64,000 bases of DNA from Raoultibacter massiliensis (GTDB taxonomy: Bacteria; Actinomycetota; Coriobacteriia; Coriobacteriales; Eggerthellaceae). Shown in pieces: positions 1-64,000 of the stretch. The notes beneath the pieces were generated by a model. That model was given only the letters and a program-made list of their open reading frames with translations. It made no database searches and was not told the DNA's origin. How positions within the stretch are numbered: the stretch's first letter is position 1; every line of letters begins with the position of its first letter. A program made the translations under genes and the position numbers. Location of the stretch: assembly GCF_900199545.1 (NCBI RefSeq), contig NZ_LT962670.1, positions 417,009 through 481,008 of the forward strand, in the 5' to 3' direction.

Positions 1-1098
1 GATCATCGAAAGCAGGTAGAGCGAGACAAGCGAAATCGCCGTGATGGAAAGATCGCCCTCGGTGAGCGTTCTGCCACCGAAGTATCCGAACGCTTTGCCG
101 AGCGCTCCGGCAAGCGATGTCGTGCCGAGAGCAAGGCCGAAGCTTGTCGTTGCGCTCAGATCGTGTCGTCGCGAGGTGTCGGCGGCGAGGCACCACAGCA
201 CGATGCCCGCAGCATAGGAGCCCGCCCCCACAAATGCGTTCACGATTCCGCCGAAACCGTTCCATATGATGGGCAGCAGCAGAAAGCCCGTCGCCACGAT
301 GGGCAGGATCAGCTTGTAGATGTTCTCCAGGCGCATGTTCTGCTTGAGTACGGCTACAGGGGCGACGAGCAGCAGAAGCACGACGGCGCTGCTTGCGAGC
401 GAGAACAGGCGCATGGTTTCGATAGACCCGTCGTATTGACCCGATATCCAGGGCATGAGGCCGGTGAGGAATGCGAATACCGAGGTGCCGAAGATCGGGC
501 GCCACAGCTCGCTGAACGCTGATCGCAGGCGGGGACTGTCGAAGGCGACCGACGACCGATCGGGCAGTTTGATCAGGATGATTGCAACGGCGAGGATCGA
601 GGCGATCACGGCGAAGACGAGGGCGATGCTGGGAATCACGAACGTCACCGCGTACAGGACGAGCGCGGCGGTCTGGCTTCCGAGCACGAACAGATATGCC
701 GTGCGAAGCGGCAGCGCGGCGCATAGCCTGCCCCATGAGATGCTCATGAGCGCGTCTCCCACGCCGAGAAGCGTGCCCGCGGCGATGAGCTCGATAAGCG
801 TTGCGAACGAGATGTCGCCGAAGCTTGTTGTCGAACCAAGTCCGGGCATGGCCAGGATGCCGACGATGAACAGCACGGCGCCCACCTTGCCGAATTGACG
901 CTGCTTTGAGGTGCTCACCAGGGAAAAGAAGAAGCATCCGAAGTAGCCGAAGCCTTTGCTGAGCAGGCTTACCGTCATTACGGCGACGGCTATTTCCTGC
1001 GAGGCTCCCAAAAGGCCGGGAAACAGGATGGTGCCGTGGAAACAGATGAGCTCTGCGAAGAGAAACAGCGAAAACCCGAGCAGTCTCAATGCCATCAT
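1..1098 (-). CDS. LuxR-family regulator with multi-pass membrane N-terminus (C-terminus cut by window edge)
   Basis: The minus strand is open from ATG at 1098 to base 1, giving 366 codons with no stop, so the gene runs off the left edge. The protein is almost entirely hydrophobic helices (start MMALRLLGFSLFLF), about 10-11 membrane segments. It matches in length and style the N-terminal part of the neighbouring membrane LuxR protein. The LuxR DNA-binding helix-turn-helix expected at the C-terminus lies outside the window, so the LuxR call is inferred from the neighbour and architecture. The start codon overlaps the stop of the upstream LuxR gene (ATGA), so the two are probably translated together. 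In Eggerthellaceae such proteins are thought to sense substrates in the membrane and control adjacent reductase genes. Confidence 0.7.
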   Translation of the reverse strand, partial: MMALRLLGFSLFLFAELICFHGTILFPGLLGASQEIAVAVMTVSLLSKGFGYFGCFFFSLVSTSKQRQFGKVGAVLFIVGILAMPGLGSTTSFGDISFATLIELIAAGTLLGVGDALMSISWGRLCAALPLRTAYLFVLGSQTAALVLYAVTFVIPSIALVFAVIASILAVAIILIKLPDRSSVAFDSPRLRSAFSELWRPIFGTSVFAFLTGLMPWISGQYDGSIETMRLFSLASSAVVLLLLVAPVAVLKQNMRLENIYKLILPIVATGFLLLPIIWNGFGGIVNAFVGAGSYAAGIVLWCLAADTSRRHDLSATTSFGLALGTTSLAGALGKAFGYFGGRTLTEGDLSITAISLVSLYLLSMI

Positions 1099-2531
1099 GC
1101 TCGCATGCCCCGCCTGTTCTTTACCGCGGAAACGAGCTCTGCGCGCGAATGGACGTCGAGGTGGCGGTAGATCTTCTGGGTGTGGTACTTCACCGTGCTC
1201 GCAGACAGGTAGAGATCCTGGGCGATGCGCGGGATCGTGCGTCCTTCGATGAGCTGTATGAATATCTGGCGTTCCTGATCGGTGAAGCCAAGCTCGTCGG
1301 CGATGTCGTCGAGGGTTGCGGGCTTCTCGCTCGCGGATGCGGTCGCTCCGTCTGCGGGAAGAGGCGTTTCGGCATCGGGTTGCTGCGCGTCGCGGCTCGC
1401 CCGCTGTCGCCCCAGAAACGATGATGCGGCGATGGCGATGAGGTAGAGGCTTCCCAGCCCGATGAGGGCAACGCCCGCACCTGCTTCGGAAAGCCGGGTG
1501 GCGAATACCGAGCCGATGCCCGTTCCAGCCAAAAGGCAGGAAAGCGTCAAGGTGTCGCTTCCCGCGAAAAGCGGCGCCGAAGGCACGTCGGCCGCCCGTG
1601 CGATTTCTGCGATCGTGCACGACAGTATGATGCCGGTAAGCATGTAGCCGGTCGTTGCCAAAACTCCGGCCACGGGGGTCGGTATGGCGGAAACGAGTCC
1701 GGGCAGAATGAGAAAGCCAAGAGCCGAGAGGGGGAGCGCTATCTTGTAGCCGTTTTCCAGCTTGAGGGGCTGATGAAACGCGAGCGCCGGAATCAGCATG
1801 ATGACGATGACGGCGGCAGATATGCCCAACACGAAGAACTGCATGCCTACAGGATCGAGCGGATCGGAAGCATGGCTCGCAACCGAACTGACGAAACCGC
1901 TGAGGAATGCGAAAACGCCGACGGCCAGCACGCCCTTCCAGAGAAAAGGCGCAATTCCTTTGATTTGGGAACGGGCCGTATGCGCATGGGCTCTAAGCGG
2001 CGGGAGCATAACCGCGCAGATGTTGCCTCCGATCATGCATACGGCGAGTGCGGGTATGAGCAGCGAAGACGGCAAAAGCAGCACGAGTGCGCAGAGCACC
2101 GTTGCCGCGGCATGGCTTGCGAGCAGGTACAGATAGCTCGTGCGGTAGGTGAGCGAGGGGAGCGTGGTCAGCCATATGAGCCCCATGATTCCCTGAGCAC
2201 CTCCGAACAGCATGCCTGCCAGGACGGTCGGTGCAGGCGACGCTTCGCTTGCGCTTCCGATGGCAAGCGCAAGACCGATGCAGGCGACTGCAGTGGCGAT
2301 AGCAGGTGCGAGGCGGCGCGGCAGGGGATTGCGCAGCAGCCGCGAGGCGAACAGCGCGAAGGCAAGGAAGACGATTATGCGCGAAGCGATAGAGGCGTAG
2401 GAAAACGCTTCTGCAGCGGATTCGCCGAGGGCTCCGCCTCCGATGAGGGCCGTGTTCGAATGGAACGCCAGTATGTCGGCGAACAGGTAGAGCGAAAACC
2501 CTGCGTATGGGGCCGTGATCGTCTGCTTCAT
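1095..2531 (-). CDS. LuxR-family transcriptional regulator with 12-TM sensor domain
   Basis: About 478 residues from the internal ATG at 2531 (protein start MKQTITAPYAGFSLYLFAD). An upstream ATG at 2624 has a better ribosome site (AGGTGAGAGG), so a 509-residue form is possible. Residues 1-380 form roughly 12 membrane helices resembling an MFS fold. A hydrophilic linker follows, then a C-terminal LuxR helix-turn-helix (ERQIFIQLIEGRTIPRIAQ, then STVKYHTQKIYRHLDV). It is divergent from the Tat flavoprotein at 2849, with a 300-bp shared upstream region, and overlaps the next minus-strand LuxR gene by 4 bases. The likely role is a membrane sensor that switches on the flavoprotein/amidase/permease genes. 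The ligand is unknown. Confidence 0.85.
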   Translation of the reverse strand: MKQTITAPYAGFSLYLFADILAFHSNTALIGGGALGESAAEAFSYASIASRIIVFLAFALFASRLLRNPLPRRLAPAIATAVACIGLALAIGSASEASPAPTVLAGMLFGGAQGIMGLIWLTTLPSLTYRTSYLYLLASHAAATVLCALVLLLPSSLLIPALAVCMIGGNICAVMLPPLRAHAHTARSQIKGIAPFLWKGVLAVGVFAFLSGFVSSVASHASDPLDPVGMQFFVLGISAAVIVIMLIPALAFHQPLKLENGYKIALPLSALGFLILPGLVSAIPTPVAGVLATTGYMLTGIILSCTIAEIARAADVPSAPLFAGSDTLTLSCLLAGTGIGSVFATRLSEAGAGVALIGLGSLYLIAIAASSFLGRQRASRDAQQPDAETPLPADGATASASEKPATLDDIADELGFTDQERQIFIQLIEGRTIPRIAQDLYLSASTVKYHTQKIYRHLDVHSRAELVSAVKNRRGMRA

Positions 2532-2848
2532 GGTGTTGCTCGTTTGCTGCGGCTCATGGTGCAGCGTACTCTTCCTCCCGTGGATGATCATCCCATGATA
2601 CAGGTGAAGCGGTTTTTTCGCCATAAAGCGCCTCTCACCTGATCAGCCGTTTTGAAATTTAGCCGTTTCGGGTGAGGTGAACGAGCGCTTTTCGAGGCTT
2701 TGGATCCTTCGGGTGATGACGGTTTCGGTGCTCGTTCGTAAGCTAGGGGTCGTTATCGGGCAGGCAGACGGAAGGGCTGCGGATCGCTTGAACGGAGAAG
2801 GCGGTCGGATGCCCGATTGTGAGAACCGATCATCGAAAGGGGATCATT

Positions 2849-4603
2849 ATGGAAGAAAAGAAACTATCGCGTCGAGCATTCCTGGGACTCGGAGCGACGG
2901 CAGCCGTTGTGGCGGGTGCCGGCATCGCCGGGTGCGCGCCGGCGGCCAAAGAGGGCGCGAGCGCTGCTGCCGGTTCGGGCGATGCCGCAGCATCGGCCGC
3001 TGCGACCAGCAACCCGACCGAGTTCGTGCCTTCGTTCATGAACGCTCCCGAACCGATCGACGAGTCGAAAGTCACCGAGACGATCGATGTCGACGTGTGC
3101 GTCGTGGGCCTTGGCCTTGCGGGCGTTTGCGCTCTGCGCGAAGCAGCCGACAGCGGCGCTAAGGTCATCGGCATCGATAAGGGTCCCGATGTGGGATATC
3201 GCTCGGGCGAGTTCGGCACGTTCGGCAGCGAGATCCACAAGCAGCTCGGCATCGAACAGCCCGAGACGCAGGAAGTCGTGAACGAGCTCATGAAGGTCAT
3301 GGGCAACCGTCCCAACGCGCAGCTTCTGAACTACTGGATCGGCAACTCGGGAGCCGACCTCGACTGGTATATCGGCACCGCAGAGCACGAGCTGCTCACG
3401 AGCGATTCCGATACGCCGACCGACCCCGAGAAGCCCTACGTGTTTCCTGAGCGCTGCCCGGTGAACGAGAACTACAACTGGCGTGAGGAGAACTACCCCT
3501 GCTTCCCCGGTATGGTGCATCTGCTTCCCGATCACGGATGGGCCATGCACGGTACGCTCGAAGCCGCTCAGGCCTCCGGCGCCGAAGCGCGTTTCAACAC
3601 CAAGGGCGAGCAGCTCATCAAAGAGGGCGACAAAGTAGTCGGCGTGTATGCGTCCGACGAAGACGGCAACATCATTCGCATCAACGCTTCGAAGGGCGTC
3701 GTGCTTTCCACGGGCGACATCTCAAGCGATACCGAGATGCTCACCTACTACGCGCCGCAAGCAACGAAGTACGGCGTGTTCTTCAGCTCGATGGATAAAA
3801 ACGGCAAGCCCGTCAATACCGGCGACGGCCATAAGATGGCCATGTGGGCAGGCGCTGTCATGGAGGACGGCCCGTACGCCCCGATGACCCACAGCCTCGG
3901 CACCAATTCCATCGGCATCGATCCGTTCCTCATGGTGAACAAGCTGGGCCAGCGCTTTGCAAACGAAGACGTGGGAGCCCAGGAGCTTCAGAACCAGATC
4001 AAGCGCCAGAAGGATGGCATGACTTACCAGATCTTCGACAGCAAGTGGAAAGAGCAGCTTTCCGTTATGCCCCAGTGCTTCGGCGGCGTGACCCACTACA
4101 TTCCGCCTGAGGAAGAAGAGCAGTACGCGCACGCCATCAACCATTTCGCTGCCGGATATGCTTCCGACGGCTACTTCCAGGGCGAGATCGAGGCCGGTTC
4201 GATCATCCCGGCAGATTCGATCGAAGAGCTTGCCGGCAAGATCGAGGTACCCGCCGACGCGCTCAAGGCGACGGTCGAACGCTACAACGAGCTTGCGCAC
4301 AAGGGCGTCGACGAGGACTTCTCGAAGGTGTCGACGCGTCTGTTCCCGGTCGAGAACCCGCCGTTCTACGCGGTGCCGTTCGGCGATTCGGGCATGCTCG
4401 TGCTCATCGGCGGCATCGATTGCGATCCCGATTTGCATGCGCTCGATGCCGAGAAGAACCCGGTTCCCGGTCTTTACGTTGCGGGCAACACGATGGGCGG
4501 CCGCTTCCTGGTCGACTACCCTGTCACCGTTGCGGGCGCGAGCCATTCGATGGCCATGTCGTTCGGCCGCCTCGCCGGACGCAATGCAGCAGCAGGGAAG
4601 TAG
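2849..4603 (+). CDS. Tat-exported, lipid-anchored FAD-dependent reductase (fumarate-reductase flavoprotein family)
   Basis: 584 residues. The start at 2849 is chosen for the site GAAAGGGG 6-7 bases upstream. A twin-arginine signal (SRRAFLGLG, residues 7-15) runs into a lipobox IAGC with Cys29, so the mature protein should be an extracytoplasmic lipoprotein. An FAD-binding dinucleotide fold follows at about residue 75 (VDVCVVGLGLAG). The family's C-terminal FAD contacts are present (VPGLYVAGNTMGGRF and the final VTVAGASHSMAMSFGRLAG). There is no heme-c CXXCH motif and no FMN-binding domain, so electrons must come from a separate partner that is not in this neighbourhood. The family reduces C=C bonds in fumarate, urocanate, cinnamates or similar acceptors. 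The substrate cannot be read from the sequence. It is probably controlled by the divergent LuxR gene. Confidence 0.85.
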   Translation: MEEKKLSRRAFLGLGATAAVVAGAGIAGCAPAAKEGASAAAGSGDAAASAAATSNPTEFVPSFMNAPEPIDESKVTETIDVDVCVVGLGLAGVCALREAADSGAKVIGIDKGPDVGYRSGEFGTFGSEIHKQLGIEQPETQEVVNELMKVMGNRPNAQLLNYWIGNSGADLDWYIGTAEHELLTSDSDTPTDPEKPYVFPERCPVNENYNWREENYPCFPGMVHLLPDHGWAMHGTLEAAQASGAEARFNTKGEQLIKEGDKVVGVYASDEDGNIIRINASKGVVLSTGDISSDTEMLTYYAPQATKYGVFFSSMDKNGKPVNTGDGHKMAMWAGAVMEDGPYAPMTHSLGTNSIGIDPFLMVNKLGQRFANEDVGAQELQNQIKRQKDGMTYQIFDSKWKEQLSVMPQCFGGVTHYIPPEEEEQYAHAINHFAAGYASDGYFQGEIEAGSIIPADSIEELAGKIEVPADALKATVERYNELAHKGVDEDFSKVSTRLFPVENPPFYAVPFGDSGMLVLIGGIDCDPDLHALDAEKNPVPGLYVAGNTMGGRFLVDYPVTVAGASHSMAMSFGRLAGRNAAAGK

Positions 4604-4665
4604 GTTTCGCCTGCTGCGATAGCCGCAATGCCCGAGGCCGACGGGTGTAACGGCAGATGGATTTC

Positions 4666-4702
4666 AAAGCCCCGCTGCCAAAAGAGGCGGCGGGGCTTTG
4701 CG
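4666..4702 (+). terminator. Rho-independent terminator after the flavoprotein gene
   Basis: A perfect 10-bp stem AAAGCCCCGC / GCGGGGCTTT (4666-4675 and 4690-4699) closes a 14-base loop and ends in TTT. It lies 63 bases after the flavoprotein stop, so that gene is probably a single transcript separate from the amidase. Confidence 0.75.
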
Positions 4703-5069
4703 CTGTTTTGGGACCGGCCGCAACGCTTCGGGTTTGCGGAGGCGGCTTTTCGTCCTCATCCCTCCCTCGGGGGTGGTGGTGCACGCTTTTTGCCGATGTG
4801 TTGCGTTTGGCATCGCGTCCTACCGACTAATGGAGCATATTATATATTTTGAACTGGGGAAACGCTTCATGCTGACAGGAAGCAAGCCGGTTGTGGGGCG
4901 TCGATGGCCTTCAAAACGTAACACTTCGATGATTTTTGCTCAGTTTGGACCCCCGCCCATTTCTGCGAGGCGAAGATCCCCTCGTCGGCTGTTGCGCGCA
5001 AGGAGGCGCCGCTTTTTTGCGCTGCATCCACGCATTTCCGCGGATGGGCGAATCGGATTGACTTTCTTG

Positions 5070-5099
5070 TTGTCCCAAACTTCTCTGCGAGGGTAGAAT
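5070..5099 (+). promoter_or_regulatory. Candidate promoter for the amidase gene
   Basis: TTGTCC at 5070-5075 and TAGAAT at 5094-5099 are spaced 18 bp. The predicted start near 5106 gives a leader of about 35 bases containing a strong AAGGAGG. Confidence 0.45.
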
Positions 5100-5140
5100 A
5101 TGTCCGGCATAGTAATAGATAAGCAAGGAGGTGAGGTACC

Positions 5141-6043
5141 ATGAAGACGATCGAAAACCAGGTGTACGCGTTCTCGAAGGACAACGAGCCGTGCGAGACC
5201 GTGCAGCCAGGCGAAGTGCTGAAGTTCAAAACGCTCGATTGCTTCTCCAACAAGATAACCGGGGAAGATATCACCATGAACGATTTGGATTACGGTTACG
5301 ACGTTGCGAACCCGGCTGCCGGTCCGGTGTTCATCGAAGGTGCCGAGGCAGGCGATGTGCTCGTCGTGGACATCTACGATATTCAGGTCGCCGATGAGGG
5401 CACCGTGGCGACCGACGACCATTGCGGACCGTTGTTCGAGACAACGGGCTACCGTACCAAGAAGATCAAGATCTCTGATGGCATGGCGGATTTCAACGGT
5501 GTGAAATTCCCCATAGATCCGATGATCGGGGTCATCGGCACGGCACCCGACGGCGAAGACGTCATCGACGGCTACGTGGGAAGCCACGGTGGCAATATGG
5601 ACAACAAGCTCATCACGAAAGGCGTGCGCCTGTATTTTCCCGTACGGGTTCCCGGCGCGCTTCTGCAGATGGGCGATGTGCATGCCGCAATGGGCGACGC
5701 CGAGCTGTGCGGCACGGGTATCGAGATTCCAGCGGAAATCACGGTCAAGGTATCGCTCGTTAAGGGATTCGAGCTCAACTGGCCCGTACTCGAAACGCGT
5801 GACAGCTGGTATGTAAACGCGAGCGCGCAGGAGTACAACGAGGCGCTCGTCAACGCGAGCAAGGAAATGCAGCGGCTTTTGATGGGCGTCACCGGTTGGG
5901 ATCCCGTCGAAACGTACATGTACATGTCGATCCAAAGCGACGTGGAGATCAACCAGGGATGCAAGCCATGCGAGGTGCAGCTGAGCTTGCGGCTCGGCAC
6001 GCCGAAGCTGCCGCAGTTCCCGCCGCTGGTTCCGCAGCCGTAA
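5141..6043 (+). CDS. Acetamidase/formamidase family protein
   Basis: 300 residues, the usual length for the FmdA/AmdA family. Family features are visible: the early segment KFKTLDCFSNKI, the acidic stretch EAGDVLVVDIYDI, the DDHCGPLF motif, and the glycine-rich YVGSHGGNMDNK plus GDVHAAMGDAELCGTGIE typical of the metal-binding beta-sandwich core. The family hydrolyses short amides such as formamide or acetamide to the acid plus ammonia in the cytoplasm. The start has an excellent ribosome site (AAGGAGGTGAGG). The permease gene follows 31 bases after the stop, so both are probably one operon. An amide of an amino-acid or fermentation product taken up by that permease is a reasonable but unproven substrate. 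Confidence 0.9.
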   Translation: MKTIENQVYAFSKDNEPCETVQPGEVLKFKTLDCFSNKITGEDITMNDLDYGYDVANPAAGPVFIEGAEAGDVLVVDIYDIQVADEGTVATDDHCGPLFETTGYRTKKIKISDGMADFNGVKFPIDPMIGVIGTAPDGEDVIDGYVGSHGGNMDNKLITKGVRLYFPVRVPGALLQMGDVHAAMGDAELCGTGIEIPAEITVKVSLVKGFELNWPVLETRDSWYVNASAQEYNEALVNASKEMQRLLMGVTGWDPVETYMYMSIQSDVEINQGCKPCEVQLSLRLGTPKLPQFPPLVPQP

Positions 6044-6074
6044 ACCATTCCGATCAATGAAGGAAGAAAAGACA

Positions 6075-7490
6075 ATGGAAGAAAAGAAATCATCGGCGAC
6101 TTCGACTCAAGCAGCCGGTGCGGCGCGCGGTGAGAACATAGAGCAATTCGGCTACAAGCAAGAGCTTCGCCGCGGCATGGGCCTGTGGGACGTCGTGTTG
6201 TACGGCGTTTTGTTCATGGTCATCATAGCCCCGCAGTCGATTTTCGGCGCCATTCAGCAGAACAGCCATGGCATGACGCCGCTTGTGTACATCATCGGCT
6301 TCATCGCCATTTTGTTCACGGCTATGAGCTACATGCGCATGAGCAAGCGATTCCCCATCGCGGGTTCCGTGTACTCCTACGTACAACGCGGCATCAACCC
6401 GCATGTGGGCTTCATCGCCGGTTGGCTCATCCTGCTCGACTATATTTTGGTGCCGGGACTGCTCATCGTCATGGTGATGAACTGGGGCGTGGCGCTTGTT
6501 CCCGGCAGCCCGGCATGGCTGTGGGGCGTCGCCTTCATCGCGTTCAACACGTTTGCGAACATTCGCGGCATCCAGATGAGCCGTGGCGTCGACTGGGTTA
6601 TCTTCGTGGTCGAGATCCTTGCCGTCATCGCATTCGTTGCGCTCGGTTCCATGTTTCTTATGAACGGCGGTGCGAACGGCTTCACGATGGCTCCTATCTA
6701 TCAGCCCGGCGAGGTCGATGCGCACTTTGTAGCCGCAGGCATCTCCATCGCGGCGCTGTCGTTTCTCGGCTTCGACGGCATGTCGACGCTTGCCGAAGAG
6801 ACGCACGAGCCCGAGAAGAACATCGGCCGCGGCATCCTGATCGCGCTGTCCATCATCATCGTGGTGTTCGTGGCGCAAACCTATATCGCCGCCGCCGTCC
6901 AGCCCGACTGGGCGAGCACTGATCCTGACATGGGATTTTTCGACTCCGTCATGATCGTTGGCGGTGAGCCGTTCTACAAGATCATGCTCGTTGTGAACAT
7001 CGTGGCTGTCGGTATCGCGAACATTATGAATGCGCAGATGGCGTCTTCGCGCCTTTTGTACTCCATGGGTCGCGACGGCGTGATCCCGCGCGTGTTCGGC
7101 AAGGTGCACCCGAAGTACCAAACGCCGTGGTTTTCCGCTGTGTTCCTCGGCGTAGTTACGCTCTGCCTCGCGCTGCCGCTCATGGACCGCATGAGCGATC
7201 TCGCCGAGTTCGTGAACTTCGGCGCGCTTTCGTCGTTCATCCTCATCAATATCGCCGTAATCGTGTTCTTCTTCGTTCGCGAGAAGCAGCGTAAGACGTT
7301 CGGCGATGTGATGAAGTATCTTATCTGCCCAGCTATCGGCATTGCCATTCTCGTGTACGTGTTCACGGGCTTTGCGTTCATGACCTATGTGGTGGGCATC
7401 GCCTGGCTTGTCATCGGGCTCATCATAGGAGCGATCAAATCGAAGGGCTACAAAGAAGTGCCCGATGCCTTCAAGAACCTGGAAGTGTAG
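6075..7490 (+). CDS. APC-family amino-acid/polyamine permease
   Basis: 471 residues. Start 6075 is preferred because GAAGGAAG sits about 8 bases upstream; an in-frame ATG at 6057 lacks such a site. About 12 membrane segments are visible. The family's first-helix signature region is present (RRGMGLWDVVLYGVLFM), as is the conserved segment after helix 2 (RFPIAGSVYSYVQRGINP). The FLGFDGMSTLAEE segment resembles helix 6 of APC transporters. The protein should import an amino acid, amine or related compound by proton or sodium symport or exchange. It is co-directional with the amidase and aminotransferase, which suggests a small amino-compound catabolic unit. Confidence 0.9.
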   Translation: MEEKKSSATSTQAAGAARGENIEQFGYKQELRRGMGLWDVVLYGVLFMVIIAPQSIFGAIQQNSHGMTPLVYIIGFIAILFTAMSYMRMSKRFPIAGSVYSYVQRGINPHVGFIAGWLILLDYILVPGLLIVMVMNWGVALVPGSPAWLWGVAFIAFNTFANIRGIQMSRGVDWVIFVVEILAVIAFVALGSMFLMNGGANGFTMAPIYQPGEVDAHFVAAGISIAALSFLGFDGMSTLAEETHEPEKNIGRGILIALSIIIVVFVAQTYIAAAVQPDWASTDPDMGFFDSVMIVGGEPFYKIMLVVNIVAVGIANIMNAQMASSRLLYSMGRDGVIPRVFGKVHPKYQTPWFSAVFLGVVTLCLALPLMDRMSDLAEFVNFGALSSFILINIAVIVFFFVREKQRKTFGDVMKYLICPAIGIAILVYVFTGFAFMTYVVGIAWLVIGLIIGAIKSKGYKEVPDAFKNLEV

Positions 7491-7620
7491 GATTTCCGGG
7501 GCAACGGGGCAACGGGGCAACGGGGCTTGCGAGCGCGAGGGGGAAGGCGCATGCGATCGAGGACCAAAGCAGCCTACCCTAGCCCAAAAGCCCGCCTCTT
7601 CGAATCGAATACCGGTTGCA

Positions 7621-7655
7621 CGAGTCGCCCGTCTTGTTGCGGGCGACTCGCTTGT
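7621..7655 (+). terminator. Hairpin terminator after the permease
   Basis: A perfect 11-bp inverted repeat CGAGTCGCCCG / CGGGCGACTCG (7621-7631 and 7640-7650) with an 8-base loop, followed by CTTGTG. The U-tract is weak, so termination may be partial and allow readthrough into the aminotransferase 40 bases further on. Confidence 0.6.
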
Positions 7656-7695
7656 GTATTCTATCGAGTGCATGAAACGAGCAGAGGAGCAGCGC

Positions 7696-8880
7696 ATGGT
7701 GAACGAGAAGATGTACGATCTGGGAAGCGAACCGTCGGCTATACGCGAGCTATTCGCCTACGGGTTGGCGCGCAAAGCCGAGATCGGTGCCGACAAGGTA
7801 TTCGATTTCAGCTTAGGAAACCCGAGCATTCCTGCTCCCGATGCCGTTAAACAGGCGATCGTCGAGCTGCTTGACGAGCCTCCCATCTCCCTTCACGGCT
7901 ACACTCCCGCACAGGGAACGCCAGGCGTTCGCTCGGCGATTGCCGATTCGATCAACCGTCGCTTCGGCATGAAGGCGACCTCCTCCAACATTTACATGAC
8001 AGCGGGAGCCGCGGCTTCGCTCGCCATTTCCATCAACGCCGTTGCCGACGCAGGTGACGAGTTCATCGTGGTTGCGCCGTACTTTCCCGAATACCGCATT
8101 TGGATCGAGGCGGCGGATTGCACGTGCGTCGAGGTCATGGCGCGCGAGCTTGATTTCCAGCTGGATCTCGCCGCCATCGAGGCAGCCGTCACACCCAAGA
8201 CGAAGGGCATCATCGTCAATTCGCCTAACAATCCGGTGGGCTCGGTGTATTCCGAGGAAAACCTGCGCGGTTTGGCCGATGTTCTGCGGGTCAAGCAGGA
8301 GGAATTCGGCAGCGTCATCTACCTGATCTGCGACGAGCCGTATCGCGAGATCGTCTACGAGGGTGTAAACGTACCCTATGTTCCTGCGCTCTACGACAAC
8401 ACGATCGTATGCTATTCGTATTCGAAATCGCTCAGCCTGCCCGGTGAGCGCATCGGCTACATATACGTTTCGGAGCGGATGCCCGAATGGAACCGCGCGT
8501 ACGCTGCCATATGCGGTGCGGGTCGCGCGCTTGGGTTCGTGTGCGCGCCGTCGCTTTTCCAGGGGGTCATCGAGAAGTGCGTGGACGTGCCGACCGACGT
8601 TGCGGCATATGCCGAGAACCGCGAGCTTCTGTGCCAAGGACTCGCCGGCCTCGGCTACGAATACGTTGAGCCGCAAGGGGCGTTTTACCTGTGGGTAAAG
8701 GCTCTCGAGCCCGACGAGCAGGCATTCGCTGCTCGTGCTAAAGAGCACGAGCTTCTACTGGTGCCGTCGACGAGCTTCGGGTGCACAGGCTACGTGCGCA
8801 TCGGTTATTGCGTGAGCAAAGAGACCATCGCCAATTCCATGCCCGCGTTCAAGGCGCTCATGGAGGAGTATCGGGGCTAG
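7696..8880 (+). CDS. PLP-dependent aminotransferase, class I/II
   Basis: 394 residues from ATG 7696, chosen for GAGGAG 6 bases upstream; an ATG at 7672 would add 8 residues. It has the fold-type I pattern: N-terminal DFSLGNPSIPAPDAV, the SPNNPVGSVYS segment that contacts PLP, CDEPYREIVY for the PLP ring aspartate, and the Schiff-base lysine in YSYSKSLSLPGERIGY. A C-terminal substrate-binding arginine is likely in GYVRIGYCV. It is most like aspartate/aromatic/alanine-type aminotransferases. Substrate specificity is not readable. It lies downstream of the permease, so transamination of an imported amino acid is the likely role. It converges with the threonine aldolase gene. Confidence 0.9.
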   Translation: MVNEKMYDLGSEPSAIRELFAYGLARKAEIGADKVFDFSLGNPSIPAPDAVKQAIVELLDEPPISLHGYTPAQGTPGVRSAIADSINRRFGMKATSSNIYMTAGAAASLAISINAVADAGDEFIVVAPYFPEYRIWIEAADCTCVEVMARELDFQLDLAAIEAAVTPKTKGIIVNSPNNPVGSVYSEENLRGLADVLRVKQEEFGSVIYLICDEPYREIVYEGVNVPYVPALYDNTIVCYSYSKSLSLPGERIGYIYVSERMPEWNRAYAAICGAGRALGFVCAPSLFQGVIEKCVDVPTDVAAYAENRELLCQGLAGLGYEYVEPQGAFYLWVKALEPDEQAFAARAKEHELLLVPSTSFGCTGYVRIGYCVSKETIANSMPAFKALMEEYRG

Positions 8881-8950
8881 CGGTTTGGCTGCGTGGCGAA
8901 GCTTTCCGATACGTTTTTCCCTGCCGCGTTTCGCGTGATCAGCGGATGTT

Positions 8951-9976
8951 CTACAGAAGCTCGATGAGCGCATCGACGTCCTCTTCGCGCGTTGCCCAGC
9001 TCGTGGCGAACCGGACGACGGTTCGGTTGGCATCGAGCGCCTCCCAGAAGCCGAACGACACCTGCTTCGACAGTTCATCCATTTTTGCATTGTCGAGCAC
9101 GACGAACTGCTGATTGGTCGGTGAGTCGATATGGAGCGCGTACCCCGCATCGATGAGCGCCGCCTTGAGTTTCATCGCCATGTCGATGGCGTGTCGCGAA
9201 ATGTCGAGATAGCGGTTTTCGGTGAACAGGGTCTCGAACTGGATGCCGAGCAGCCGCCCTTTCGCAAGCAGCGCGCCATGCTGCTTCATGAGCGTGAAGA
9301 AGCCTTTTGCAAGCTCGGGCTTGGTGAAGACGACCGCTTCGCCGAACAGTGCGCCAACCTTCGTACCGCCGATGTAGAATACGTCGCAAAGGCGGGCGAT
9401 GTCGGCAAGCGCGAGATCGGCGCCTTCTGCAGCGAGTCCGTAGCCGAGCCGCGCGCCGTCCATAAACAGCGGGAGCTTGAATTTGCGGGCAACGTCCGAG
9501 ACCGCTTTGAGTTCCGAGAGCGAATAGATCGTGCCGTATTCGGTAGGATGGGAGATGTACACGAGGCCCGGTTCCACCATATGCTCGTAGTTGGCGTCGG
9601 CGTAAAACGTCGTGCAGAACGAATCGATCGCTTCCGCATCGATTTTGCCGAGCGTATGGGGGATCGTGATCACCTTGTGGCCGCTCGCCTCGATGGCGCC
9701 GGCTTCGTGGGTTGCGATATGCCCCGTATCCGCCGCTAAAGCACCCTGGGTCGAGCGAAGCAGCGCATCGATGATCGTTGCGTTGGTCTGCGTACCTCCT
9801 ACGAGGAAGAACACCTCGGCTTCGGGGCACCCGCATGCTTCCCGAATCAGCGCACGGGCTCGTGCGCAATAGGCGTCGGTGCCGTAGCCCGGCGTTTTCT
9901 CCTCGTTGGTTTCCATGAGCTTTTCGAGGATCGCGGGGTGCGCGCCCTCCATGTAATCGCTGTCGAAGTGCTGCAT
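8951..9976 (-). CDS. Threonine aldolase / beta-eliminating lyase family protein
   Basis: 341 residues from ATG 9976 (AAAAGG upstream); a longer frame to 10051 has no ribosome site. The family pattern is clear: MQHFDSDYMEGAHPAIL at the N-terminus, the GTQTNATIIDALLR region near the cofactor, HEAGAIEASGHKV, ISHPTEYGTIYS, and the PLP lysine segment FYIGGTKVGALFGE. The family cleaves L-threonine or other beta-hydroxy amino acids to glycine plus an aldehyde. It is downstream of and co-directional with the membrane LuxR gene (114-base gap), possibly co-transcribed. The tail-to-tail aminotransferase points to amino-acid breakdown. Confidence 0.88.
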   Translation of the reverse strand: MQHFDSDYMEGAHPAILEKLMETNEEKTPGYGTDAYCARARALIREACGCPEAEVFFLVGGTQTNATIIDALLRSTQGALAADTGHIATHEAGAIEASGHKVITIPHTLGKIDAEAIDSFCTTFYADANYEHMVEPGLVYISHPTEYGTIYSLSELKAVSDVARKFKLPLFMDGARLGYGLAAEGADLALADIARLCDVFYIGGTKVGALFGEAVVFTKPELAKGFFTLMKQHGALLAKGRLLGIQFETLFTENRYLDISRHAIDMAMKLKAALIDAGYALHIDSPTNQQFVVLDNAKMDELSKQVSFGFWEALDANRTVVRFATSWATREEDVDALIELL

Positions 9977-10090
9977 GATGGCCTTTTCTCGTTCATTGCA
10001 TTTCGGCCGATCTCTTCGGCCGCTGCGTTTCGGATGCGTTCTCGCGTACACAGGACCAGTATACTCGAGTACCGCATGACGGTGGGTTCT

Positions 10091-11737
10091 CTACGATGTG
10101 TACTGCTTCATATAGTCGAGGATTTCCTGGCGCGAATGGAGGCCCGTCTTCGCGTAGATGCGCTTGATGTGGGCGTGCGCAGTTCCCTGACTGATGTAGA
10201 GCTCGTCGGCCACGCGCTTCTGCGTGAAGCCGAGCGCATAGAGGGAAAGCACTTCGATCTCGCGTTCGGAAAGCAGGAACTGCCTGCCCATCTCCTCGGC
10301 GTTGTGCTGCATGGTTGCCTGGCGCATGCCCGAAAGGCTTTCGTTGCTATCGAGTCCCATGATCTTGACGAGGGCGCTTTGGCGCGAGGTGATCTTCTCG
10401 TGCTCGTCTTCGTTTTCGCGTTTCGCAATGTAGATGAACTGGACGAATACCGATTGGGCGGAAATTACCACCAGCACGCCCATAAGCGTGCCGACGAGCA
10501 TGTCGTTTGCCGAGAGAGGGTAGATCTCAAGCAGGACGATGCGCGCGACGGCCCTGCTGCCAAGCCACACAAGCCAGCAGGCGATGGCGTAGTAGTACGG
10601 ATCTCGCCATCCGTAGCTCATGAATGCGACGACGGCATACCAGGTGAAGCCGACCATCATGGCGTTGAGCGTAGTGGTGAACACCGCACCGATATCGAGG
10701 CTTTCGGGAAACGCTGCATATGCGACCAAGGCCAGGCAGGCAAGCGTTTGCATGATAATCCAAATGCCGACGGTCATCACCTGCCCCTTGCCCTTTACCG
10801 CGAACACGATGATCGCTGCGGATAGGGCCATGGTCAACAGCATGTAAGCGACCCGCGTCGCGGTCGAAAATGCGATGGGGGCTCCGTCGGGATAACCGCG
10901 CAGCAGGCCGATCACAATCGAGAGCAGTCCGATGCCGATTCCGGTGACTGCGAGAAACTGCTTGTTGGATACGAGCGATTTTGCAAATCCGAAGTAGTCG
11001 TGCGCTTTCGTATCGGGCGGAGCGAGAAGAAGCTTGCTCCGATTGCGCGATGCCACGATGCAGGGATACTGCGCGACGACGAACAGGGCGCCGACGGTGT
11101 AGGCGATCGCGTGGGGCAAAAGAGCGCAGATGTAGATGATTATCTCGCTGAGGAACAGCGCGGCGAACACGTATACGGCGGTGATGGTGGTTGTCGAGCC
11201 GCGCGCCCTGCGAAGCCAGTAGTACAGGGCAAGGGAGCCGAACAGCGTGCACCCGGCGCACAGCGCGAGCTTGATCCCGTCATGCTGGATGCCGAGCACC
11301 TCCATGGCGGTCAGCCCGACAAGCGTCGCCGCTTCGAGCGCCGTGCTTGCGGCCATGAGCGCGCCGACCTGCTTTCTGCTGCACTTGGTTTTGCGCACCG
11401 CCGAGATGATCCAGGAGATTCCCAGAAAGGCGAGCGCGATGAGCATGCCGCCATCGGTGAATACGCCTTCGTCGGTTTGCGTATAGCTGCCGTAGCTGGC
11501 TACGATGAGGCCCGAACGCGCGAATGCCAATCCGAGCACGAAGGGCCAAAGCGGAAGATAGGCTTTGAAGACGTCGGCGAATCCGCTTTTGCCCGGAATC
11601 TGATGAATGGTTTCTTCCTGCTCTCGTTCTGCCAAAATTCCTCCCGTTTCATTTGGCACAGCGGGCCGATGCTCATCCCCAAAAGGCTCGGCAGACATCC
11701 ATTGTAGTGCGCTTTCGGTTTTATACCAGACGCGCAT
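10091..11737 (-). CDS. LuxR-family transcriptional regulator with multi-pass membrane domain
   Basis: Up to 548 residues. The start is uncertain: ATG 11737 and ATG 11698 lack ribosome sites, whereas an in-frame TTG near 11635 is preceded by GGGAGGAATT and would start just before the first membrane helix. Roughly 12 hydrophobic helices are followed by the C-terminal LuxR helix-turn-helix (SEREIEVLSLYALGFTQKR, then GTAHAHIKRIYAKTGLHSR). It is divergent from the Fe-S scaffold-like gene. A dyad CCTCTTTGAGG in its upstream region recurs in the AOR/ferredoxin promoter (see 11803-11818 and 16781-16800), so it may regulate both. Confidence 0.85.
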   Translation of the reverse strand: MRVWYKTESALQWMSAEPFGDEHRPAVPNETGGILAEREQEETIHQIPGKSGFADVFKAYLPLWPFVLGLAFARSGLIVASYGSYTQTDEGVFTDGGMLIALAFLGISWIISAVRKTKCSRKQVGALMAASTALEAATLVGLTAMEVLGIQHDGIKLALCAGCTLFGSLALYYWLRRARGSTTTITAVYVFAALFLSEIIIYICALLPHAIAYTVGALFVVAQYPCIVASRNRSKLLLAPPDTKAHDYFGFAKSLVSNKQFLAVTGIGIGLLSIVIGLLRGYPDGAPIAFSTATRVAYMLLTMALSAAIIVFAVKGKGQVMTVGIWIIMQTLACLALVAYAAFPESLDIGAVFTTTLNAMMVGFTWYAVVAFMSYGWRDPYYYAIACWLVWLGSRAVARIVLLEIYPLSANDMLVGTLMGVLVVISAQSVFVQFIYIAKRENEDEHEKITSRQSALVKIMGLDSNESLSGMRQATMQHNAEEMGRQFLLSEREIEVLSLYALGFTQKRVADELYISQGTAHAHIKRIYAKTGLHSRQEILDYMKQYTS

Positions 11738-11802
11738 CCACGTTGTGGCTGAACTGTTTATACAGGTAGTTGCCGCTTTAGTAAACGGGCAAACGTGAAA
11801 AT

Positions 11803-11818
11803 ATCCTCAAAGAGGGGA
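11803..11818. promoter_or_regulatory. Operator-like dyad CCTC-N3-GAGG upstream of the LuxR and scaffold genes
   Basis: ATCCTCAAAGAGGGGA here reads TCCCCTCTTTGAGGAT on the other strand. The same core, TCCCCTCTTTGAGGGT, occurs at 16781-16796, between the AOR and ferredoxin genes. Both lie in divergent promoter regions. Confidence 0.45.
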
Positions 11819-11880
11819 TGGTGGTTTTTGGCGTTCGGACATCATGGGAACATCGAAACGAGCGGAGAAACGAGGAGCAC

Positions 11881-12474
11881 GTGTCGGAAAGAAACGTCTA
11901 TATCGAACCCGAGGAGCGGGCGGTCATTCGCACCGCCGACGTCTATCAAACCGAAAGCGAAATAGGGACGACGGGGTATTCGGACAAGCTCCTGTCGGTT
12001 GTCGCGACGTTCAGCAACAGCGGCGCGCCGGAAGGGTTCAACGCGCAATGCATGGTGGGAAAATCGAAGCGCGGAGAAGTTGCCATGCGCCTGTTCGCCA
12101 TCGTCGATCCCGCCGAGGATCGGTTTGTGCGCGTTGGGTTCAAATCGCGCGGATGCCTTGCCATGACGGCATGCGCGAGCACGGTGTGCTCGATGCTCGA
12201 GGGAAAGACGCTCGACGAGGCGCTTTTCGTGACAGGCGACGATATCAAAGAGGCCCTCGACGGCGTTCCGTGGGATCGCATTCATACCGTGTACTTCGCC
12301 GTTGAGGGGATACGGGCTCTGGTCGGCGATTATCTGATGCGCCAGGGTGCGGATGTCGACGAGCTCGACCGCCGCGTGCCATGCGATACCTGCGGCGTCG
12401 GATGCATCATGACAGAGCATTGCTCGTTGCGCGACGGGCGCATCGAATTGCAATTCGGACGAGCAGCAGGGTAG
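11881..12474 (+). CDS. IscU/NifU-N-like iron-sulfur scaffold homolog with altered cysteines
   Basis: About 197 residues from GTG 11881 (GAGGAG just upstream); a longer ATG start at 11818 is possible. The core fits the NifU N-terminal/IscU fold: TGYSDKLLSVVATF, then VGFKSRGCLAMTACAS (matching the second scaffold cysteine), then GKTLDEALFVTGDDI, the segment GVPWDRIHTVYFAVEGIRAL and a final helix. The cysteine that normally follows histidine in the third ligand motif (HC) is Thr here, and the first is displaced (NAQCMVG). A C-terminal extension instead supplies C-x2-C-x3-C-x5-C (CDTCGVGCIMTEHC). Cluster chemistry therefore probably differs from ordinary IscU. No cysteine desulfurase is adjacent. 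The acidic protein gene starts 6 bases after the stop. Confidence 0.7.
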   Translation: MSERNVYIEPEERAVIRTADVYQTESEIGTTGYSDKLLSVVATFSNSGAPEGFNAQCMVGKSKRGEVAMRLFAIVDPAEDRFVRVGFKSRGCLAMTACASTVCSMLEGKTLDEALFVTGDDIKEALDGVPWDRIHTVYFAVEGIRALVGDYLMRQGADVDELDRRVPCDTCGVGCIMTEHCSLRDGRIELQFGRAAG

Positions 12475-12480
12475 GTTGCC

Positions 12481-13515
12481 ATGGAAGAAGAGTTTGCAGT
12501 GCTGCAGGAAGGCGCGGATGCGGCAGGTGTGGAGCAGGTTCGCGAAGAGGATTTCACCCCTGAGGAAATCGCCGCCTTTGAAGAGTCCGATCTGCATCAT
12601 GCCCTCGCGTCGCTTTTCGAAGCGGTGCGCATCTGTTCGGCCGACGGGCGTCTGTCGGCGCCTGACGAGTGGGAAGAGGCCGGCGTCGTTCCCCCTCACC
12701 TGAGCGCCGAGGATTTCGAGATGTACGTGTACGACTACCTTGAGGAGCGCAGTGCTTCGCCTAAGGATGAAGCGTCGGCAGAAGAGCCTGCGACGACGTA
12801 TCGGACGGCGACCCGTGCCGTCGGCGTGCCCCAGCCCATCGCCGCCGCTTCATGCGAGCGCGCTGCGGGCGAGGATGGCGAAGATGCTCCTGAAAGCGAA
12901 GACGGCGAAGATTCGGTTCGGTTTGACGAGGCTGGTGCCGAGAGCAGGGGGGAAGGCCTCGACGGCGACTTAGGCGGCCGCGGCGAATGCGAGCACGGCG
13001 AAAGCGACTGCAGCGGCGATAGCGGCGACGATCTCGGGTTCGATGTTCCCGAGGGTTTCGAGCTCGTTGAACTCGAAGGGGAGTTGACGCTCGTGCCGAT
13101 CGAAGGCGCGGACGAAACCGATGAAATCGCATGCGACGACATGGCCGTGCTCGTTGGCAAGCGCAGCTACTATCTGTACTCGAGAGACGTGATGACCGAC
13201 CGCTACGCGCATTGGGCGTTTCTCGCACGGGAGGACGATCGCATCGTCACGTTCGTCGAATGCGTTCGGGACGAGTCGAGAACCTACCCGCGCCCCATGT
13301 CGATCGACGGATTGAAAAACGAACCGTTCAGTATGACCGACGAGGAGATTGTCGAGACATGGGAGGCGATCAAGGAATCGGGCGCTTATCCCGATATCGA
13401 AACCACTGCGGCATCGAACGGCGATGTGTTCTTCTATTCGACGGAATACCTCAACCCCGCGTATGCCGCATCGCTGGCTGAATGGCATGCGGTCGAGCGG
13501 GGGATGTACCTCTGA
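12481..13515 (+). CDS. Acidic protein of unknown function
   Basis: 344 residues, not recognised. The N-terminal 85 residues are helical and acidic (FTPEEIAAFEESDLHHAL). Residues about 90-190 are low-complexity, rich in Glu, Asp, Gly and Ser, and probably disordered. The last 130 residues look folded (MAVLVGKRSYYLYSRDVM, AHWAFLAREDDRIVTFVEC, VFFYSTEYLNPAY). There is no signal peptide and no membrane segment. It begins 6 bases after the Fe-S scaffold-like gene, so the two are probably co-transcribed. Any link to Fe-S metabolism is inference from position only. Confidence 0.7.
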   Translation: MEEEFAVLQEGADAAGVEQVREEDFTPEEIAAFEESDLHHALASLFEAVRICSADGRLSAPDEWEEAGVVPPHLSAEDFEMYVYDYLEERSASPKDEASAEEPATTYRTATRAVGVPQPIAAASCERAAGEDGEDAPESEDGEDSVRFDEAGAESRGEGLDGDLGGRGECEHGESDCSGDSGDDLGFDVPEGFELVELEGELTLVPIEGADETDEIACDDMAVLVGKRSYYLYSRDVMTDRYAHWAFLAREDDRIVTFVECVRDESRTYPRPMSIDGLKNEPFSMTDEEIVETWEAIKESGAYPDIETTAASNGDVFFYSTEYLNPAYAASLAEWHAVERGMYL

Positions 13516-13638
13516 TCGCCCGGCCGGCGAAAGGGCTTTTTGCGAAACGCCCGACAATGATATGATCTTGGATGCACGGCCCGCTGCGCCCGCGCGGAGC
13601 CGGTGCTGCGTTGCCGGCGAGCGAACGGGAGGCGGGAC

Positions 13639-14478
13639 ATGTCTTTGGGCAGGCGAACGGTTCGGGATGCGGTGTACGGCGTTGCCGTGGGCGATGCGCT
13701 CGGCGTGCCGGCTGAGTTCAAGGCGCGCGATACGTATCGCATCGAGGGAATGACGGGGCGCGGAACCTACGATAAGCCCGTGGGAACGTTTTCGGACGAT
13801 ACGAGCCTGACGCTGGCCACATCGAACAGCATTCGCATCTGCAAGGGAATCGACATCGACGATATGCGCGAGCGGTACCGTGCTTGGCTGCGCGATGGCG
13901 CATACGTGCCCGACGGTGAATCGTTCGGCGTCGGGCGCACGACGGCCGCCGCGCTCGATCGCGGACGCGGTCTCGATGGCGAACGCGATAACGGAAACGG
14001 CTCGCTTATGCGCATCGTGCCGCTCGCCTTCGTAGACGGGGTGACCGACGGCCAGATCGAAGCGGTATCCGCCATCACGCATGCTCATGCAATCTCGAAA
14101 CGAGCCTGCGTCATCTACGTGCGAATCGCACAAAGGCTGCTTGCAGGTGCATCCGTCGCCGAGGCGATCGAAAGCGTTGTCGAACCCGAGGCAAAGCCCC
14201 CGTTCGATCGCCTGTCGTGCATCGCCTGTCTTTCGCGCGACGAGATCAGGTCGAGCGGCTACGTGGTCGATACGCTCGAGGCGGCGCTGTGGTGTTTGGC
14301 TGTCACGGATCGATTCGAGGATGCGGTGCTCGCCGCGGTCAATCTCGGCGATGACTCCGATACGGTGGGCGCCGTTGCGGGTGGTCTTGCGGGCATCGCA
14401 TACGGATACGATGCCATACCGAGCGAATGGGTTCGGGCGCTGCGCGGGCGCGGGATGCTCGAGGCAAGCCTGTTCTAA
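13639..14478 (+). CDS. ADP-ribosylglycohydrolase family protein (DraG-like)
   Basis: 279 residues from ATG 13639, with GGGAGG 7 bases upstream. Family signatures are intact: VAVGDALGVPAEF, the metal-binding FSDDTSLTLA, GNGSLMRIVPLAF in the middle, and the C-terminal NLGDDSDTVGAVAGGLAGIAYG that supplies the second group of magnesium ligands. The enzyme removes ADP-ribose from arginine or other acceptors, or from small molecules, in the cytoplasm. No ADP-ribosyltransferase is visible nearby, so the target is unknown. It is 123 bases after the acidic protein and ends at a strong shared terminator. Confidence 0.9.
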   Translation: MSLGRRTVRDAVYGVAVGDALGVPAEFKARDTYRIEGMTGRGTYDKPVGTFSDDTSLTLATSNSIRICKGIDIDDMRERYRAWLRDGAYVPDGESFGVGRTTAAALDRGRGLDGERDNGNGSLMRIVPLAFVDGVTDGQIEAVSAITHAHAISKRACVIYVRIAQRLLAGASVAEAIESVVEPEAKPPFDRLSCIACLSRDEIRSSGYVVDTLEAALWCLAVTDRFEDAVLAAVNLGDDSDTVGAVAGGLAGIAYGYDAIPSEWVRALRGRGMLEASLF

Positions 14479-14480
14479 GG

Positions 14481-14512
14481 GAAAAGCCCCCGTTCAACGG
14501 GGGCTTTTCACA
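14481..14512. terminator. Bidirectional terminator
   Basis: A perfect 12-bp stem GAAAAGCCCCCG / CGGGGGCTTTTC with loop TTCAA. It has A-rich and T-rich flanks, so it can end both the ADP-ribosylglycohydrolase (+) and AOR (-) transcripts. Confidence 0.9.
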
Positions 14513-14536
14513 AGAAGGGGATTTCGGCGGGTCGCT

Positions 14537-16666
14537 TTACGGCAGCAGCCCGAGCGATTCGAGGTCTTCCTTCACGTCGGTCATGCCGTAGCCTTCAAGG
14601 CATTCGGCCGTGGGGCAGCCAAGCGTTTCGTCCCAGCCGAATTTGCCGTACACCATGGTGAGCGCGGTCTGGAAATCGTCGCGATCGATTTTGATCGTGC
14701 CCTCGGTGAAGGGTTCGAAATCGGGGTCGTGATCGAATACCCAATCGGTGATGCGATCGTGGTCGTTGCGCAGGTCGTTGTTGCCTATCGAGCCGTCGGC
14801 CTTCGTCATGCCGCGCACGGTGTTGGCGCGTTGCAGCGTCATGATGCGGGCGCCGGCCTTGTACAGATCGTCGGTCGTCACCTCTTCGCCGGTGACAGCC
14901 TTGTAGAATTTCGCTTCAAGATCGAGGTCGCCGCGGTAATCGCGCTGCTTGGTGGGACTCATGGTCATCGGCCATACCCAGTTGCACAGCGTGAGCGAGT
15001 CGTGCAGCACGTCGGTTACGATCGACCACCAGCAGAAGTTCGCCTTGCTATCGTTCATGGGCGTGTAGTTCTTGTCGGGGTCGATTGCGTCGGCGCCGCC
15101 CCAGACCTCTTCGGCTATCTGCTGTTTGAGCTCGAAGGGCAGGCCGCATCCCTGGAAGTTCACGGCGGAGTGGATCATGTCATCGCGGTTGAACATCATG
15201 TTGTAAACGCCGCCCACTTGGCCGAAACATTCGGTTGCGTGGTGCACGGGCCAGCCGCGGTAGTTGATGAGCGCGCTCGGCTTCTGGTTGAACCAGTCGG
15301 TATCGTCCCAGCGCTCGGCCCAGACGTAGGGTCCGTAGGCGAGATAGGCGATCTCGGAATCGTTCTGCGCGATCTTGTTGAGAACCTCGACCATGATGGT
15401 GGGATCATCCTCGTAGATGCGGTTCCAATCGAACAGAGCCTTCTCTTCCTCGGGCAGCACGCGGTCGAACACGCCCGCCTTGATGCAGTGGGCGAAATCG
15501 CGCCAAAGCTGCGCGTAGTTGCACCAGAGGCCCAGTTCGTCGATGGTCGTGCCGATGATGGTGTTCCAGAGGATGCCCGACTCGGTGTCCTCTTTGATGT
15601 CGGTTGCGAGGATGCCGTTCATGTATTTGAAGGGGAAGTTTGCCGCACATGTGTTGCCGGCGGTCGCCTTGCCGCCGAGTTCGCCCGTGCGGTCGATGCG
15701 CAGATCGGAGTAGCAATGAATCGGGCAGCTGTGGCAGCCGTTCATCTTGACCGTGTACTTTTCGGCGACCTCCCCGAGGTCGTAAACCGATTTCATGCAG
15801 CGGTAGCCCACGGTGTTGAGTTCGCCGGGCTTCGGCTCTCCCACATCGATGGCGCCGCCTTCGGCGATGCCCCATGTAAGGCCTTTGCGGGCGGACCAGC
15901 GTGAGCCTTTGTCGTAGTATTCCGCCCATTCCTGCTGGGTCTGGGGTACGACGTGGTTGTTGTTCGATCCGATGATTTCGCGCAGCATGTAATCGGAAAG
16001 ATCGGCAACCGCTTGCGGGTCGGCAACGTTCACCGAGCCATCTCCTTCGACGACGAGCGCTTTGCACATCTTCGACCCCATCACCGCGCCGACGCCCGCT
16101 CCACCGGAGTGGTTGCGCGAGTTGATGATGCAGGAGTAGGGGAGGAGATTCTCTCCTGCGGGTCCGATGGCTGCCACGCATGCCTTGGTGCTCTCCTTGC
16201 GGCAGAGCGCCTCGGTGGCTTCGCGGGTTCCCATGCCCCACACGTCGCGTGCATCTTTGATCTCTACCTTTTCATTCACTATGTTGAGGTAGACCGGGTG
16301 ATCCGATGCCCCCTCCACGACGATCGCGTCGTATCCGGCGAGCTTGATCTTTGCGCCGATCATACCGCCGCAGTGCGCGTCGACGATCAGGTGGTCTTTG
16401 GTGAACGTGGAGAGCGAGCAGATGGTCGTGCGACCCGCCAGCGGCACGCCTGATGCCGTTAGGGGTCCCACGGCGAATACGATCTTGTTTTCCGGGGACA
16501 AGGGATCGGTGCCCGCGGGCACTTCGTCGTACATGATCTTGTTGGCGAGGCCCATACCCCCGATATAGAGCTTATACGGATCGGTCGGCTCGGTGGTGAT
16601 GGATCCCGTGCTCAGGTTCACGCGCAGGATCTTCCCGGCCCATCCATACGATTTCTGGTCAGCCAT
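14537..16666 (-). CDS. Aldehyde:ferredoxin oxidoreductase family protein (tungstopterin enzyme)
   Basis: 709 residues, longer than the roughly 600 of classical AOR. The N-terminal domain is typical (GWAGKILRVNLSTGSI, YIGGMGLANKIMYDEV, GPLTASGVPLAGRTT, DAHCGGMIGAKIKLAGYDAI). Cluster ligands C-x2-C-x3-C occur in NGCHSCPIHC, and the fourth is likely the Cys in DSLTLCNW. The family oxidises aldehydes to acids, or reduces acids to aldehydes, with ferredoxin at a tungsten bis-pterin site. It lacks a signal peptide, so it should be cytoplasmic. It is divergent from a four-cluster ferredoxin with a Tat-like signal, the likely redox partner or linked gene. The substrate is unknown. Confidence 0.9.
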   Translation of the reverse strand: MADQKSYGWAGKILRVNLSTGSITTEPTDPYKLYIGGMGLANKIMYDEVPAGTDPLSPENKIVFAVGPLTASGVPLAGRTTICSLSTFTKDHLIVDAHCGGMIGAKIKLAGYDAIVVEGASDHPVYLNIVNEKVEIKDARDVWGMGTREATEALCRKESTKACVAAIGPAGENLLPYSCIINSRNHSGGAGVGAVMGSKMCKALVVEGDGSVNVADPQAVADLSDYMLREIIGSNNNHVVPQTQQEWAEYYDKGSRWSARKGLTWGIAEGGAIDVGEPKPGELNTVGYRCMKSVYDLGEVAEKYTVKMNGCHSCPIHCYSDLRIDRTGELGGKATAGNTCAANFPFKYMNGILATDIKEDTESGILWNTIIGTTIDELGLWCNYAQLWRDFAHCIKAGVFDRVLPEEEKALFDWNRIYEDDPTIMVEVLNKIAQNDSEIAYLAYGPYVWAERWDDTDWFNQKPSALINYRGWPVHHATECFGQVGGVYNMMFNRDDMIHSAVNFQGCGLPFELKQQIAEEVWGGADAIDPDKNYTPMNDSKANFCWWSIVTDVLHDSLTLCNWVWPMTMSPTKQRDYRGDLDLEAKFYKAVTGEEVTTDDLYKAGARIMTLQRANTVRGMTKADGSIGNNDLRNDHDRITDWVFDHDPDFEPFTEGTIKIDRDDFQTALTMVYGKFGWDETLGCPTAECLEGYGMTDVKEDLESLGLLP

Positions 16667-16780
16667 GTTGATATCTCCAAATCTCTTGAGTCCTTGGTTG
16701 TGTGAGGAGCAAACGAGATATTGGGCAGCATGGACGAAAAATCGTCGCTTGCGAGTATGCGACCGGGGATGCCCGGCACA

Positions 16781-16800
16781 TCCCCTCTTTGAGGGTAATT
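16781..16800. promoter_or_regulatory. Operator-like dyad CCCTC-TTT-GAGGG, first copy
   Basis: TCCCCTCTTTGAGGGTAATT has a perfect 5-bp dyad around TTT. It is nearly identical to the site upstream of the membrane LuxR gene at 11803-11818, and a degenerate copy follows 37 bases later. Confidence 0.5.
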
Positions 16801-16817
16801 CCTCTGATCTGCGACTT

Positions 16818-16838
16818 TACTCCTAAAGAGGGTAATGC
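16818..16838. promoter_or_regulatory. Operator-like site, second degenerate copy
   Basis: CTCCTAAAGAGGGTAATGCC repeats the AGGGTAAT half of the first site with a weaker left arm. Tandem spacing of about 37 bp (3.5 helical turns) would suit binding by a dimeric LuxR-type regulator. Confidence 0.35.
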
Positions 16839-16978
16839 CGTTTTGCACGGGCAGGCACAATCTGCAGTGTTGTGTGAGAAGGCGGACGGGTTTTAAGGGA
16901 GGAAAAGGACCCGCGGACGCGGGTTGAACCAACGAAAACGACACTCACAGACGAGTACGTGAGGGGGAGTAAGAGACT

Positions 16979-17707
16979 ATGTCAGATAGCAATCTGCACG
17001 ATCAGGTTTCACCGCAGCAGGCACCTGAGCCCGAGACGGTTACCGAAACCGAGGCCGCGGAGAAGCGCGCGCGGAAAACGGTGACGCGCCGTCAGGTTCT
17101 CGCCATGGCCGGATGCGGCGTTGCGGGCCTCGTTGTCGGAGGCGTTCTTGCAACATGGGGGGTAACCTCCGAGTCGATCGCTTCGGGCCGCATCACCATC
17201 CGCACCACGCCCACCAAGATGATCGTGACCGATCGCGCCCGCTGCTCGGGCTGCCAGCGCTGCGAGATGATGTGCACGCTTAAAAACGACGGTCGCGTGT
17301 GCCAGAGCATCGCGCGCGTTCGCGTGTGGCCGAACTATAACTACGGTCACGGCGTCGACACCAAAGACGGCGTTTTCGACAACTGCCAGTTCACCATCGA
17401 GAGCTGCAAGCAATGCGAAGATCCCCAGTGCATGAACTACTGCCCGGTCCACGCGATCTACTGCGATGAGGAATCGGGCGCGCGCGTGGTCGACGCGGAC
17501 GTATGCATCGGCTGCGGCATGTGCCACGCGGCCTGTCCGTGGAACATGCCGGTCGTCGATTCCGAAACGGGCGTTTCGACGAAGTGCATTTCGTGCGGCC
17601 GCTGCGCAGAGCAGTGCCCCAATGGAGCCATCAAGTTCATCGACTGGAAAGATATCGCCGACCAAGTCATCGCGCAGGGCGTGGTGTCCACGGCGACCAT
17701 CGTATAG
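16979..17707 (+). CDS. Tat-signal 4x[4Fe-4S] ferredoxin-like electron transfer protein
   Basis: 242 residues. An N-terminal hydrophilic stretch of about 30 residues precedes a twin-arginine motif and hydrophobic helix (TRRQVLAMAGCGVAGLVVGG), so the protein is exported or stays membrane-anchored by an uncleaved signal. Four cysteine groups follow: CSGCQRCEMMC, CKQCEDPQCMNYC, CIGCGMCHAAC and CISCGRCAEQC, the DmsB/PsrB-like four-cluster pattern. It is divergent from the AOR gene and 185 bases upstream of torD. It could serve AOR, the downstream Mo complex, or a partner elsewhere. Its extracytoplasmic signal sits uneasily with a cytoplasmic AOR. Confidence 0.88.
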   Translation: MSDSNLHDQVSPQQAPEPETVTETEAAEKRARKTVTRRQVLAMAGCGVAGLVVGGVLATWGVTSESIASGRITIRTTPTKMIVTDRARCSGCQRCEMMCTLKNDGRVCQSIARVRVWPNYNYGHGVDTKDGVFDNCQFTIESCKQCEDPQCMNYCPVHAIYCDEESGARVVDADVCIGCGMCHAACPWNMPVVDSETGVSTKCISCGRCAEQCPNGAIKFIDWKDIADQVIAQGVVSTATIV

Positions 17708-17892
17708 GCGTGCGCGAAGCGTCGACGCGGTGTCGAAGCAGCAGCGGGATGCGCTTGCATGCAACATGGGAATGCTGCAGGTCAAGGCGAGCGAATCCGC
17801 ACTGCTTTGCATCAAAGACGCATCGGTACGGGTAAGCGCTACATTACGTTGATACAGCGATACACTGCAGGGTTTGGAAGGAGAAAAGGGCG

Positions 17893-18576
17893 ATGATTGA
17901 GGACGAGGCCATCTTTTCGATCATGTCGAAATGCTTCGCTCCAATCGATGAGCGCGAGTGGCAAGCGCTCGCGAAAGGCGCGACCTGGTCGGGCTTTCTC
18001 GATGGAGTGCGCCGCGCCATGCAGGACGAGAAGACGTTCGGTTGTTCGACCGGCGCGTTTCAGCGCGCAGCCCGGCGCTGCCCGCTGCAGGATTTTCTCT
18101 CTGCCGGCGAGGTGAGGGCCCTGTTCGCTCCTCCGAGTTTCGATGAGAAGCGGCAGTTTGCAGCACGCCATTTCGCAGGCGGGTTGCCCGAGTCTGCCGT
18201 TCCGGTCGAATCGCTTTACGTTCGATGGTCTCAAAGCGTTTCGAACCAGGCTCCCTTTTCGCATGCGAAAGGTTTGTACCGCGGCGATTCGGCTCTTTAC
18301 ATGAGCGAGTTGATCGAGCGGCTCGGCCTGACGCTGCCCGAGCCATTCGCTTCGTGCCCCGATCATCTTGCCATCGAGCTCGATCTCGTGGCGGTGCTTT
18401 TGCGATCGGGCATGCGCGAAGAGGCGCGCTGCTATTTGGCCGAGCGTTTCGAATGGCTGACGGCTTACCGGATGCGCCTCTTGGCCCTGGGAGAAGAGGC
18501 GAGCTTTTACGTCGGCTTGGTGGATGTCATTTTGGGCATTCGCGCTCAGCAGGGCGTTCGGCAGGCGAGCGCATAG
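17893..18576 (+). CDS. TorD/DmsD-family molybdoenzyme maturation chaperone
   Basis: 227 residues, all-helical, the usual length for the family. It carries the characteristic PDHLAIELDLVAVLL segment near residues 157-171 and the GLYRGDSA loop before it. TorD-like chaperones bind the Tat signal of a molybdoenzyme and hold it until cofactor insertion. Here the client is clearly the Tat-signal catalytic subunit starting 98 bases downstream. The ribosome site is GGAAGGAG. Confidence 0.9.
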   Translation: MIEDEAIFSIMSKCFAPIDEREWQALAKGATWSGFLDGVRRAMQDEKTFGCSTGAFQRAARRCPLQDFLSAGEVRALFAPPSFDEKRQFAARHFAGGLPESAVPVESLYVRWSQSVSNQAPFSHAKGLYRGDSALYMSELIERLGLTLPEPFASCPDHLAIELDLVAVLLRSGMREEARCYLAERFEWLTAYRMRLLALGEEASFYVGLVDVILGIRAQQGVRQASA

Positions 18577-18674
18577 CGAAAGCGATGGGAGGCCGTTCGG
18601 GAGATGGGCGGCGCGGAAGAGAGCCTACGAAAACACGCGACCAAACGCGTGCAGTGTATAGAAGGGAAACAGTT

Positions 18675-20876
18675 ATGTCAGAAAACGCAGTAACCAGGCG
18701 AAGCTTCCTGGCCGGCAGCGCGGGCGCGGCGGCGCTCGTCGCGGGTGCCGGGTACCTGAGCTTCGATGCCTGGGAGCAGGCGCATGCTGACGAGCAGGAT
18801 GCGCAAGGTCAAACGACGACCGCGCATTCGCTCTGCAACGCCTGTTCCACAAAATGCGGGTTCACGGCTTATGTATCGGACGGGCGGTTGTCGAAGTTGA
18901 TCGGCGACCGGGATCATCCTTATGCGCAGGGCAAGCTGTGCGCTCGCGGGTACGGATATTCCCAAATCGCCTATTCCGAAGACCGCCTGACCGACCCGCT
19001 CAAGAAAATGGAAGACGGAAAATTCGAAGCCATCTCGTGGGAACAAGCGTACAGCGAGATCGCCGACAAGCTCATGTCGCTTATCGATGCGAACGGCCCC
19101 GAGGCCGTTGCGCTCGTGCAGGATCCGAGGCCGTCGGGCAAGTACTACACGAAGCGCTTCATGGATGCGATTGGGAGCCCGAATTTCTACACGCACGGCG
19201 CCGCGTGCAATCTGTCGAAGGAAAGCGGGTTCACGCAGGTTATCGGCAAGGGCAACTACGAATCGGATATAGAGAACGCCAAGATGGTCATGTTCATCGG
19301 GCGCAGCTACGCCGACGCGATCCGCCCGAGCTCGGTGATCGCGCTGCAGAAAGCGCATGAAAACGGCGCCAAGGTGGTCATCGTCGATCCCCGGTGCAAC
19401 AACACGCGCATATTCGCCGACGAATGGGTGCCTATCAATCCGGGCACCGACCTTGCGCTCGTGCTTGCGATGTCTCAGGTACTCGTAAGGGAAGGCCGCT
19501 ACGACAAGGAGTACGTGGCCGAGAACGTGAGCGGCTTCGACGAGTGGGCCGCCCAGGTTGTCGAATACACTCCCGAATGGGCTGAAAAGCAGACGGGAAT
19601 ACCCGCCAACACCATCACGAGGCTCGCCCTCGAGTTCGCCGATGCCGCACCGGCTGCCTCGATCGAGCCGAGCTGGCGCGGGGCTTTCGGCTGCGCATAC
19701 CAGAACTCCGGCGAGACGGCGCGCGCCATCTGCGTGTTCAACACGCTTTTGGGCTGCTGGAATCAGAAGGGCGGCGCTCTGTTCACGCCGAGCGTTTCGG
19801 CGGGAAAGGTCGACGAGGAAAAGTTCCCGCCCGTTCCCAAACCCGAGGGCAAGCAGCTCGGCGCCGCGGAATATCCGCTCGCCCTTGCAGGCATGGGATC
19901 GAACGTCTACGCTGCCCAACAGGCGAAAGAGGGCGCGATCAAGGCCATGATCTTCTACAACTCGAACATGGCCGCCGGGTATTCCAACACGCGCTATCTT
20001 GCCGAAGCGCTCAAAAACCTCGAGCTTTGCGTGGCGATTGACGTGCAGATGTCCGAGACGGCGATGCTCGCCGATTACGTGCTGCCGGAGTGCAGCTACC
20101 TCGAGCGCATGGAGCTTCCCGAGTTCATCGGCGGCATCGTGCCCGCCGTTGCCCTGCGCGATCAGGTGATAAAGAAGGTGCATCCCAACACGAAATCGGT
20201 CGATGAGATATTCTGCGAGCTCGCAGAAGCATGCGGCGTGGGCCAGTACTTCGGCTTCACGGTTGAGGAGTTGGCCGATGCGCAGCTCCAAAGCGTGGGC
20301 CTTTCGCTCGATGCGCTCAAGACGACGGGCGTCGCGTATTTCTCCGATAAGGAGTTTTCCTACGGCAAGACGCCCGAATGGAAGACCCCGACCGGAAAGA
20401 TCCAGTTCACAAGCGAAGCCGTCGAGGCGGCGGGCCTGCCTGCTGCGCCGATGTGGATGGAGCCGGCCGTTATGCCGATTGGATTGCAGCTGCGCCTTGT
20501 GGGCGGCAAGCAAGCCATTCACAGCCACACCCAGACGGCGAACATCGAAGACCTCATGCAGATCACCAAGGATTACGATCTTACCCGCGTGTGGATAAAC
20601 GCCGACGTTGCCGAGCAGCTGGGCATCGCGGATGGCGATGAGGTAGAGGTTTCCAACGAGGAGCATACGGGACGATGCCGTGCGAAGGTGACCCAGCGCA
20701 TCAACCCGACGGCGCTCTACATGCCGAGCCACTACGGTTGCTCGTCGCCCGATCAGCACACCGCTTACGAAGTCGGGCTTCGCCAGATGGATTTCGTTCC
20801 GTTTAGGATCGAACCCGGATACGGGGCGGCGTGCACGCAAGAGGCGCTCGTCTCGGTGAAGAAAGTAGGTGCATGA
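18675..20876 (+). CDS. Molybdopterin oxidoreductase catalytic subunit (polysulfide/thiosulfate reductase-like)
   Basis: 733 residues from ATG 18675 (GAAGGG upstream). The Tat signal is TRRSFLAGSAGAAALVAGA. The [4Fe-4S] ligands are canonical: Cys54-x2-Cys57-x3-Cys61-x27-Cys89. The likely molybdenum-ligand cysteine is in THGAACNLSK at about residue 175. Later pterin-binding segments are KVVIVDPRCNNT, SIEPSWRGAFGC and the C-terminal beta-barrel with PTALYMPSHYGCSSPD. Length and signatures place it with PsrA/PhsA (polysulfide/thiosulfate reductase) rather than DMSO or nitrate reductases. Tat export puts it outside the membrane with the Fe-S and NrfD subunits. It overlaps the next gene by 4 bases. 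Confidence 0.88.
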   Translation: MSENAVTRRSFLAGSAGAAALVAGAGYLSFDAWEQAHADEQDAQGQTTTAHSLCNACSTKCGFTAYVSDGRLSKLIGDRDHPYAQGKLCARGYGYSQIAYSEDRLTDPLKKMEDGKFEAISWEQAYSEIADKLMSLIDANGPEAVALVQDPRPSGKYYTKRFMDAIGSPNFYTHGAACNLSKESGFTQVIGKGNYESDIENAKMVMFIGRSYADAIRPSSVIALQKAHENGAKVVIVDPRCNNTRIFADEWVPINPGTDLALVLAMSQVLVREGRYDKEYVAENVSGFDEWAAQVVEYTPEWAEKQTGIPANTITRLALEFADAAPAASIEPSWRGAFGCAYQNSGETARAICVFNTLLGCWNQKGGALFTPSVSAGKVDEEKFPPVPKPEGKQLGAAEYPLALAGMGSNVYAAQQAKEGAIKAMIFYNSNMAAGYSNTRYLAEALKNLELCVAIDVQMSETAMLADYVLPECSYLERMELPEFIGGIVPAVALRDQVIKKVHPNTKSVDEIFCELAEACGVGQYFGFTVEELADAQLQSVGLSLDALKTTGVAYFSDKEFSYGKTPEWKTPTGKIQFTSEAVEAAGLPAAPMWMEPAVMPIGLQLRLVGGKQAIHSHTQTANIEDLMQITKDYDLTRVWINADVAEQLGIADGDEVEVSNEEHTGRCRAKVTQRINPTALYMPSHYGCSSPDQHTAYEVGLRQMDFVPFRIEPGYGAACTQEALVSVKKVGA

Positions 20877-21418
20877 TGGCCCGCTACGGAATGCTGATCA
20901 ATACCAAGAAGTGCATCGGGTGCTATGCATGCCGAGTTGCGTGCCAGCGGCAGAACAAGCTGGGTCCCGACGAGCCGTTCATCCGCTACGAAGAACATGA
21001 AACGGGGGCCTATCCCGAGGTGGGCATCGAGACGGTGCCGCTGCAGTGCATGCACTGCGAAGACGCCCCGTGCGTATCGGTCTGCCCGACAGGCGCCGCC
21101 TACAAGGGCCCCGACGGCATCGTAGGCGTCGATCATGGACGCTGCATCGGGTGCAAGTACTGCATGGCGGCATGCCCCTACCAGGTGCGTGTGCATAGTC
21201 ACGAGACAGGGACGGTTGACAAGTGCCGCTTCTGCGTCGTGAGCTCGGCTGAATCGGGAACAAAGATGTCGACCTGCGTCGATGCGTGTCTCACCGATGC
21301 GCGCATGTTCGGCGATCTCGATGATCCCGAAAGCGATATATCCAAGGCAATCGTGAAGGAGAACGCCCAGCCGATCGCGGGCGACCTCACGAAGGCCAAG
21401 ATCTTCTATGTGAGGTGA
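20873..21418 (+). CDS. 4x[4Fe-4S] subunit of the Mo reductase (PsrB/PhsB-like)
   Basis: 181 residues. The start ATG at 20873 overlaps the stop of the catalytic gene (ATGA); ATG 20876 is equally possible. Four ferredoxin cysteine groups are in the DmsB/PsrB order: CIGCYACRVAC, CMHCEDAPCVSVC, CIGCKYCMAAC and CRFC...CVDAC. It has no signal of its own, so it is expected to be co-exported with the Tat-bearing catalytic subunit. It passes electrons between the NrfD quinol site and the molybdenum site. Confidence 0.92.
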   Translation: MMARYGMLINTKKCIGCYACRVACQRQNKLGPDEPFIRYEEHETGAYPEVGIETVPLQCMHCEDAPCVSVCPTGAAYKGPDGIVGVDHGRCIGCKYCMAACPYQVRVHSHETGTVDKCRFCVVSSAESGTKMSTCVDACLTDARMFGDLDDPESDISKAIVKENAQPIAGDLTKAKIFYVR

Positions 21419-21424
21419 TGAGCG

Positions 21425-22318
21425 ATGTCTTTCGAACCTGTATGGGGTGCCATCATCGCGTGGTATCTGTTCTTGGCGGGTCTCGGCGGCGGCGCTTTCG
21501 CCACCTCGGCCTTCTTGGGGTGGAAGCACCCCGAAGCGGTGAACATGCGCAAGATCGCGCATATCATAGCGCCCGTCGTCGTGATCATCGGCTTGCTGCT
21601 TTTGATGGTGGATGCCGAGGGCGGCCTGCATAACCCGCTGCGCTTTGCCTTGCTGCTCACGAACTTCGGATCGGTCATGACATGGGGCGTGGTGTTCCTC
21701 GCCGGATTCGTCGTGATCTCGCTTGTGGCGGTTGTGCTCGACTTCCTCAAGCGCTCGATCCCGGTGTGGCTCGACATCGTGGGTACGGTGTTCGCGGTGT
21801 GCGTGGCCATCTACACCGGTGTGCTTCTGGGCGTATGCAAGACGTTCCCGCTGTGGAACAACGCGCTTCTGCCCATCCTGTTTCTCGTGTCGGCGATGTC
21901 GGCGGGTGCGGCGGCCGTGCTGCTCGTGTCGGTGTTTCGCCATGCCGACGAGTTCAACATGGTGGGCGTGCTCAAGAAATTTCACTTCTGCTTCCCGATC
22001 ATCGAGCTCGTGCTGCTCGCGTCGCTCATGTTCATCACGTCGTTCAATTCGGAAGCGGGCTGGAATTCGGTCATGAGCCTGCTCATCGGCGAACATGCGC
22101 TGCTGTTCTGGATCGGGCTTGTGGCAGTGGGCCTTGTGATTCCGACTGCCCTCGAGACGTGGTTGCTGTTCTTCAGCCCGCGTGAATTCGAGGAGAGCCG
22201 TAAAGCGCACTACCTGTCCGCCGCGTCCGATGTGGGCGTGCTCGTGGGTGGTTTCCTATTGCGCTATCTGATCGTGATCGCCGCGTTGCCGGTGACGATT
22301 GTGGTGCCGATGCTGTAG
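21425..22318 (+). CDS. NrfD/PsrC-family quinol-oxidising membrane anchor
   Basis: 297 residues with eight to nine membrane helices. The N-terminal WGAIIAWYLFLAGLGGGAFATSAF is the family's first helix and quinone-pocket region. It lies 6 bases after the Fe-S subunit and completes a three-subunit respiratory complex that would oxidise menaquinol and reduce a sulfur compound or similar acceptor outside the cell. The operon ends at the hairpin at 22333-22361. Confidence 0.92.
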   Translation: MSFEPVWGAIIAWYLFLAGLGGGAFATSAFLGWKHPEAVNMRKIAHIIAPVVVIIGLLLLMVDAEGGLHNPLRFALLLTNFGSVMTWGVVFLAGFVVISLVAVVLDFLKRSIPVWLDIVGTVFAVCVAIYTGVLLGVCKTFPLWNNALLPILFLVSAMSAGAAAVLLVSVFRHADEFNMVGVLKKFHFCFPIIELVLLASLMFITSFNSEAGWNSVMSLLIGEHALLFWIGLVAVGLVIPTALETWLLFFSPREFEESRKAHYLSAASDVGVLVGGFLLRYLIVIAALPVTIVVPML

Positions 22319-22626
22319 GCGTTGGCAAGCTTCGGGCTGCCCGGTTCGTCCGGGCAGCCCGGGTGCGTTCGGCCGGGTTGGGCACGTTCGGACACGGCTG
22401 GCTGAGTTGGGCGCATCCGGGCAGTCCGGGTGGCCTCGGGCAGGGCCAGGCGCCCTCGGCGCTCCCACGCACTCCCGTGCCCTACGGGTTTGGCGCCCCG
22501 GACGACCCGGCTGTCTGGACCTGTCGGTTTGACCCCGTTTGCCGCGTTTCCGAGGCCATGCTGGCACAAAAATGAGTTTTGGCATGGTTTTTGTTGTTTG
22601 GAAAATAATTGACCTGCGGTTATGGT
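22319..22626 (+). other. Intergenic region after the Mo-reductase operon
   Basis: About 300 bases. The first half is very GC-rich with hairpin-forming repeats of GGGC/GCCC. The last 60 bases are AT-rich (ttttggcatggtttttgttgtttgg) and may hold the promoter of the endonuclease-like gene. No credible gene was seen. Confidence 0.5.
22333..22361 (+). terminator. Hairpin terminator of the Mo-reductase operon
   Basis: A perfect 12-bp stem CGGGCTGCCCGG / CCGGGCAGCCCG with loop TTCGT, 15 bases after the nrfD stop. There is no U-tract, so it is either factor-assisted or a stabilising 3' end. Confidence 0.65.
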
Positions 22627-23384
22627 ATGGGTAAGTACCGAGGATCATCGAGGTTTTTGATTGCCCATAGGGTGAAGCCCAATCTGCCTCAAAACGCCAT
22701 TCTCGATACGATGAACGGCTTTTGCGTGTGTTCCCCCGAATTCACTTTTGTTCAGGCGGCTGCGATCTGCGAGCTGCCGAAGCTCATCGAGATCGGCTAC
22801 GAGCTGTGCGGGACGTACGACTTGTCAGAAGGAAGGTATCGCGAATGCGCACCGCTCACAACCGTCGAAAGGCTGACGGCGTTCGCAGGTGCGGCGGATG
22901 GGGTGCACGGGGTGAGGAAGGCGCGCCGCGCTTTGAGGTATGTCGCGGAACGATCGGCATCGCCGCGGGAAACCGTTCTGACCATGCTGCTCTGCCTGCC
23001 GTATGGATTCGGTGGCTATGGGATCGAGATGCCGCTTTTGAACCATCGGGTCGATGTCGTCGGCGATGCCCTCAAAATGACTTCCAAGAAGTACTGCGTT
23101 TGCGATCTTTTCTGGCCCAAGGCGAATCTCGTTATCGAGTACGGGGGGAGGAGTCGCACACCGGGATCGAGCGCGTATCGAAAGATTCGATGCGCCGCGA
23201 CGCGGTGGCGGCGATGGGGTACACGGTGATAACTGTAACGAAATGGCAGATCAACAGTGGAAAAGACATCAACGGGATAGCGCATGTGGTGGCAGGGCGC
23301 TTAGGCAAGCGATTGCGCTATAAAGATCCGGAGTTCACGCACAAGTGCCTTGAGCTGCGCCGGTTGCTGCTCGGCAGGGAATAG
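22627..23384 (+). pseudogene. Endonuclease-domain (DUF559/Vsr-like) protein, frameshifted
   Basis: The reading frame from ATG 22627 (MGKYRGSSRFLIAH) continues to VCDLFWPKANLVIEYGG, then runs out at 23229. The rest of the domain continues in another frame, from EESHTGIERVSKDSMRRD to RRLLLGRE at 23384. The switch is at a run of six G (23143-23148); seven G would restore one frame. The joined C-terminal part has the shape of a small PD-(D/E)xK/Vsr-type nuclease fold (VIEYGG-E-SH, RRDAVAAMGYTVITVT). Standalone proteins of this kind are frequent in Eggerthellaceae and their role is unclear. It is either a pseudogene, a phase-variable gene or a sequencing error. Confidence 0.65.
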
Positions 23385-23385
23385 C

Positions 23386-23757
23386 TCAGTCCACCTTCTT
23401 CCGTGCGGCTTTCTTTTCGCTCGTCATACGCTTGTCTTGCAGCCGACGCTCTTTGGCGCGGCGGGGGATGCGCGTCTTCTTGCGGATTTTCGGCGGTTGG
23501 GCTTTGCGCTCGAAGATCATCCGCAGCTTCTGAAGGCAAAGCTGGCGGTTCCGAAACTGGCTGCGCGATTCGCGCGCGGTAACCGTGATGCCCGTGGGCA
23601 GGTGCTTCATGCGCACGGCGGAATCGGTGGTGTTCACCCCTTGGCCGCCGGGCCCTGTGGCGCGAAAAACCGACACCTCGCAATCACGGGCGACGTCATC
23701 GAGCGATTGCGAGGCGAAGCGGGCGAAATCGCGATATGTCGGGCTCTCGTTGTCCAT
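23386..23757 (-). CDS. Peptide chain release factor-like protein (GGQ domain, ArfB-like)
   Basis: 123 residues. It has the catalytic GGQ loop in [18 protein letters not shown] and the following release-factor domain 3 pattern ([20 protein letters not shown]). The C-terminal 35 residues are very basic ([24 protein letters not shown]), like the tail by which ArfB/YaeJ enters the empty mRNA channel. It lacks the codon-recognition domains, so it is not a normal RF1/RF2. The likely job is peptidyl-tRNA hydrolysis on stalled ribosomes. Its stop abuts the end of the convergent endonuclease-like gene. Confidence 0.85.
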
Positions 23758-23804
23758 TCTCCTATGGTAGCAGGTTGCGGGGTGCCATCGCCAAGCTGCT
23801 ACGG

Positions 23805-25859
23805 TTACGGCTCTACGATATTGAAGAAGAAATCGTAGGTTACCAGATGCTCGGTGAGCTTTTCGATTACGGTGGGATCGCCTTTTATCTGGACGCTCTT
23901 TGCGATCGAGTCCTCGTCGTTTGTCAGGATGGCGAACATTCCGAGGCGCGGCAAGGTGAGCGTCGCGTCGGCATCGTCGGACTGTACGCCGCGCTGATAC
24001 AGGACAACTCCAAAGCGCATGGTGAGCAGATAGGGGTCGTCATCGGTGAAGGCAAGGTTCACGGTGAGATCCGTGCTTGCAGCGGCGTTGGCGTCGATAA
24101 GAATGCCCAGATAGTCGAGCATCATGGCCACGGGCATTGCGCGCTGAACGTCGGCCGAGCCTTTTGCGCGATAGGCGTCGTCTTGCGTGGTGCCTTCGCG
24201 AAGCTCCTTGGCGCCCGAGAGATACACGTTTCTCCAGGTGCCCGATTCCGCTCGGTAGGCAAGCTGTTCGAGCGCGTCGGCGCACAGCAGGCGAGCGCTT
24301 GTGTTGGATGGATCGGCGAATACGAGCGTGTTGGTAATTTGAGCAACCCATTGGTATTCGCCTGCGTCGAAATCCTTTTGGGCGCGTGCGAGAACGGCAT
24401 CCGTGTCGCCGAGGTACTCCACCAGCTTCTTGGCTGCGTCTTCGGGTGCGAGCGGGTGGAGGTTCACGGGGTTCGCGTCGTAGAAGCCCATGTATTTCTG
24501 ATAGACGGCGCGTGCGTTGTGCGCAACCGTGCCATAGTACTGTCGCGTGTACCATGTACGCGCAAGCGCGTCGGGCAGCTCGATCATGTTCGCTATTTCG
24601 GTGGAAGTGTAGCCTTGGTTCAGATACATGAGCGCCTGGTCGGCGATGAACTTATAGACGGCGGCGGTGTTTTCGAGGTACTCGTTCACGACGTCGTTGC
24701 CGAAATGGGGCCAGTTGTGCGATTGGAAGGTGAGTTCGGCTTGCGATCCGTACCGGGCCTTCGTTTCCATGAGGTAGTTCGCCCAGGCGTTTCCGTCGCG
24801 AACCTCGGCGCCGCGCAGCGTGTACAGGTTGTGCAAAGTGCCCGTGCAGTTTTCGGCAACCCACAGCGCGCGGCGGCCGGGAAACCACGTGTTCATTTCG
24901 GCAGGGGCCTCGGTGCCGGGCGTCATCTGGAATTCCATTTCGATGCCGTCGATCGTGCGCGTCTCGCCCGTGTAGGTAATCGTATCGTTCGGCGACAGGT
25001 AGGAGACGGTGCCCGTTGACTGCCCGAGTCCGATGCCGATGGAAAGCGCGCCCTGTTCCCCGCGGTCAAGGAACGCTCCGTACTGATAGCCTGCGCGGCG
25101 CCCCATCGCGTTTCCCGCGTACACGTTTTCCGCAACCGCATGCTCTTCGAATCCAGATGGCACGATGATGGGAATCGCACGTTCGGCCACTTCTTCTTCG
25201 GTGACGATGCCCTTGATACCGCCGTAGTGGTCGACATGCGGGTGGCTCATCACAATGCCCATGATCGGGCGCTCGCCCAGGTTTTCGGTAACAAGCGCGA
25301 AGGCGGCTTTGGAGCACTCGACGCTCATGAGCGGATCGAACACGATCCAGCCGGTTTCGCCGGCGATGAACGTGATGTTCGTCATGTCGTAGCCGCGTAC
25401 CTGGTAGATTCCGTCCATCACTTCGAAGAGGCCGTACAGGTGGTTGAGCTGGGCGTTGCGCCAAAGACTCGGGTTTGCCGTATCGGGCGCGCCTGCGGGG
25501 GATCCGTCCTCGGCATCGAGGAAGGCGTACGCCTTTTGGCTCCAAACAACCTTGCCGCTCTCGTCGACGATTTCCAGTTCGGCGGGGGCGGCGATGAGGC
25601 CCTGGGTGGCGAAATCGCGTTCGCGCTCGTCAGAGAAATCGAGCAGCGCGTAAACGGCGGCGTTGGCTTCGGCCGTGGTGTCGGTGGCGCCTTTGGCATC
25701 GGCTGTGAGCTCAAGCGGGGAAGCTTGCGTCGGTTTTCCATCCGCGTTTTTGCTTTCGCCGTCCGCGCAGCCGCATAAAGCGGCGCCCGAGGCGACAAGG
25801 GCCCCGGTTGCGAAGGCTCCGGTTACGAATGTGCGTCGATCGATGGCTGTACGGGTCAT
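23805..25859 (-). CDS. Tat/lipoprotein alkyl (aryl) sulfatase, metallo-beta-lactamase type
   Basis: 684 residues from ATG 25859. Twin-arginine signal [18 protein letters not shown], then lipobox LCGC with Cys31, so probably a lipid-anchored exported enzyme. The binuclear zinc motif is intact ([11 protein letters not shown]), and the family's helical dimerisation region and C-terminal SCP2-like domain are present (end of protein: [16 protein letters not shown]). SdsA1/YjcS-type enzymes cleave alkyl sulfate esters to alcohol plus sulfate. Its start overlaps the stop of a 60-codon membrane-segment frame (25856-26038). Confidence 0.88.
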
Positions 25860-26038
25860 AGCTGCTCGCTTTCGTTCGGTGCGGTTGCGCAGATGCCGCT
25901 TGGCGGTTTTCCTGCCCAACGCTTGCCGGCCCTGTCCTTGTGCTTGGAGTATCGCACGGCTGCAAGGCCCGAGATCGTGAGGCCCAAGGCAGTGACACCA
26001 AGGAAGAAGGCGAGCGGCGGCGTTCGTGTAGGCGGCAA
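25856..26038 (-). CDS. Small single-pass membrane protein or remnant, coupled to the sulfatase
   Basis: 60 codons from TTG 26038. The first residues LPPTRTPP lead into a roughly 20-residue hydrophobic helix and a basic cluster (RYSKHKDRAGKR), resembling the C-terminal sorting tail of a wall-anchored protein, but with LPPTR rather than LPxTG and 17 further residues. Its TGA overlaps the ATG of the sulfatase, which favours real translation. There is no clear ribosome site, and a stop lies two codons upstream, so it could be the stump of a lost surface-protein gene. Confidence 0.35.
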   Translation of the reverse strand: MPPTRTPPLAFFLGVTALGLTISGLAAVRYSKHKDRAGKRWAGKPPSGICATAPNESEQL

Positions 26039-26196
26039 GGCGGGCTAGGGGTTGCTTCTTTATACGAACATTCCTTTGGGAGGTCCTGGCTGAACGCGGT
26101 CCTCAGCTCGAGGCGGCGGCGCTTGCCGATGCGCTCGGCGTGCACAGCGCCATGGATGCGGTGCTTAAGGCTCGCGATTTGGGGCTGATCGAGTAG
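26032..26196 (+). pseudogene. Possible C-terminal gene remnant, unrecognised
   Basis: The + frame ending at TAG 26194 encodes a plausible amphipathic tail (VLAERGPQLEAAALADALG, then MDAVLKARDLGLIE) but has no ATG, GTG or ribosome site that fits. It overlaps the opposite-strand 60-codon frame at its left end. It may be the 3' stump of a deleted gene. Confidence 0.25.
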
Positions 26197-26394
26197 GGGT
26201 GCGCTCGGGCGTTTCCGCATATTCTGCGAGCCGTTCGCTGCGCATGCGGCTCAACTATTTGCTGCAATTGTGAGAATCGGCGCAGAGTCCTTTCTTTCTA
26301 AACGATAATAGGTATCATTAAGAAATACGCAACAGATAACCTGAGTGCAGCCGATGCAAGGTAGCTGCACGCCAACGAAAGGAAGGGATTGACG

Positions 26395-26913
26395 ATGGAC
26401 GAGAAAGTCTACGAGCTTTTGAACGACCAGATCAACAAGGAGCTGTATTCGGCGTACCTCTACATGTCTTTCGCAGATTACTACGAGGACGAGGGGCTGT
26501 CCGGGTTTGCCAACTGGTACATGATCCAGGCTGCCGAAGAGCGCGACCATGCGCTGATCTTCCGCAACTACCTGCTCGACAACAGCTGCAAGGTTCAGCT
26601 CAAGGCCATCGATCAGCCCGACAAGACCTTTTCCGCCTACATCGAGCCGCTCGAGGCTGCGCTCGAGCACGAGAAGTACGTTACTTCGCTCATCAACGAC
26701 ATCTACGAAGCTGCCCATGACGTGAAAGACTATCGCACCATGAAGTTCCTCGATTGGTTCATCGACGAGCAGCTTGAGGAAGAGGCGACCGCCGACGACA
26801 TGATCACGCGCATGAAGCTGTTCGGCCAGGATGCGAAGGCACTCTACGAGCTCGATCAGGAATACGCTGCTCGCACCTACACCACTCCGAGTCCGCTTGC
26901 GAGCGAGGAATAG
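26395..26913 (+). CDS. Ferritin (non-heme iron storage)
   Basis: 172 residues from ATG 26395 (AAGGAAGGG upstream), the standard bacterial ferritin length. Ferroxidase ligands are in place: Glu in NKELYSAYLYM, Glu and His in AAEERDHA, Glu in EAALEHEKY, and the DEQLEEE helix. It forms a 24-subunit cytosolic shell that oxidises and stores iron, which suits a cell with so many Fe-S enzymes. The 200-base upstream region contains TAATAGGTATCATTA, a weak iron-regulator-like dyad. The gene is monocistronic, closed by a strong terminator. Confidence 0.95.
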   Translation: MDEKVYELLNDQINKELYSAYLYMSFADYYEDEGLSGFANWYMIQAAEERDHALIFRNYLLDNSCKVQLKAIDQPDKTFSAYIEPLEAALEHEKYVTSLINDIYEAAHDVKDYRTMKFLDWFIDEQLEEEATADDMITRMKLFGQDAKALYELDQEYAARTYTTPSPLASEE

Positions 26914-26945
26914 CTTCAAAGCAATTCGACATCGCACTTCGAGGG

Positions 26946-26976
26946 CGGGAGACGCAGTCTGCGTCTCCCGTTTTTC
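26946..26976 (+). terminator. Rho-independent terminator of the ferritin gene
   Basis: A perfect 10-bp stem CGGGAGACGC / GCGTCTCCCG with a 5-base loop, followed directly by TTTTTC. Confidence 0.92.
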
Positions 26977-26979
26977 TAG

Positions 26980-27900
26980 CTACTTCACAGCTTTGCTCTG
27001 TTTGCGCCGATGCTTGCGCATATTGCTGAACATGCGGGCGTACCACGCGCTGACGACACCGGAATCCTCCTCAGCCATTCCTGAATGGATATCGCGCGTG
27101 AGGGCATCGAGCTTTTCGAACATCTGCTTGGCGAGGTGCTTTCCTTGCGGCGTGCATGAGAGTACGACCTTGCGTCCGTCGCCTTCCTCCTCCTGCTCGC
27201 TTACCAGCGTGCTCTCAAGAAGATGGCTCTTGCAGAGCGAAAGGGCGCTGCGAGGGAGGAGGAGCGCATCAGCGATCTCGCTGGATATCAGCTTCTCGCA
27301 TTCAGACAGATAATAGAGCACGCAAAAGTCATTCAGCGAAAGATCGCTTTCGTCGCGAAGGGTTCGGGTCCAGCGATCGACGATGATGCGCCAGAAGATG
27401 AAGTGGTCGACTGAGATGGGCAGATCGGTGTGCGGGAGGTCTCCGAATGGTTCGACCGCGAATCCCCTGATGTGGTTCACATCGTGGCGCATTCCCTTTT
27501 TGAGCACGTCTTCGAAGTCGCTTTCGGGGAGTGCTTCCCAAAGGGATTCTTTCATCAGCAGGTAAATATCGCGGTTCGCGCGCTCGGCTACGGTGCGGCC
27601 ATGTTCGGTGAGCTGGACGAGCATGAATCGCCTGTCTTCCGGATCATTCAGCTTGGATACGAAACCTTTGTCTTCAAGATCGAGCAGCATTGATCGTACG
27701 GTTCGGGGTGAGAGCATAAGCAGTTCGGCAAGCGGTTCGAGAGCGAGCGGCTGCACTGCTTCATGCATGGCGCAAAGAAGCGTAAGCTCGCTGTAGACCA
27801 GTTGGCCTTCGGCCCGCAGATAGCCGGTGAATAGACGATCTTGCTCGGCAAAAAACGTGCAAAGCCGAACGCTGAATCCTATGGAATCTCCTATTCTCAT
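26980..27900 (-). CDS. Tandem MarR-type winged-helix regulator
   Basis: 306 residues from ATG 27900 (GGGAGGGG upstream). Two MarR domains are fused. The first has LALEPLAELLMLSPRTVRSM, then VSKLNDPEDRRFMLVQLTEHGR. The second has LISSEIADALLLPRSALSLC, then GRKVVLSCTPQGKHLAKQMF. MarR proteins normally dimerise to read a palindrome; a fused pair would act as a built-in pseudo-dimer. It is co-directional with and 98 bases downstream of the Tat flavoprotein, and is the likely regulator of that gene. A large hairpin lies between them. Confidence 0.85.
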   Translation of the reverse strand: MRIGDSIGFSVRLCTFFAEQDRLFTGYLRAEGQLVYSELTLLCAMHEAVQPLALEPLAELLMLSPRTVRSMLLDLEDKGFVSKLNDPEDRRFMLVQLTEHGRTVAERANRDIYLLMKESLWEALPESDFEDVLKKGMRHDVNHIRGFAVEPFGDLPHTDLPISVDHFIFWRIIVDRWTRTLRDESDLSLNDFCVLYYLSECEKLISSEIADALLLPRSALSLCKSHLLESTLVSEQEEEGDGRKVVLSCTPQGKHLAKQMFEKLDALTRDIHSGMAEEDSGVVSAWYARMFSNMRKHRRKQSKAVK

Positions 27901-27936
27901 GACCCCTCCCGTCCTTGCATTATGCCATACATGTGT

Positions 27937-27975
27937 GCCGAGACTACGGACTGCCATGCAGTTCGTAGTCTCGGC
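27937..27975 (-). terminator. Large hairpin between the flavoprotein and MarR genes
   Basis: 17-base arms (27937-27953 and 27959-27975) around loop CCATG pair with one G-T mismatch. It follows the flavoprotein stop by 23 bases on the minus strand. The lack of a T-tract suggests a partial terminator or an mRNA end stabiliser, so MarR probably has its own promoter. Confidence 0.6.
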
Positions 27976-27998
27976 GAAAGAGGCTTCAACCGATTGGG

Positions 27999-29630
27999 CT
28001 AGACAGCCTTTATATACTCTGCGGCGCTATTTGCTGCTTTGCGGCCTGAATTCACATTGTTGCCCATCTGCGTGCCGGGCATATTCTGCGTGTAGACGTT
28101 GCGCCAGAGCATTGCGCCGTCGAGTCCGACGGCGTACAGCCCGGGGATCGGCATCTGGCTGCTATCCAGAACTTCGGCGTGCTTGTTGGTCATGATTCCT
28201 CCGTCGACGACGACGAGCAACGGGACGACTTTCGCCATGTAAAACGGGCCGGTTGTAAGCGGCAGCATGAATTCCGGGCTTTTGCCGAAATCGAGATCGG
28301 AACCGATTTCGCAAAGCTTGTTGTAACGTACGACCGTTGCTTCGAGTTCGTCGGCATCAAGGTCGAAGTGCTCTGCAAGTTCGCTGATTGAATCAGCTTG
28401 GAAGATGCTGTCGTCGTTATCCCCTGAAAGCGCCGCTGCGGCTATCTCGGCATCGGCAGGATCTGCGGTACAGGAATCGAGAAGCGACTGATCGAAGATG
28501 GCATACGTTTCGCGATTGCCCTTACATGCTGTGGCTTGGGCTGCCATGTTTATGTAGCCAAGGTCTTCGGGCGTGAACCGGTCGCCTGCTTGATTGACCC
28601 ACAGGCACGGGCCCATCGATGTCAATCCGAAACCGCCGTTCAGGGGGCTGTTATACGGGGCAGAGGTGTCGGTTCCGAAAGCTTTGATGGCGTTGAACAC
28701 TTGATCGGCAGAATTACTCAGGTAGTCTTTGGCACCCGCCGACATGGCCATACGGTAGCCGTCGCCTTCGACCGATGGCACACATTGGAAGAGCATCTCA
28801 TCTACCTGCTCTTGAGACCAGCCCTGCTGCATCAAAAGCTCTCGATTGCCGCCAATTCCGCCCGAAGCCAGTATGATCGCCTTTGCGTTTATTTGGATAG
28901 ACTCCTTTGCGGTGTTTTCAGCGTAGAGGCCCGTTGCGATGCCGTCCGCTATGATGAGCTGCTTGGCGGTCGTGCCTGTTCGGATTTCGACACCTGCCGC
29001 TTTAGCGGCTTCTTGCATGGGCGGAACGTATCCGACGGCAGCGCATTCGCCTTCGAACCAGTGCGCGGTTTCAAAAAGCCCACCGGGGGAATAATTGTCA
29101 ACGGTGCCGTTGAATTCCACGCCGCATTCTTCCAGCCAATCGAAGTTGGCGGCCGAACTGGTTACCATATCGATCCAAAGCGACCCGTCGACGCGATATT
29201 GCGATTGTTCAAGTTCTTTAGCGACGATGTCGACGGGGTCGATTTCAATCCCCTTTTCCCGCTGAAGCCGCGTGTCTATGGCAAATATGCATTCGGTGCC
29301 CATGCCGTTGCCGCCGATTTCCCCCGATTTCTCCAAAAGGATCACGCTGTTTCCGTTTTGCCCCGCTTGCACGGCGGCGGCTAAGCCTGAAATGCCGGCG
29401 CCGACAATGACGATGTCGGTATCGATCGTCTCGACGATGTTGTCTGGAGCTGTCGATGTCGCTGCTTCCGCTTCTTCTTGCTTGGCGTCGCCTGTGTCAG
29501 AATCGGGCTTCCCGGTTGAGCAGCCTGCAAGCCCCCCGACCAGCAGGGCGCCTCCCACGGCTAATCCGGATAGAAATCCACGGCGCGAGAGGCCTTCTCG
29601 CATGGCTTCGGTGTGTTCAAAATCATTCAT
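27999..29630 (-). CDS. Tat-exported lipoprotein FAD-dependent reductase (fumarate-reductase flavoprotein family)
   Basis: 543 residues. Start 29630 has AGGAGGG 6 bases upstream. Twin-arginine signal LSRRGFLSGLAVGG, lipobox LAGC with Cys37. FAD fold IDTDIVIVGAGISGLAAAVQAG, then GGNGMGTECIFAID, LASGGIGGNRELL in the middle, and PIPGLYAVGLDGAMLWRN near the end. Like the flavoprotein at 2849 it has no heme-c or FMN domain. The two are only distantly alike, so their substrates probably differ. Regulation by the adjacent MarR protein, a family that often binds small aromatics, makes a phenolic or cinnamate-like acceptor a reasonable guess. Confidence 0.85.
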   Translation of the reverse strand: MNDFEHTEAMREGLSRRGFLSGLAVGGALLVGGLAGCSTGKPDSDTGDAKQEEAEAATSTAPDNIVETIDTDIVIVGAGISGLAAAVQAGQNGNSVILLEKSGEIGGNGMGTECIFAIDTRLQREKGIEIDPVDIVAKELEQSQYRVDGSLWIDMVTSSAANFDWLEECGVEFNGTVDNYSPGGLFETAHWFEGECAAVGYVPPMQEAAKAAGVEIRTGTTAKQLIIADGIATGLYAENTAKESIQINAKAIILASGGIGGNRELLMQQGWSQEQVDEMLFQCVPSVEGDGYRMAMSAGAKDYLSNSADQVFNAIKAFGTDTSAPYNSPLNGGFGLTSMGPCLWVNQAGDRFTPEDLGYINMAAQATACKGNRETYAIFDQSLLDSCTADPADAEIAAAALSGDNDDSIFQADSISELAEHFDLDADELEATVVRYNKLCEIGSDLDFGKSPEFMLPLTTGPFYMAKVVPLLVVVDGGIMTNKHAEVLDSSQMPIPGLYAVGLDGAMLWRNVYTQNMPGTQMGNNVNSGRKAANSAAEYIKAV

Positions 29631-29964
29631 AATTCCCTCCTGTATTCCTCGGTACGCTGCGGGCTTATCTGAGAGTCCCTGAGCATTTCTAACGATACGG
29701 AGGATTCGCGGTTTATTCCATTGTCGGATATCGGACTATCGGCTTTAAAAACACCTGTTCAAAGTACCGAAGAAGAAATCAGAACTCACAGATGGTTCAG
29801 ATGCGGGTCGTATTTGCCGCGCATGCTGAGTCCGTGCTGCACACTGCCGCGCGCTTTGCACTTTGAACTTGCTTAAGAAGAGCAGGTAGGTGGGTATAAA
29901 AGCCCGATCGCTAACGCCGCGATCGGGCTTTGGGCCAAGGCTTGATGTGGTGGATCCAGTAAAC
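29631..29964. other. Intergenic region with flavoprotein promoter and ABC terminator
   Basis: 334 bases. The half near 29631 should hold the flavoprotein promoter. An inverted pair TTCAAAGT / ACTTTGAA lies about 100 bases apart within 29755-29875. The terminator at 29897-29933 closes the ABC gene. No gene was seen. Confidence 0.45.
29897..29933 (-). terminator. Rho-independent terminator of the ABC transporter gene
   Basis: A perfect 13-bp stem AAAGCCCGATCGC / GCGATCGGGCTTT with a 7-base loop. Read on the minus strand it ends in TTTTAT. Confidence 0.88.
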
Positions 29965-32900
29965 CTATTCGCTTCTCAGCGCTTCCACGGGGTCTTTCCT
30001 GCTCGCTGCGCGCGAGGGAATGAGGCCCGCCAAAAACGTGAGCAGCATGCTGATGGCTACGAGGATGAGCGCGGCCTCCCAGGGAAGCGATGCCACATCC
30101 TTCACATCGAAGAGCGAGTAGACGATGGCGTTCGCGGGGATGCAGGCGAGTGCGGTCACGCCGATGCCGATGGCTCCCGCCACGAAGCCGACGATAAGCG
30201 TCTCGGCGTTGAACACGCGGCTGATATCGCCTTTGCTCGCGCCGATGGAGCGCAGGATGCCGATCTCCTTCTTGCGTTCGAGCACCGAGATATAGGTGAT
30301 GACGCCGATCATGATCGAGGAGACCACCAGCGAGATGGCCACGAAGGCAACGAGCACGTAGCTGATCATGTTGATGATATCGGTTACCGAGCTCATGAGC
30401 GCGCCCACGAAATCGGTGTACGTGATCACCTTGTCCTCTTCGCCGTCGGCTTTCATTTTGTCGTTGTAGCCGTCGAGGATGTCGATGATCTTCGCTTTGC
30501 TCTCGAAGTCGATGGGGTAGATGTCGATGCCGGAGGGCTTGTCGAAGCTTGCATATCCGAGCTTCTTCAGGTTGTTGTCGTAAGAATGCTCTTCGACTCT
30601 CATGAGCGACATCATGAGCTCGGTGAGCTCGGTTTCATCCATGTTCATCTGGAAGGCGTTCTTGAACGCTTCCTCGTCGATGTGCATGGCGTTGGCCATG
30701 TTGGAAGCCATCTGGTTCATCGATTGCTGCAATGCCGATGTCACCTGCGATTGCAGCGACTGCGCCATGAGGTTCATGTAGGTGGTCATGGTCGTCTGCA
30801 CGTAGTTTTGGAGTGCTCCCGCAACCTGGGCTTCAAGCTGATCGGTGTCGACCATGCCCTGGAGCCCCGCTGCGATCTGCGCCTGCACTTCAGGGCTTGC
30901 AAGATACTGTTCGGCGGTCATCGGGTTGTAGTCGGGATTGGGGATGAGGTTGCCCGAAGCGGGATCATCCGGATCGAGGATCATCGGCGGCACCTGCGTG
31001 GCATACTGCTGCAGGTACGCTGCATAGCTCTGCATGATCTGCGCCATCATGCTCGCCACTTGATCGGTGGGGATGTCGATGTCCATGGCATCGACGATGG
31101 AGCCCATGTCGGGTTGGGGCGCATCGGGCAGATTAGCCGCAGCGCTTTGCAGGTCGAGCGAATTGGACATGTCCACGGCAAGGGCGCTCTCGTCGATGAC
31201 GAACGCCGATTGCAGCGCGTCGCCGTCGATGGTGAACAGCGAGTTCATATCGAAGCTGTTGTCCGCTTCCTCGTCTTCTTCGGTAAACGATTTGCCCGAG
31301 AACACGTCGATCGTCGGATCGGCAAGCTGATCCTTCACGATCTGCGTGTCGGCGGACTGCTCGATCACGTGGTCGGTGAGATCCGACGTGTAGTAGATGC
31401 CGGTTGAAAGCGCGGTGATGGTGGCATCGGGCTTCGGCATGACGATGCCGCTGATTTTGAGGTTTTCCCCGGCGTTGACGATGTCCTTCATGTAGGCGGC
31501 ATCATCGGTCTTGTCTTTCCAGACGCCGTATTCTTCGTCGTATTGGTAGTATTCGGTTGAGCTGACCAGCTTGAACGATACATCGAGAATGTCGTCGTAG
31601 GAAATCGCCATGCGATCTTCGGGAACCTCGACGTCCTCCTCTGCGGCGAACTGCTTCACCATCTCGTTGAGCTCGTCGGGATCGCGCAGCCCGAGCGTGT
31701 ACAGCAAGAAGTCGCTTACATTGCCGTTGCCGGTGAGCACGACGACCAGCTCGTCATAGCTTGTCGGCCACGAGCCCGCTACCACGTCGTACTGTTCCTC
31801 GATGAGACGGCGGTCGTCGGCCATCTCGTAGAACGTATCGGTGCTCATCGACATCGACATGAGGCTGTTGGAACTGGTGTCCGATCCGAGGCCGAGCGCC
31901 GAGAACGATTTGTCGGGGTTCACCTGGCGCACGCCGTCTTCGGTGTCGGCGCTGAAGATCTGGGGCGTGACGTCGTAGGAGTACTGGATGGAATTCACGT
32001 ATTGGTCGATGTCGCTCTGCCCGCTATCGAGGTATTCCTTGAGGGAGGCGAGATCGTTGCTGCCGATGCTCGAGAACATGCGCGTGATCATCTTGGTCTC
32101 GCGCACCTGGCCTTCTGCCGTATCGGCATCATCGTCTTGGGTGGCGCCTGCGGCCGAGCCCATCATCATGGAGGTCAGATCGAGCCCGGTGCTTTGGATT
32201 TGCAGCGGGTACTGCGAAAGCGTGTCCTCTTCGACGCTCTTGATGTAGTTGTTCACGCCGTTGGCGAGCGCGAGGATGGCTGCGATGCCGATGATGCCGA
32301 TAGACCCCGCGAACGCCGTCATGAGCGTGCGGCCTTTTTTGGTCATGAGGTTGTTGAACGAAAGGGAGAGTGCGGTGAAGAACGACATCGAGGTCTTGCG
32401 CGGCGCCTTCTCGCTTTGGTGCTCTGCAATCTCCTCTTCGGTGGGATCGTACGGGTTGTTGTCGGAAGTGATCACGCCGTCAGCGAGGTTCACGATGCGC
32501 GTTGCGTACTCCTCGGCGAGTTCGGGGTTGTGCGTGACCATAATGACCAAACGGTCGTTGGCGATCTCGGTCAGAAGCGCCATGATCTGCACGCTCGTTT
32601 TTGAGTCGAGGGCGCCCGTCGGCTCGTCGGCAAGCAGGATCTCGGGATCGTTGATAAGCGCACGCGCGATGGCGACGCGCTGCATCTGGCCGCCCGAGAG
32701 CTGGCTCGGTTTCTTGTCCATGTGGTCGCCGAGACCGACCTTCTTCAGCGCTTCGGCCGCGCGCTCGCGTCGTTCGGCGCGGGAAACGCCCGAAAGCGTG
32801 AGTGCGAGCTCGACGTTGGCCAGCACGGTTTGATGGGGGATGAGGTTGTAGCTCTGGAACACGAATCCGATGCGGTTGTTGCGATAGGTGTCCCAGTCGC

Positions 32901-33123
32901 GATCTTTGTACTGCTCGGTCGAGATGCCATCGATGACGAGGTTGCCCGAATCGTAGTGGTCGAGGCCTCCGACGATGTTGAGCATGGTGGTTTTGCCTGA
33001 GCCCGACGGCCCGAGGACGGCGACGAATTCGTTGTCGCGAAAAGATATCGAAATGTCGTCGAGGGCAACCTGCGAGAAGCTCGCCGTGGTATACGACTTG
33101 CGGATATCGATGAGTTGGAGCAT
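29965..33123 (-). CDS. MacB-like ABC transporter, ATPase-FtsX permease fusion
   Basis: 1052 residues from ATG 33123 (GGAAAGG upstream). Residues 1-225 are a complete ATPase: Walker [10 protein letters not shown]-loop VFQSYNL, signature LSGGQMQR, Walker [13 protein letters not shown], switch VTHN. One membrane helix follows at about residue 275 ([19 protein letters not shown]). Then comes an ectodomain of roughly 600 residues, rich in Met, Gln and Asp, and three C-terminal FtsX helices with the coupling segment [19 protein letters not shown]. MacB itself is only about 650 residues, so the ectodomain is much enlarged. Such mechanotransmission pumps act on lipoproteins, peptides or antibiotics outside the membrane. 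Confidence 0.9.
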
Positions 33124-33275
33124 GATGCGCCTTTCCGGCTCGGGATGCTTGCATATGGTCAACCGGCTCGAGCCGGATCTGTTGTTCGGGAATCCGCATT
33201 GTTTCGTTGCGGCTGCGGCACCAAAGGATCGGCACCGGGCTCGCGTTACAAATTCCTCAAAGGCTGGAGTTCATC

Positions 33276-33302
33276 CTAAACCGAACAGTTTAGTGGCTAA
33301 AC
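33276..33302. promoter_or_regulatory. Operator-like cluster CTAAAC-N6-GTTTAG-N3-CTAAAC
   Basis: Three perfect 6-base half-sites alternate in orientation at 33276-33281, 33288-33293 and 33297-33302. They form two overlapping palindromes, 153-180 bases upstream of the ABC transporter start. This is typical of a TetR- or MarR-type operator; no such regulator gene is adjacent. Confidence 0.5.
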
Positions 33303-33453
33303 TACTTTTGGCCGTGTGTGGCAAAACTACACAGATTTGTCGCTCGTTTGTTACCAAAGTGCAACTTCGGATGATCGAACGTGCGGCAGGAGGGTGTCGG
33401 CGGCTATGCGTCAACGGTTTGGCGAGTCGAGGTAACAAAATGGGCGTTCTCCC

Positions 33454-33482
33454 TTTAGGTTCCCGAGGAAACGGGATATAAT
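33454..33482 (+). promoter_or_regulatory. Candidate promoter of the structured RNA
   Basis: A perfect -10 box TATAAT at 33477-33482, with a weak TTTAGG -35 at 33454-33459 and 17-bp spacing. It predicts initiation at about 33489, right where the closing helix of the RNA candidate begins. Confidence 0.5.
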
Positions 33483-33488
33483 CGGCCT

Positions 33489-33672
33489 GCCCGACAGTGT
33501 TTCAAATAACGCAGTTTTATAAACAAAGACTATCTTCGCCAAGTTAGTGTCTGAGCTTTATAACCTGCAAACGCCCGTCGCTTCGGCGGGGGCTGGTAGG
33601 CAGTAGAGCGCGATGAAAGCGTACTGTCGGTATTCCTTTCGGCAAGGCCGGGCTTCGTGCCCGGCCTTGTTG
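33489..33672 (+). ncRNA. Candidate structured RNA / riboswitch-like leader ending in a terminator
   Basis: No protein gene fits here. An 8-bp closing helix CCGACAGT (33491-33498) / ACTGTCGG (33623-33630) encloses three hairpins, including one closed by GCTTTAT / GTAGAGC (from about 33555 to 33608). After it comes a perfect 10-bp terminator stem AAGGCCGGGC / GCCCGGCCTT (33644-33653 and 33659-33668), then TTGTTGTG. The sequence matches no riboswitch or housekeeping RNA I recognise. It lies 45 bases before the tyrosine phosphatase gene, so it is either its attenuating leader or an independent small RNA. Confidence 0.45.
33644..33672 (+). terminator. Terminator of the structured RNA
   Basis: 10-bp perfect GC-rich stem with a TTCGT loop, followed by TTGTTGT. 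Confidence 0.8.
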
Positions 33673-33716
33673 TGCAAGACGATGTGGTAGACGATTGCTG
33701 CGGGGGTAGCACGGTA

Positions 33717-34493
33717 ATGGATCGTAGTGGGGAAAACGGCGCGCTGCCGCCGGAAGGCGCGGGTGCAGGGGATGCTTCGGGCGGTGCGGGCGTCGAGCCG
33801 CCTTTTGCAGCTGCCCCCGAATCTCTTCGAAACGCGTTCGGCTTGCGCCGTTGCGCAGGCGTCGAGCGGGTGCCGCTGTACCGTTCGCGCGAGCTGACCG
33901 AAGCGACGGCAGACGACATCCTCCTCATGCGAAGCCTTGGTATCGCGACGGTTTTCGACCTGCGCAAGCAGGCGGAGCGCGATTTATCTCCCGAACCGGC
34001 TATCGTGTGCGAAGCGTTCGACGTGCGCATCTGCACCGTCGACTTGCAGGATGACGAGAATCGCACGCGCGCGACGATGGCGCCCAACGTGAAGGCCGCG
34101 TACGGCAAGCCGGGACAGCGCATGATCGATCTGTACGGCATCATGGCGACCCATGCCGGCGAAGTGCGCGAAATCGTTCGGCAGATCCTTTCGGCAGACG
34201 AGCCCTGCCTGGTCCACTGCGCGAACGGCAAGGACCGCGCCGGCATCGTGTGCGCCTGCGTCCAGCGCTTCTACGGCATCTCCCGCGAAACGATCGTCGA
34301 AGACTACCTTGCTACCAATGTATGCAACGAGGCGATCAACCGACGCGATTTGAGGCGGTATGCGGGCATCATGCAGCCCGAGGAAGTCGAAGTGCTCGCG
34401 GCTATGTTCGAGGCCCGCATCGAATATCTCGATGCGTTCTTCTCTGCGATCGACGAGCGCTACGGTTCGTTCGGGGCATGGATGGGCATGTAG
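33717..34493 (+). CDS. Tyrosine-protein phosphatase (low-specificity, Y_phosphatase3 type)
   Basis: 258 residues from ATG 33717; GGGGGT lies about 9 bases upstream. The first 35 residues are a Gly/Ala-rich flexible lead. The family's N-terminal motif (RVPLYRSRELTEATADDILLM, residues about 50-70) is followed by LGIATVFDLRKQAER and the catalytic P-loop HCANGKDRAG. This HCxxGKDRxG loop marks the class that acts on phosphotyrosine and often phosphoinositides. It probably acts in the cytoplasm. It stands alone between the RNA candidate and the ZIP transporter. Confidence 0.88.
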   Translation: MDRSGENGALPPEGAGAGDASGGAGVEPPFAAAPESLRNAFGLRRCAGVERVPLYRSRELTEATADDILLMRSLGIATVFDLRKQAERDLSPEPAIVCEAFDVRICTVDLQDDENRTRATMAPNVKAAYGKPGQRMIDLYGIMATHAGEVREIVRQILSADEPCLVHCANGKDRAGIVCACVQRFYGISRETIVEDYLATNVCNEAINRRDLRRYAGIMQPEEVEVLAAMFEARIEYLDAFFSAIDERYGSFGAWMGM

Positions 34494-34623
34494 GAGCTTG
34501 GCTTTCGCCGCCGAGCCCGTGCCGAACCCCTGAAAGCAGGTAACACGAGGGTAAACGCTTGCGCGATCGCGTTTTGGAAGGCGTACACTGGCGTGCATAC
34601 GGAAATGCGAAGGAGGTGCGGCG

Positions 34624-35418
34624 TTGCAGGATGCGCTTGTGTGGGCTGCGGCTGGAACGGGCTTTACGTTTCTCATGACGACGATAGGCGCCGCCGCCGT
34701 GTTTTTGTTCCGCAAGAAGGACAGCGCTCTCATGCAGCGGCTGTTTCTCGGATTCGCAGCCGGTGTCATGATTGCGGCATCGGTGTGGTCTCTGCTCATT
34801 CCCGCCATCGAGTCCGCCGAAGAGGCGGGTCAGATCGGATGGATACCGGCGGCGGGCGGATTTGCTCTCGGCGTGGCTTTTCTCATGGGGCTCCATGCGC
34901 TTCTTCCCCATATTCATCCTGGCGAGAAGAAGCCCGAGGGTCTGCCTTCGAAGTGGAACCGGCCCACGCTGCTGTTCACGGCGGTGACGCTGCATAATAT
35001 TCCCGAAGGCATGAGCGTCGGGCTCCTATTCGCAATGGCGGCTCAGTCGGGCGGCGATCCCGCGATGTTCGGCATGGCGGCAGCCCTTGCGCTCGGCATC
35101 GGCATCCAAAACGTTCCCGAAGGCGCGGCCGTTTCGCTTCCGTTGCAGCAGGAGGGCATGAGCGCGCCGAAGGCGTTTGCCATGGGAAGCCTGTCGGGAC
35201 TGGCTGAGCCCGTGTTCGGCATCCTCGTCGTGCTGTTCGCGGCGGCGATTTCGCCGTACATGCCGTGGATGCTCGCCTTTTCCGCAGGCGCCATGATGTA
35301 CGTTGTCGTGGAGGAGCTTATTCCGGAAGCGCATCTCGGCGATCGTTCTAATGTGGGTACGCTGGGCGTTATGCTCGGTTTTCTCGTAATGATGATCCTT
35401 GATGTTGCATTAGGGTAG
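34624..35418 (+). CDS. ZIP-family divalent metal transporter
   Basis: 264 residues from TTG 34624, preceded by an ideal AAGGAGG about 8 bases upstream. About eight membrane helices are visible, with the histidine loop (GLHALLPHIHPGEKK) between helices 3 and 4. The paired metal-site motifs are VTLHNIPEGMSVG in helix 4 and GIQNVPEGAAVSL in helix 5. The second site has Gln in place of the usual His, which may alter metal preference. It resembles ZupT, which imports zinc, iron or manganese. Confidence 0.9.
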   Translation: MQDALVWAAAGTGFTFLMTTIGAAAVFLFRKKDSALMQRLFLGFAAGVMIAASVWSLLIPAIESAEEAGQIGWIPAAGGFALGVAFLMGLHALLPHIHPGEKKPEGLPSKWNRPTLLFTAVTLHNIPEGMSVGLLFAMAAQSGGDPAMFGMAAALALGIGIQNVPEGAAVSLPLQQEGMSAPKAFAMGSLSGLAEPVFGILVVLFAAAISPYMPWMLAFSAGAMMYVVVEELIPEAHLGDRSNVGTLGVMLGFLVMMILDVALG

Positions 35419-35451
35419 AATGCCTGAAACGTTTGTATTGGAAGGAAACCC

Positions 35452-36624
35452 ATGGAAGATTTCGAATTCGTATCGCCGACCCATTTCGTATTCGGACGCG
35501 ATGCCGAGCTCAAGGCGGGGCGTATGCTCGCCGAGCGCGGTGCCCGCAAGGTGCTGCTGCACTACGGGGGCCGCAGTGCCGTTGAAAGCGGGCTCGTCGA
35601 CCGCGTGAAGTCTTCGCTTGCCGATGCCGGCGTCGAGTGCGTCGAATTGGGGGGCGTGCGGCCCAATCCCGAGATAACGCTTGTGCGCGAGGGCGTGGCG
35701 CTTAGCAAGGAGCACGGCATCGATTGGGTGCTCGCCGTGGGCGGGGGATCGGTAATCGATTCGGCCAAGGCCATTGCCGTGGGCGCGCATTACGAGGGTG
35801 ACGTGTGGGATTTCTTCGAGACGAAGCAGCAGACCGATGACGTGCTGCCCATCGCCGTGGTGCTCACCATTCCGGCTGCAGGAAGCGAGGCGTCGAAGAA
35901 CACGGTGGTTTCCAACGACGAACTCGGGCTCAAATCGGGCTATCCGAACAACGCGCAGCGTCCGAAGATCGCCTTTATGAACCCCGAGCTCACCTTCACC
36001 CTTCCTCCGTATCAGACCGCCGCGGGCCTCACCGATATGTTCTGCCATCTGCTCGAGAGGTTCTTCGACGACGTTGGCTCCGTTCCCGTGACGGACAACC
36101 TGAACCTTTCGCTTATGAAGACGGTTCGCGCAGAGGCTCCTCGCGTGCTCGTCGATCCGGAAAACTACGATGCACGCGCGAACGTCATGTGGGCGGGCAT
36201 GCTCTGCCATCAGGGGCTTGCCGGTGTCGGTCGCCACGAGGACTGGGCGACGCACGGGCTCGAGCACGAGCTTTCGGCGCTCGACCCCGACATCACGCAC
36301 GGGGCGGGCCTCGCGGTCATGTTCCCCGCATGGATGGAATACGTGTACAGCGAGAACCCCGCCCGCTTCGCTTATTACGGACGCGAAGTCTTCGGCCTTG
36401 CGCCGACGGGGGACGTCGAAGACGACGCCCTCTCGGCCATCGACGAGACGCGCGGTTTCTTCGCCTCGCTCGGCATGCCGACCACGCTTGCCGAGCTCGG
36501 TATCGAAGAAGCCGATATAGAGCGCATGATCCCCACCCTCAAGGCAAACAAAGGCGAGCCGTTCGGAAGCTTCATGAAGCTTAGCATGGACGATGCTCGC
36601 GAAATTTATCGGCTGGCGTTGTAG
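35452..36624 (+). CDS. Iron-containing alcohol dehydrogenase (butanol dehydrogenase-like)
   Basis: 390 residues, the family's usual length. N-terminal PTHFVFGRDAE, the NAD(P)-binding VGGGSVIDSAKAIA, the AGSEAS loop, and metal ligands in the TDMFCHLLERF and VGRHEDWATHGLEHE regions. It most resembles NADPH-dependent BdhA/YqhD enzymes, which reduce aldehydes to alcohols in the cytoplasm. The ribosome site is GAAGGAA. The DivIVA-like gene follows after 9 bases, so they may be co-transcribed. Confidence 0.92.
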   Translation: MEDFEFVSPTHFVFGRDAELKAGRMLAERGARKVLLHYGGRSAVESGLVDRVKSSLADAGVECVELGGVRPNPEITLVREGVALSKEHGIDWVLAVGGGSVIDSAKAIAVGAHYEGDVWDFFETKQQTDDVLPIAVVLTIPAAGSEASKNTVVSNDELGLKSGYPNNAQRPKIAFMNPELTFTLPPYQTAAGLTDMFCHLLERFFDDVGSVPVTDNLNLSLMKTVRAEAPRVLVDPENYDARANVMWAGMLCHQGLAGVGRHEDWATHGLEHELSALDPDITHGAGLAVMFPAWMEYVYSENPARFAYYGREVFGLAPTGDVEDDALSAIDETRGFFASLGMPTTLAELGIEEADIERMIPTLKANKGEPFGSFMKLSMDDAREIYRLAL

Positions 36625-36633
36625 GAGGCAGGT

Positions 36634-37248
36634 ATGGAGCAGCCCGAAACCGTTGAATCGTATTTGAGGACCCTCGAATTCAAGAAGAAGAGCTTCGGCG
36701 GATGCGACGAAGAAGATGCCCTCGCGAAGGTTCATGAGGTTGCGGCGCTCTACCAAGCCGAGCTTGATCGGCTCGACCGGCGTGCGAAAGCGGCCGAGCA
36801 GCGCGCCGCCGATTACGAGCGCCGCCAGACCGAGGTTCGGCAGCTCATGACGGCTGCTCAAAACATGAAAGATGCCATGCTCGAAAAGGCCGGGGAAGAT
36901 TCGCGGCTGGCTGTTTCCAAAGCAGAGAGCGAAGCGCAGAAGATGATTGATCGCGCCGCTTCGGATGCCGAGGACATTCTTGCCAAGGCAACGGCCGATG
37001 CCATCGTGATCGTATCCGAGGCGCGGGATCAGGCTGAGGGCATGCGCATTCGGGCCGAACAGGAGGCCGAGGCGTCGCGGCGAGAGCTGCAGGAGACGAC
37101 GGCGGCGTTGCTTGAGGCCCAGATGCAGGTGAAGGCTGATGTCAAGCGCCACACCGATACGGCGTACGCGAAGGCCAAGGTTGCAAACGACAACCTGGGA
37201 AAGATCGTCGAAGCGCTCGCCGAATTGCGCGACAGCATCTCGTCGTAG
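36634..37248 (+). CDS. DivIVA-domain coiled-coil protein
   Basis: 204 residues, almost wholly coiled coil from residue 35 on (KVHEVAALYQAELDRLDRRA and onward). The N-terminal patch TLEFKKKSFGGCDEEDALAK resembles the DivIVA/GpsB lipid-binding start, with FKK..FGG and acidic residues leading into the coil. Such proteins mark curved membrane at poles and septa and recruit division or wall enzymes. It is much smaller than actinobacterial Wag31, and the role is unproven. Confidence 0.75.
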   Translation: MEQPETVESYLRTLEFKKKSFGGCDEEDALAKVHEVAALYQAELDRLDRRAKAAEQRAADYERRQTEVRQLMTAAQNMKDAMLEKAGEDSRLAVSKAESEAQKMIDRAASDAEDILAKATADAIVIVSEARDQAEGMRIRAEQEAEASRRELQETTAALLEAQMQVKADVKRHTDTAYAKAKVANDNLGKIVEALAELRDSISS

Positions 37249-37268
37249 CGATGGGAGCCGTTGGCCGC

Positions 37269-37355
37269 GCGCGGCTTTTGCGGTGGTGCGCCGCGATTTT
37301 CGCGACATGCGGATAGGCGGTGCACGGTTGCGCGGCTTTTGCGGTGGTGCGCCGC
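37269..37355. repeat. Pair of 26-base direct repeats
   Basis: An identical 26-base unit beginning GCGCGGCTTTTGCGGTGG occurs at 37269-37294 and 37330-37355 (period 61). Each copy contains short self-complementary GCGC/GCGGC parts. Confidence 0.85.
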
Positions 37356-37518
37356 TCGGCCGCATAGGCGGGCTCGGAGTGGCCTGTTCGGTGCGATTGC
37401 GTCGGCGGGTGCGGCTGTTGGCCTGCGCTGCGCGGTTTGCGGTGTCGCTGCATGCGTCGCCCGCTCGAAGCGCCTCGCGGAGCAAGGGAAGCTCTTCCTT
37501 AGCTAAAACGCCGCTCTG

Positions 37519-37674
37519 AATGGCGGTCAAGGCAAGCTTCTGTCGAGAATACGCGCCGTTTCGGGCGTTTCGGGGAGCGCCTTCGCGATTCGGGTTTTCG
37601 CGACCTGCGCAAACGTCGGCAAGAGAGCGATCCGGACGCGGCGAGGCCGACAGAAGCTTGCCTTGACCGCCATT
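37519..37674. repeat. 156-bp element bounded by perfect 27-bp inverted repeats
   Basis: The arm at 37519-37545 (starting AATGGCGGTCAAGGC) is the exact reverse complement of 37648-37674. They enclose 102 bases with no start codon or ribosome site of note. The perfect arm identity suggests recent origin: a miniature transposable element, a structured RNA, or a very long terminator stem. Confidence 0.8.
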
Positions 37675-37720
37675 TTTGGGCCTGTTTTCGATAGGGATGA
37701 TCTTATCGAATTATGAAAGG

Positions 37721-37760
37721 GTGCGATGGCGGTCGTCGGCAGCAGCAGATGCCATCGCAC
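37721..37760 (-). terminator. Hairpin, likely terminator of the holin-family gene
   Basis: A perfect 10-bp stem GTGCGATGGC / GCCATCGCAC around a 20-base loop. On the minus strand it is followed by CCTTTC. Confidence 0.45.
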
Positions 37761-37790
37761 CTCCCCCTCGTTTCGCGCTGAGGGACGTGA

Positions 37791-37806
37791 TGTTTCACGT
37801 GAAACA
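37791..37806. other. parS: parS chromosome-partition site (ParB-binding centromere)
   Basis: TGTTTCACGTGAAACA is an exact match to the 16-bp bacterial parS consensus TGTTNCACGTGAAACA. The palindrome extends to 20 bp (GATGTTTCACGTGAAACATC, 37789-37808). It is intergenic, between convergent genes. ParB loads here and spreads, and SMC is recruited. parS sites cluster near the replication origin, so this window is probably origin-proximal. Confidence 0.93.
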
Positions 37807-37855
37807 TCTGTTCGTGTTTCGTATTGGAAACAGGCGACGAAGCGGCGAGTGCGTG

Positions 37856-38230
37856 CTAGTCTTTGTTGCTGCCGAGAATGGCGTTGACGATCCCCGAGAC
37901 GATGCTGATGACGATGCTCGCCACGAAAGCGCTTCCGAATGTTGCGATCTCGATGCCCGATTGGAAGATGCCGTTCGCGAGCCAGGCGGCGATGTAGATC
38001 ATGAGCGTGTTGACCACAAGGTAGAAGATGCCCAGCGTGAGCACCGATATGGGCAGGCTCAGGATTTGCATGAGCGGCTTGATGCTTATATTGATAAGCG
38101 AGAGGATCAGCCCGAATATGGCGATGGAGACCCATGCCTCGTTGCCGCCGACCGTATCGATGCCGGGAACGAGCCAGACGGCGACGCCGACGGCGATGGC
38201 GGTGACAAGCCAGCGAATGATGAACCTCAT
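37856..38230 (-). CDS. Phage-holin-4-superfamily membrane protein (YvlD-like)
   Basis: 124 residues, four membrane helices, typical YvlD/DUF360 pattern: MRFIIRWLVTAIAVGVAVWL, then GLILSLINISIKPLMQILSLP (the conserved NxxxKP segment) and TLGIFYLVVNTLMIYIAAWL. Despite the family name, these are chromosomal membrane proteins of unclear function and not evidence for a prophage. Confidence 0.9.
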   Translation of the reverse strand: MRFIIRWLVTAIAVGVAVWLVPGIDTVGGNEAWVSIAIFGLILSLINISIKPLMQILSLPISVLTLGIFYLVVNTLMIYIAAWLANGIFQSGIEIATFGSAFVASIVISIVSGIVNAILGSNKD

Positions 38231-38355
38231 GGAGTCCTCCTAACGATGAATGCCCAGGATTATGGCATGCAGCACTCGGCAGCGGTGCGTTTGGTTTTCT
38301 AGCCGTTACTTCGCGCGATGACGCGCGCCCGCTCGCCGAGCCGGTCCGTTTGTGC

Positions 38356-38369
38356 CACAATAGCCGCTA
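38356..38369 (+). promoter_or_regulatory. Leaderless promoter of the RlmD-type gene
   Basis: -10 box CACAAT at 38356-38361, then exactly 7 bases to the ATG at 38369. There is no ribosome site, so transcription probably starts on or beside the ATG. Confidence 0.45.
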
Positions 38370-39781
38370 TGAATACAAAGAAGACATCACGCAAGCAAAC
38401 CGGGTCGGGGGGCAAGAAGCGCTCCCGCGCATCGGTGCAGCAAAACGGCGGCCCTGCGCAATCTCGATCGAAAGGCGCCTCGGCCAGGTCCCGCGTTGCA
38501 GCTGGAGCGCGGCCGCAGGTGGCAAAGGAAGCACCGGCTTGTCCCGTTGAAGACCGCTGCGGCGCATGCCAGCTCCTGCACGTTCCCTACGAGCGGCAGC
38601 TGGCAAAGAAGCAGGAAGCCATGGCCGAGCTGTTCGACGGCCTTGCCGTCGAATCCACCGTGATGCATCCCATCGCCGGCATGGGAGAGCCGTATCATTA
38701 CCGCAACAAGGTCGTTTCCCCCTATGCGCCCGGCAGGCGAATCAAGCCGAAAGCGGCAAAGGCGGCGAAAGGCGACAAGCGCGCCTCGACGCGCGAAGAC
38801 AAGCACGCGCCGACCCATGAGATACTCTGCGGCATGTACGCGGCGGGCACGCACCGCATCGTCCCCACCGATGCCTGCCTGATCGAAAACCGCACCGCGA
38901 AGAAGATCATCCTTGCCGTGCGCGACCTCATGCCTTCTTTCCGCATCGAGCCGTATCGCGAAGATGCGAACACGGGATTTCTACGCCACGCGATCGTTCG
39001 GGTGGGCCACACGAGCGGCGAGGTACTCGTGACGCTCGTGACGAACGGAAGGCAGTTCCCGGGCTCCAAAGCGCTGGTGCGCGAACTGGTCAAGCGATGC
39101 CCCGAGATAACCTCGATCGTGCAGAACGTGAACACGCGGCAAACCAACGTGATCCTCGGCACCGACGAGATTCGCCTGTACGGCCCCGGGTTCATTCTCG
39201 ACAAGCTGTGCGGCTTGAGCTTCCGCATATCATCTCAATCCTTCTACCAGGTGAACGCATCGCAAACCGAGGTGCTGTATCGCCGCGCCATCGAGCTCGC
39301 CCGCCTGACGGGTGACGAAACGGTGATCGACGCGTACTGCGGAACGGGTACGATCGGCCTTGTCGCCGCTTGCGGCGCAGAGCAGGGGAAGGGTGCCAAG
39401 CGGGTGATCGGCGTCGACGAAACCGTTTCAGCCATCCGCGATGCGCGCGCCAACGCCCAGCACAACGGCATCGAGAATGCCGAGTTCGTGGCGTGCGATG
39501 CGGGGATTTTCATGCGGGATCTTGCTGCGGAGGCAACCGAGCGGATCGATGTCGTTCTTATGGATCCGCCGCGGTCGGGCGCGACCGAAGACTTCCTCAA
39601 GGCGCTCGTTGCACTGAGCCCCCAGCGCGTCGTTTACATCTCCTGCAATCCCGAAACGCAAGCTCGCGATGTCGCCTATCTCGTCGAACGCGGATATGCG
39701 GTCGAAGCTGTTCGGCCCGTCGACATGTTTCCCCATACCGAGCATGTAGAGAATATCGTGGTATGCTGCAATAATACGTAA
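38369..39781 (+). CDS. rlmD: 23S rRNA (uracil-C5)-methyltransferase, RlmD/RumA family
   Basis: 470 residues from ATG 38369, with a basic disordered lead of about 45 residues. The [4Fe-4S] ligands follow the RumA pattern: C-x5-C-x2-C in CPVEDRCGACQLLH, plus a later Cys in TDACLIENR. SAM motif VIDAYCGTGTIGLVAACG, then VLMDPPRSGATEDFL, and the catalytic Cys in VYISCNPETQARD. It methylates uridines of 23S rRNA; exact site specificity (RlmD-like or RlmCD-like) is not determined. It is probably transcribed leaderless. Confidence 0.92.
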   Translation: MNTKKTSRKQTGSGGKKRSRASVQQNGGPAQSRSKGASARSRVAAGARPQVAKEAPACPVEDRCGACQLLHVPYERQLAKKQEAMAELFDGLAVESTVMHPIAGMGEPYHYRNKVVSPYAPGRRIKPKAAKAAKGDKRASTREDKHAPTHEILCGMYAAGTHRIVPTDACLIENRTAKKIILAVRDLMPSFRIEPYREDANTGFLRHAIVRVGHTSGEVLVTLVTNGRQFPGSKALVRELVKRCPEITSIVQNVNTRQTNVILGTDEIRLYGPGFILDKLCGLSFRISSQSFYQVNASQTEVLYRRAIELARLTGDETVIDAYCGTGTIGLVAACGAEQGKGAKRVIGVDETVSAIRDARANAQHNGIENAEFVACDAGIFMRDLAAEATERIDVVLMDPPRSGATEDFLKALVALSPQRVVYISCNPETQARDVAYLVERGYAVEAVRPVDMFPHTEHVENIVVCCNNT

Positions 39782-39820
39782 ACCACTTATATTTAATGGG
39801 CTTTGCGAAAGGCGCAGCAC

Positions 39821-42421
39821 ATGGCAGAAGGCAACAACGGGGCAGCCGCCCACGGCGGCGAGAAACGCTCCTCGCAGGCTGATGACGATAACCAGGCAAT
39901 CGAAGGATTCGTGCTCAACGCCGTCATGGACGGCATGAAATCCAACGTCTACATAACCGATCCGAAAAACGATCGCATTCTTTTCATGAACAGAACCATG
40001 AAGGAGGATTTCGGCCTCGAGCACCCTGAAGGCGAGGTGTGCTGGAAGATTCTGCAAAAAGGCCTGCGCGAGCGCTGCTCTTTCTGTCCGGTGACCGAGC
40101 TCATGAAGCGCGGGGCTCCTTCCGTCATCCAGTGGGAAGAGGAGAGCTGCGTTACCGGCCGGTCCTATCGCAACTACGACAGCCTGATCTCGTGGCTCGA
40201 TGGATCGCTCGTCCATCTGCAGCAATCGATCGACATGACCGAATGGAAAACGGCGAACCTCGACGAACTGACCGATATGATGACCCGCCGTGCGGGCAAG
40301 GAGGCGCTCCAATCGTCGCTCGAGACTGCGGCGAAGGGCAACCGGGTCATTTCAGTGTGCTTGTATGACATCAACCATCTCAAAGATGTGAACGATCGGT
40401 TCGGACACGCCGAAGGGGATCGTCTGATCCGCGTGATCACCCGAGCCGTGTCGAAGGTGTTCAAGAGGGGCGATTTCGGGTTCAGGTTGAGCGGCGACGA
40501 ATTCATCGCCGTGATAAACGCCGATGCCGTTGAAGCGAAGCGGCTCCTTGAATCGGTGCTCGCCGAGCTGTGCGGACTCTCGCGCACGCAGGCGTATCCC
40601 TACCAGGTGAGCTTCTGTTTCGGAATCGTCGAGGTCCTGCCTGGATCCGATCTGACTTTGGCAGAGGCGATCGCCCGTGCCGATCAGCGCATGTACGATC
40701 AAAAGCGCCGGTTCCATATAGAAGAAAGCGAGCGCAAGGCGCTTGCCGAGCAGCCGACGCCTTCGGATGTCGAGACGTTCGAATACAATGCCAACCGTTT
40801 GCTCGACGCTCTCGTGAAGAGCACTGACGATTACATCTACGTATGCAATATGAAGACCGGGATCTTCTGCTACCCTAAGGCGATGGTCGAAGAGTTCGAT
40901 CTTCCCGGCCAGGTTATCGAGAACGCCGCCGCTATCTGGGGTGCGAAGGTCCACGAAAACGACAAGCGGGTCTTCCTCGAATCGAATCAAGAGATTTCCG
41001 ACGGGCGGACGACCTCGCATTGCGTCGAATACCGCGCAATCAACCGCCGCGGCGAATGGGTATGGCTGCGCTGCCGCGGCCATCTTGTCCTCGATGCGCG
41101 TGGAGAACCCGAGCTGTTCGCCGGGATCATCACCAATCTGGGGAAGAAGGAGAAGATCGACCATCTGACCGGGCTGCTTTCGCGCTACGAGTACGAAGAG
41201 GCGGTCAACTGCCGTATCGACGATTATCCCGACCGTCCGTTCGGCGTCATGGAGCTGGGCATTGACGATCTGCGCCACATCAACGATCTGCACGACCGCA
41301 CGTTCGGCGACGAGGTCATACGCATCACGGCGCAGAAGATCCAATCGCTGCTTCCGCCGACCGCATCGGTATACCGCCTCGATGGCGACGAGTTCGGCGT
41401 TATCATCGACGAGGCAGACCACGAGGCGCTCCATCGGTTCTACGGCGTGATTGACGAGAGCTGCCAGAGCTTGCAGGAATTCGAGGGCAAGCGCTTCTAC
41501 TGCGCGCTTTCGGCAGGATGCGCCTGCTATCCCCGTGATGCCGATAACTACCTCGATCTCGCGAAGTACTCGGGTTATTCGCTCGAGTATGCAAAGGCGC
41601 ATGGCAAAAGGCGCTGCGTGTGCTTCTCTCCGGAAATACTCGGAGAGCGTGCGCGCGAGCTCAAGCTGGTCGAGCTGCTGAGGGCGAGCATCGAAAACGA
41701 TTTCGATGGCTTCAGCCTGTGCTATCAGCCCCAGATCGATACGAATTCGGGGACGGTCACGGGCGCCGAGGCGCTCGCCCGCTTCCAGTGCGAGGAGTTC
41801 GGAGCGGTGTCGCCCGTCGAGTTCATCCCGCTGCTTGAGAAAACCGGCCTGATCATCCCCATGGGGAAATGGGTGCTGTGGACCGCCGCGACCCAGTGCA
41901 AGAACTGGATGGCGATCGACGGCGATTTCGTGATGAGCGTCAACCTGTCGTATCGCCAGATCGACAGCGATTCGCTCGTCCCCTTCATCGAGGATACGCT
42001 TCAGGAGACGGGTCTTCCGGCGAAAAATCTCGTCATCGAGATGACCGAAAGTTATTTTGCCTCCGATGAGGATCCCGTGCGCACTGTGTTCGACCAGATC
42101 AGAAGCTTGGGCGTGCGCGTTGCCATGGACGATTTCGGGACGGGTTACTCGGCGCTCGGCATGTTGAAGAAGTCTCCGGCCGACATCGTGAAGATCGACC
42201 GCATGTTCGTGACCGATGTCCAGGCGAGCACCTTCGATGCGACGTTCATCAAGTTCGTCGTCGAGCTATGCCATGACGTCGGCATCGAAGTATGCCTCGA
42301 AGGCGTCGAAACCGACGGCGAGTATGCGGCGGTGAGCGCCATGGGTCTCGACTACATCCAGGGATTTCTGTTCGGACGCCCCTATCCGCCCGACGAGTTT
42401 CGCCGCCGATTCTTGCCGTAG
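39821..42421 (+). CDS. PAS-GGDEF-PAS-GGDEF-EAL c-di-GMP turnover protein
   Basis: 866 residues from ATG 39821 (GAAAGG upstream), 39 bases after rlmD. Domain order: PAS (about 35-150) with a Cys cluster C-x11-C-x2-C ending CSFCPVTEL; GGDEF 1 with SGDEF at 224-228; a second PAS (about 315-440); GGDEF 2 with DGDEF at 521-525; EAL from about 625. The EAL part keeps the EAL motif at 650-652, SVNLSYRQ, the DDFGTGYSAL metal/catalytic loop, KIDR and EGVET, so phosphodiesterase activity is likely. The two GGDEF domains depart from GGDEF at the first position; their cyclase activity is uncertain. No membrane helix is seen, so the sensor is cytosolic. Confidence 0.92.
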   Translation: MAEGNNGAAAHGGEKRSSQADDDNQAIEGFVLNAVMDGMKSNVYITDPKNDRILFMNRTMKEDFGLEHPEGEVCWKILQKGLRERCSFCPVTELMKRGAPSVIQWEEESCVTGRSYRNYDSLISWLDGSLVHLQQSIDMTEWKTANLDELTDMMTRRAGKEALQSSLETAAKGNRVISVCLYDINHLKDVNDRFGHAEGDRLIRVITRAVSKVFKRGDFGFRLSGDEFIAVINADAVEAKRLLESVLAELCGLSRTQAYPYQVSFCFGIVEVLPGSDLTLAEAIARADQRMYDQKRRFHIEESERKALAEQPTPSDVETFEYNANRLLDALVKSTDDYIYVCNMKTGIFCYPKAMVEEFDLPGQVIENAAAIWGAKVHENDKRVFLESNQEISDGRTTSHCVEYRAINRRGEWVWLRCRGHLVLDARGEPELFAGIITNLGKKEKIDHLTGLLSRYEYEEAVNCRIDDYPDRPFGVMELGIDDLRHINDLHDRTFGDEVIRITAQKIQSLLPPTASVYRLDGDEFGVIIDEADHEALHRFYGVIDESCQSLQEFEGKRFYCALSAGCACYPRDADNYLDLAKYSGYSLEYAKAHGKRRCVCFSPEILGERARELKLVELLRASIENDFDGFSLCYQPQIDTNSGTVTGAEALARFQCEEFGAVSPVEFIPLLEKTGLIIPMGKWVLWTAATQCKNWMAIDGDFVMSVNLSYRQIDSDSLVPFIEDTLQETGLPAKNLVIEMTESYFASDEDPVRTVFDQIRSLGVRVAMDDFGTGYSALGMLKKSPADIVKIDRMFVTDVQASTFDATFIKFVVELCHDVGIEVCLEGVETDGEYAAVSAMGLDYIQGFLFGRPYPPDEFRRRFLP

Positions 42422-42451
42422 AGCCGTCTTTCGATAGCCATCGGGCCGAAA

Positions 42452-42486
42452 GGGCCCGCCTGATCCGATCGGCGGGCCTGCTTGTT
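42452..42486 (+). terminator. Terminator of the GGDEF-EAL gene
   Basis: Stem GGCCCGCC / GGCGGGCC (42453-42460 and 42471-42478) with an inner GAT/ATC pairing, followed by TGCTTGTTT. Confidence 0.75.
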
Positions 42487-42524
42487 TCATGGGTTCACAG
42501 TGGTATGCGCATGCGGGCGTGCGG

Positions 42525-42530
42525 TACAAT
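42525..42530 (+). promoter_or_regulatory. -10 element of cysK
   Basis: TACAAT, followed by AAGG, exactly as before maf at 44698. Initiation near 42537 leaves a short leader containing ACAGGAG before ATG 42558. Confidence 0.4.
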
Positions 42531-42557
42531 AAGGGCTTCGATGAGACAGGAGCCCGC

Positions 42558-43502
42558 ATGGATGAACTATCGCACGCAATTGGCAAAACGCACCTGATCA
42601 AACTCAACAAGCTCTCGGATGAAGTCGGGGCATCCGTGTACGTGAAGTACGAGGCGGCCAATCCGGGCGCATCGGTAAAGGATCGCGCGGCCCTTTCGAT
42701 GCTCGATCGTGCCGAAGAGCGGGGAGAGATAGTTCCGGGCAAAACAGTGCTCGTCGAGCCGACGAGCGGCAATACGGGCATCGCCATCGCAATGCTTGGA
42801 GCGGCGCGCGGATACGAGGTCGTCTTAACCATGCCCGAATCGATGAGTCGCGAGCGCAGGGCGCTTTTGGCCGCATACGGTGCGACGCTTGTGCTGACGC
42901 CCGCCGCTGCTGGCATGGCGGGGGCGGTTGCCCGTGCAGACGAGATCGTTGCGGAGAACCCGAACGCATGGGTGGTCGGGCAGTTCACGAATCCCGACAA
43001 CCCGCGTGCGCACGAAGAGCATACCGGTCCCGAAATCGAGCACGACCTCGGGGCGGCTCCCGATTTCATCGTGGCGGGGGCGGGCACGGGGGGAACGATT
43101 TCGGGTCTTGCCCATTATTTCCTTTCGCGCAACGCGCAAACGCGCTGCTATGCGGTCGAACCAGCCGAAAGCCCGCTCATATCGCAAAGCATGCATGGCG
43201 ATCCCATCGAGCCTGCCGCCCACGGAATACAGGGCATCGGGGCGAACTTCATCCCCGCAACGCTTGACATCGCGGCTCTCGATGGCGCCTTGGGCGTTTC
43301 CACCGAAGACGCTATCGGGCAGGCGCGCTGGCTTGCCGTCGAAGAAGGTCTTCTCGTCGGTATTTCGTCGGGGGCCAACATCGCAGGAGTCCGCAAGCTT
43401 GCGGCCGAGCACCCCGAGGCGGCGGGATCGACCATCGTCACGATTGCGGTCGATACGGGCGAACGCTACATCTCGACGCCGCTTTTCGACGGAATCGGGT
43501 AG
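42558..43502 (+). CDS. cysK: Cysteine synthase (O-acetylserine sulfhydrylase)
   Basis: 314 residues, standard CysK length. The PLP lysine is in NPGASVKDRAAL, the substrate loop is EPTSGNTGIAIAM, the glycine-rich phosphate cradle is GAGTGGTISGLA, and SSGANIAGV lies near the C-terminus. It makes cysteine from O-acetylserine and sulfide in the cytosol, giving sulfur for the many Fe-S enzymes. Followed 67 bases later by tilS. Confidence 0.94.
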   Translation: MDELSHAIGKTHLIKLNKLSDEVGASVYVKYEAANPGASVKDRAALSMLDRAEERGEIVPGKTVLVEPTSGNTGIAIAMLGAARGYEVVLTMPESMSRERRALLAAYGATLVLTPAAAGMAGAVARADEIVAENPNAWVVGQFTNPDNPRAHEEHTGPEIEHDLGAAPDFIVAGAGTGGTISGLAHYFLSRNAQTRCYAVEPAESPLISQSMHGDPIEPAAHGIQGIGANFIPATLDIAALDGALGVSTEDAIGQARWLAVEEGLLVGISSGANIAGVRKLAAEHPEAAGSTIVTIAVDTGERYISTPLFDGIG

Positions 43503-43569
43503 CGCCGTCGAGTGCCGTGCGCCGGGCGGGATCGGGCGGGAACCAGTGGGAAATCGAAAGGAAGGGCAT

Positions 43570-44688
43570 ATGGGATACGCCGAGGATATTTTCGAGCAGG
43601 CGAAGCGAACGATCGCCGAACATGAGCTTGCATCGGGTGATACGCCGGTGCTGCTCATGGTTTCAGGCGGCTCCGATTCGACGGCGCTCGCCTACCTTGC
43701 CCGCGATTTGCGCGACGCAGGGGAGGTTGGGCCGATCGCCATGCTGCACGTGAATCATCAGCTGCGAGGCGATGATGCCGACAAGGACCAGGCGTTCGTC
43801 GAAAAGCTTGCCGAGCTGCTCGACATACCGTTGTTTTCCTGCGAGATCGATATCGCAGGCGAGGCGCGCAGAACCGGCGAGAACGTCGAGGCGGTGGCGC
43901 GCCACGAACGCTATCTTGCGGCGAACGAAGCGCTTGAAAGCCTGTGTCTGCACGGGGCAGCGCCCCTATCGGATGGACGCATATTCACGGCGCACACGCA
44001 GGATGATCGCGTGGAGAACTTCTACATGCGCTCGATCGTGGGCACGGGTCCGGGCGGCTTTCGCTCCATGCTGTACCGCAACGGCCCCATCGTTCGGCCG
44101 CTCATGGATGCAAGCCGTGCCGATCTGCGCGCCTACCTGGAAGAGCGGGCGGAATCGGGCCTTCCGACGCTGCGTGACGAATCGGGCGACCTGTGGCGCG
44201 AGGATGCGACGAACGCCCATACCGACCGGTTCCGTGCGTTCGTGCGACACGAGATCGTCGCGCGCGCCAAAAAGCGCAATCCTCAGCTTCTCGATACGCT
44301 TTGCAGGACCATGAACCTGATCGCCGATGAAGACGATATGCTCGATGAGCAGGCGGCGAAGATCGTCGAGCGCCAGGTGGCGTGGTTGGAAACCGACGAG
44401 GCCCTCGGCACCGACCATTCGGCGGGCTGTGTTCTTTCGCCCGAATTCGGCTGCGAGCCCGTGCCCTTGCAGCGGCGCGCTTGCATGGAAGTGCTTCAGC
44501 TCATGCTCGGCGCCGACGCCCGTGTGGAAACCGCGTCGGTCGAAAGCGTGCTCGCCGGCTTTGCCGAAGGCGCGCCCATCGGGGGTTACACGAACAACAT
44601 CCAGGGCGATCTTGCCGTGAGCGCCAACAAGCGCGGCGTACGCATCGAGCCGATGGCCGCCTATCGAGCCCGCCGCAAGAAAGCGTAA
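43570..44688 (+). CDS. tilS: tRNA(Ile)-lysidine synthetase
   Basis: 372 residues from ATG 43570 (GGAAGGG upstream). The PP-loop is MVSGGSDSTALAYLA; the family's HVNHQLRGDDAD and HTQDDRVENFYMR motifs follow. An N-type ATPase domain and a helical tRNA-binding domain fit the length, but the large C-terminal domains of E. coli TilS are absent or reduced, as in many Gram-positive lineages. It modifies the wobble cytidine of tRNA-Ile(CAU), an essential step. The order tilS-(maf)-hpt-ftsH is a common Gram-positive arrangement. Confidence 0.93.
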   Translation: MGYAEDIFEQAKRTIAEHELASGDTPVLLMVSGGSDSTALAYLARDLRDAGEVGPIAMLHVNHQLRGDDADKDQAFVEKLAELLDIPLFSCEIDIAGEARRTGENVEAVARHERYLAANEALESLCLHGAAPLSDGRIFTAHTQDDRVENFYMRSIVGTGPGGFRSMLYRNGPIVRPLMDASRADLRAYLEERAESGLPTLRDESGDLWREDATNAHTDRFRAFVRHEIVARAKKRNPQLLDTLCRTMNLIADEDDMLDEQAAKIVERQVAWLETDEALGTDHSAGCVLSPEFGCEPVPLQRRACMEVLQLMLGADARVETASVESVLAGFAEGAPIGGYTNNIQGDLAVSANKRGVRIEPMAAYRARRKKA

Positions 44689-44697
44689 GGGTTGCGC

Positions 44698-44711
44698 TAC
44701 AATAAGGCCTA
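44698..44711 (+). promoter_or_regulatory. Leaderless promoter of the maf gene
   Basis: TACAAT at 44698-44703, then 7 bases to ATG 44711, and no ribosome site. It sits in the 22-base gap after tilS. Confidence 0.5.
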
Positions 44712-45460
44712 TGGATACCGAACAGAACAACCAACCTGCCGACGCACCTCAGTCGAGCGCTGCTTCGTCTGGGGCTGAAAGCCCCGAATGCGCGGCTGCA
44801 ACCGACGGCTCCGCGCCGGCCTCCCAGCCTTTCGAACCCGATCGCATCGATGTGATCCTCGCTTCGGGAAGCCCCCGGAGAAAGCAGTTGCTCGAAGAGG
44901 CGGGCGTTCGCTTCACCGTGCATGTCTCCGAGGTCGACGAAACGCTCGAGCCCGACCTGCTTGCCGAGCCGGCCGAGGGGGCTAAGAAGCTCGCCGAACG
45001 CAAGGCAGGCGCCGTAGTGCAGGAAGTGCTCGCGAGCGATTACCGGGGCGCTGCCGTTGTGATCGGCGCCGATACGATGGTGGTGCTTGACGGGACGATC
45101 TTCGGCAAGCCTCGCAGCCTTTCCGATGCAAAGGGCATGCTGCGCAAGCTTTCGGGCAACACCCACGAAGTGGTGACTGCCGTATCGGTTTGGATGGTCA
45201 TGGCTCCCGAACCCGAAAAGGTTTCGCTCGGCTTCAGAACGTTCAGCGATTCAAGCCTCGTCACGTTCAAAGATTTGACCGACGACGAGATCGCAGCCTA
45301 TCTGAAGTGCGGCGAATCCTTCGACAAGGCGGGCGCTTACGCGGTCCAAGGCGAGGGTGCGAAGCTCGTCGAGCGTGTGGAAGGCGAACTCGATACGGTT
45401 ATCGGGCTTCCGGTCAAGCGGCTTATCAGGGAGTTTCCCGACTTGCTCGAAGGCGAATAA
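44711..45460 (+). CDS. maf: Maf-like nucleoside triphosphate pyrophosphatase
   Basis: 249 residues. The catalytic domain starts at about residue 47 with ILASGSPRRKQLLEEAG; GADTMVVLDGTIFGKP and the KAGAYAVQGEGA segment follow, all as in Maf. The enzyme hydrolyses non-canonical or modified nucleoside triphosphates and affects septation. The first 45 residues are an Ala/Ser/Glu-rich disordered extension that ordinary Maf proteins lack. If the leaderless start is right, this extension is really translated. Confidence 0.9.
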   Translation: MDTEQNNQPADAPQSSAASSGAESPECAAATDGSAPASQPFEPDRIDVILASGSPRRKQLLEEAGVRFTVHVSEVDETLEPDLLAEPAEGAKKLAERKAGAVVQEVLASDYRGAAVVIGADTMVVLDGTIFGKPRSLSDAKGMLRKLSGNTHEVVTAVSVWMVMAPEPEKVSLGFRTFSDSSLVTFKDLTDDEIAAYLKCGESFDKAGAYAVQGEGAKLVERVEGELDTVIGLPVKRLIREFPDLLEGE

Positions 45461-45636
45461 GCCCAGCACAGTAAGGCAGGAGCCCCTAAATGTGAAAATC
45501 GTGGGGCTGGTGCCGTGTTACCGGATTGTGAATTAATCCCAACATCGTAATGATACACTTATCGCTTGTGAAGGAAGGCGGAACGACCGGTGTCGGAACT
45601 GCGGTTTTCGTTCGGGTCCCGGCTCGTCGTTCTGAA

Positions 45637-45654
45637 GGCCCGCGAATGCGGGCT
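45637..45654 (+). promoter_or_regulatory. Hairpin in the hpt leader
   Basis: GCCCGC-GAAT-GCGGGC followed by TCTTGTC, 24 bases before the GTG start. It could attenuate transcription or mask the ribosome site. Confidence 0.3.
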
Positions 45655-45677
45655 CTTGTCATCGAAGAGGGCTGGCA

Positions 45678-46229
45678 GTGCACGAAGACATACAGGAAGT
45701 TTTGTTCTCAGAAGAAGAGATCGCCGCACGGGTGGCTGAAATCGGCGCCCAGATCACGAATGATTATGCGGATGCCGTGGCGCAAGACGGACAGGGCGTT
45801 ATCCTCATTTCCGTACTGCGGGGCGCTGCAATCTTCATGGCCGACCTCGCTCGCCAGATCGAACTGCCGCTCGAGATGGACTACATGGCCGTCTCTTCGT
45901 ATGGAAACGGCGCGAAGAGCTCGGGCGTCGTGCGCATTCTGAAAGACCTTTCGTCCGAGATCGAGGGACGCCATGTCATCGTGGCGGAGGATATCCTGGA
46001 CAGCGGTCTGACGCTCAAGTACTTGATGAAGAACCTTGCTTCGCGCAAACCCGCATCGATCGAGGTTGCCACGCTGCTTCGAAAGAAAACGCTGCAGCAA
46101 GCCAAGATCGATTGCAGGTACATCGGTTTCGAATGCCCCGACCAGTTCATAGTCGGCTACGGGCTTGATTTTGCGGAGCGCTATCGCAACCTGCCCTACA
46201 TCGGCATTTTGAAACCCGAGGTTTACTAG
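45678..46229 (+). CDS. hpt: Hypoxanthine phosphoribosyltransferase
   Basis: 183 residues from GTG 45678. PRPP-binding loop VIVAEDILDSGLTLKYL; early loop ISVLRGAAIFMADLA; substrate region PDQFIVGYGLDFAERYRNL. It salvages hypoxanthine and guanine to IMP and GMP in the cytosol. It lies 54 bases upstream of ftsH, the usual Gram-positive neighbour pair. Confidence 0.95.
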   Translation: MHEDIQEVLFSEEEIAARVAEIGAQITNDYADAVAQDGQGVILISVLRGAAIFMADLARQIELPLEMDYMAVSSYGNGAKSSGVVRILKDLSSEIEGRHVIVAEDILDSGLTLKYLMKNLASRKPASIEVATLLRKKTLQQAKIDCRYIGFECPDQFIVGYGLDFAERYRNLPYIGILKPEVY

Positions 46230-46283
46230 GCATTTACATCTGCTTCGGCAGAGCAAACTCGGCAAAAGAAAGACATAGGCTAC

Positions 46284-48668
<2,385 letters not shown>

Positions 48669-48671
48669 ACG

Positions 48672-49991
48672 ATGATGTGGTCGTGCTCTGATTTCGAATT
48701 CGATACAAGGATGCCCATTTTGATGGGCATCCTCAACGTTACGCCCGATTCGTTTTCCGACGGGGGAGAGCATGCCGATTTCGAGGCCGCCCTGTCACAT
48801 GCGATGTCCATGGTCGAAGAGGGTGCCCGCATTATCGACGTGGGCGGCGAATCGACGCGTCCCGGTTCTGACGAGGTCCCTCTTGAAGAGGAGCTTTCGC
48901 GCACGGTGCGGGTGGTAACCGAGCTCGCCGCACGCGGAATCTGCGTGAGCATCGATACGCGTCATGCCGAGGTCGCCCGTGCGTGCGTCGAGGCTGGCGC
49001 ATCGATCATCAACGACGTCTCGGGCTTTCGGGACCCTGCGATGATCGAGGTTGCGAAGCAGTGCGCCGCGGGCGTCGTGGTCATGCATATGCAAGGCGAA
49101 CCGAAAACCATGCAGGATGCCCCCGTCTACAACGATGTGGTCGAAGACGTGAAGCGCTACCTTGCCGAGCGTGCGGCAGAGCTCGAGGCTGCGGGAATCG
49201 CGCATGAGCGCATCTGCATCGATCCGGGTCCCGGATTCGGCAAGACTCCGAAGCAGACCAACGAGCTGCTGCTGAACATGCAGGAGTTCGCCCGTCTCGG
49301 CTACCCATTGATGGTGGCGGTTTCGAGAAAGAGCCATATCGGCGCGCTCTACGGCATCGACGACCCGAAAGAGCGGGACGAGGTTTCGGCTCGGCAAGCT
49401 CTTGCGGCCGTCGAGCTGGGCGCAAGCATCGTGCGTACCCATAACGTTGCGTGCACGCAGCAAGCGCTCAAAGATCTGAGGCCCTATTGTTTCCTGGGAC
49501 TCGGATCGAACGTTGCGCTTGTCGGCAACCCCGGGGAAGAGCGCGAAGCGAAGATCGCCGTATTGAACGAAGTGATCGGGAGTTTGGTGGCCCTGCCCGA
49601 TACCCAGCTCATCGATGTCTCGAGCTTCTACGAAAGCGAACCCGCCTATCTTGAGGACCAGGATTTGTTCGTGAATGCGGTCGCTCTTATCCGCACGGGC
49701 ATCGGCCCTCACGACCTGCTCGCCTACCTGCATGCGATCGAAGACAGGTTCGGGCGCACGCGCACCGTGAAAAACGGTCCGCGCACCTGCGATATCGATA
49801 TCCTCGATTATCAGTGCTACGTGTGCGACGATGAGAAGCTGACGCTTCCGCACCCGCTGCTTGCCGAGCGCGATTTCGTGGTGAAGCCCCTGCTCGAACT
49901 GCGCCCCGGCCACGTGCTTGCCGACGGTGCTCCGGTTGTCGAGGATACCGTTTCGGTGGGGCGCGCCGTCAAGCTCGACCAGCGTTTCTAA
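48672..49991 (+). CDS. folPK: Fused dihydropteroate synthase / HPPK
   Basis: 439 residues. Residues about 14-275 are dihydropteroate synthase: MGILNVTPDSFSDGGEH, IIDVGGESTRPGSD, SIDTRHAEVAR, ICIDPGPGFGKTPKQ, VAVSRKSHIG. From about 276 on is hydroxymethyl-dihydropterin pyrophosphokinase: FLGLGSNVALVGN, DTQLIDVSSFYESEPAY, and the signature DRFGRTRTVKNGPRTCDIDILDY. Both catalytic halves look intact, so one protein does the two successive steps of dihydropteroate synthesis. No folB or folE is in the window. The true start may be the later MPILMGILN, as the first ATG has a poor ribosome site. Confidence 0.92.
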   Translation: MMWSCSDFEFDTRMPILMGILNVTPDSFSDGGEHADFEAALSHAMSMVEEGARIIDVGGESTRPGSDEVPLEEELSRTVRVVTELAARGICVSIDTRHAEVARACVEAGASIINDVSGFRDPAMIEVAKQCAAGVVVMHMQGEPKTMQDAPVYNDVVEDVKRYLAERAAELEAAGIAHERICIDPGPGFGKTPKQTNELLLNMQEFARLGYPLMVAVSRKSHIGALYGIDDPKERDEVSARQALAAVELGASIVRTHNVACTQQALKDLRPYCFLGLGSNVALVGNPGEEREAKIAVLNEVIGSLVALPDTQLIDVSSFYESEPAYLEDQDLFVNAVALIRTGIGPHDLLAYLHAIEDRFGRTRTVKNGPRTCDIDILDYQCYVCDDEKLTLPHPLLAERDFVVKPLLELRPGHVLADGAPVVEDTVSVGRAVKLDQRF

Positions 49992-50000
49992 GGTTAATCC

Positions 50001-50900
50001 ATGCTCGATGCCCAGGCGATAGCGATGGCTGCGAGACCGACTCGGATTCCTTACGCATGCCGCTGCTTCGACGAGATCGATTCGACGAACGAAGAGGTAA
50101 AGCGCCGCATCGAGAAGGGCGAACCCGAAGGCACGGTGGCAACTGCGCTCGTGCAGACGGGCGGGTACGGCCGCCAGGGCAGGCGCTGGGCGAGCCCTGC
50201 GGGAAGCCTGTATCTTTCGCTGCTGCTTCGCCCGCTTGATCACGGTGTTGCCGCGAAGGATCTTCCCACGCTGAGCCTTGCCGTTGCGCTTGCGGTCCAT
50301 GACGTGCTCGCATCTTTTTCCGACGATGCGGGCGTTGTCGTCAAATGGCCCAACGACGTGCTGTGTTCACAGGGAAAGCTCTGCGGCATCTCGCTTGAGG
50401 CCGTGCGGCGGGCTGTGTGCATCGGTATCGGCATCAACGTGTTCGAGCCTGCCGAAGTGCCCGAGCTGACCGGTTCGTTCGGGCCTGCGTATCTCGAGCG
50501 CATCGCCGATCTCTCCGTTTTGCATCGCCTTAAGGGCGAGGACGCCTGCTCGGATGCCTTGCCATTCGGTGGCAAACGCGCCTGCGCAGCTGCATTCGAT
50601 GACGCAGGGCGCTTGTCCGTTGGCGCCTGCAGCGTGCTCGAAGATGTTGCCGGGCGTTTGCTTGCTTCGGTCGATCGCCTGTACGCGCAGTGGTTGCACG
50701 GGGGGTTCGCCGCACTTGTCGACGAGTACAACGCCCATGCTTATCTGACGGGCCGCTCGGTCGGCATCTCCTCGATGAACGGAGACGTCGTTGCTCGAGG
50801 CGAGGTCGTTCGCACGAACGAGCGGGGCTGCTTGGTGCTGAGGGATGCCGGGGGAGCCGAGTGCGCAATAGCGTCGGGCGAGGCGCACGTCGTTCTGTAG
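50001..50900 (+). CDS. birA: Biotin-[acetyl-CoA-carboxylase] ligase, monofunctional
   Basis: 299 residues. The N-terminus goes directly into the catalytic domain (FDEIDSTNEEVKRRIEKG), so there is no DNA-binding domain and the protein is not a repressor. Biotin/ATP loop GGYGRQGRRWASPAGSLY, then VVKWPNDVLCSQGKLCGI and the C-terminal SH3-like domain. It attaches biotin to carboxylase carrier proteins. The biotin importer gene bioY is two genes downstream. It starts 9 bases after folPK. Confidence 0.93.
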   Translation: MLDAQAIAMAARPTRIPYACRCFDEIDSTNEEVKRRIEKGEPEGTVATALVQTGGYGRQGRRWASPAGSLYLSLLLRPLDHGVAAKDLPTLSLAVALAVHDVLASFSDDAGVVVKWPNDVLCSQGKLCGISLEAVRRAVCIGIGINVFEPAEVPELTGSFGPAYLERIADLSVLHRLKGEDACSDALPFGGKRACAAAFDDAGRLSVGACSVLEDVAGRLLASVDRLYAQWLHGGFAALVDEYNAHAYLTGRSVGISSMNGDVVARGEVVRTNERGCLVLRDAGGAECAIASGEAHVVL

Positions 50901-51119
50901 CGCCGCCGGTGGGGCGCGATGTGAACGGAGGCGTTGCCCGCATGTTCGTCCGAGGGGTTCTTGCGATTCGCTTCCATATGTCCATCCGCTTCCCGAAACC
51001 ATCCGAACATCGATGTGACGAGGGTTGATGCGCTGCATTTCTTCCAATCCGCACGCAGAAGAGTAAAATAATGTTTTTCGGAGAAGAACGCATGCACAGC
51101 ACGGAGGGTACCGAAGCAT

Positions 51120-52625
51120 ATGTCAGCCGCAGCAGCACAGAAGCCGTCGACCGACGCGCAAACGTCGATGGATCAGTCCGGTCCCGAATCGGGAAAGCCG
51201 GTGCGCGATGATAAAGTGGGGCGCATGGGAACGGCCTCCATCCCACTGCTTATCACAGAATTCGCCGTTCCCGCCATACTCGGAATGCTCGTCAACGGAG
51301 CCTACAACGTTATCGACTCGATCTTCCTCGGACAAGCCATGGGGGAGATCGGCCTTTCGGCTGCGACGGTAGCCAACCCCATCATGACGGTGTTTCTGGC
51401 CATTGCGATGCTGGTCGGAAACGGCGGTAACGCGCTTGCGGCATTGAGGCTTGGCCAGGGCAGGCGCGACTCCGCGGAGAGGAGCTTGGGAAACACGGTT
51501 TCTCTCAGCATCTTCTTCGCAATCGTCATTGCGCTGTGCGCAGCGAGCCCCGTAGTCCTCGACTGGCTGCTCACGCTTTCGAGTGCAACCGACGAGGTTC
51601 GTCCTTACGCAGCTTCGTTCATCCGAATCATCTGCTTCGGGTTTATCTTCCAATGCATCGGCATGGGTGTGAACAATTTCATCCGTACAGCAGGCGCACC
51701 GAACCGCGCGCTCGTGACTATGCTGATCGGCGCCGTGTTTTGCACGGCGTTCAATTATCTGTTCGTTATCCGATTCGGTTGGGGCGTCGAGGGAAGCGCG
51801 CTTGCCACGATCTGCGGGCAGGCCATCTCGTGCGCCACCGTTCTCTGGTACTTCATTATGACGAAAAACGTGCCGCTCAAGTTGAAACTGAGCGCCATGG
51901 CCCCCGACCTCAAGGTCATCGGCACCATTCTTTCACTCGGTTTGGCGAGCTTCGTCGTGCAGGCAGGCATGGCGATCGTCAGTTTCGTGATAAATCTGCT
52001 GTTGGTGAAATACGGAGCCATGAACCCCATCGGAGCCGATGACGCCCTCGCCTCGATCGGCGTAGTGCAGCGTGTTGCGATCTTCGCTACGCTTCCCCTC
52101 GTGGGCGTGTCGATTGCAATCCAGCCTTTGCTCGGGTTCAACTACGGAGCGAAGCTGATCGGTCGCGTGCGCAAAACGTTGTGGTACGGCATTGCGGCCG
52201 CTACTTCGATCGGCGTGTTCATGTGGGCGATCGTTCATCTGTTCCCCGAGGCGATCGTCGGGGCCTTCGGCATCAAGCATGCAAACCTTGTCGAATTCAC
52301 CGTGTTTGCCCTGAAAGTGCAGCTTATGATGATGCCGTTCATCGGTTTTCAGATCGTGGGATCGAACTATTTCCAGGCAACGGGCCAACCGCTCAAATCG
52401 ATCATTCTCTCGCTGACGCGCCAGATCCTGTTCCTCATTCCGTTGCTGTTCGTTCTGCCTGAAATGCTTCCGCAAATGCTCTCGCAGTTCACGAGCCTCG
52501 ATGCGATTTACTTTGCAGCCCCCATGGCGGATTTCCTGTCCATTTTCACTACGGGGGTCTTCATCGCATTCGAGATGAGGCGCCTTGGGCGGCTCGAGCG
52601 AGGTGAAATCAAGGCGAAGTTCTAG
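51120..52625 (+). CDS. MATE-family multidrug/metabolite exporter
   Basis: 501 residues, 12 membrane helices in two homologous halves. The N-half signature is ITEFAVPAILGMLVNGAYNVIDSIFLGQ and the loop ALRLGQGRRDSAERSLGN; the C-half has GVSIAIQPLLGFNYGAK. A hydrophilic lead of about 40 residues precedes helix 1. The nearest ribosome site (GGAGGG) is 12 bases upstream, longer than usual. The substrate is not predictable; the family exports cationic drugs or flavin-like metabolites by Na+ or H+ antiport. Confidence 0.92.
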   Translation: MSAAAAQKPSTDAQTSMDQSGPESGKPVRDDKVGRMGTASIPLLITEFAVPAILGMLVNGAYNVIDSIFLGQAMGEIGLSAATVANPIMTVFLAIAMLVGNGGNALAALRLGQGRRDSAERSLGNTVSLSIFFAIVIALCAASPVVLDWLLTLSSATDEVRPYAASFIRIICFGFIFQCIGMGVNNFIRTAGAPNRALVTMLIGAVFCTAFNYLFVIRFGWGVEGSALATICGQAISCATVLWYFIMTKNVPLKLKLSAMAPDLKVIGTILSLGLASFVVQAGMAIVSFVINLLLVKYGAMNPIGADDALASIGVVQRVAIFATLPLVGVSIAIQPLLGFNYGAKLIGRVRKTLWYGIAAATSIGVFMWAIVHLFPEAIVGAFGIKHANLVEFTVFALKVQLMMMPFIGFQIVGSNYFQATGQPLKSIILSLTRQILFLIPLLFVLPEMLPQMLSQFTSLDAIYFAAPMADFLSIFTTGVFIAFEMRRLGRLERGEIKAKF

Positions 52626-52706
52626 GCCTCGCGTCACCCTTGGCGCGCTTTCGGGCTTGCGGTCGGATCCGCCTTCTGGGAATATGCGTGCCCGAGGAGG
52701 CACGAT

Positions 52707-53330
52707 ATGGTTGAGTTGCATACGAAGAAAAAAACGGCGACGCGTGCTCGGTCGCTTGCGTTTTGCGGGTTGACGATTGCGCTTATGGCGGTCTCGGCGT
52801 GGATATCCGTTCCGCTTGGACCCGTTCCGTTCACGCTTCAGACGTTCGTCATGGTATTCGCTCTGATTGTGCTTACACCGGGGCAATGCTTGGCATCGAT
52901 CGGGTGCTATTTGGTTATCGGCGCCATCGGAATTCCGGTGTTTTCATCGATGCGCGGGGGTCTTGGGGTCGTTCTGGGACCAACGGGCGGGTTTCTCTGG
53001 GGGTTTTTCGTCGGGGCCGTCGTGGCACTTGCGGTTATGCGCATCCTCGAAGGCTCGGCCCGAAAAGAACAAAGCGCCTTGAGCGCCCGCTTGGATCCGC
53101 AAACGGGCGCGCGCGTTCGCCGGAGCAGGGAGCTTGCGGCGAGTTTCGTCGGCGCTTTTCTGTTCGTCGTCGTCATGTACCTATGCGGATGGGTGCAGCT
53201 CATGGCTATATCGGGCATGGGTCCTGCGGCCGCCTTCGTTACGGCGGTGGCGCCGTTTATCGTGGTCGATCTTGTGAAAACGATCGTGGGTGTGCTGACG
53301 GCCCGGGCTGTAAAGCGGGCGATTCGATAG
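52707..53330 (+). CDS. bioY: Biotin ECF-transporter substrate-binding subunit BioY
   Basis: 207 residues, six membrane helices. The BioY pattern is clear: VPLGPVPFTLQTFVMVFALIV, then GAIGIPVFSSMRGGLGVVLGPTGGF and the final IVVDLVKTIVGV. Between helices 3 and 4 is a 35-residue charged loop that most BioY proteins lack (KEQSALSARLDPQTGARVRR). The ribosome site GAGGAGG is strong. It needs the shared EcfAAT module encoded elsewhere, or works alone. Confidence 0.93.
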   Translation: MVELHTKKKTATRARSLAFCGLTIALMAVSAWISVPLGPVPFTLQTFVMVFALIVLTPGQCLASIGCYLVIGAIGIPVFSSMRGGLGVVLGPTGGFLWGFFVGAVVALAVMRILEGSARKEQSALSARLDPQTGARVRRSRELAASFVGAFLFVVVMYLCGWVQLMAISGMGPAAAFVTAVAPFIVVDLVKTIVGVLTARAVKRAIR

Positions 53331-53406
53331 AAACATGCAACCGCAGCATGCTGCCGTGCCGCCTCTTCCAGCTGCCGGCATCTTGCGGATTGCCTGCTTG
53401 CCGCCT

Positions 53407-53439
53407 GGGCGAAGCGCTGCGGGGCGGATCGCTTCGCCC
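53407..53439. terminator. Convergent terminator hairpin between bioY and the EFR1 gene
   Basis: A perfect 10-bp stem GGGCGAAGCG / CGCTTCGCCC with a 13-base loop; GC-rich, no clear T-tract. Confidence 0.55.
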
Positions 53440-53464
53440 GGGATGCTTTGGCGATCTTGTTCGG

Positions 53465-54241
53465 CTACACCCACATTTGGTTCGGCTTGCGAACGCCGGC
53501 AACCGGTCCGAGCTTTTCGGAAATCATGGCAGCGACGGGAGCGGGAAGGCTCCGCGCGTCTTTCGGACAGACTGCAACGCAGCGCATGCATTGGAAGCAG
53601 CCAGCCTCCGTGGTGTTCGGCGCACTGCGCGGGATCGCTTCGACGGGACACTGGGCCGCGCAGATGCCGCATAGTATGCAGTCGTCGGAAACGGTGGGAA
53701 CCCATGCGGCACCAGAAGCTTCCTTGTAGGGGCGATTGCCGGGAACATCGGGGGTCGAAAGGGCATCCTTCGCTGCCGCTTTTTCGGCAACAAGGCGAGC
53801 GAATTTCGAGACATCCTCAAGGTCGCTCGCGTCGGGGCGCTTTGCCGCAACCGACGGGAGCATGGAGTGCCGGGCAACGAATGCGCCCGATGCGATGATT
53901 GCGAAGCCTTGGCGCGTGAGCACATCGTTGAGTTCGATAAGCGCATCGTCGAAATCGCGGTTTCCGTAGACGACTGCGCTTGCGGCGACAACTCCCTTGC
54001 CATCGAGGCGCTCGATCGCTTCGATGGCCGGGGCGGGCACTCGCCCGGCAAATACGGGAACGGCGAAAAGGGCGAGGGAGGTTTCATTCTCATCGGGATC
54101 GGGGATCGGGCGGCTTCCCCCATGGATGCCAGGGGCTGCAAGATCGACGAAGGACGCATTTCGGTCGAGCGCTCGACCGAACGCCAGCGCGATCTGCTTT
54201 GTCGATCCGGTAGGGCTGAAGTGGTAAACGGACACGCTCAT
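53465..54241 (-). CDS. EFR1-type flavodoxin/ferredoxin fusion protein
   Basis: 258 residues from ATG 54241 (GAAAGGAAA upstream). The N-terminal 150 residues are a flavodoxin-like fold with the FMN phosphate loop FSPTGSTKQIA. The C-terminus carries two [4Fe-4S] motifs, CILCGICAAQCPVEAI and CFQCMRCVAVCPKDA. EFR1 family proteins are small cytosolic electron carriers or reductases of anaerobes. It is divergent from the rhodanese lipoprotein. Confidence 0.9.
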   Translation of the reverse strand: MSVSVYHFSPTGSTKQIALAFGRALDRNASFVDLAAPGIHGGSRPIPDPDENETSLALFAVPVFAGRVPAPAIEAIERLDGKGVVAASAVVYGNRDFDDALIELNDVLTRQGFAIIASGAFVARHSMLPSVAAKRPDASDLEDVSKFARLVAEKAAAKDALSTPDVPGNRPYKEASGAAWVPTVSDDCILCGICAAQCPVEAIPRSAPNTTEAGCFQCMRCVAVCPKDARSLPAPVAAMISEKLGPVAGVRKPNQMWV

Positions 54242-54291
54242 GCGCTTTTCCTTTCGAAACGGCATCAGTTTGCTTCGATGATTCCATCACT

Positions 54292-54347
54292 TATTATACT
54301 CCGAAGCGTATTGCGCGTTGACAAGCGAAAACAATGTTATGTAGTAT
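54292..54347. promoter_or_regulatory. Divergent promoters of the EFR1 and rhodanese genes
   Basis: On the minus strand a perfect TATAAT lies at 54297-54292. On the plus strand TTGACA is at 54318-54323 with TAGTAT at 54342-54347 (18-bp spacing). The stretch is AT-rich compared with its surroundings. Confidence 0.6.
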
Positions 54348-54381
54348 ATGAAACTATCATGTAGGTACTTGCAGAACGGGG

Positions 54382-54831
54382 ATGCCTTTGAAGAAGGCCC
54401 TTCTCATGGTTCTCGGTGCGGCGCTGTTTGCATCGGTGTTGGCGCTGCTCGGCTGCGCATCTGACAATGCGGCCGAAGCCTCGGGAGCCCAGGGCGATGC
54501 CAACGCGCCTCTTTTCAGCAGCATCACCGCCGAAGAAGCCAAGCGCATGATCGACGAGGGCGGAGTGACCATCGTCGACGTTCGCAGCGAATCCGAATAT
54601 ACCGAAGCTCATATCCCCGGGGCGATTTCGATACCCTTCGACGAGATCGGATCGAACAAGCTGGGCGTACTGCCCGATTATGGCGAGCGCATCATCGTGT
54701 ATTGCCGCACGGGTGTTCAGAGCAAGCTTGCCGTGGGCAAGCTCGAGGATATCGGGTACACCGATGTTTACGATTTGGGCGGGATTAGGGATTGGTCGTA
54801 CGCAACCGAGCGGAGCGGACCGATCGGCTAG
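54382..54831 (+). CDS. Rhodanese-domain lipoprotein
   Basis: 149 residues. Signal peptide KKALLMVLGAALFASVLALLGC with lipobox ALLGC, so it is anchored on the outer face of the membrane. A single rhodanese domain follows (TIVDVRSESEYTEAHIPGAI), with the active-site cysteine in IVYCRTGVQSKLA. It could carry persulfide sulfur outside the cell, which would fit the polysulfide-type respiration seen elsewhere in the window. The molybdopterin enzyme starts 187 bases downstream in the same direction. Confidence 0.88.
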   Translation: MPLKKALLMVLGAALFASVLALLGCASDNAAEASGAQGDANAPLFSSITAEEAKRMIDEGGVTIVDVRSESEYTEAHIPGAISIPFDEIGSNKLGVLPDYGERIIVYCRTGVQSKLAVGKLEDIGYTDVYDLGGIRDWSYATERSGPIG

Positions 54832-55018
54832 CTTCCACCAGCCATAACGTATGCGCAATGGGGATACTAACCAGAGTAGTATGCCCCATTGCGGCTTTCC
54901 TCACCTTATTTTTCGTATGCACTCCGCCGTTTTTCATTTCATGCTCTCGATTCGGACGCATCGACGTTGGCGGATGCTGTCATCAGCGTTCACGACGAGG
55001 AAGGATGGGAGTGAGAGT

Positions 55019-57259
55019 ATGGATAAATCAGAAGGCATCAAGGTTCCGCACGAAAAGCCGTATCGCTATCAAGAGGGCGAATACACCGTAACGCGTGGGA
55101 GCGCTTGGTCGGGTCCGGGATGCCATCTCGGCTGCGGTGTGCTTCTCTACACCGATAAGGACGACAAGCTCGTCAAGGTTGAGGGCGATCCCGAGAATCC
55201 GTTTACGCAGGGCCGTTTGTGCGTGCGCTGTCTGGACATGCCCGAGATCGTCAACCACGAGGATCGGCTCAAGTACCCGATGAAGCGCGCTCGCGAAGAC
55301 CGCGGCAAGAACAAATGGGAGCGCATCACGTGGGACGAGGCGTACGATATCACCGTCGAGGAGTTCACGAAGATCAAGGAAAAATACGGTGCCGAATCGG
55401 TCGTGTTCATCCATGGCACCGGTCGCGATATCGCTCCGTGGCAATCGCGTTTGTGCTGGTCGTTCGGTTCTCCAAACTATGGAAACGTGCTTTCGGGCAA
55501 CGCCTGCTACCTGCCGCGCGTCGCGGGCATGGCTGCGACAACCGGATCGTTTTGGGTGGCAGACGTCTCGCAGCATTTCGTGGATCGCTACGACAATCCC
55601 GATTGGGTCATGCCCGAAGTGATGTTCATCTGGGGCAACAATCCGATCATCGCCAATTCGGACGGGTTCTTCGGCCACTGGGTGATCGATCTGATGAAGA
55701 TGGGGATGAAGACGGTGGTCATCGACCCGCGCGTCACGTTCCTGGCGGCGAAATCCGATCTTCATCTGCCTATCCGCCCAGGCACCGATGCCGCACTCGC
55801 CCTCGGCATGCTCAACGTCATCATCAACGAGGAAATCTACGACAAGGAGTTCGTGGATCTGTGGTGTTACGGCTTCGAAGAGCTCAAAGAGCGCGTCCAG
55901 CAGTTCCCGCCCGATAAGGTGGCGGAGATCACCTGGATCCCCGAAGAGAAGATCGTCAAGGCAGCCCGCATGCTTGCCGAGTGCAAACCTGCGACGCTGC
56001 AATGGGGTCTTGCGATCGACATGACGCGCGAGGCGATTCCCGCCGGTCAGGCGATTGCCGCGCTCTTCCAGATTACGGGCAACGTCGACAATCCGGGCGG
56101 CATGGTGCCCCCTGCGGAGATCATGGCGTATTCCGGCGGATGGGGACGCGACCTCTTGCCCCCCGAGCAGGAGCCCAAGCGCCTCGGCCTCGACCGTTAC
56201 AAGCTGCTCCAGATGGGCTTCAAGCAGTCTTCGCCCGACGTGCTGATCGAAACTCTTGAGACGGGCGATCCTTACGAGATCCATGGGGCTCACTTCCAGA
56301 CCACCAACGGTCTTGCTTGCATGGCCGCCGATCCCCAGCGTGTGTACAAAGCGTTCAGCAAGTGCGATTTCATCGTATCGGTCGACCTGTTCATGACGCC
56401 GACGATCATGGCGCTTGCCGACGTGGTCATGCCTGCGGCGACGTTTGCCGAACGCAACGGCATTCGCGTGGGCGACGGCCCGCAGCGCGGCGAGGTCATC
56501 AACAAAGTCACGCAGATCGGCGAATGCAAATCAGACATGCAAATCAATCTCGAGCTTGGCAAGCGCCTCAATCCCGAGGCGTGGCCGTGGGATACGCCCG
56601 AGGAGATGTTCACCGAGCTTCTGAAGCCGACCGGGTTCACCTATGAAGAACTGCGCGAAGCGGCTCCGGTGTACCTGCCTGTCGAATACTACAAGTACAA
56701 GACCGGCAAGATGCGCGCAGACGGCCAGCCCGGCTTCCAGACGGCTACCGGCCGCATCGAACTGTGGTCGACGTTCTACAACGCCGCCGAACTCGATCCG
56801 CTGCCTTACTTCGAGGAGCCCGATCCGGGTCCGGGGTCGACGCCCGAGCTGTTCGAGCAGTATCCGCTTGTTTTGACGACCGGCGCTCGCAACTGGAATT
56901 ACTTCCATTCCGAGCATCGCCAGATCGAGCGTTTGCGCAAGATGCATCCCGACCCGATCGTGCAGGTTCACCCCGACAAGCTCAAGGAACTCAACATGGT
57001 CGACGGCGAGTGGGTATGGATTGAAAACCAGAACGGCCGCGCTAAGATCAGGATCGAAGAAACTCCCATTCTGACCGACCCGCGCATCGTGGCCTGCGAC
57101 CACGCGTGGTGGATGCCGGAGGCGGATCCCGAGAAGTTCTTCGACGTGTTCGAGTACAACATCAACAACCTTATGGTGTACAGCCCGGGTAAGAGCGGTT
57201 TCGGCTCGAATTACAAGACGAGCATCTGCAAGCTCTACAAGATCGAGGATGGTGAATAG
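55019..57259 (+). CDS. Cytoplasmic molybdopterin oxidoreductase, catechol-dehydroxylase/transhydroxylase-like
   Basis: 746 residues from ATG 55019. It has no Tat signal, so it should be cytoplasmic. Fe-S ligands are Cys35-x3-Cys39-x28-Cys68 (GPGCHLGCGV and GRLCVRC); the position of the usual first ligand is Gly32. The pterin and active-site region has GTGRDIAPWQSRLCWSFGSPN and then SGNACYLPR, whose Cys may ligate Mo. Later segments are MFIWGNNPII, TVVIDPRVTFLAAKSDLHLPIRPGTDAA split by short loops, and a C-terminal barrel (VHPDKLKELNMVDGEWV). This arrangement, followed by a small ferredoxin, matches the acetylene-hydratase/transhydroxylase/catechol-dehydroxylase branch known in Eggerthella and Gordonibacter (Dadh, Hcdh, Cadh). 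The substrate is inferred only. Confidence 0.8.
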   Translation: MDKSEGIKVPHEKPYRYQEGEYTVTRGSAWSGPGCHLGCGVLLYTDKDDKLVKVEGDPENPFTQGRLCVRCLDMPEIVNHEDRLKYPMKRAREDRGKNKWERITWDEAYDITVEEFTKIKEKYGAESVVFIHGTGRDIAPWQSRLCWSFGSPNYGNVLSGNACYLPRVAGMAATTGSFWVADVSQHFVDRYDNPDWVMPEVMFIWGNNPIIANSDGFFGHWVIDLMKMGMKTVVIDPRVTFLAAKSDLHLPIRPGTDAALALGMLNVIINEEIYDKEFVDLWCYGFEELKERVQQFPPDKVAEITWIPEEKIVKAARMLAECKPATLQWGLAIDMTREAIPAGQAIAALFQITGNVDNPGGMVPPAEIMAYSGGWGRDLLPPEQEPKRLGLDRYKLLQMGFKQSSPDVLIETLETGDPYEIHGAHFQTTNGLACMAADPQRVYKAFSKCDFIVSVDLFMTPTIMALADVVMPAATFAERNGIRVGDGPQRGEVINKVTQIGECKSDMQINLELGKRLNPEAWPWDTPEEMFTELLKPTGFTYEELREAAPVYLPVEYYKYKTGKMRADGQPGFQTATGRIELWSTFYNAAELDPLPYFEEPDPGPGSTPELFEQYPLVLTTGARNWNYFHSEHRQIERLRKMHPDPIVQVHPDKLKELNMVDGEWVWIENQNGRAKIRIEETPILTDPRIVACDHAWWMPEADPEKFFDVFEYNINNLMVYSPGKSGFGSNYKTSICKLYKIEDGE

Positions 57260-57263
57260 TCCC

Positions 57264-57599
57264 ATGACGAAATACGGTATCCTGATTGACTACGAATGGT
57301 GCACCGGTTGCCACACCTGCGAGTTCGCGTGTCAGATGGAGCATCAATACCCCGTTGGACAGACCGGTATCCTTGTGAACGAAATCGGTCCTTGGAAGAT
57401 CGAGGAAGATGTGTGGCAGCTTGCCTACATGCCGGTTCCGACCGATCAGTGCGATCTGTGCGCCGAACGCACCGAGATGGGGAAACTGCCCACGTGCGTA
57501 TCTCACTGCCAAGCGAAATGCATGGAATACGGGACGCTGGAGGAGCTTTCCGCCAAGCTGGCTGAGAAGCCGAAGCAGGCGGTATTCGCTCTCGACTAA
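57264..57599 (+). CDS. Small ferredoxin subunit of the molybdopterin enzyme
   Basis: 111 residues, starting 4 bases after the catalytic gene. First cysteine group CTGCHTCEFACQMEH, then CDLCAERTEMGKLPTC leading to SHCQAKCMEYG, enough for about two [4Fe-4S] clusters. There is no signal peptide. It begins MTKYGILIDYEWCTGCHTC, the typical start of DmsB/PsrB-like subunits, but is half their length. It is the likely electron donor to the Mo enzyme. Confidence 0.9.
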   Translation: MTKYGILIDYEWCTGCHTCEFACQMEHQYPVGQTGILVNEIGPWKIEEDVWQLAYMPVPTDQCDLCAERTEMGKLPTCVSHCQAKCMEYGTLEELSAKLAEKPKQAVFALD

Positions 57600-57666
57600 G
57601 CTTTAGTGAGGCGGGTGCTGCATTTCCCGAAGGGATGCGGTGCCCGCCGTTGCGAAAGGAAACACG

Positions 57667-58401
57667 ATGGACACCATGGTTTTGGTGGTAGCGGCGATAG
57701 CGGTCTGCGTCGTGATAGAGATGATAGGATTTCGAGCCTACAAGCGTCACAAGGCTAAAAAGGAATCCCAGTTCACGAAAGAGCATCTTGCGGAAGTCTA
57801 CGATGATCTGCAGGCTGCGCGCGCATTTTGCCTGGCGGCCAGACGTCAGTACAAAGAGCTTGCAGCGTATGCCCGCGCGAATCATCGCATGCGCGACGCC
57901 GCCGTTCTCGAAGCCATGGAAGAGGGGGAGAAATCCCATTTGTCCGAAATAGAAAGCTTCCGAGAGCGGTTGCATGCCGAATCGATCGATCCCGCAATCA
58001 TGCAGGTTGCGGGATCGTCGCTTGACGATGCGCTGCGTTCCTTCGCCAAGAAGATAGACGAGTGGGCAACGGAGACGTGCTCCAATTTTTCGGCGCGTGC
58101 CCGCTTGCGCGGATACGGCGATATCGCACGCATGTACAAGCGCATGCAAGAGGTCGAGAGCCTCTACGCGGGTATCTGCCTCGACATCGCCGAGGGCGTG
58201 GATGACGGGTTAAACGATCTGTCCCGATGCCCTACCTGTGGAACCATCGTGACGGGAAGACGTCCTGCTTTTTGCACCGTCTGCACGCAGCCGGGCTTCG
58301 AGTTCGTCGCCGTGCCTCCATCGGAGGATGAGGGGGATGCTTCGGGCAAGCAGGAAGACCTTTCGGCAAAAGCGGTCGGCTGCGCATCGGCGTCTGAATA
58401 G
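57667..58401 (+). CDS. Membrane-anchored rubrerythrin-like protein
   Basis: 244 residues from ATG 57667 (GAAAGG upstream). Residues 3-21 form one membrane helix (MVLVVAAIAVCVVIEMIGF) followed by a basic stretch. Then comes a four-helix-bundle-like region: AARRQYKELAAYARANH and EAMEEGEKSHLSEIESF, the latter like the rubrerythrin ExxH pair. The first-helix glutamate expected for a diiron site is not obvious. A rubredoxin-like knuckle follows (CPTCGTIVTGRRPAFCTVC), then an acidic tail. It may relay electrons or protect the oxygen-sensitive Mo enzyme from peroxide. It is co-directional with that enzyme (67-base gap). Confidence 0.7.
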   Translation: MDTMVLVVAAIAVCVVIEMIGFRAYKRHKAKKESQFTKEHLAEVYDDLQAARAFCLAARRQYKELAAYARANHRMRDAAVLEAMEEGEKSHLSEIESFRERLHAESIDPAIMQVAGSSLDDALRSFAKKIDEWATETCSNFSARARLRGYGDIARMYKRMQEVESLYAGICLDIAEGVDDGLNDLSRCPTCGTIVTGRRPAFCTVCTQPGFEFVAVPPSEDEGDASGKQEDLSAKAVGCASASE

Positions 58402-58415
58402 CAGTTCGATTCGAA

Positions 58416-58443
58416 GGGAAGGCGGACAACCCGCCTTCTTTTC
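58416..58443 (+). terminator. Terminator of the Mo-enzyme operon
   Basis: Stem AAGGCGG / CCGCCTT (58419-58425 and 58431-58437) followed by CTTTTCG. Confidence 0.75.
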
Positions 58444-58721
58444 GTATTCTGGGGCCGTTCTCCCCTCTTTCCCGCTGTTCGGCTGATGCGCGAAGGCGGG
58501 CTCGTTTCGGCTTTTGCCGGTTGCCTTCTGAGGAGGCCCGATCCATGGATGCCGTTCAATTCGAGGATGTTGTCCAATTCGAGCGGGTTGCCCAGCCTGG
58601 GATGTTGTCCTGTGCGGTGCTCTTTCGGGTTGGATCATCCATCGTATCGCATCGTATCGTCCTGGCTATTGCACCCAGCGGGTTGCGCGCTAAGGCCGGG
58701 CGTGCTCTTAGCCCGAAAGAA

Positions 58722-58755
58722 GCGACCCCGGACATTCAGGAAAGTCCGGGGTCGC
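58722..58755 (-). terminator. Terminator of the minus-strand DASS gene
   Basis: A perfect 12-bp stem GCGACCCCGGAC / GTCCGGGGTCGC around a 10-base loop. Read on the minus strand it ends TTCTTTC. Confidence 0.85.
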
Positions 58756-58783
58756 GCTGTTCGTCGGGCTGTGCGGCTTGCGG

Positions 58784-60220
58784 TTAGTAGCCCAGCATGC
58801 TCACGATCGGAGCGAGGATGGTCGCATGGAGAACGACCATCGCGATGGTGGGGATAATGCCGGCCTTGAAGAAATCGGCCATCTTCCACTGGTTGTACTT
58901 GAAGGTCATCATGTTGTTGCTGTCCACGCCGAGCAAGAACGTGCTGTTCGCGTTGAAGGCGATGATGACGGCGAACACTGCTGCGGATACGCCCATGCTC
59001 GGGCCCATCGCTGCAAGCGGAATGAGGCTGATGGCGATCAGCGCCGGTCCTACGGGAATGATGAGGCGCATGAGCGGCAAGGCGATGGCGGTTGCCGCAA
59101 CCACTGCGAAGGCGCTCACGGCGAGCTTTCCAACGGTTGCGCCGAACAGCCAGCTTGCAGCGCCCTGTTCTTTGATGCCGCCTGCGATCGATTGGACGCA
59201 GCCGATCAGAAGCACGATACTCCACTGGACGCTTGCGATGTACTCTTTCCAGTTGAGGACGTCGATGCCGGGGAGGAAGAACACGGCGAGGCCTGCAACG
59301 GCGATGGCGGTGGCATCCCAGCCGGTCCAGTTGCTTGCAATCCATGCCACAATCATGGCAAGCAGGATGACGAGAACCTTCTTGTCGAATCCATCGAGCT
59401 TGCCGATGGAAGCGCCGTTCTTCTCGATGGCCATCATGGTCGCTTCGGAAATGCGGTCGGTTTTGAAGATGAGCGAAACCGACAGCCAGCTGACGATCAG
59501 GACGATGATTGCGATCGGGGCGCAGATGATGATCCAGTCGAGGAACGAGATGGTGAACCCGGCGTTGGCGGCCAGCATGTTGAGCGTCATGATGTTAAGA
59601 GCAGACCCTGCGGGCGTGATCATGCCGCCCATGATCGACGCGTAGGCGATACCGATCATGAGTGCCTTGCCGAGGTTCGCGGCGTGTTTCGCATCGCCGT
59701 TCTGCTTCTCGAGATCGATGATGCTCGACATGGCGATGCCGGCGAAGAGCGCCGTGCAGGGCAGGTTGGAGACAAACGCAGAAACGACGGCTGTGGCGAG
59801 CATGAATGCGAGCACGGTCGTTTTTGCATTGCCCTTCGTGAGGTGCATGAGCGCGAAGACGATCTTCGTCGGTATCTTCGTCTTGAGGAGCGCCGAAGTG
59901 ATGCCGAACGACGCGAGGATGAAGAAGATGACGTTGCTGATGAAGTTGGCCCAGACGCCCGGGGTGCCGTTGTAGGCGAATATTCCAAATCCGGGCATAA
60001 GGCACATCAGGGCGAGGCCCGATATTGCCATCGGTATGGGCTCGGTGACCCACAGCACGATGCCGGCGACCATGATTGCGATGGCCATCTTCCCCTCGTA
60101 GGTCAATCCCTCCGGAACGGGAAGGAAGTGCGCGATGATAAGGATCACGATTGCGACGCCTATCAAAGCGAGGCGCTTGCCGAGCGATTTTTCTTGCGTG
60201 TTTTGTTTTGTTGCAGCCAT
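58784..60220 (-). CDS. DASS (SLC13) family carboxylate:sodium symporter
   Basis: 478 residues from ATG 60220; an in-frame TTG at 60232 directly after AAGGGGG is an alternative. About 11-12 membrane helices plus re-entrant loops. Family motifs: LWVTEPIPMAISGLALM, the first binding hairpin SNLPCTALFAG, GGMITPAGSALNIM, and LLIGCVQSIAGGIKEQGAASW in the second half. It probably imports di- or tricarboxylates or related organic acids. It is clearly paralogous to the gene at 60939, which is transcribed in the opposite direction. Confidence 0.9.
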   Translation of the reverse strand: MAATKQNTQEKSLGKRLALIGVAIVILIIAHFLPVPEGLTYEGKMAIAIMVAGIVLWVTEPIPMAISGLALMCLMPGFGIFAYNGTPGVWANFISNVIFFILASFGITSALLKTKIPTKIVFALMHLTKGNAKTTVLAFMLATAVVSAFVSNLPCTALFAGIAMSSIIDLEKQNGDAKHAANLGKALMIGIAYASIMGGMITPAGSALNIMTLNMLAANAGFTISFLDWIIICAPIAIIVLIVSWLSVSLIFKTDRISEATMMAIEKNGASIGKLDGFDKKVLVILLAMIVAWIASNWTGWDATAIAVAGLAVFFLPGIDVLNWKEYIASVQWSIVLLIGCVQSIAGGIKEQGAASWLFGATVGKLAVSAFAVVAATAIALPLMRLIIPVGPALIAISLIPLAAMGPSMGVSAAVFAVIIAFNANSTFLLGVDSNNMMTFKYNQWKMADFFKAGIIPTIAMVVLHATILAPIVSMLGY

Positions 60221-60424
60221 GTGATCGATCAACCCCCTTAATAGATTAGTACACGGACACTGCTTGCACTGCGGCTACCCGTCCCCTTTCTCGCACGCCG
60301 CCGCAATGGCGCATTCTTGATGCATCTACTTTCCGTGTTTTCGCCCTCGAGTGAATCCGCTTATTCTCACTAAAACGTACGACGATCATCAAAAAATGCG
60401 CCTGATAGCTCGAAGCGAGATAAA

Positions 60425-60441
60425 TCCTACTCTCGGTAGTA
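60425..60441. promoter_or_regulatory. Operator-like dyad, copy 1 (near the minus-strand DASS gene)
   Basis: TCCTACTCTCGGTAGTA matches copy 2 at 14 of 17 positions. It lies 205 bases upstream of the minus-strand transporter start. Confidence 0.5.
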
Positions 60442-60740
60442 CGGTTTTCGGAGCGGATTTTGCAGGAGCGAGATTCGCGCTTGGGGCTGCCTTTCTTGTT
60501 CAGATCCGTTCCGCTTGGCCTCCGTTCGCCCGGTTCTTGGCAGAGCTGGTTTTGCCATTCGGTTCCGATGCGTTTCGAAGTCGATCCGCGCCCGTTCGAT
60601 GCATGGTGCCGATTGATTGGGAATATGATATATTGTGCGACTCGGTGGCGTGGGGGTTCGGCGAGTGCTTTGATGGGAGAAGATGGGTGCGCTCGTGCGC
60701 ATGTGAGGCTTTTAGCGCACTGTTTGCACAGGTCATTGCT

Positions 60741-60757
60741 TACTACCTTCGGTAGTA
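60741..60757. promoter_or_regulatory. Operator-like dyad, copy 2 (near the plus-strand DASS gene)
   Basis: TACTACC-TTC-GGTAGTA is a perfect 7-bp palindrome around TTC, 182 bases upstream of the plus-strand transporter start. Confidence 0.6.
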
Positions 60758-60938
60758 TCCCCGTGTTTTCCCGCGATGGTACTCATTTTGCGATGGAGCA
60801 GGAGGTGTTTTCCGTTTCCAAGCCTGATTCGTCGCCGACCGCTCGCGGGTATCGTTTCCTTCGGAAAGCCTTGGCATAAGTTCTCTTTGTCCAGAGCCGT
60901 TCACGTGTTGCACGACGAGTAGGGAGGATCGATCTGCA

Positions 60939-62363
60939 ATGAAGGAAAAACGTTATGCGGCAGATGGTGGGTCTTCGGTTGCGAAGCGGACGCTTTGCAT
61001 CGGCATCGCGGTAGTTCTCATTCTCGCGGCATGGCTCGGTCCTACTCCCGAGGGGTTGGGCGAGGCGGGGAAGATGTCGCTTGCGCTTATGGTGGCGGGC
61101 ATTTTCCTGTGGGTAACCGAACCGGTGCCCGTGGCCATTTCGGGCTTGGTCATCATGATCCTCATGCCGGCATTCGGCATTCTCGAATACAACGCCGGGG
61201 TATGGGCGGGGTTTGTCAGCAGCGTCATCTTCTTCATCATGGCATCGTTCGGCATCACGGCAGCGCTTCTCAAGACGAAGGTGCCGACGAAGATCGTCTT
61301 CGCGCTCATGCGGTTGACGAAGGGCAATTCCCGAGCGACGGTGCTCGCATTCATGGTGGCTGCCGCAATCCTGTCGTTCTTCATTTCCGATCTGCCCTGC
61401 ACGGCGCTGTTCGCCGGCATCGCGGTGAGCAGCATCCTTGAGATCGAGGGGTGCGAGAAGGGCTCGTCCAAACTCGGCAAAGCGCTCATGATCGGAATCA
61501 CGTACGCATCGGTGGTCGGCGGGCAGGCCATTCCGTCGGGCAGCGCGATGAACATCATGGCCATGAACGTGCTCGAGGCTAATACCGGCATTGCGATCTC
61601 GTTTCTCGATTGGACGCTCATCTGCATGCCCATCGCCCTTGTCTTGTTGGTCGTATGCTGGTTCTCGGTGACGCTTGTGTTCAAGCCCGAGCCGATTTCC
61701 GAGAAGACGATCGCCTGCATCGAGAAAAAGGGTAAAGAGGTGGGGAGGTTCGAGGCGATCGATTGGAAGGTGCTTGCCGTTATGGCCGTCGTCTTCAGCC
61801 TGTGGATTGCAAGCAACTGGACGGGCTGGGATGCCACCGCCATCGCCGTGCTCGCCCTCATCCTCTTCTTCGTACCGGGAATCGACGTTCTCGATTGGCG
61901 GGAGTACGTGGCCGCCGTTTCGTGGAACATCGTGCTTCTGATCGGCTGCGTGCAGTCGATTTCCGGCGGCGTGAAGGAGCAGGGTGCGGCGAGCTGGCTG
62001 TTCGGTTCCACCGTCGGCAAGGTTGCGCTCAGCGGGACTGCCATCGTCGCCGCGTCGGCGGCGTTGCTTCCGCTGCTGCGCCTCGTCATCCCCGTGGGGC
62101 CGGCGTTCATCGCGATCAGCCTCATCCCGCTGTGCACCATAGCCGGCGCGATCGGCGTGAGCCCCGTCGTATTCGCCGTCATCGTTGCGGTGAACGCATC
62201 GACGACGTTTCTCATGGGCGTCGACGGAAACAACATGCTCTCGTACCGATACGGCTATTGGAAGATGGTCGACTTCTTCAAGGCCGGGGTCATTCCGACC
62301 GTTGCCATGGTTGCCCTGCACGCAACGGTGCTTATGCCGCTGGTGGCTTTGGCGGGATACTAG
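60939..62363 (+). CDS. DASS (SLC13) family carboxylate:sodium symporter, paralog
   Basis: 474 residues; GGGAGGATC lies 11 bases upstream. It is very like the divergent transporter along its whole length (FLWVTEPVPVAISGLVIM, SDLPCTALFAGIAVSSI, GGQAIPSGSAMNIMAMN, LLIGCVQSISGGVKEQGAASW). Differences in the binding hairpins (SNLPCT versus SDLPCT, TPAGS versus IPSGS) suggest a different preferred acid. The LuxR gene converges with it. Confidence 0.9.
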   Translation: MKEKRYAADGGSSVAKRTLCIGIAVVLILAAWLGPTPEGLGEAGKMSLALMVAGIFLWVTEPVPVAISGLVIMILMPAFGILEYNAGVWAGFVSSVIFFIMASFGITAALLKTKVPTKIVFALMRLTKGNSRATVLAFMVAAAILSFFISDLPCTALFAGIAVSSILEIEGCEKGSSKLGKALMIGITYASVVGGQAIPSGSAMNIMAMNVLEANTGIAISFLDWTLICMPIALVLLVVCWFSVTLVFKPEPISEKTIACIEKKGKEVGRFEAIDWKVLAVMAVVFSLWIASNWTGWDATAIAVLALILFFVPGIDVLDWREYVAAVSWNIVLLIGCVQSISGGVKEQGAASWLFGSTVGKVALSGTAIVAASAALLPLLRLVIPVGPAFIAISLIPLCTIAGAIGVSPVVFAVIVAVNASTTFLMGVDGNNMLSYRYGYWKMVDFFKAGVIPTVAMVALHATVLMPLVALAGY

Positions 62364-62431
62364 GGTCGTTTCGGTTGCGGCACCCTGCAGCGTAGGCAGG
62401 CACCGCTCGCCGCGCTTCAGCGGGGCATTGC

Positions 62432-62474
62432 GAGGCCCTCGCATCGGGCATGCTGCCTCTGATGCGAGGGCCTC
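62432..62474. terminator. Bidirectional terminator between the DASS and LuxR genes
   Basis: A perfect 14-bp stem GAGGCCCTCGCATC / GATGCGAGGGCCTC around a 15-base loop, followed by TTTGTCC on the plus strand. Confidence 0.8.
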
Positions 62475-62492
62475 TTTGTCCTTGGACCGTTT

Positions 62493-63908
62493 CTAGCGAA
62501 ATACGACTTCGGTGGAATCGACGATGGTGATGAGCTCCTGTTGGGAATTGACGCCCATCTTCTGATAGATGTGGTACACGTGAGTTTTGGCGGTGTATGC
62601 GGAAATATTCAATTGTTCGCTGATGAACTGGGCGTTGCGTCCTTTGGCGAGGAACGAGAGTATCTCGGTTTCTCGATTGGACAGGCCGTATTCTTCGGCT
62701 GCCTTCGTGCATCGCTGCTTGAAATGCCCACCTTCGGCGATTTCGTTGTCGAAGCTCTTATCGGCAAATGCGTTGTCTTTGAACGGGACGAACGCCGCAA
62801 GTATTGCCAAGGCCAAAACAAGTCCGAGGCCTACAAAGGGAGCGAAATCGAACAGGGCGGCATCGGCGCCTTGGATCGCAAGGCATGCAGCCCAGCTGAT
62901 AGCCATGCCGAGCGGCAGCACGAGTTGTCCGCGGGCGATGCGCCAAAACGGCGAAGGTTGGCCGCTTGCGAACCCGACGAGAGCCGCAAGGTTCGCGAAG
63001 TCGAAGTAGATGTAAGAACCCAGTAGAAAGAGGCAGCATGGCGTTTGAAACGACTCGTCGAGAAAGGCGAGGCCGAGAAACCCTATCGCGACGAACAGGA
63101 GCGTGAGTTTTTCGGCGATTCCGAAGGGAATGTAGCGCTTGATGAGCGTCGTGCAACCCATCTGCACCAATCCTCCGATGGCAATGGCGAGCGCCGCAAG
63201 GGCCGGCTCGAGGCTTTCGATGTTGTAGGAGAGGTGGTAGATTGCGAATCCGAACAGAGCGCCGAAGACCGCAACGGTGAATCCGGTGAGAGGGAAGAGC
63301 TTGGTCTGTTCGACAGGTTGCTCGGGCATTTTCCCGCTGCCCGCAATGTGCGCGCGCAGGTATGCGAACGTGCCTAGCGAGCAGATGGGAAGCAGCAGCA
63401 AGGCGGCTTCGCCGTAGGGCGATGCAAGGTTGCAGGAAAACAGGTAGATGATGGCTCCGAGAACGGCACCCGATGCGAGGAATGCGCCGACATCCTTTTG
63501 CCAGGCGACCATGAACACCTTGGGCCATTCGAGAAAAATAAGGGAAAACCCGCCGCCCGCAAGAGCCCAAACGGCGATATCGAACCCCACGGGAGCCGAT
63601 CCTGGGCTGGCGATGAGGTTCAGTACGCCCAGTGGGAGCGTAAGGGCAAGAGCGATGAGCGGTATCGGGTCGGGGCTATGCCGATCGAACAGGTTTCGCT
63701 TGAGGTAGGCGAGCATCATGACGGCGAGCATGCCGATGAGAAATGCCAGCTTGACCGCCATGGACGCTTCGAGTCCGAGGTGCTGCGCGGTGCCTGGGCC
63801 GAACATGAGCAGGTAAAACCAAGCCCAGAAGAACGCAAACCCGACTGAAGCCATGGGGAGCATCGTTCTGACATGTGCCTTTTTGAGATTCAAGTCAATC
63901 AATGGCAT
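62493..63908 (-). CDS. LuxR-family transcriptional regulator with 12-TM sensor domain
   Basis: 471 residues. Helices run from residue 15 to about 385. The C-terminal LuxR domain is SNRETEILSFLAKGRNAQFI, then TAKTHVYHIYQKMGVNSQQE. The ribosome region is GAGAAG before ATG 63908. It is tail-to-tail with the plus-strand DASS transporter, so it is the best local candidate to bind the paired TACTACC/GGTAGTA dyads and control both transporters. This is inference from position only. Confidence 0.88.
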   Translation of the reverse strand: MPLIDLNLKKAHVRTMLPMASVGFAFFWAWFYLLMFGPGTAQHLGLEASMAVKLAFLIGMLAVMMLAYLKRNLFDRHSPDPIPLIALALTLPLGVLNLIASPGSAPVGFDIAVWALAGGGFSLIFLEWPKVFMVAWQKDVGAFLASGAVLGAIIYLFSCNLASPYGEAALLLLPICSLGTFAYLRAHIAGSGKMPEQPVEQTKLFPLTGFTVAVFGALFGFAIYHLSYNIESLEPALAALAIAIGGLVQMGCTTLIKRYIPFGIAEKLTLLFVAIGFLGLAFLDESFQTPCCLFLLGSYIYFDFANLAALVGFASGQPSPFWRIARGQLVLPLGMAISWAACLAIQGADAALFDFAPFVGLGLVLALAILAAFVPFKDNAFADKSFDNEIAEGGHFKQRCTKAAEEYGLSNRETEILSFLAKGRNAQFISEQLNISAYTAKTHVYHIYQKMGVNSQQELITIVDSTEVVFR

Positions 63909-64000
63909 AAGCTTCTCGCGTATCAGATAGTGGGGATCGTCATTGATGATTATAGCCGATTGCCATCATGTGTTGTCGAGCTATCGAAGCCTGGGCACAT
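63909..64000. other. Right-edge upstream region
   Basis: 92 bases upstream of the last LuxR gene. It presumably carries that gene's promoter; nothing else is visible. Confidence 0.4.

Follow-up and report, generated by a model that had tools for sequence, protein, structure and literature searches.

Does the perfect palindrome that lies between two convergent genes in the window (the whole stretch of 64,000 nucleotides that was analyzed) mark the origin region of its chromosome, as its likeness to a parS centromere might suggest? A first-pass annotation had reported an exact 16-bp parS core enclosed in a 20-bp palindrome, and on this point it was right: TGTTTCACGTGAAACA, which we take to be the chromosomal parS consensus, is present without a mismatch, and GATGTTTCACGTGAAACATC is an exact palindrome from end to end (Table 1). 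The window holds only one other match to parS at up to three mismatches, at positions 43742-43757, and this match has all three; shuffled versions of the window (n = 100) averaged 0.14 matches under this stringency. The site is located in the convergent gap between a gene for a DivIVA-domain protein and a gene of the Phage_holin_4_2 family. Beyond the holin gene are an RNA-methyltransferase-type gene and then genes for GGDEF/EAL, PALP, PP-loop, phosphoribosyltransferase, and FtsH-type domains. The window comes from a member of the Eggerthellaceae close to Raoultibacter; the closest relative that we found for it is Raoultibacter timonensis, with 80% identity in the methyltransferase. Because the core is perfect and because each of 19 relatives has one strong match to ParB, the window site very likely acts as a parS for a putative ParB. 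We note that an open reading frame on the plus strand (37676-38302), which is probably spurious, translates parS as MFHVKH; spurious frames of this kind may be annotated over parS in relatives among the Eggerthellaceae.

Table 1. Features at and around the parS site, with positions in the window.
Feature	Positions	Strand	Description
DivIVA-domain protein gene	36634..37248	+	Left flank of the convergent gap; PF05103, 34.2 bits
26-bp exact direct repeat	37269-37294 / 37330-37355		61 bp apart, shortly after the DivIVA-domain gene ends
27-bp perfect inverted repeat	37519-37545 / 37648-37674		102-nt spacer; resembles a small mobile element (MITE)
11-bp hairpin arm pair GGTGCGATGGC...GCCATCGCACC	37720-37730 / 37751-37761		Strong hairpin just upstream of parS
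Perfect palindrome GATGTTTCACGTGAAACATC	37789..37808	+	20 bp, encloses the parS core
parS core TGTTTCACGTGAAACA	37791..37806	+	16 bp, palindromic, 0 mismatches
LexA/SOS-box-like sequence AAACATCTGTTCG	37802..37814	+	Right arm of parS (AAACA) plus extension
Extension TCTGTTCGTGTTT	37807..37819	+	Directly 3' of parS; common to dispersed parS of relatives
Phage_holin_4_2 family protein gene	37856..38230	-	Right flank of the convergent gap; PF04020, 94.2 bits

The annotation had also taken parS to be a rare sequence, and copies scattered throughout a genome to be contrary to its reading. Scattered copies are what the relatives contain. Exact copies number 122 in Rubneribacter badeniensis, 109 in Eggerthella sinensis, 78 in Gordonibacter pamelaeae, 63 in Gordonibacter sp. 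An230, 48 in Enteroscipio rubneri, and 21 in R. timonensis. With one mismatch allowed these numbers rise, in the same order, to 135, 113, 84, 82, 55, and 23, and one-mismatch copies are a minority (13/135 in Rubneribacter, 4/113 in E. sinensis, 19/82 in Gordonibacter sp. An230, and 2/23 in R. timonensis). Among 395 genomes of the order, 356 have zero to seven exact copies, 11 have eight to 15, and 28 have 20 to 148, with more than 100 copies in ten. The parS-rich set includes Eggerthella, Gordonibacter, Raoultibacter, Rubneribacter, Enteroscipio, and others. Other relatives are parS-poor, with two or three exact copies each in Adlercreutzia caecimuris, A. mucosicola, Berryella wangjianweii, and bacterium D16-34, and every copy at up to one mismatch in A. 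caecimuris and Berryella lies within 20 kb of dnaA. Outside the order, the maximum in an even sample of 396 Actinomycetota was 21 exact copies, in a genome of 8.6 Mb. The reversed parS pattern, used as a control, had no match in any of the count tables for the order (395 genomes) or the phylum sample (396 genomes). By its sequence, then, the window site evidently belongs to a large, scattered family of parS sites in part of the Eggerthellaceae. A tree of ParB from 19 genomes groups the parS-rich genomes in clusters with three changes of state, and its weak inner branches do not settle whether the state arose once. Up to 20-23 parS sites near the origin are reported for S. coelicolor and L. innocua (PMC7333895), and no higher figure was found cited in the open-access literature that was searched.

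Where on the chromosome do these copies lie? The clearest picture comes from G. pamelaeae (G007), whose complete chromosome of 3,608,022 bp has dnaA at 1,288.5 kb and for which 76 of the 78 sites were examined. Seventeen of these are within 25 kb of dnaA and the rest thin out over both arms; 39 of the 76 fall within 250 kb of dnaA, a region that amounts to 13.9% of the chromosome (Kolmogorov-Smirnov p = 1.5e-11, and 1.7e-5 once the inner 25 kb are excluded). In the genomes that were studied closely, almost every copy is intergenic: by a six-frame coding score, only one of the 76 sites in G. pamelaeae was coding-like (score above 3) as compared with 1361 of 1704 control positions, and at a score above 0 the counts were 5/76 and 1441/1704. 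R. timonensis (G001) has 14 sites on the contig with dnaA and seven scattered over a contig of 2.85 Mb, and the sites listed for relative G267 (4,175,177 bp, 148 copies) are spread throughout 0-2.85 Mb. As to the window, the annotation had regarded its site as origin-proximal and hence as a landmark for placing the window on the map. Synteny indicates otherwise, putting it about 0.4 Mb from the dnaA-parB region: some 0.40 Mb from parB as judged from relative G298 (match to the holin gene at C1:1335.8 kb, parB at 936 kb) and some 0.43 Mb from dnaA as judged from R. timonensis (C3:563 kb versus 993 kb). On the evidence of the relatives and of synteny, confinement to a few copies near the origin, which is typical of chromosomal parS and not part of its definition, does not hold for this site.

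Two local arrangements may be recorded here. A stretch of 7.6 kb in G267 (L278, C1:2156002-2163603) contains six exact copies; if that 4.18-Mb chromosome is circular, the stretch is some 80 kb away from the position opposite parB. Relative G272 has a dense domain of parS sites around parB (281 kb) at C1:20-540 kb that is nearly devoid of the LexA-like extension described below, an arrangement that differs from those of Raoultibacter and Eggerthella.

Is the scattered distribution the work of a dedicated binding protein? Noc-binding sites, which serve nucleoid occlusion in Firmicutes, are numerous along the chromosome, and in this respect the ParB-type sites of the relatives resemble them. Noc, however, recognizes a sequence (NBS) that differs from parS by two bases, and it has an amphipathic helix in place of the ParA-stimulating peptide (PMC7333895), whereas the sites in the Eggerthellaceae are true parS and none of the 19 ParB proteins has a Noc-like N-terminus. 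A single ParB match above 180 bits is present in each of the 19 genomes, whether rich or poor in parS; much weaker ParB-like matches, of up to 89 bits, occur in some. All 19 strong matches have a GLGRGL N-terminus and 18 share the same helix-turn-helix pattern (the regular expression missed that of G005). No Noc paralog was found among the 19 genomes, nor any second match that approached the main ParB in strength, and a Noc-type paralog is an unlikely explanation on these sequences. For SMC, 12 of the 14 genomes searched exceeded the family cut-off, and in G007 and G273 it appeared in pieces. The two pieces of smc in G. pamelaeae (G007:C1:593935-596594) may reflect a gap in the sequence or a break in the gene.

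Set beside known systems, the sites have a 16-bp core identical to that of parS in B. subtilis, Streptomyces, and Listeria, each of 19 relatives encodes a single strong ParB, and the density of sites in G. pamelaeae is highest near dnaA. Actinobacteria are described as possessing ParABS, with parS close to oriC (PMC4255298). The sites of the relatives differ in reaching up to 148 exact copies per genome and in that many dispersed copies have a LexA-like half-site on one side. ParB of Pseudomonas aeruginosa also occupies hundreds of positions away from the centromere (PMC7022226, PMC10419367); those are 7-bp half-parS sequences, in contrast to the full 16-bp palindrome that is kept in the Eggerthellaceae.

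The extension directly 3' of parS went unremarked in the annotation, yet it proved more informative than the rest of the site. The consensus of dispersed copies has TYYGTTCG on one side of parS, followed by T-rich DNA, and similarity fades 8-13 bp beyond the core. The frequencies at the eight positions were T 0.82, Y 0.93, Y 0.90, G 0.89, T 0.80, T 0.68, C 0.83, and G 0.75, figures that are somewhat optimistic in that the 97 sites, from three genomes, were oriented iteratively from the seed TCTGTTCG. With no fitting at all, GTTC was present at the fixed offset in 15/15 dispersed sites of R. timonensis, 33/60 of G. pamelaeae, and 9/22 of G267; the dispersed flanks of G. pamelaeae also carry GTAC (eight) and GTTT (six), that is, the variants GTACG and GTTTG. 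The site in G298 that is orthologous to the window site keeps the extension with one base changed (TTTGTTCGTGTTT). A strict search for parS followed by TYYGTTCG returned 29 of the 395 genomes, including 25 of the 28 that are parS-rich, and a single stretch of a viral collection. Strictly tagged copies are next to absent from four genomes (1/107 in G272, 1/126 in G273, 0/75 in G245, and 0/33 in G296), and parS expansion can therefore exist without the extension. Of 24 copies in a 400-kb sample of G272, 22 were on C1 at 20-540 kb. The direction of the tag showed no significant polarity with respect to replication (25 away and 14 toward, p = 0.11), on which ground we rejected a KOPS-like polarity, and the one-directional tags seen on contigs of R. 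timonensis were not matched by G298 or G007. Nor was the tag significantly oriented with respect to neighboring genes in four genomes (18:21, 7:6, 5:11, and 4:12; pooled p = 0.10), counts that rest on crude strand calls. The two gene callers disagreed about gap types, and from these analyses we rely on the intergenic location and the absence of bias.

What the extension resembles is an SOS box. Joined to the AAACA of parS, its consensus reads AAACATYYGTTCG, with the half-site GTTCG set at the 4-bp spacing of LexA from the AAAC of parS. All nine genomes that were searched had one lexA match over the cut-off, and the nine lexA promoters hold 24 boxes of the form RAACN4GTTCG: 14 copies of GAACCTTTGTTCG, three of GAACTTTTGTTCG, one of GAACCTATGTTCG, five of AAACATTTGTTCG, and one of AAACATCTGTTCG. 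The last two make up a third box, AAACATYTGTTCG, that is found in six of the nine promoters. Positions 37802-37814 of the window are identical to the third box of one of these promoters (L305 in G004) and are one base away from the AAACATTTGTTCG of the five others. This third box is present in parS-poor Berryella as well, and it was therefore not produced by parS expansion. Scored against the boxes of the relatives' lexA promoters, the window sequence reached 11.3, which is also the lowest value among the 24. The resemblance to actinobacterial and Gram-positive SOS boxes thus extends to AAAC-N4-GTTCG as a third box in six of nine lexA promoters, and it ends at the setting: the window box overlaps parS and, unlike a LexA box that belongs to a damage-response promoter, is located in a convergent gap with no adjoining promoter-like match. 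Within 37100-38400 there is a single such match (38065-38092), on the opposite strand and internal to the holin gene.

The LexA-like flank is a property of dispersed sites in particular. Flanks were scored against the 24 lexA boxes outside the shared AAAC, with a threshold of 8 for a LexA-like flank. Dispersed sites passed in 13/15 cases in R. timonensis, 10/19 in G298, 22/59 in G. pamelaeae, and 15/36 in G267 (a group that takes in six sites no more than 35 kb from the start of the record, one of them positive; 14/30 without them), as did the window site. The corresponding counts for sites in the origin region were 0/6, 2/8, 0/17, and 0/11, and the difference between sites far from and near the origin in G. 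pamelaeae had a Fisher p of 0.0018. LexA-like flanks were found at none of 62 parS sites of other parB loci and in 0.0005 (0.05%) of random flanks. We had at first counted against LexA the scarcity of CGAACN4GTTCG, of which a scan found only three sites in 2.44 Mb, but this pattern proved too strict as a LexA box, and the different left half of the boxes in the lexA promoters removed the objection. The loose pattern RAACN4GTTCG had 14 matches in 400 kb of G298 chosen blind to parS; 12 of them, some probably due to chance, were away from parS, and so was the one stretch with two boxes in that sample (AAACATCTGTTCG and AAACATTCGTTCG). G272 has GAACTTTTGTTCG upstream of a gene that we identified by eye from its translation as UvrA-like. 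An apparent CGTACATTTGTTTG box in the lexA promoter of A. caecimuris, also read by eye, partly excuses the GTAC and GTTT variants, and only partly. An AAAC half-site is weaker for LexA than GAAC, and LexA may for that reason bind the composite poorly. Taken together, the comparisons give good support to a composite element in which a putative LexA operator overlaps parS. No treatment of parS overlapping LexA boxes, or of parS in Eggerthellaceae, was found at the top of long search results in the open-access literature, which is not proof of its absence.

Are individual sites held in place? The 21 exact sites of R. timonensis were paired with 27 of the 30 sites of G298 by masking parS and judging the flank alignments by eye. 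Nine of the 15 dispersed sites of R. timonensis matched a G298 site in the corresponding gap, five of the six sites of its dnaA-parB cluster were paired as well, and six dispersed sites had no partner among the 27 compared. The window site pairs with G298:C1:1335693. In all ten dispersed pairs (nine from R. timonensis plus the window) parS is intact and GTTCG keeps both its side and its distance from the core, and most of the pairs have few other similarities in their 40-bp flanks; the exceptions are L265/L296 and L272/L285, which have more in common on one side, and L263/L299, which is tagged on both sides. This pattern suggests that the dispersed sites are selectively maintained. R. timonensis itself lacks the window site, and the matched parts of the genes there are 155 bp apart. 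Conservation of the position next to RlmD in all relatives was considered and rejected, as only three of the 39 best loci (L001-L039, some of them short) have an exact parS in the flanking DNA that was covered, although this gap is occupied in G298; in G004 and G005 a parS is found some 0.33-0.44 kb away from the counterpart of the window's holin gene.

Once bound to parS, ParB loads clamps and SMC, and it acts in concert with ParA (PMC7333895, PMC8357415). With this in mind, the reading that we favor, at a little less than an even chance, is that the dispersed copies are auxiliary ParB-loading sites that are contested by LexA and opened by DNA damage. Each dispersed parS would be a site for the loading of ParB. 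LexA would sit on the composite in the undamaged cell and hinder loading on the chromosome arms, leaving ParB, ParA, and SMC to work from the mostly untagged origin cluster. Induction of the SOS response would remove LexA and free the dispersed sites, at which ParB clamps and possibly SMC could then load along the chromosome, and the mostly untagged origin cluster would serve segregation at all times. LexA and ParB would be unlikely to bind simultaneously because the box shares five bases with parS. The composite we read from the sequence; its gating by LexA we infer. A bolder version, to which we assign appreciably less than even chances, has LexA closing dozens of secondary centromeres until the SOS response releases them, with ParB, SMC, and possibly the control of division then redeployed across the nucleoid.

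If a LexA box does overlap parS, the composite would be a direct link in cis between the SOS response and chromosome segregation, and DNA damage might then act as a switch for sites of chromosome handling. In any event, gut bacteria whose chromosomes carry 50-150 perfect and dispersed parS sites, cultured type strains among them, offer natural material for asking why the number of such sites varies and how SMC traffic is managed.

Of the alternatives, which we rank as a constitutive array, then an extended ParB site, and then a transcriptional role, the first is unlikely on our reckoning. It holds that ParB occupies every site at all times, for SMC loading over the whole chromosome or for Noc-like occlusion, and that the extension is a matter of fine tuning. 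The high number of exact copies with a gradient from the origin would follow naturally, as would the existence of parS-rich genomes nearly without strict tags and the retention of SMC above the cut-off in most genomes (12/14), and Noc with its binding sites is a precedent (PMC7333895, PMC6852036). Left unexplained is a LexA-type half-site at the exact spacing, kept in 10/10 dispersed pairs and rare in origin regions. Moreover, moving strong parS sites apart in B. subtilis leads to collisions of Smc, and scattered parS sites have been called seemingly counterproductive (PMC8357415), a problem that gating by LexA, if true, would ease. The Noc version has to contend in addition with the N-terminus common to all 19 ParB proteins, where Noc has its amphipathic helix.

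Quite unlikely, in our estimation, is that the extension enlarges the ParB recognition element of isolated parS sites and that its likeness to a LexA box is a coincidence. Among 126 matches to the box in 1.92 Mb of loci, many of which were chosen for parS, 99 are at an exact parS; by a division made by eye, the other 27 consist of six at near-parS sequences (five with one mismatch and one with an extra base) and 21 in lexA loci. The occurrence of the GTACG and GTTTG variants would also suit an enlarged ParB site. Against this, most parS sites of the origin clusters, to which ParB is presumably bound, are without the extension, and the match to the lexA boxes spans the spacing, the GTTCG, and the preference for a preceding pyrimidine. 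Furthermore, two tag-like boxes without parS are found in a sigma-70-like stretch of G298 (L347), a promoter recognized by eye.

The sites might instead be composite transcriptional operators at which LexA, ParB, or both repress adjoining genes, as their intergenic location, in a number of cases in divergent gaps, would allow. This seems to us very unlikely: the window site is in a convergent gap, as are sites in relatives, the sole promoter-like match nearby falls within the holin gene and on the opposite strand, and the tag has no significant orientation toward neighboring genes (pooled p = 0.10). It is highly improbable that a short repeat has spread neutrally or selfishly, whether through gene conversion or with a mobile element. 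Numerous near-identical copies, some of them inverted doubles exactly 34 bp apart, would be in keeping with it, but similarity fades 8-13 bp outside parS, the tagged pattern occurs in only one stretch of the viral collection (the two grounds on which a mobile element was rejected), many sites are kept in the same gaps between species with diverged flanks, and one-mismatch copies are a minority (from 4/113 to 19/82); no long shared flanks or source element were seen. Finally, that the palindrome is the intrinsic terminator of the convergent genes is barely credible, for although the loose rule of a pattern scan accepts it together with TGTTCGTGTT (one of three such sites in the window, with 1.3 expected), its stem of eight pairs has three GC pairs and is followed directly by TGTTCGTGTT and no continuous run of T, its core is kept letter for letter beyond what mere pairing would call for, and the parS sites of relatives occur in all types of gap without significant orientation bias.

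The gap in the window holds further repeats, as the annotation had said: a 27-bp inverted repeat, a 26-bp direct repeat, and a hairpin with 11-bp arms are all present (Table 1), and the 116-nt stretch at 37715-37830 folds better than 200 of 200 shuffles on both strands. Its hint that their presence beside parS exceeds chance fared less well. The gap is about 0.4 kb longer than its counterpart in G298, the extra part carries the repeats, and neither the 27-bp arm nor the 26-bp repeat had a match at up to four mismatches in the loci of other relatives that were compared. The repeats look unrelated to parS, since these two had no match in the other loci compared and parS and the extension are kept in G298.

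Some parS sites in relatives have surroundings of their own. A second palindrome, roughly TATCGCACTACATTGCGATA, lies beside parS in L274 (152-215, G005) and L275 (2790, G004), with a similar one in L089. Elsewhere parS is the center of a longer stem, such as AAAGCCCCGAA-parS-TTCGGGGCTTT (L276 at 9392, L117, L091, and G007:C1:1427691), and these look as if parS had been set inside intrinsic terminators. Lastly, parS directly follows or overlaps the stop codon of parB (TAATGTTTCACG or TGATGTTTCACG) in L123, L128, L129, and L131, all from parS-rich genomes, and, as judged by eye, in L132.
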